NCBI GenBank assembly: GCA_947465645.1
Contig: CANIBQ010000156.1
Location: 1 to 7,334 of the forward strand
Origin: Acidobacteriota bacterium
Lineage (GTDB): Bacteria; Acidobacteriota; Vicinamibacteria; Vicinamibacterales; UBA2999
Reading direction: 5' to 3'
Length of the DNA stretch: 7,334 nucleotides
How positions within the stretch are numbered: the first letter of the stretch is position 1; the number at the start of each line of letters is the position of its first letter. The position numbers and the translations under genes are program-made. The notes below the pieces were generated by a model. That model was not told the DNA's origin and searched no databases. It saw only the letters and a program-made list of their open reading frames with translations. Shown here one piece after another: positions 1 to 7,334 of the stretch.

Positions 1-423
1 CCTGTCCGAGAAGCGGTAGCCTGCGTAGAGGACCGCCCGCAGGAAGTCGAGTCGCGTCGTCGGAGCGCCTGATGCGCCGGATTCATTGGTCGCCTTGGAG
101 TTCTCGAGCAGCATCTCGCCGTAACCGGCGAACGACACGCCTTCGGTGGCGCGGCGGTAGGTCGAGGACGCGGACGGAGCCAGACCCAGCGAGCGGCGGC
201 GCGCCTCACTCAGTTCACGCTCCTCCGGCTCGCCGCTCCGCAGCCGCTCGATCTCAGCGGCCAGGACATCGACGCGCCGGCGCAGCTCGTCGACTTGGGA
301 CACGGCCTGATCCTGAGCCGACGTTGCCTCCGCGGCCGCGGCAACGGGAGCCTGAGCCCGGGCCGGCGCCGCGGCCAGCGGCAGCAGCAGGAGCCCAACG
401 GCGGCGAAACGGTATCTGGACAA
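1..423 (-). CDS. Porin-like outer-membrane protein, N-terminal 141 residues (cut by window edge)
   Basis: The frame opens at a TTG (421-423), right after an in-frame TGA (427-429), with AGGAG (minus strand, 434-438) 10 nt upstream, and stays open to the window edge. The product starts with a signal peptide: MSRYRF, a hydrophobic run at residues 7-20, and a likely cleavage site after ARA (23). Residues about 36-75 are a charged heptad-like stretch (VDELRRRVDVLAAEIERLRS), probably a coiled coil. A linker follows, then beta-strand-like segments VSFAGYGEMLLE (96-107) and RLDFLRAVLYAGYRFSDR (124-141). This order (signal peptide, short coiled coil, 'GYGE' strand, 'DF.RAV.Y.GY.F.D' strand) fits trimeric outer-membrane porins of the phosphate-selective OprO/OprP or FmdC kind; that family name is inference, because most of the barrel is outside the window. 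The non-ATG start and edge truncation make it easy to miss. It is transcribed divergently from the M16 genes. Confidence 0.75.
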   Translation of the reverse strand, partial: MSRYRFAAVGLLLLPLAAAPARAQAPVAAAAEATSAQDQAVSQVDELRRRVDVLAAEIERLRSGEPEERELSEARRRSLGLAPSASSTYRRATEGVSFAGYGEMLLENSKATNESGASGAPTTRLDFLRAVLYAGYRFSDR

Positions 424-443
424 TCGTCAACTTCTCCTAAGGA

Positions 444-460
444 GTGAGACTCAGTCTCAC
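444..460. promoter_or_regulatory. 17-bp perfect palindrome, candidate operator in the porin-like leader
   Basis: GTGAGACT-C-AGTCTCAC has 8-bp perfect arms around one central base. It lies just upstream of the Shine-Dalgarno site of the porin-like gene and, if the promoter call at 473-502 is right, just downstream of its transcription start. The inner TGAGACT-C-AGTCTCA has the 7-1-7 geometry of Fur-family boxes (TGATAATnATTATCA), with five of seven positions matching per arm. That is inference; a TetR-type operator or a short RNA hairpin are alternatives. Confidence 0.5.
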
Positions 461-472
461 ATTGGAGTTTTC

Positions 473-502
473 AGAGTAGATCCGAAACCGAACGGTCGTC
501 AA
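473..502 (-). promoter_or_regulatory. Candidate sigma-70 promoter of the porin-like gene
   Basis: On the minus strand TTGACG (497-502) is a five-of-six match to the -35 consensus. It is followed after 18 nt by TACTCT (473-478), a weaker -10 that keeps T1, A2 and T6. The predicted start near 466 would give a leader of about 43 nt containing the 17-bp palindrome and the AGGAG site. Based on motif match and position only. Confidence 0.4.
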
Positions 503-516
503 GGAGACCGTTCGGT
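487..516. promoter_or_regulatory. Paired ACCGnnCGGT boxes (inverted repeat) over the porin-like promoter
   Basis: ACCGAACGGT (487-496) and ACCGTTCGGT (507-516) are each near-palindromic and together form an 11-bp-arm inverted repeat (487-497 and 506-516, 8-nt centre). Centre-to-centre distance is 20 bp, so both sites would face the same side of the helix. They bracket the putative -35 at 497-502. ACCGnnCGGT half-site pairs are common for TetR-family repressors, so an operator is favoured. A stem-loop in the M16 leader is possible. No poly-T tract follows, so a terminator is unlikely. Confidence 0.45.
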
Positions 517-530
517 GCTTTCCCGGTAGC

Positions 531-1853
531 ATGCTCGGGATGTCCGCAGCCGATCTGCCCTTCCACAAGCGCACGCTCGCCAACGGCCTCGATGTGGTCG
601 TGCACGAGGATCATCACGTGCCGATTGTCGCCGTGAACCTCTGGTATCACGTTGGATCCAAGAACGAGCGGCCGGGACGCACCGGGTTCGCCCACCTGTT
701 CGAGCACCTGATGTTCGAAGGGTCCGAGCACCAGAACAGCAGCTACTTCGCGCCGCTGCAGCGCGCCGGGGCGCTGCTCAACGGATCGACCAATCCGGAC
801 CGCACCAACTACTGGGAAGTGGTGCCCACCGGCGCGCTTGACCTCGCGCTCTGGATGGAATCGGATCGCATGGGGTACCTGCTGCCGGCGCTGACGCAGC
901 AGCGGTTCGAGACGCAGCGCGACGTCGTCTTGAACGAACGGCGCCAGAACTACGAGAACCGGCCGTACGGGCTGGCGATGGTCGCGATCTCGGCCGCCCT
1001 CTTCCCGCCGGATCACCCGTATCACTGGATCACCATCGGCGGCGCCGATGACATTCGGGCGATGCGCCTCGACGAGGTGCAGTCCTTCTTTCGCACCTAC
1101 TACCACGCCTCGAACGCTTCGCTGGTGCTGGCGGGCAACGTCGAGACGGAGCGCGCGTTCGATCTCGCGGAGCAGTACTTCGGCGAGCTGCCGGCCGGCG
1201 AGAAGCCCCCGCCAGTCCAGGCGGCCGCGGCCATCACGCTGGAGCGACGCCTCCTGCTCGAGGACCGCATCGAGATGCCGCGGGTCTACATGGCCTGGCA
1301 TTCTCCGGCGATGTTCGCCGCTGACGATGCCGAGCTGGACCTGCTGGGCGACCTCCTCGCCAACGGCAAGACGTCGCGGTTGTACCGGACGCTCGTCTAC
1401 CAGGAACGCCTCGCCCTCGATGTGTCCGCGAGCCAGAGCTCTCGTGAGCTCGCCAGCTTCTTTCTCCTCGCTGCCACGGCTGCCCCGGGACGCTCCCTGA
1501 CCGAGATCGTTTCGGTGATCGACCGCGAGTTGCAGGATGTCGTCGAACACGGGCCGACCGAGGTCGAGATGGCACGCGGCGCGGCTCAGGTCGAGGCGCA
1601 CTTCCTCTACCGGCTCCAGACTGTCGGTGGATTTGGCGGCAAGTCCGACCAGTTGAACGCCTACAACGTGTTCCGGGGCGATCCCGGCTTCTTCAGCGCC
1701 GACCTGGCGCGCTACCGGAGCGCCACCCGCGACAGCGTGCGCGCGGCGGCGGAGCGCTACCTGCCCTTCGATCGTCGTGTGTTGCTGAGCGTGGTGCCGA
1801 AGGGGCAGCCCGCGCTCGCCTTGCCCGGCTCTGAAACGGTCGAGGTCTCCTGA
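531..1853 (+). CDS. M16 family zinc metallopeptidase, catalytic subunit
   Basis: This 440-residue protein carries the inverted zinc motif H55-x-x-E58-H59 (AHLFEHLMFEG) and the distal ligand E136 (VVLNERRQ), giving exactly the family signature HxxEH-x76-E. 'NGLDVVVHEDH' near residue 18 and 'NRPYG' near 142 are also typical of bacterial M16B peptidases. The C-terminal half (about 200-430) is the second M16 fold, without a zinc site. There is no signal peptide, so it is predicted to be cytoplasmic and to cleave peptides together with the partner encoded next. ATG 531 is given as the start; ATG 540 (MSAADLP) is an equally good alternative that fits homologous N-termini. Neither has a well-placed Shine-Dalgarno site: AAGGAG at 501-506 is too far away. 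TAGCAT (527-532) lies 7 nt before ATG 540, so leaderless initiation is possible. The stop overlaps the next start. Confidence 0.93.
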   Translation: MLGMSAADLPFHKRTLANGLDVVVHEDHHVPIVAVNLWYHVGSKNERPGRTGFAHLFEHLMFEGSEHQNSSYFAPLQRAGALLNGSTNPDRTNYWEVVPTGALDLALWMESDRMGYLLPALTQQRFETQRDVVLNERRQNYENRPYGLAMVAISAALFPPDHPYHWITIGGADDIRAMRLDEVQSFFRTYYHASNASLVLAGNVETERAFDLAEQYFGELPAGEKPPPVQAAAAITLERRLLLEDRIEMPRVYMAWHSPAMFAADDAELDLLGDLLANGKTSRLYRTLVYQERLALDVSASQSSRELASFFLLAATAAPGRSLTEIVSVIDRELQDVVEHGPTEVEMARGAAQVEAHFLYRLQTVGGFGGKSDQLNAYNVFRGDPGFFSADLARYRSATRDSVRAAAERYLPFDRRVLLSVVPKGQPALALPGSETVEVS

Positions 1854-3220
1854 TGGGCGCCGATCGCTCGCGTCTTCCCGGCCTCGGCGTCGATCCGGTG
1901 TTCCGGTTTCCCGCCATAGGCCGTCACACGATGACCAACGGCCTTCAGCTGCGGACCGTCGAGCACGCCAGTGTGCCAGTGGTGACCCTGGTGCTGCAGA
2001 TCGACGGCGGGTCCGGTGCCGACCCGGCGGCGCTCGGCGGGCTCGCCGCCATGACGGCCGACATGGTGGATGAGGGGACCGGCGCGCTGTCGGCGATCGA
2101 GGTGTCGGAGGCGCTCGCCATGATTGGCGGCGAGTACGACGTGGAGGTCGGCCCGGACGCCACGGTGTTTACCCTCACCACGCTGACGCGCTTCGCCGAG
2201 CGCGGCGCGGCACTGCTGGCCGCCATCGTGACGCAGCCGAGCATGCACGCGGACGATTTCGATCGGGTCCGGCAGCTGCGCCTCGATCGTCTCAAACAGA
2301 TCAAGGACCTGCCGCCGGCGGTCGCCGAGCGGGCGTTCCTCAAGCTGTTATACGCGGATCACCCCTACGGGCATCTGTCCATCGGCAGCGACAGCTCGTT
2401 GCGGCGGATGCGGCTCGAGGACACCGCAGCCTTTCACGCGTCGCGGTTCACGCCGAGCCGTGCCACGCTCGTCGCGGCAGGGGCGCTCTCCCACGACGCG
2501 CTCGTCCGTGTCGTCGAGCACGCGTTCGGCGGGTGGAGTGACGGCCCCTCGGCGGAGACGACCGCAGCCGCAGACATTGAACCGGCGACGCGGCCCGGCC
2601 CGCGCCTCGCGGTGGTGCCGCGTGACGGCGCCGCGCAATCGGAGCTGCGCATCGGCCTGCTGACGGCGCGCCGGACGACGCCCGACTATCCGGCGCTGGT
2701 CGTCATGAACGCGGTGCTCGGCGGACAGTTCGTCAGCCGCATCATGCTGAAGCTGCGCGAGGAGAAGGGATTCACCTACGGCGCGCGCACCGGCTTCGAC
2801 TGGCGGCGCGGCATCGCGCCGTTCTCGCTGCAGTCGAGCGTGCAGACCGTGTCGACGGCGGAAGCGATCCAGGACTCGCTCACCGAGCTCGAGGCCATTG
2901 GCGGATCCCGGCCGCCGGCGGCGGAGGAAATGGCCCTGTCGAAGGCATCGCTGACGCGCGGATATCCGCGTAACTTCGAGACCGCCCAACAGGTCGCGCG
3001 CTCCGTGGCGCAGCTCGCCCTGTACGGTCTGCCCGACTCCTACTTCGAGGAGTTCACGACCAGGATCAACGCGATTACCCCCGAGGCTGTCACCGCCGTC
3101 GCGCAGCAGTACCTCGATCCGTCCCGCTTCGTCACGCTGGTCGTCGGCGATCACGGGGCGATCGGCGGGTCGCTGGGGAGCCTGGGTCTCGGCGAGCCCG
3201 AACTCCTCCCGGCCGAGTAA
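1853..3220 (+). CDS. M16 family peptidase-like protein, non-catalytic partner subunit
   Basis: The 455-residue product has the M16 fold: 'MTNGLQLRTVEHASVPVVTLVLQI' near residue 27, 'LYADHPYGHLSIG' in the middle of the N-domain, and a C-terminal domain with 'LREEKGFTYGARTGF' (301-315). Where the zinc motif should be, the sequence reads GLAAMTADMVDEGTG (63-77), so HxxEH is replaced by A66-M-T-A69-D70 and zinc cannot be bound. R302 and Y309 in the C-terminal domain match the Arg/Tyr pair that, in paired bacterial M16B enzymes and mitochondrial processing peptidase-type complexes, helps hold the substrate. Its ATG overlaps the TGA of the catalytic gene by one base (TGATG at 1851-1855), implying translational coupling and equal subunit amounts. 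No signal peptide is seen. A heterodimer is the expected form (inference from family and arrangement). Confidence 0.92.
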   Translation: MGADRSRLPGLGVDPVFRFPAIGRHTMTNGLQLRTVEHASVPVVTLVLQIDGGSGADPAALGGLAAMTADMVDEGTGALSAIEVSEALAMIGGEYDVEVGPDATVFTLTTLTRFAERGAALLAAIVTQPSMHADDFDRVRQLRLDRLKQIKDLPPAVAERAFLKLLYADHPYGHLSIGSDSSLRRMRLEDTAAFHASRFTPSRATLVAAGALSHDALVRVVEHAFGGWSDGPSAETTAAADIEPATRPGPRLAVVPRDGAAQSELRIGLLTARRTTPDYPALVVMNAVLGGQFVSRIMLKLREEKGFTYGARTGFDWRRGIAPFSLQSSVQTVSTAEAIQDSLTELEAIGGSRPPAAEEMALSKASLTRGYPRNFETAQQVARSVAQLALYGLPDSYFEEFTTRINAITPEAVTAVAQQYLDPSRFVTLVVGDHGAIGGSLGSLGLGEPELLPAE

Positions 3221-3229
3221 ATGTGCAGC

Positions 3230-3249
3230 CGTCCGGCTTAAGCCGGACG
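3230..3249. repeat. Perfect 20-bp palindrome after the M16 operon (REP-like or hairpin)
   Basis: CGTCCGGCTTAAGCCGGACG reads the same on both strands and starts 10 bp after the stop of the second M16 gene. The RNA could form a very stable GC-rich hairpin, but no T-run follows (next bases CTACGCACC), so it is not a classical intrinsic terminator. Similar GTCCGGCTT.AGCCGGAC palindromes seem familiar as dispersed repeats in acidobacterial-type genomes; that is recollection, not a search. It may end or stabilise the M16 mRNA. Confidence 0.55.
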
Positions 3250-3293
3250 CTACGCACCCACGCCTCTGGTGGTACCCTCTAACCCCCCGACCA

Positions 3294-3530
3294 GTGGATA
3301 CTGAAATTGCGAGCGATCGTGACGCCGACACCGGCTTCAGCCGCGTCGCCAGCGTGGCGGTCGTTGTCGGGATTGTCGCTGCGGTGATCGCCGGCTCGAC
3401 GATGTGGCTGCTGGTCACCGATCCCGTCACGGTCGCCAACGCCGTCGAGGATGGCGACATCTCGCCGCTCGTCCGCCAGCTCGCACAGGTCATCGTCGAC
3501 GCGCTCGCCGGGCTGTTGCAGTACCTCTAG
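3294..3530 (+). CDS. Small single-pass membrane protein, unknown function
   Basis: A 78-residue frame starts at GTG 3294. The N-terminus is acidic and hydrophilic (residues 1-15). Residues about 17-41 (RVASVAVVVGIVAAVIAGSTMWLL) form one clear transmembrane helix. A short polar acidic linker (DPVTVANAVEDGD) and a second, amphipathic to hydrophobic helix (57-78, ending LAGLLQYL) follow. No family is recognised. No Shine-Dalgarno site is visible before the GTG; TACCCT and TAACCC motifs lie within about 25 nt upstream and could be part of a promoter. It converges on the hydrolase gene with 3 bp between stop codons. The hydrophobic pattern and fit between neighbours favour a real gene, but the start is uncertain. 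Confidence 0.6.
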   Translation: MDTEIASDRDADTGFSRVASVAVVVGIVAAVIAGSTMWLLVTDPVTVANAVEDGDISPLVRQLAQVIVDALAGLLQYL

Positions 3531-3533
3531 GCG

Positions 3534-4613
3534 CTACAGATTCCGCCGTAGAAAGCGCGTCAGCAGATAGCCGTCCATGAACTTGAAGGGCGCCATCCCG
3601 GTGCTGTAGTGCCCGCACGGCAGCACCGCCACTTCGTGCGGCAAGCCGCGCCGCGCGAACTCATCGATCAGCTGCCGCGACAGGTCGACCGGGAAGGTGA
3701 GGTCCCAGCGCGCGTAGACGAGGAGCGTCCGCGTGTCTCCCACCCGATCCAGGTAGGACCAGGGGCTGATCGGCCGCCACAGGTCGCGCAACGCATCGAC
3801 GTCGATATGTCCGTCGAGCCCCTGGCGCACGTGGCGCGTCGACAGGCCCCGCCACACGACGTCGGCGAACCACGGTGAGACGTGATTGAGCGCCTGTGCG
3901 CGGATGAGCGGCTCATGGGCAGCGGTCAGCATCGCGAGGCACGATCCGAGGCTGGTGCCGAGGATCCCGATCCGCTCGAACCCCTGCGCGGCGAGCCAGG
4001 CGACCGCTCGACGCGCATCCAGCACCGCCTGACGGCAGACCTGCACGGTCCGCACGACGTTCGAGCTGACGATGTAGTCGGCGCGTGTCAGTTCGGGCGG
4101 CATGCGCGCATCGTGGTACGGAAGGCTGAGGCGCAGGGCCGACACGCCGAAGCGGGCGAGCAGCCGCGACAGCCCGATGTGCCCGCCGGCGTCGGAGTTC
4201 CACTGCGGCAGCACCACGACCGCGCGGCCGCGTGTCGCTCCGGTGGTGCCCAGGGGCGCTTCGTCGCGCGCCGGAAACCATCGCCCGGCGACGATGTTGT
4301 TCTCCGGATGCGGAGTCCGAAGGGCGCTTGGAAACCGGAGGGTCCCCGCCTCTCCTCCGGCCCGCAGCGTCGCCGACGCCTCGGTGAACTCGTACTCGGT
4401 TGTTGGCGGCACATGGAAGAACGCCGGCGTGTCCCGCATCACGGTGTCCACCCACTGACGCACGAAATCGGCCGGGGGGACATCGGCGTGTGGACCACCG
4501 TCCACCACCGTGTCGGCGAGCCAGTCCAGCCCCCAGTCGAACGGCCGCACGACGCGATCCTTGCTGATGGACGCGAGGCGATGCTCCCAGGCGTGGAAGA
4601 CGCGGGTCAGCAC
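3534..4613 (-). CDS. Alpha/beta hydrolase (ABHD18-like)
   Basis: The 359-residue product has a complete serine-hydrolase triad: S221 in the nucleophile elbow GTSLG (219-223), D304 in YARWDLTFP, and H335 in CGHYSTG. The core strand 'RAVVVLPQWNSDAGGH' (130-145) and the 'LPYHDARMPPEL' loop (164-175) resemble the ABHD18-like group of alpha/beta hydrolases; the substrate is unknown, and an esterase or amide hydrolase is most likely. No signal peptide is seen. The GTG start at 4611-4613 (MLTRVFHAWEH) lies inside the end of the amidase gene (GTGCTGA, 7-bp overlap), so translation is probably coupled. The frame stays open far upstream of this point, giving an apparent 532-residue protein, but that extension is arginine-rich out-of-frame reading of the amidase gene and is not included. 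Last gene of a probable three-gene operon. Confidence 0.85.
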   Translation of the reverse strand: MLTRVFHAWEHRLASISKDRVVRPFDWGLDWLADTVVDGGPHADVPPADFVRQWVDTVMRDTPAFFHVPPTTEYEFTEASATLRAGGEAGTLRFPSALRTPHPENNIVAGRWFPARDEAPLGTTGATRGRAVVVLPQWNSDAGGHIGLSRLLARFGVSALRLSLPYHDARMPPELTRADYIVSSNVVRTVQVCRQAVLDARRAVAWLAAQGFERIGILGTSLGSCLAMLTAAHEPLIRAQALNHVSPWFADVVWRGLSTRHVRQGLDGHIDVDALRDLWRPISPWSYLDRVGDTRTLLVYARWDLTFPVDLSRQLIDEFARRGLPHEVAVLPCGHYSTGMAPFKFMDGYLLTRFLRRNL

Positions 4614-5938
4614 GCTTCGAACGCCTGCGCGCAGTCGAGTAGGTGACCCGTCGCGCCGATGCGACCGGCCAGTTGCGCGCCGACCGGGAGCCCGGCGGCG
4701 GTCGTGCCGCACGGGACGGTAATCGCCGGGTGTCCGGTGACGTTGAAGAGCTGCGTCAGTCGCAGCATGACAGTTCGCACCGGCTCGTCGACGGTGCCGA
4801 CGCGCACAGTGGCTGCGCCGAGCCTGGTGGCCGGCACGGCGAGCGCCGGCAGCAGCAGAGCGTCGCGGCCAACCAGTGCCGCGTCGACCTCGCGCCGAAG
4901 CACCAGCCGGCCACGCATCGCACGCGCATAGTCTTCCGCGAGCACGTAGCGCCCCATCTCCAGACGAATTCTGACGTTTGGCGTGTAGTCGTCCGGGCGT
5001 GTCTCGAGTCCGTGCGCGTGGAACGCAGCCGCCTCTGACAGGACGATGTGCAGGTAGATCGGCGCGAGGTCCACGGCGTGCGGGATCACCACATCGTCGA
5101 GGACGGCTCCCGCGCGCCGCAGCCGGTCGCATGCCGTGTCGAACGCCGCGGCCACCTCCACGTCGAGGAGCGAGAGAAAGTATTCGCGCGGAATCCCGAG
5201 ACGCAGGCCGCGAACGGGAAGAACGTCTGGCGTGTCCACGTGTCCCCGAAGCACGTCGAAGACCAGCCGCGCGTCTTCGACCGTGCGGGTCATCGGCCCG
5301 ACGTGGTCCAGCGTCGTGCTGAGCGGTACGACCCCGTCGGCCGGGATCTCGCCGGTCGACGGCTTCAGCCCGACGAGACCACAGGCGGCGGCCGGAATGC
5401 GAATCGACCCGCCCGTGTCGGTGCCGACCGAGGCCAGCGCCATCCCGGTTGCGACCGACACCGCGGAGCCACCGGACGATCCGCCTGGGGAGCGGTCCGC
5501 ATCGAGCGGATGGTGGACGGGACCGTAGGCGGAATCCTCGTTCGTGGTGCCAAACGCGAACTCGTGCAGGTTCGTCTTGCCGATGAAGACCGCGCCCGCT
5601 GCCCGCAGGCGCGTCGTCACCAACGCATCGGCTCGGGCAACGTGGCCCACGCGGACGCGCGAAGCAGCGGTCGTCGGCACGCCCTGGAGATCGATCAGGT
5701 CCTTGAGCGAGATGGGGATGCCGTGGAGCGGTCCGCGATCCTGGCCGGCGGCCAGTTCGCGATCGGCGGCACCCGCCTGCGCGCGCGCCTGGTCTGCGAG
5801 CACGGTGATGAAGGCGTTGAGCGACGGGTCTTGCTCGGCGATGATCGCCAGGCAGCCTTCGGTGATTCCCCGTGAGGTGAGGCGGCCCGAGCGCAGCGCC
5901 CGCGCGGCGTCAGCGATGGTTGTCAGCTCAGCGTGCAT
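4607..5938 (-). CDS. Amidase signature family enzyme
   Basis: This 443-residue enzyme hydrolyses a C-N amide bond with a Ser-cisSer-Lys triad. All three residues are visible: K79 in GIPISLKDLID, S154 in SPGGSSGGSA, and S178 in DTGGSIRIPAA, with the family spacing of 24 residues between the serines. 'GKTNLHEFAFGTTNEDSAYGPV' (120-141) is also typical. It resembles GatA of the tRNA-dependent amidotransferase, but the C-terminal GatA region (an EVKRRIMLGTY-like motif) is replaced by 'RIRLEMGRYVLAEDYARAMRGR', and no gatB or gatC is present, so a stand-alone amidase of unknown substrate is favoured. The start is ATG 5938 (MHAELTTIADAARAL), which overlaps the end of the upstream 66-aa gene by 11 bp. 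A longer in-frame ATG at 6091 only adds 51 arginine-rich residues read out of frame from that gene. No signal peptide is seen. Confidence 0.9.
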   Translation of the reverse strand: MHAELTTIADAARALRSGRLTSRGITEGCLAIIAEQDPSLNAFITVLADQARAQAGAADRELAAGQDRGPLHGIPISLKDLIDLQGVPTTAASRVRVGHVARADALVTTRLRAAGAVFIGKTNLHEFAFGTTNEDSAYGPVHHPLDADRSPGGSSGGSAVSVATGMALASVGTDTGGSIRIPAAACGLVGLKPSTGEIPADGVVPLSTTLDHVGPMTRTVEDARLVFDVLRGHVDTPDVLPVRGLRLGIPREYFLSLLDVEVAAAFDTACDRLRRAGAVLDDVVIPHAVDLAPIYLHIVLSEAAAFHAHGLETRPDDYTPNVRIRLEMGRYVLAEDYARAMRGRLVLRREVDAALVGRDALLLPALAVPATRLGAATVRVGTVDEPVRTVMLRLTQLFNVTGHPAITVPCGTTAAGLPVGAQLAGRIGATGHLLDCAQAFEAC

Positions 5939-6128
5939 CCGCACTCGCCGCAGGGACCGACGCTGACACCCTCGGCGTCGCTGGCTCGCCCGTCGGATCG
6001 CTGTTCCAGCCGGCGTTGCGTAGCGCCGAGGTGGAGTGCGCCAGCGCTTTGAGGAGCGGCCGCAGCTCCGGCAGTCCTCGCCGCTCGGCATCCGTGATGG
6101 CGTTCTCCAGCCAGGCGTTGATGGTCAC
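5928..6128 (-). CDS. Small protein upstream of the amidase, unknown family
   Basis: A 66-residue frame starts at GTG 6126-6128. Residues 1-42 look like two helices: INAWLENAITDAERRGLPEL (3-22), then RPLLKALAHSTSALRNAGW (23-41). The remainder (43-66) is Pro/Ala/Ser-rich and probably disordered. I do not recognise a named family, though the 'DA.RRGLPEL.PLL..LA..T.ALR.A.W' pattern looks like a conserved one. It ends 11 bp inside the amidase gene (TGA at 5928-5930), and the overlap suggests co-translation. By position it recalls small GatC or AtzG subunits that wrap around amidase partners, but the sequence does not match GatC. A helper subunit is a guess. No Shine-Dalgarno site is visible; TAACCT (6137-6142, minus strand) lies 8 nt upstream, so a leaderless mRNA is possible. 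Confidence 0.65.
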   Translation of the reverse strand: MTINAWLENAITDAERRGLPELRPLLKALAHSTSALRNAGWNSDPTGEPATPRVSASVPAASADAR

Positions 6129-6136
6129 GGGGTACG

Positions 6137-6177
6137 AGGTTACAGGGGACAGGTTACAGGGGACAGGTTACAGAGAC
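6137..6177 (+). repeat. Left 14-bp tandem repeat array (three copies)
   Basis: Copies are AGGTTACAGGGGAC at 6137-6150 and 6151-6164 (identical) and AGGTTACAGAGAC at 6165-6177 (one base shorter, one change), followed by a partial AGG. The array ends 8 bp before the stop codon of the four-helix-bundle gene. On its outer side, 8 bp separate it from the GTG of the 66-aa gene. Read outward on the minus strand, each unit contains CCCTGTAACCT. Confidence 0.9.
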
Positions 6178-6185
6178 AGGGTGAA

Positions 6186-6557
6186 TCAAGTTTGGGGTTC
6201 GAGGAGGCGGTTCCTGAGCGCGGTGAGCATCCGGCTCACCTCTGATACTCGCTCGAGCACTTCCGCGACTGACTTCGAATCCACCATCCCCAATCGTTCG
6301 ACGATCATGACATGGGTTTCGAGTTCCATGAGTGATCCTCGCGCGATAGCAATGAAATGCGCATAGTCGCGACGCGTTCCCCGCGCATGACCCTCGGCGA
6401 TATTCGCCGGGACGCCGACCGCTGCCCTCGTTGCCTGTTGAACAAGGCCGTACCGCTCTTCAACCGGAAACTGCTTCGCAAGGGCGTACACGGCAACCAC
6501 CAGGTCCATGCCCTTCTGCCAGACCGTAAGGTCTCGATGCGACTGAATCCTAGCCAC
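6186..6557 (-). CDS. Four-helix-bundle protein (23S rRNA intervening-sequence / S23 family)
   Basis: The 123-residue protein carries the family landmarks: DLTVWQKGMDLV (9-20), a PVEERYGLVQQATRA stretch (31-45), then GVPANIAEG (48-56) and FIAIARGSLMELETH (68-82). These belong to the four-helix-bundle family found as open frames in 23S rRNA intervening sequences of Leptospira, Coxiella and others and related to the Avd accessory protein of diversity-generating retroelements. Avd-like proteins form pentameric barrels that bind nucleic acid; the role here is unknown. The start is GTG 6555-6557, with a perfect AAGGAGG (minus strand, 6562-6568) only 4 nt upstream. The frame runs open upstream through the repeat and the antisense of pyruvate kinase, so longer versions are artefacts. 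Unlike most relatives with a known context it is not inside an rRNA gene, and no reverse transcriptase or template/variable repeat pair is seen. Confidence 0.9.
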   Translation of the reverse strand: MARIQSHRDLTVWQKGMDLVVAVYALAKQFPVEERYGLVQQATRAAVGVPANIAEGHARGTRRDYAHFIAIARGSLMELETHVMIVERLGMVDSKSVAEVLERVSEVSRMLTALRNRLLEPQT

Positions 6558-6585
6558 CCAGCCTCCTTCGCAAATATTGGAAGCG

Positions 6586-6618
6586 CCCCTGTAACCTGTT
6601 CCCTGTAACCTATAACCT
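6586..6618 (-). repeat. Right 14-bp repeat array (two copies plus a partial), inverted to the left array
   Basis: On the plus strand, CCCCTGTAACCT (6586-6597) and GTTCCCTGTAACCT (6598-6611) are followed by a partial ATAACCT (6612-6618). They are the reverse complement of the left units, with one base changed in the second copy. The array ends 5 bp before the ATG of pyruvate kinase and begins 18 bp beyond the Shine-Dalgarno site of the four-helix-bundle gene. Confidence 0.88.
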
Positions 6619-6623
6619 ACTAA
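6611..6623 (+). promoter_or_regulatory. Candidate -10 box for leaderless pyruvate kinase mRNA, inside the repeat end
   Basis: TATAAC (6611-6616) matches the -10 consensus at five of six positions and is followed by CTACTAA and then ATG 6624. The 7-nt gap would put the transcription start on the A of the ATG. No Shine-Dalgarno sequence exists before this ATG, which fits leaderless initiation. No good -35 is visible 16-18 nt upstream (CCTGTA or CTGTAA at best). Confidence 0.45.
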
Positions 6624-7334
6624 ATGCGACACACGAAGATCATCGCCACCGTTGGTCCGGCGACCGGCAGCGACGAGGCGATTCGGCAGCTGCTCGAGGC
6701 GGGCGTCGATGTCTTCCGGCTGAATTTCTCGCACGGCAATCACGACTCGCATGGCGCCGTGATTCGCCGCATCCGCGCGGCGGCGGCGGAGACCGGGCGA
6801 TGCGTCGCGATCCTGCAGGATCTCAGTGGACCGAAGATTCGCACCGGGCGCCTGCGGGGCGGGCAGCCGTTGCCGCTCGCGGCGGGCGACACGCTGACGA
6901 TCGAGGTCGGCGACTTCGAGGGTGAGCCCGGACGCGTCTCGACCACCTACGCTGACCTGCCCAGAGCCGTGCGCCCGGGCGATTCGCTTCTGCTCGACGA
7001 TGGCCGGATTCAGTTGCGCGTGCAGGCGGTGAGCGATCGCGCGCTGCAGACAGTCGTCGTCGATGGCGGTGCGCTCGGCGAGCACAAGGGGATCAACGCT
7101 CCTGGCGTGCTGCTGCCATCCGTCGGCATGACCCCGAAGGACCTCGACGATCTCCGGTTTGGCGTGAGCGCTGGCGTCGATCTGATTGCGCTCAGCTTCG
7201 TGCAGGGCCCGGACGACCTGAGTCGTGCCCGCGAGGCCGCGCGCACGGCGGGAGCCCCGAACATGCCGCTCGTCGCCAAGCTCGAGCGGCCGGAGGCGAT
7301 CACCCGCGTCGAGGAGATCCTTCACCTCGCCGAC
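6624..7334 (+). CDS. pyk: Pyruvate kinase, N-terminal 237 residues (cut by window edge)
   Basis: It catalyses the last glycolytic step, phosphoenolpyruvate + ADP to pyruvate + ATP, in the cytoplasm. The first 237 codons are present, about half of the usual 470-residue length. They include the N-terminal strand TKIIATVGPAT (4-14), the active-site stretch R32-L-N34-F-S36-H-G with the same numbering as E. coli PykF, and D66 in LQDLSGPKIR, a metal-binding position. The B domain runs from about 72 to 170 (with LLLDDGRIQL), and the A domain resumes with INAPGVLLPS and GVDLIALSFVQ. The catalytic lysine and metal-binding glutamate occur in VAKLERPEAI near the end. The frame leaves the window just before the expected GIMVARGDLG segment. 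ATG 6624 is the only sensible start: it gives the canonical N-terminus. The promoter probably lies in the adjacent repeat array. Confidence 0.95.
   Translation, partial: MRHTKIIATVGPATGSDEAIRQLLEAGVDVFRLNFSHGNHDSHGAVIRRIRAAAAETGRCVAILQDLSGPKIRTGRLRGGQPLPLAAGDTLTIEVGDFEGEPGRVSTTYADLPRAVRPGDSLLLDDGRIQLRVQAVSDRALQTVVVDGGALGEHKGINAPGVLLPSVGMTPKDLDDLRFGVSAGVDLIALSFVQGPDDLSRAREAARTAGAPNMPLVAKLERPEAITRVEEILHLAD

Follow-up and report, generated by a model that had tools for sequence, protein, structure and literature searches.

Organisation of the locus

The window, that is, the whole stretch of 7,334 nucleotides analysed here, carries close to its end a gene for a four-helix-bundle (4HB) protein of the PF05635/TIGR02436 family, enclosed by two inverted repeat arrays (6137-6181 and 6586-6618). 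This observation, first made in a sequence-only reading of the DNA that described a compact IVS-like unit, was upheld. The gene (6186..6557, minus strand; 123 aa) runs from a GTG start to a stop codon at 6186-6188, and an AAGGAGG Shine-Dalgarno site (6562..6568, minus strand), read from the sequence, lies four nucleotides before the GTG at 6557. The element, ~480 bp in size, fills the gap between two flanking features that lie outside it: a small conserved ORF starting at 6128 and the pyruvate kinase gene, pyk, whose ATG is at 6624. The small ORF (5928..6128, minus strand) encodes 66 aa beside the amidase gene, is conserved in relatives (67% identity in locus L111) and has no Pfam or NCBIfam match; from its position and size, adjoining an AtzE-like amidase, we presume a likeness to AtzG. 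The 5′ part of pyk (6624..7334, plus strand) matches PF00224 at 2.9e-62.

The left array (6137..6181, plus strand; the 3′ arm relative to the gene) consists of AGGTTAC/AGGGGAC heptads with a perfect period of 14 over 6137-6173, followed by a decayed end, AGAGACAGG. The right array (6586..6618, minus strand; the 5′ arm) ends 5 bp ahead of the pyk ATG and, with heptad words of this array quoted on the gene's strand, reads AGGTTAT AGGTTAC AGGGAAC AGGTTAC AGGGGCG. The outer arms (6137-6162 and 6586-6611; 26 nt) are complementary at 25 of 26 positions (96%) and stand 423 nt apart, in line with the single mismatch counted before; an alternative, shifted pairing (6144-6173 with 6589-6618) extends over 30 nt at 87%. 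The repeat had originally been described as a tandem 14-bp unit. This remains accurate for the left array, where 6137-6173 comprises 2.6 perfect copies of AGGTTACAGGGGAC (tandem-repeat score 74; 46 when scored at period 7, and 31-33 for the remaining four repeat rows). The 14-mer, with at most three mismatches, has six matches in the window versus 0.26 expected (0/200 shuffles reach six), five of them within or overlapping the two arrays. The underlying unit was refined to 7 bp, the 14-mer being composed of two related, alternating heptads, AGGTTAC and AGGGGAC; the words AGGTTAT and AGGGAAC of the right array are absent from the 14-bp unit.

Folded as RNA on the gene's strand, the arrays are predicted to pair around the gene (-210.5 kcal/mol, z -3.3, with 0/100 shuffles equally stable). 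No Rfam family reached its gathering score anywhere in the window. A further short palindrome-like stretch, GTCCGGCTTAAGCCGGAC, was read from the sequence at 3225-3260, after the second M16 peptidase gene.

The encoded protein

The window 4HB protein matches PF05635 at 4.1e-36 (123.9 bits, cut-off 33.8) and TIGR02436 at 5.1e-34; matches to Avd models are weak and below cut-offs (21 bits versus 80). Relatives at E ≤ 0.001 numbered 2937 among 2980 candidates, the best 120 being listed. The AlphaFold2 model consists of four helices (mean pLDDT 93.3), and in a Foldseek search with it XCC0516 (2gsc, 50% identity) came first and BT_0352 (2rld) second, followed by Avd chains of diversity-generating retroelements with TM of about 0.72-0.82. 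XCC0516 is described as a homopentamer in PMC4990558, which presents the S23/IVP family as one of no known function, and the kinship of PF05635 with Avd is pointed out in PMC10053308. This kinship makes a reverse-transcriptase route conceivable for 4HB units.

Among the eight window proteins scanned there was no reverse transcriptase and, as already remarked in the sequence-only reading, no transposase domain (Pfam); its comparison with RAYT proteins is kept here as an analogy only. In one orthologous pair of 4HB genes (L162/L164), dN was 0.018 versus a dS of 0.171 (dN/dS 0.11), and that 4HB protein is therefore kept by selection.

The same junction in relatives

When 297 Acidobacteriota genomes were searched with the amidase, 28 had a match at E ≤ 1e-110, the best at 68% identity; 12 loci were fetched, and none contains a 4HB match. 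The proposal that relatives might hold empty amidase-pyk sites was borne out in L112, L113 and L117, where pyk is separated from the next gene by 81, 209 and 18 bp, respectively, with no array in the sequence inspected. Another ORF lies between pyk and the amidase side in L118, L119 and L121, and the remaining six loci have no pyk match within the fetched flank. Sequence reading suggests that this ORF is O-methyltransferase-like; in L118 and L119, where it precedes the amidase, NCBIfam gives it no name. The candidate unit of the window is absent from the same pyk-amidase junction in syntenic relatives.

Occurrence around related genes

Loci were fetched from genome contigs by protein similarity alone, and the best 80 of 162 relatives were kept. 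They span Acidobacteriota, Planctomycetota, Cyanobacteriota, Chloroflexota, Pseudomonadota, Bacteroidota, Armatimonadota, a Methanosarcinales archaeon and others, and 78 of them had enough flank to test. Flank self-match at a lag of seven (at least 18/21) was found in 33/78 4HB loci versus 20/585 control windows; at the same cut, lags 4-6 and 8-13 gave 0/78 loci, and lag 14, the harmonic of seven, gave 26/78. The inverted flank pair was above the 99th percentile of control windows in 46 of the 78 loci and above the 95th in 53.

A wider pooled set, partly drawn from eight genomes chosen because they hold arrays, started from 216 loci (201 with a 4HB ORF, 193 with flanks, 175 distinct) and yielded a lag-7 match of at least 17/21 in 125/175 loci versus 18/346 control windows, with 12 loci at lag 8 and five at lag 9. 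Period 7 in both flanks (16/21) characterised 80/175 loci versus 1/346 controls. The match between upstream and downstream flanks exceeded the 95th percentile of other loci's flanks in 130/175 loci when inverted and in 35/175 when direct; the 45/175 loci with an inverted match below this cut count against the pattern. The word itself varies by locus (AGGGAAC, GGGAGTC, CAGTAGC, AGGCAGT, GTTGCTA and so on), and by eye a few loci (L157, L163 and L160) have arms of period 8 or 9. In two Acidobacteriaceae (L046 and L064), 4HB units with CAGTTGC-type arms were read between a gene end and a queE-like gene.

The 4HB tree (75 rows) has 33 phylum-label changes, the minimum possible being 14; 8/71 inner branches are well supported. 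It was not taken as proof of transfer. The predicted hairpin unit recurs around 4HB genes in many phyla. The earlier reader had named restriction of the arrangement to this one locus as a refutation; gene-linked units at unrelated loci, together with gene-less inverted arrays, show that it is not so restricted.

Copies and gene-less arrays within genomes

Of 33 regions inspected for within-genome copies in G005, G273, G481 and G476, 28 gave a 4HB ORF by profile and five, all of G005 (L206, L207, L208, L210 and L211), gave none. None of the four genomes contained near-identical 4HB copies (median pairwise identity 31-41%, best 84%); copies within genomes are mostly old. G481 has three units at different places with proteins 72-84% identical. 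Two of the pairs they form match in their 5′ arms (27.0 and 29.5), which is compatible with copying inside G481; the third pair scores 6-15, as do most pairs elsewhere. In G005, the two units with 75% protein identity have unlike arms (10.5).

A search for copies of the 14-mer had been suggested. As the heptad letters differ between loci, copies of one 14-mer are the wrong search, and exact-unit searches, which gave mixed results, were rejected as a test of mobility. Three tandem copies of GGGATTC occurred in 9/31 genomes, and G424, which owns the 4HB arm with this word, had four matches (two being its own arms), fewer than G441, G464, G446 and G445; three copies of AGGAGTC occurred in 4/31 genomes, including both with that 4HB arm, G119 and G420.

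The window's class was surveyed in 149 genomes. PF05635 (E ≤ 1e-12) is present in 85 and the four-heptad pattern in 80: 64 have both, 21 the 4HB gene only, 16 the array only and 48 neither (p 1e-9, related genomes not being independent). When the genomes are split into three size bands the link persists in every band (p 0.0003 to 0.03); it is partly made up of the 4HB arms themselves. For 145 Cyanobacteria the respective counts are 37, 22, 20 and 66 (p 2e-6); in genomes of at least 4.5 Mb p is 0.04 at one array, and at three or more arrays the OR is 1.4 (p 0.5). The cyanobacterial link is weaker than that in the window's class and goes with genome size. Arrays are abundant without 4HB genes in G583, G425 and G439, the first of these (Cyanobacteria, 5.3 Mb) having 2552 four-heptad matches and no listed 4HB gene. 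From these counts and the weak cyanobacterial link it follows that arrays do not require a resident 4HB gene. Gene-less inverted arrays also occur in genomes with 4HB units; in G428 and G203 the dispersed arrays have the same word as the arm of the resident 4HB unit (GGAAACT and AGGGAAC, respectively), but those of G471 do not.

Units within protein genes

Genic cases were found via three kinds of host motif on both sides of the 4HB gene, in any frame. The 13 cases so identified comprise eight DUF1156 methylases, two histidine kinases and three Mod-like methylases; L010 and L088, with the upstream host motif only, were left out. Relative to the 4HB frame, the host frame is +2 in every one of the 13, and ten cases join both host parts in a single frame that runs from motif to motif without a stop. 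The other three are L006, with one stop, L016, with a frame shift, and L289, with a frame shift as well as one stop; additionally, L290 has a stop soon after the second host motif, and the 4HB of L051 is short. As L006 and L286 share a site, and so do L287, L289 and L290, each group probably going back to one origin, the number of independent events is below 13.

In L042, L054 and L058 the HATPase_c domain (Pfam) is matched as two separate stretches, of which the best one begins at profile position 38, 38 and 36, respectively; the same holds for CPSase_L_D1 (Pfam) in L071, identified by NCBIfam as the large subunit of carbamoyl-phosphate synthase (carB), likewise in two stretches; as the 4HB gene lies between, the second stretch would be on the far side of the insert. 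In L043 the host frame passes through the element without a stop, whereas another frame of the same strand has 20. Open read-through counts against RNA splicing as the reason for tolerance, because an excised intron needs no open frame. Taken alone, the +2 frame is open in 20/163 4HB loci. Synonymous-shuffle p-values for 13 genic loci (combined 3e-8) were set aside as biased, those loci having been picked for openness, and reliance was placed on the hosts found by motif.

The DUF1156 methylase gene of L016 has uninterrupted relatives (e.g., L124, L126 and L128) among 13 genomes with a match out of 61 searched. In L016 the 4HB unit follows PVNP, a gene-less array lies further on, and both replace some host sequence; genic and intergenic units seem to replace some host DNA instead of inserting cleanly. 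L016 (after IGHLYPKV) and L006 (at the contig end), which belong to two phyla, also have a second, gene-less heptad array, located in both at one and the same later position of the DUF1156 methylase gene. Another reading concerns L247 (G203:C5, 2762-6388), where the 1209-aa frame of a dnaE2-type gene is not interrupted by the gene-less AGGGAAC arrays that it contains (near 4516-4560 and 5612-5640). The predicted units sit both at gene junctions and inside protein genes, and in the latter case the host frame mostly runs on through the unit.

Arms at orthologous sites

Upstream of dnaE2, 31 loci of the window's class were read, the junction itself being covered in all but L261; in L279 and L280 the upstream gene is a different one. 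A 4HB unit is present in L253, L255, L256 and L237 and a broken 4HB in L254; several others (e.g., L259, L262 and L269) have gene-less short-unit hairpins by eye, and still others nothing obvious. The dnaE2 product of L247 is an error-prone DNA polymerase by NCBIfam; the gene ahead of it looks imuB-like on sequence reading and receives no NCBIfam name. The arms of L253, L255 and L256 have one common word and cross-match, whereas those of L237 and L254 pair solely with their own partner (29.5 and 23.0 versus 6.5-11). At this one orthologous site the arms stayed complementary while the word changed.

A comparable site lies ahead of cas4, where 12 distinct Nostocales-type loci have 4HB units. Most arms there share one word, and only 5/12 rows have their own partner arm as best match; in L285, both arms have switched word (25 versus 6-11.5). 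In L018 (3911-7094) a 4HB unit follows cas6 and precedes cas4 and cas1 (NCBIfam). According to PMC3936711, cas loci contain 18 '23S_rRNA_IVP' genes, frequently close to cas4 or cas6, and units of the L018 type may explain 4HB genes reported as CRISPR-associated.

Interpretation

We consider it probable that the window harbours an IVS-type insertion element, in which a 4HB gene, together with the inverted arms on either side of it, each a tandem array of a short word (mostly 7 nt), would form a stem-loop in single-stranded DNA and in RNA and be tolerated there. Judged from comparison of the loci, insertion of the unit is supported; its movement by the 4HB protein is what we infer. The earlier reader's interpretation as a whole is partly supported. 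Several results weigh against an insertion element: near-identical copies are absent from the four genomes inspected, and the G005 pair has unlike arms; the inverted match is below the cut in 45/175 loci; the cyanobacterial co-occurrence weakens or disappears in larger genomes, and G583 has arrays in number with no listed 4HB gene; few rows at the Nostocales site favour their own arm; and host DNA seems to be replaced in part. The stem could make an insertion tolerable if the transcript were cut or shielded at it, and a host protein might carry the insert in a surface loop. The 4HB protein, presumably a ring as a relative of Avd and the pentameric XCC0516, may bind the stem of its own element and aid its copying or retention. 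The arms could be kept alike by one templating the other on hairpin folding (repair) or by selection for pairing, and gene-less heptad hairpins may be non-autonomous relatives or dependants of 4HB units.

A broader generalisation is put forward tentatively, and we give it rather less than an even chance. According to it, selfish hairpin elements, to which the 4HB proteins of the IVS/S23 family would belong, form a widespread class; period (7 nt) and self-complementarity, not sequence, would set their ends, and they would insert into rRNA, gene junctions and protein genes alike, being dual-coding in protein genes (host frame open, 4HB in another frame); the G-rich heptad hairpins of Xanthomonas, Nostoc and others would be their gene-less relatives.

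Purifying selection on the 4HB protein (L162/L164), the stability of the stem as RNA and vertical retention at the dnaE2 and cas sites would also be expected of a non-mobile cassette, in which the 4HB protein has a cellular function, its gene is regulated by a hairpin of its own made of the inverted heptads (a stem in the mRNA that RNase III cuts or that insulates translation), and spread occurs by ordinary horizontal transfer and recombination. We find this unlikely, as a regulatory hairpin leaves unexplained both the units in carB, histidine kinases and methylases with an open host frame and the gene-less counterparts of these hairpins in the same genomes. The compactness of the unit, its one gene and its terminal inverted repeats also recall a MITE or IS remnant on which an ordinary transposase acts in trans; most loci differ in their arm letters and have the period alone in common, unlike ends read by a sequence-specific transposase, and this origin seems very improbable.

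Another explanation takes heptad arrays for general slippage repeats, with 4HB genes merely placed where repeats are tolerated and no functional tie between the two. Heptads are among many bacteria the commonest of the longer simple repeats, according to PMC4679880 and PMC4692102, and the arrays abundant without 4HB genes (G583, G425, G439), the arms of period 8 or 9 and the weak co-occurrence in Cyanobacteria all point in this direction. Against it stand the rarity of period 7 in control windows of the same loci (20/585; 18/346), the inversion of the arms around the 4HB gene, and the association of array and 4HB gene in three genome-size bands of the window's class, partly via the 4HB arms themselves; we regard the slippage explanation as quite unlikely. 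If the element is of the IVS type, as we favour, a link between the S23/IVP family and G-rich heptad repeats would give both a testable role and explain the '23S_rRNA_IVP' genes reported in cas loci (PMC3936711), and in-frame dual-coding insertion would reveal how a selfish element of at least 400 bp survives inside conserved genes.

Comparison with known systems

IVS with S23 ORFs, G-rich heptads, Rickettsia palindromic elements (RPE) and '23S_rRNA_IVP' genes in cas loci are each known; among the titles and abstracts searched in the open-licence PMC literature we found neither a link between them nor a description of 4HB genes inside inverted heptad arrays. G-rich heptads, such as GGGAATC of Xanthomonas and GGGGA(C/T)T of Nostoc/Anabaena, are reported in PMC4692102, with 70 inverted close pairs in X. 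campestris; the authors could give them no function. TAACTGA heptamers are also known (PMC4679880). The window unit resembles the G-rich repeats in its tandem 7-nt units and differs in the 4HB gene between the arms, PMC4692102 mentioning neither S23 nor four helix.

With REP/RAYT systems the units have in common, by analogy, dispersed palindromic DNA possibly tied to one protein family; they differ in that no Y1 (HUH) transposase is among the eight window proteins and the arms are not a conserved sequence. Terminal inverted repeats are shared with MITE/IS elements. The four-helix-bundle fold (Foldseek TM about 0.72-0.82) is shared with Avd of diversity-generating retroelements, whereas the window protein stays below the Avd model cut-off (21/80 bits) and none of the eight window proteins is a reverse transcriptase. 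RPE are described as palindromic inserts held in frame within protein genes (PMC10969869), and in-frame insertion is likewise found for other 4HB units (10/13 motif-identified genic cases); RPE are about 150 bp long and without a 4HB gene, and the window copy is intergenic.

The 23S rRNA IVS with S23/IVP ORFs of Coxiella and Leptospira likewise have an ORF of the 4HB family within a terminal-inverted-repeat stem, the Coxiella IVS being 428 nt long with a 28-bp stem (PMC4990558). The window unit differs in its tandem heptad arms and in its location outside rRNA, at a gene junction with pyk and amidase as neighbours, its relatives occurring in protein genes as well. It agrees with these IVS in encoding a PF05635 protein and in its predicted 26-nt stem, paired at 96% with an RNA fold z of -3.3.
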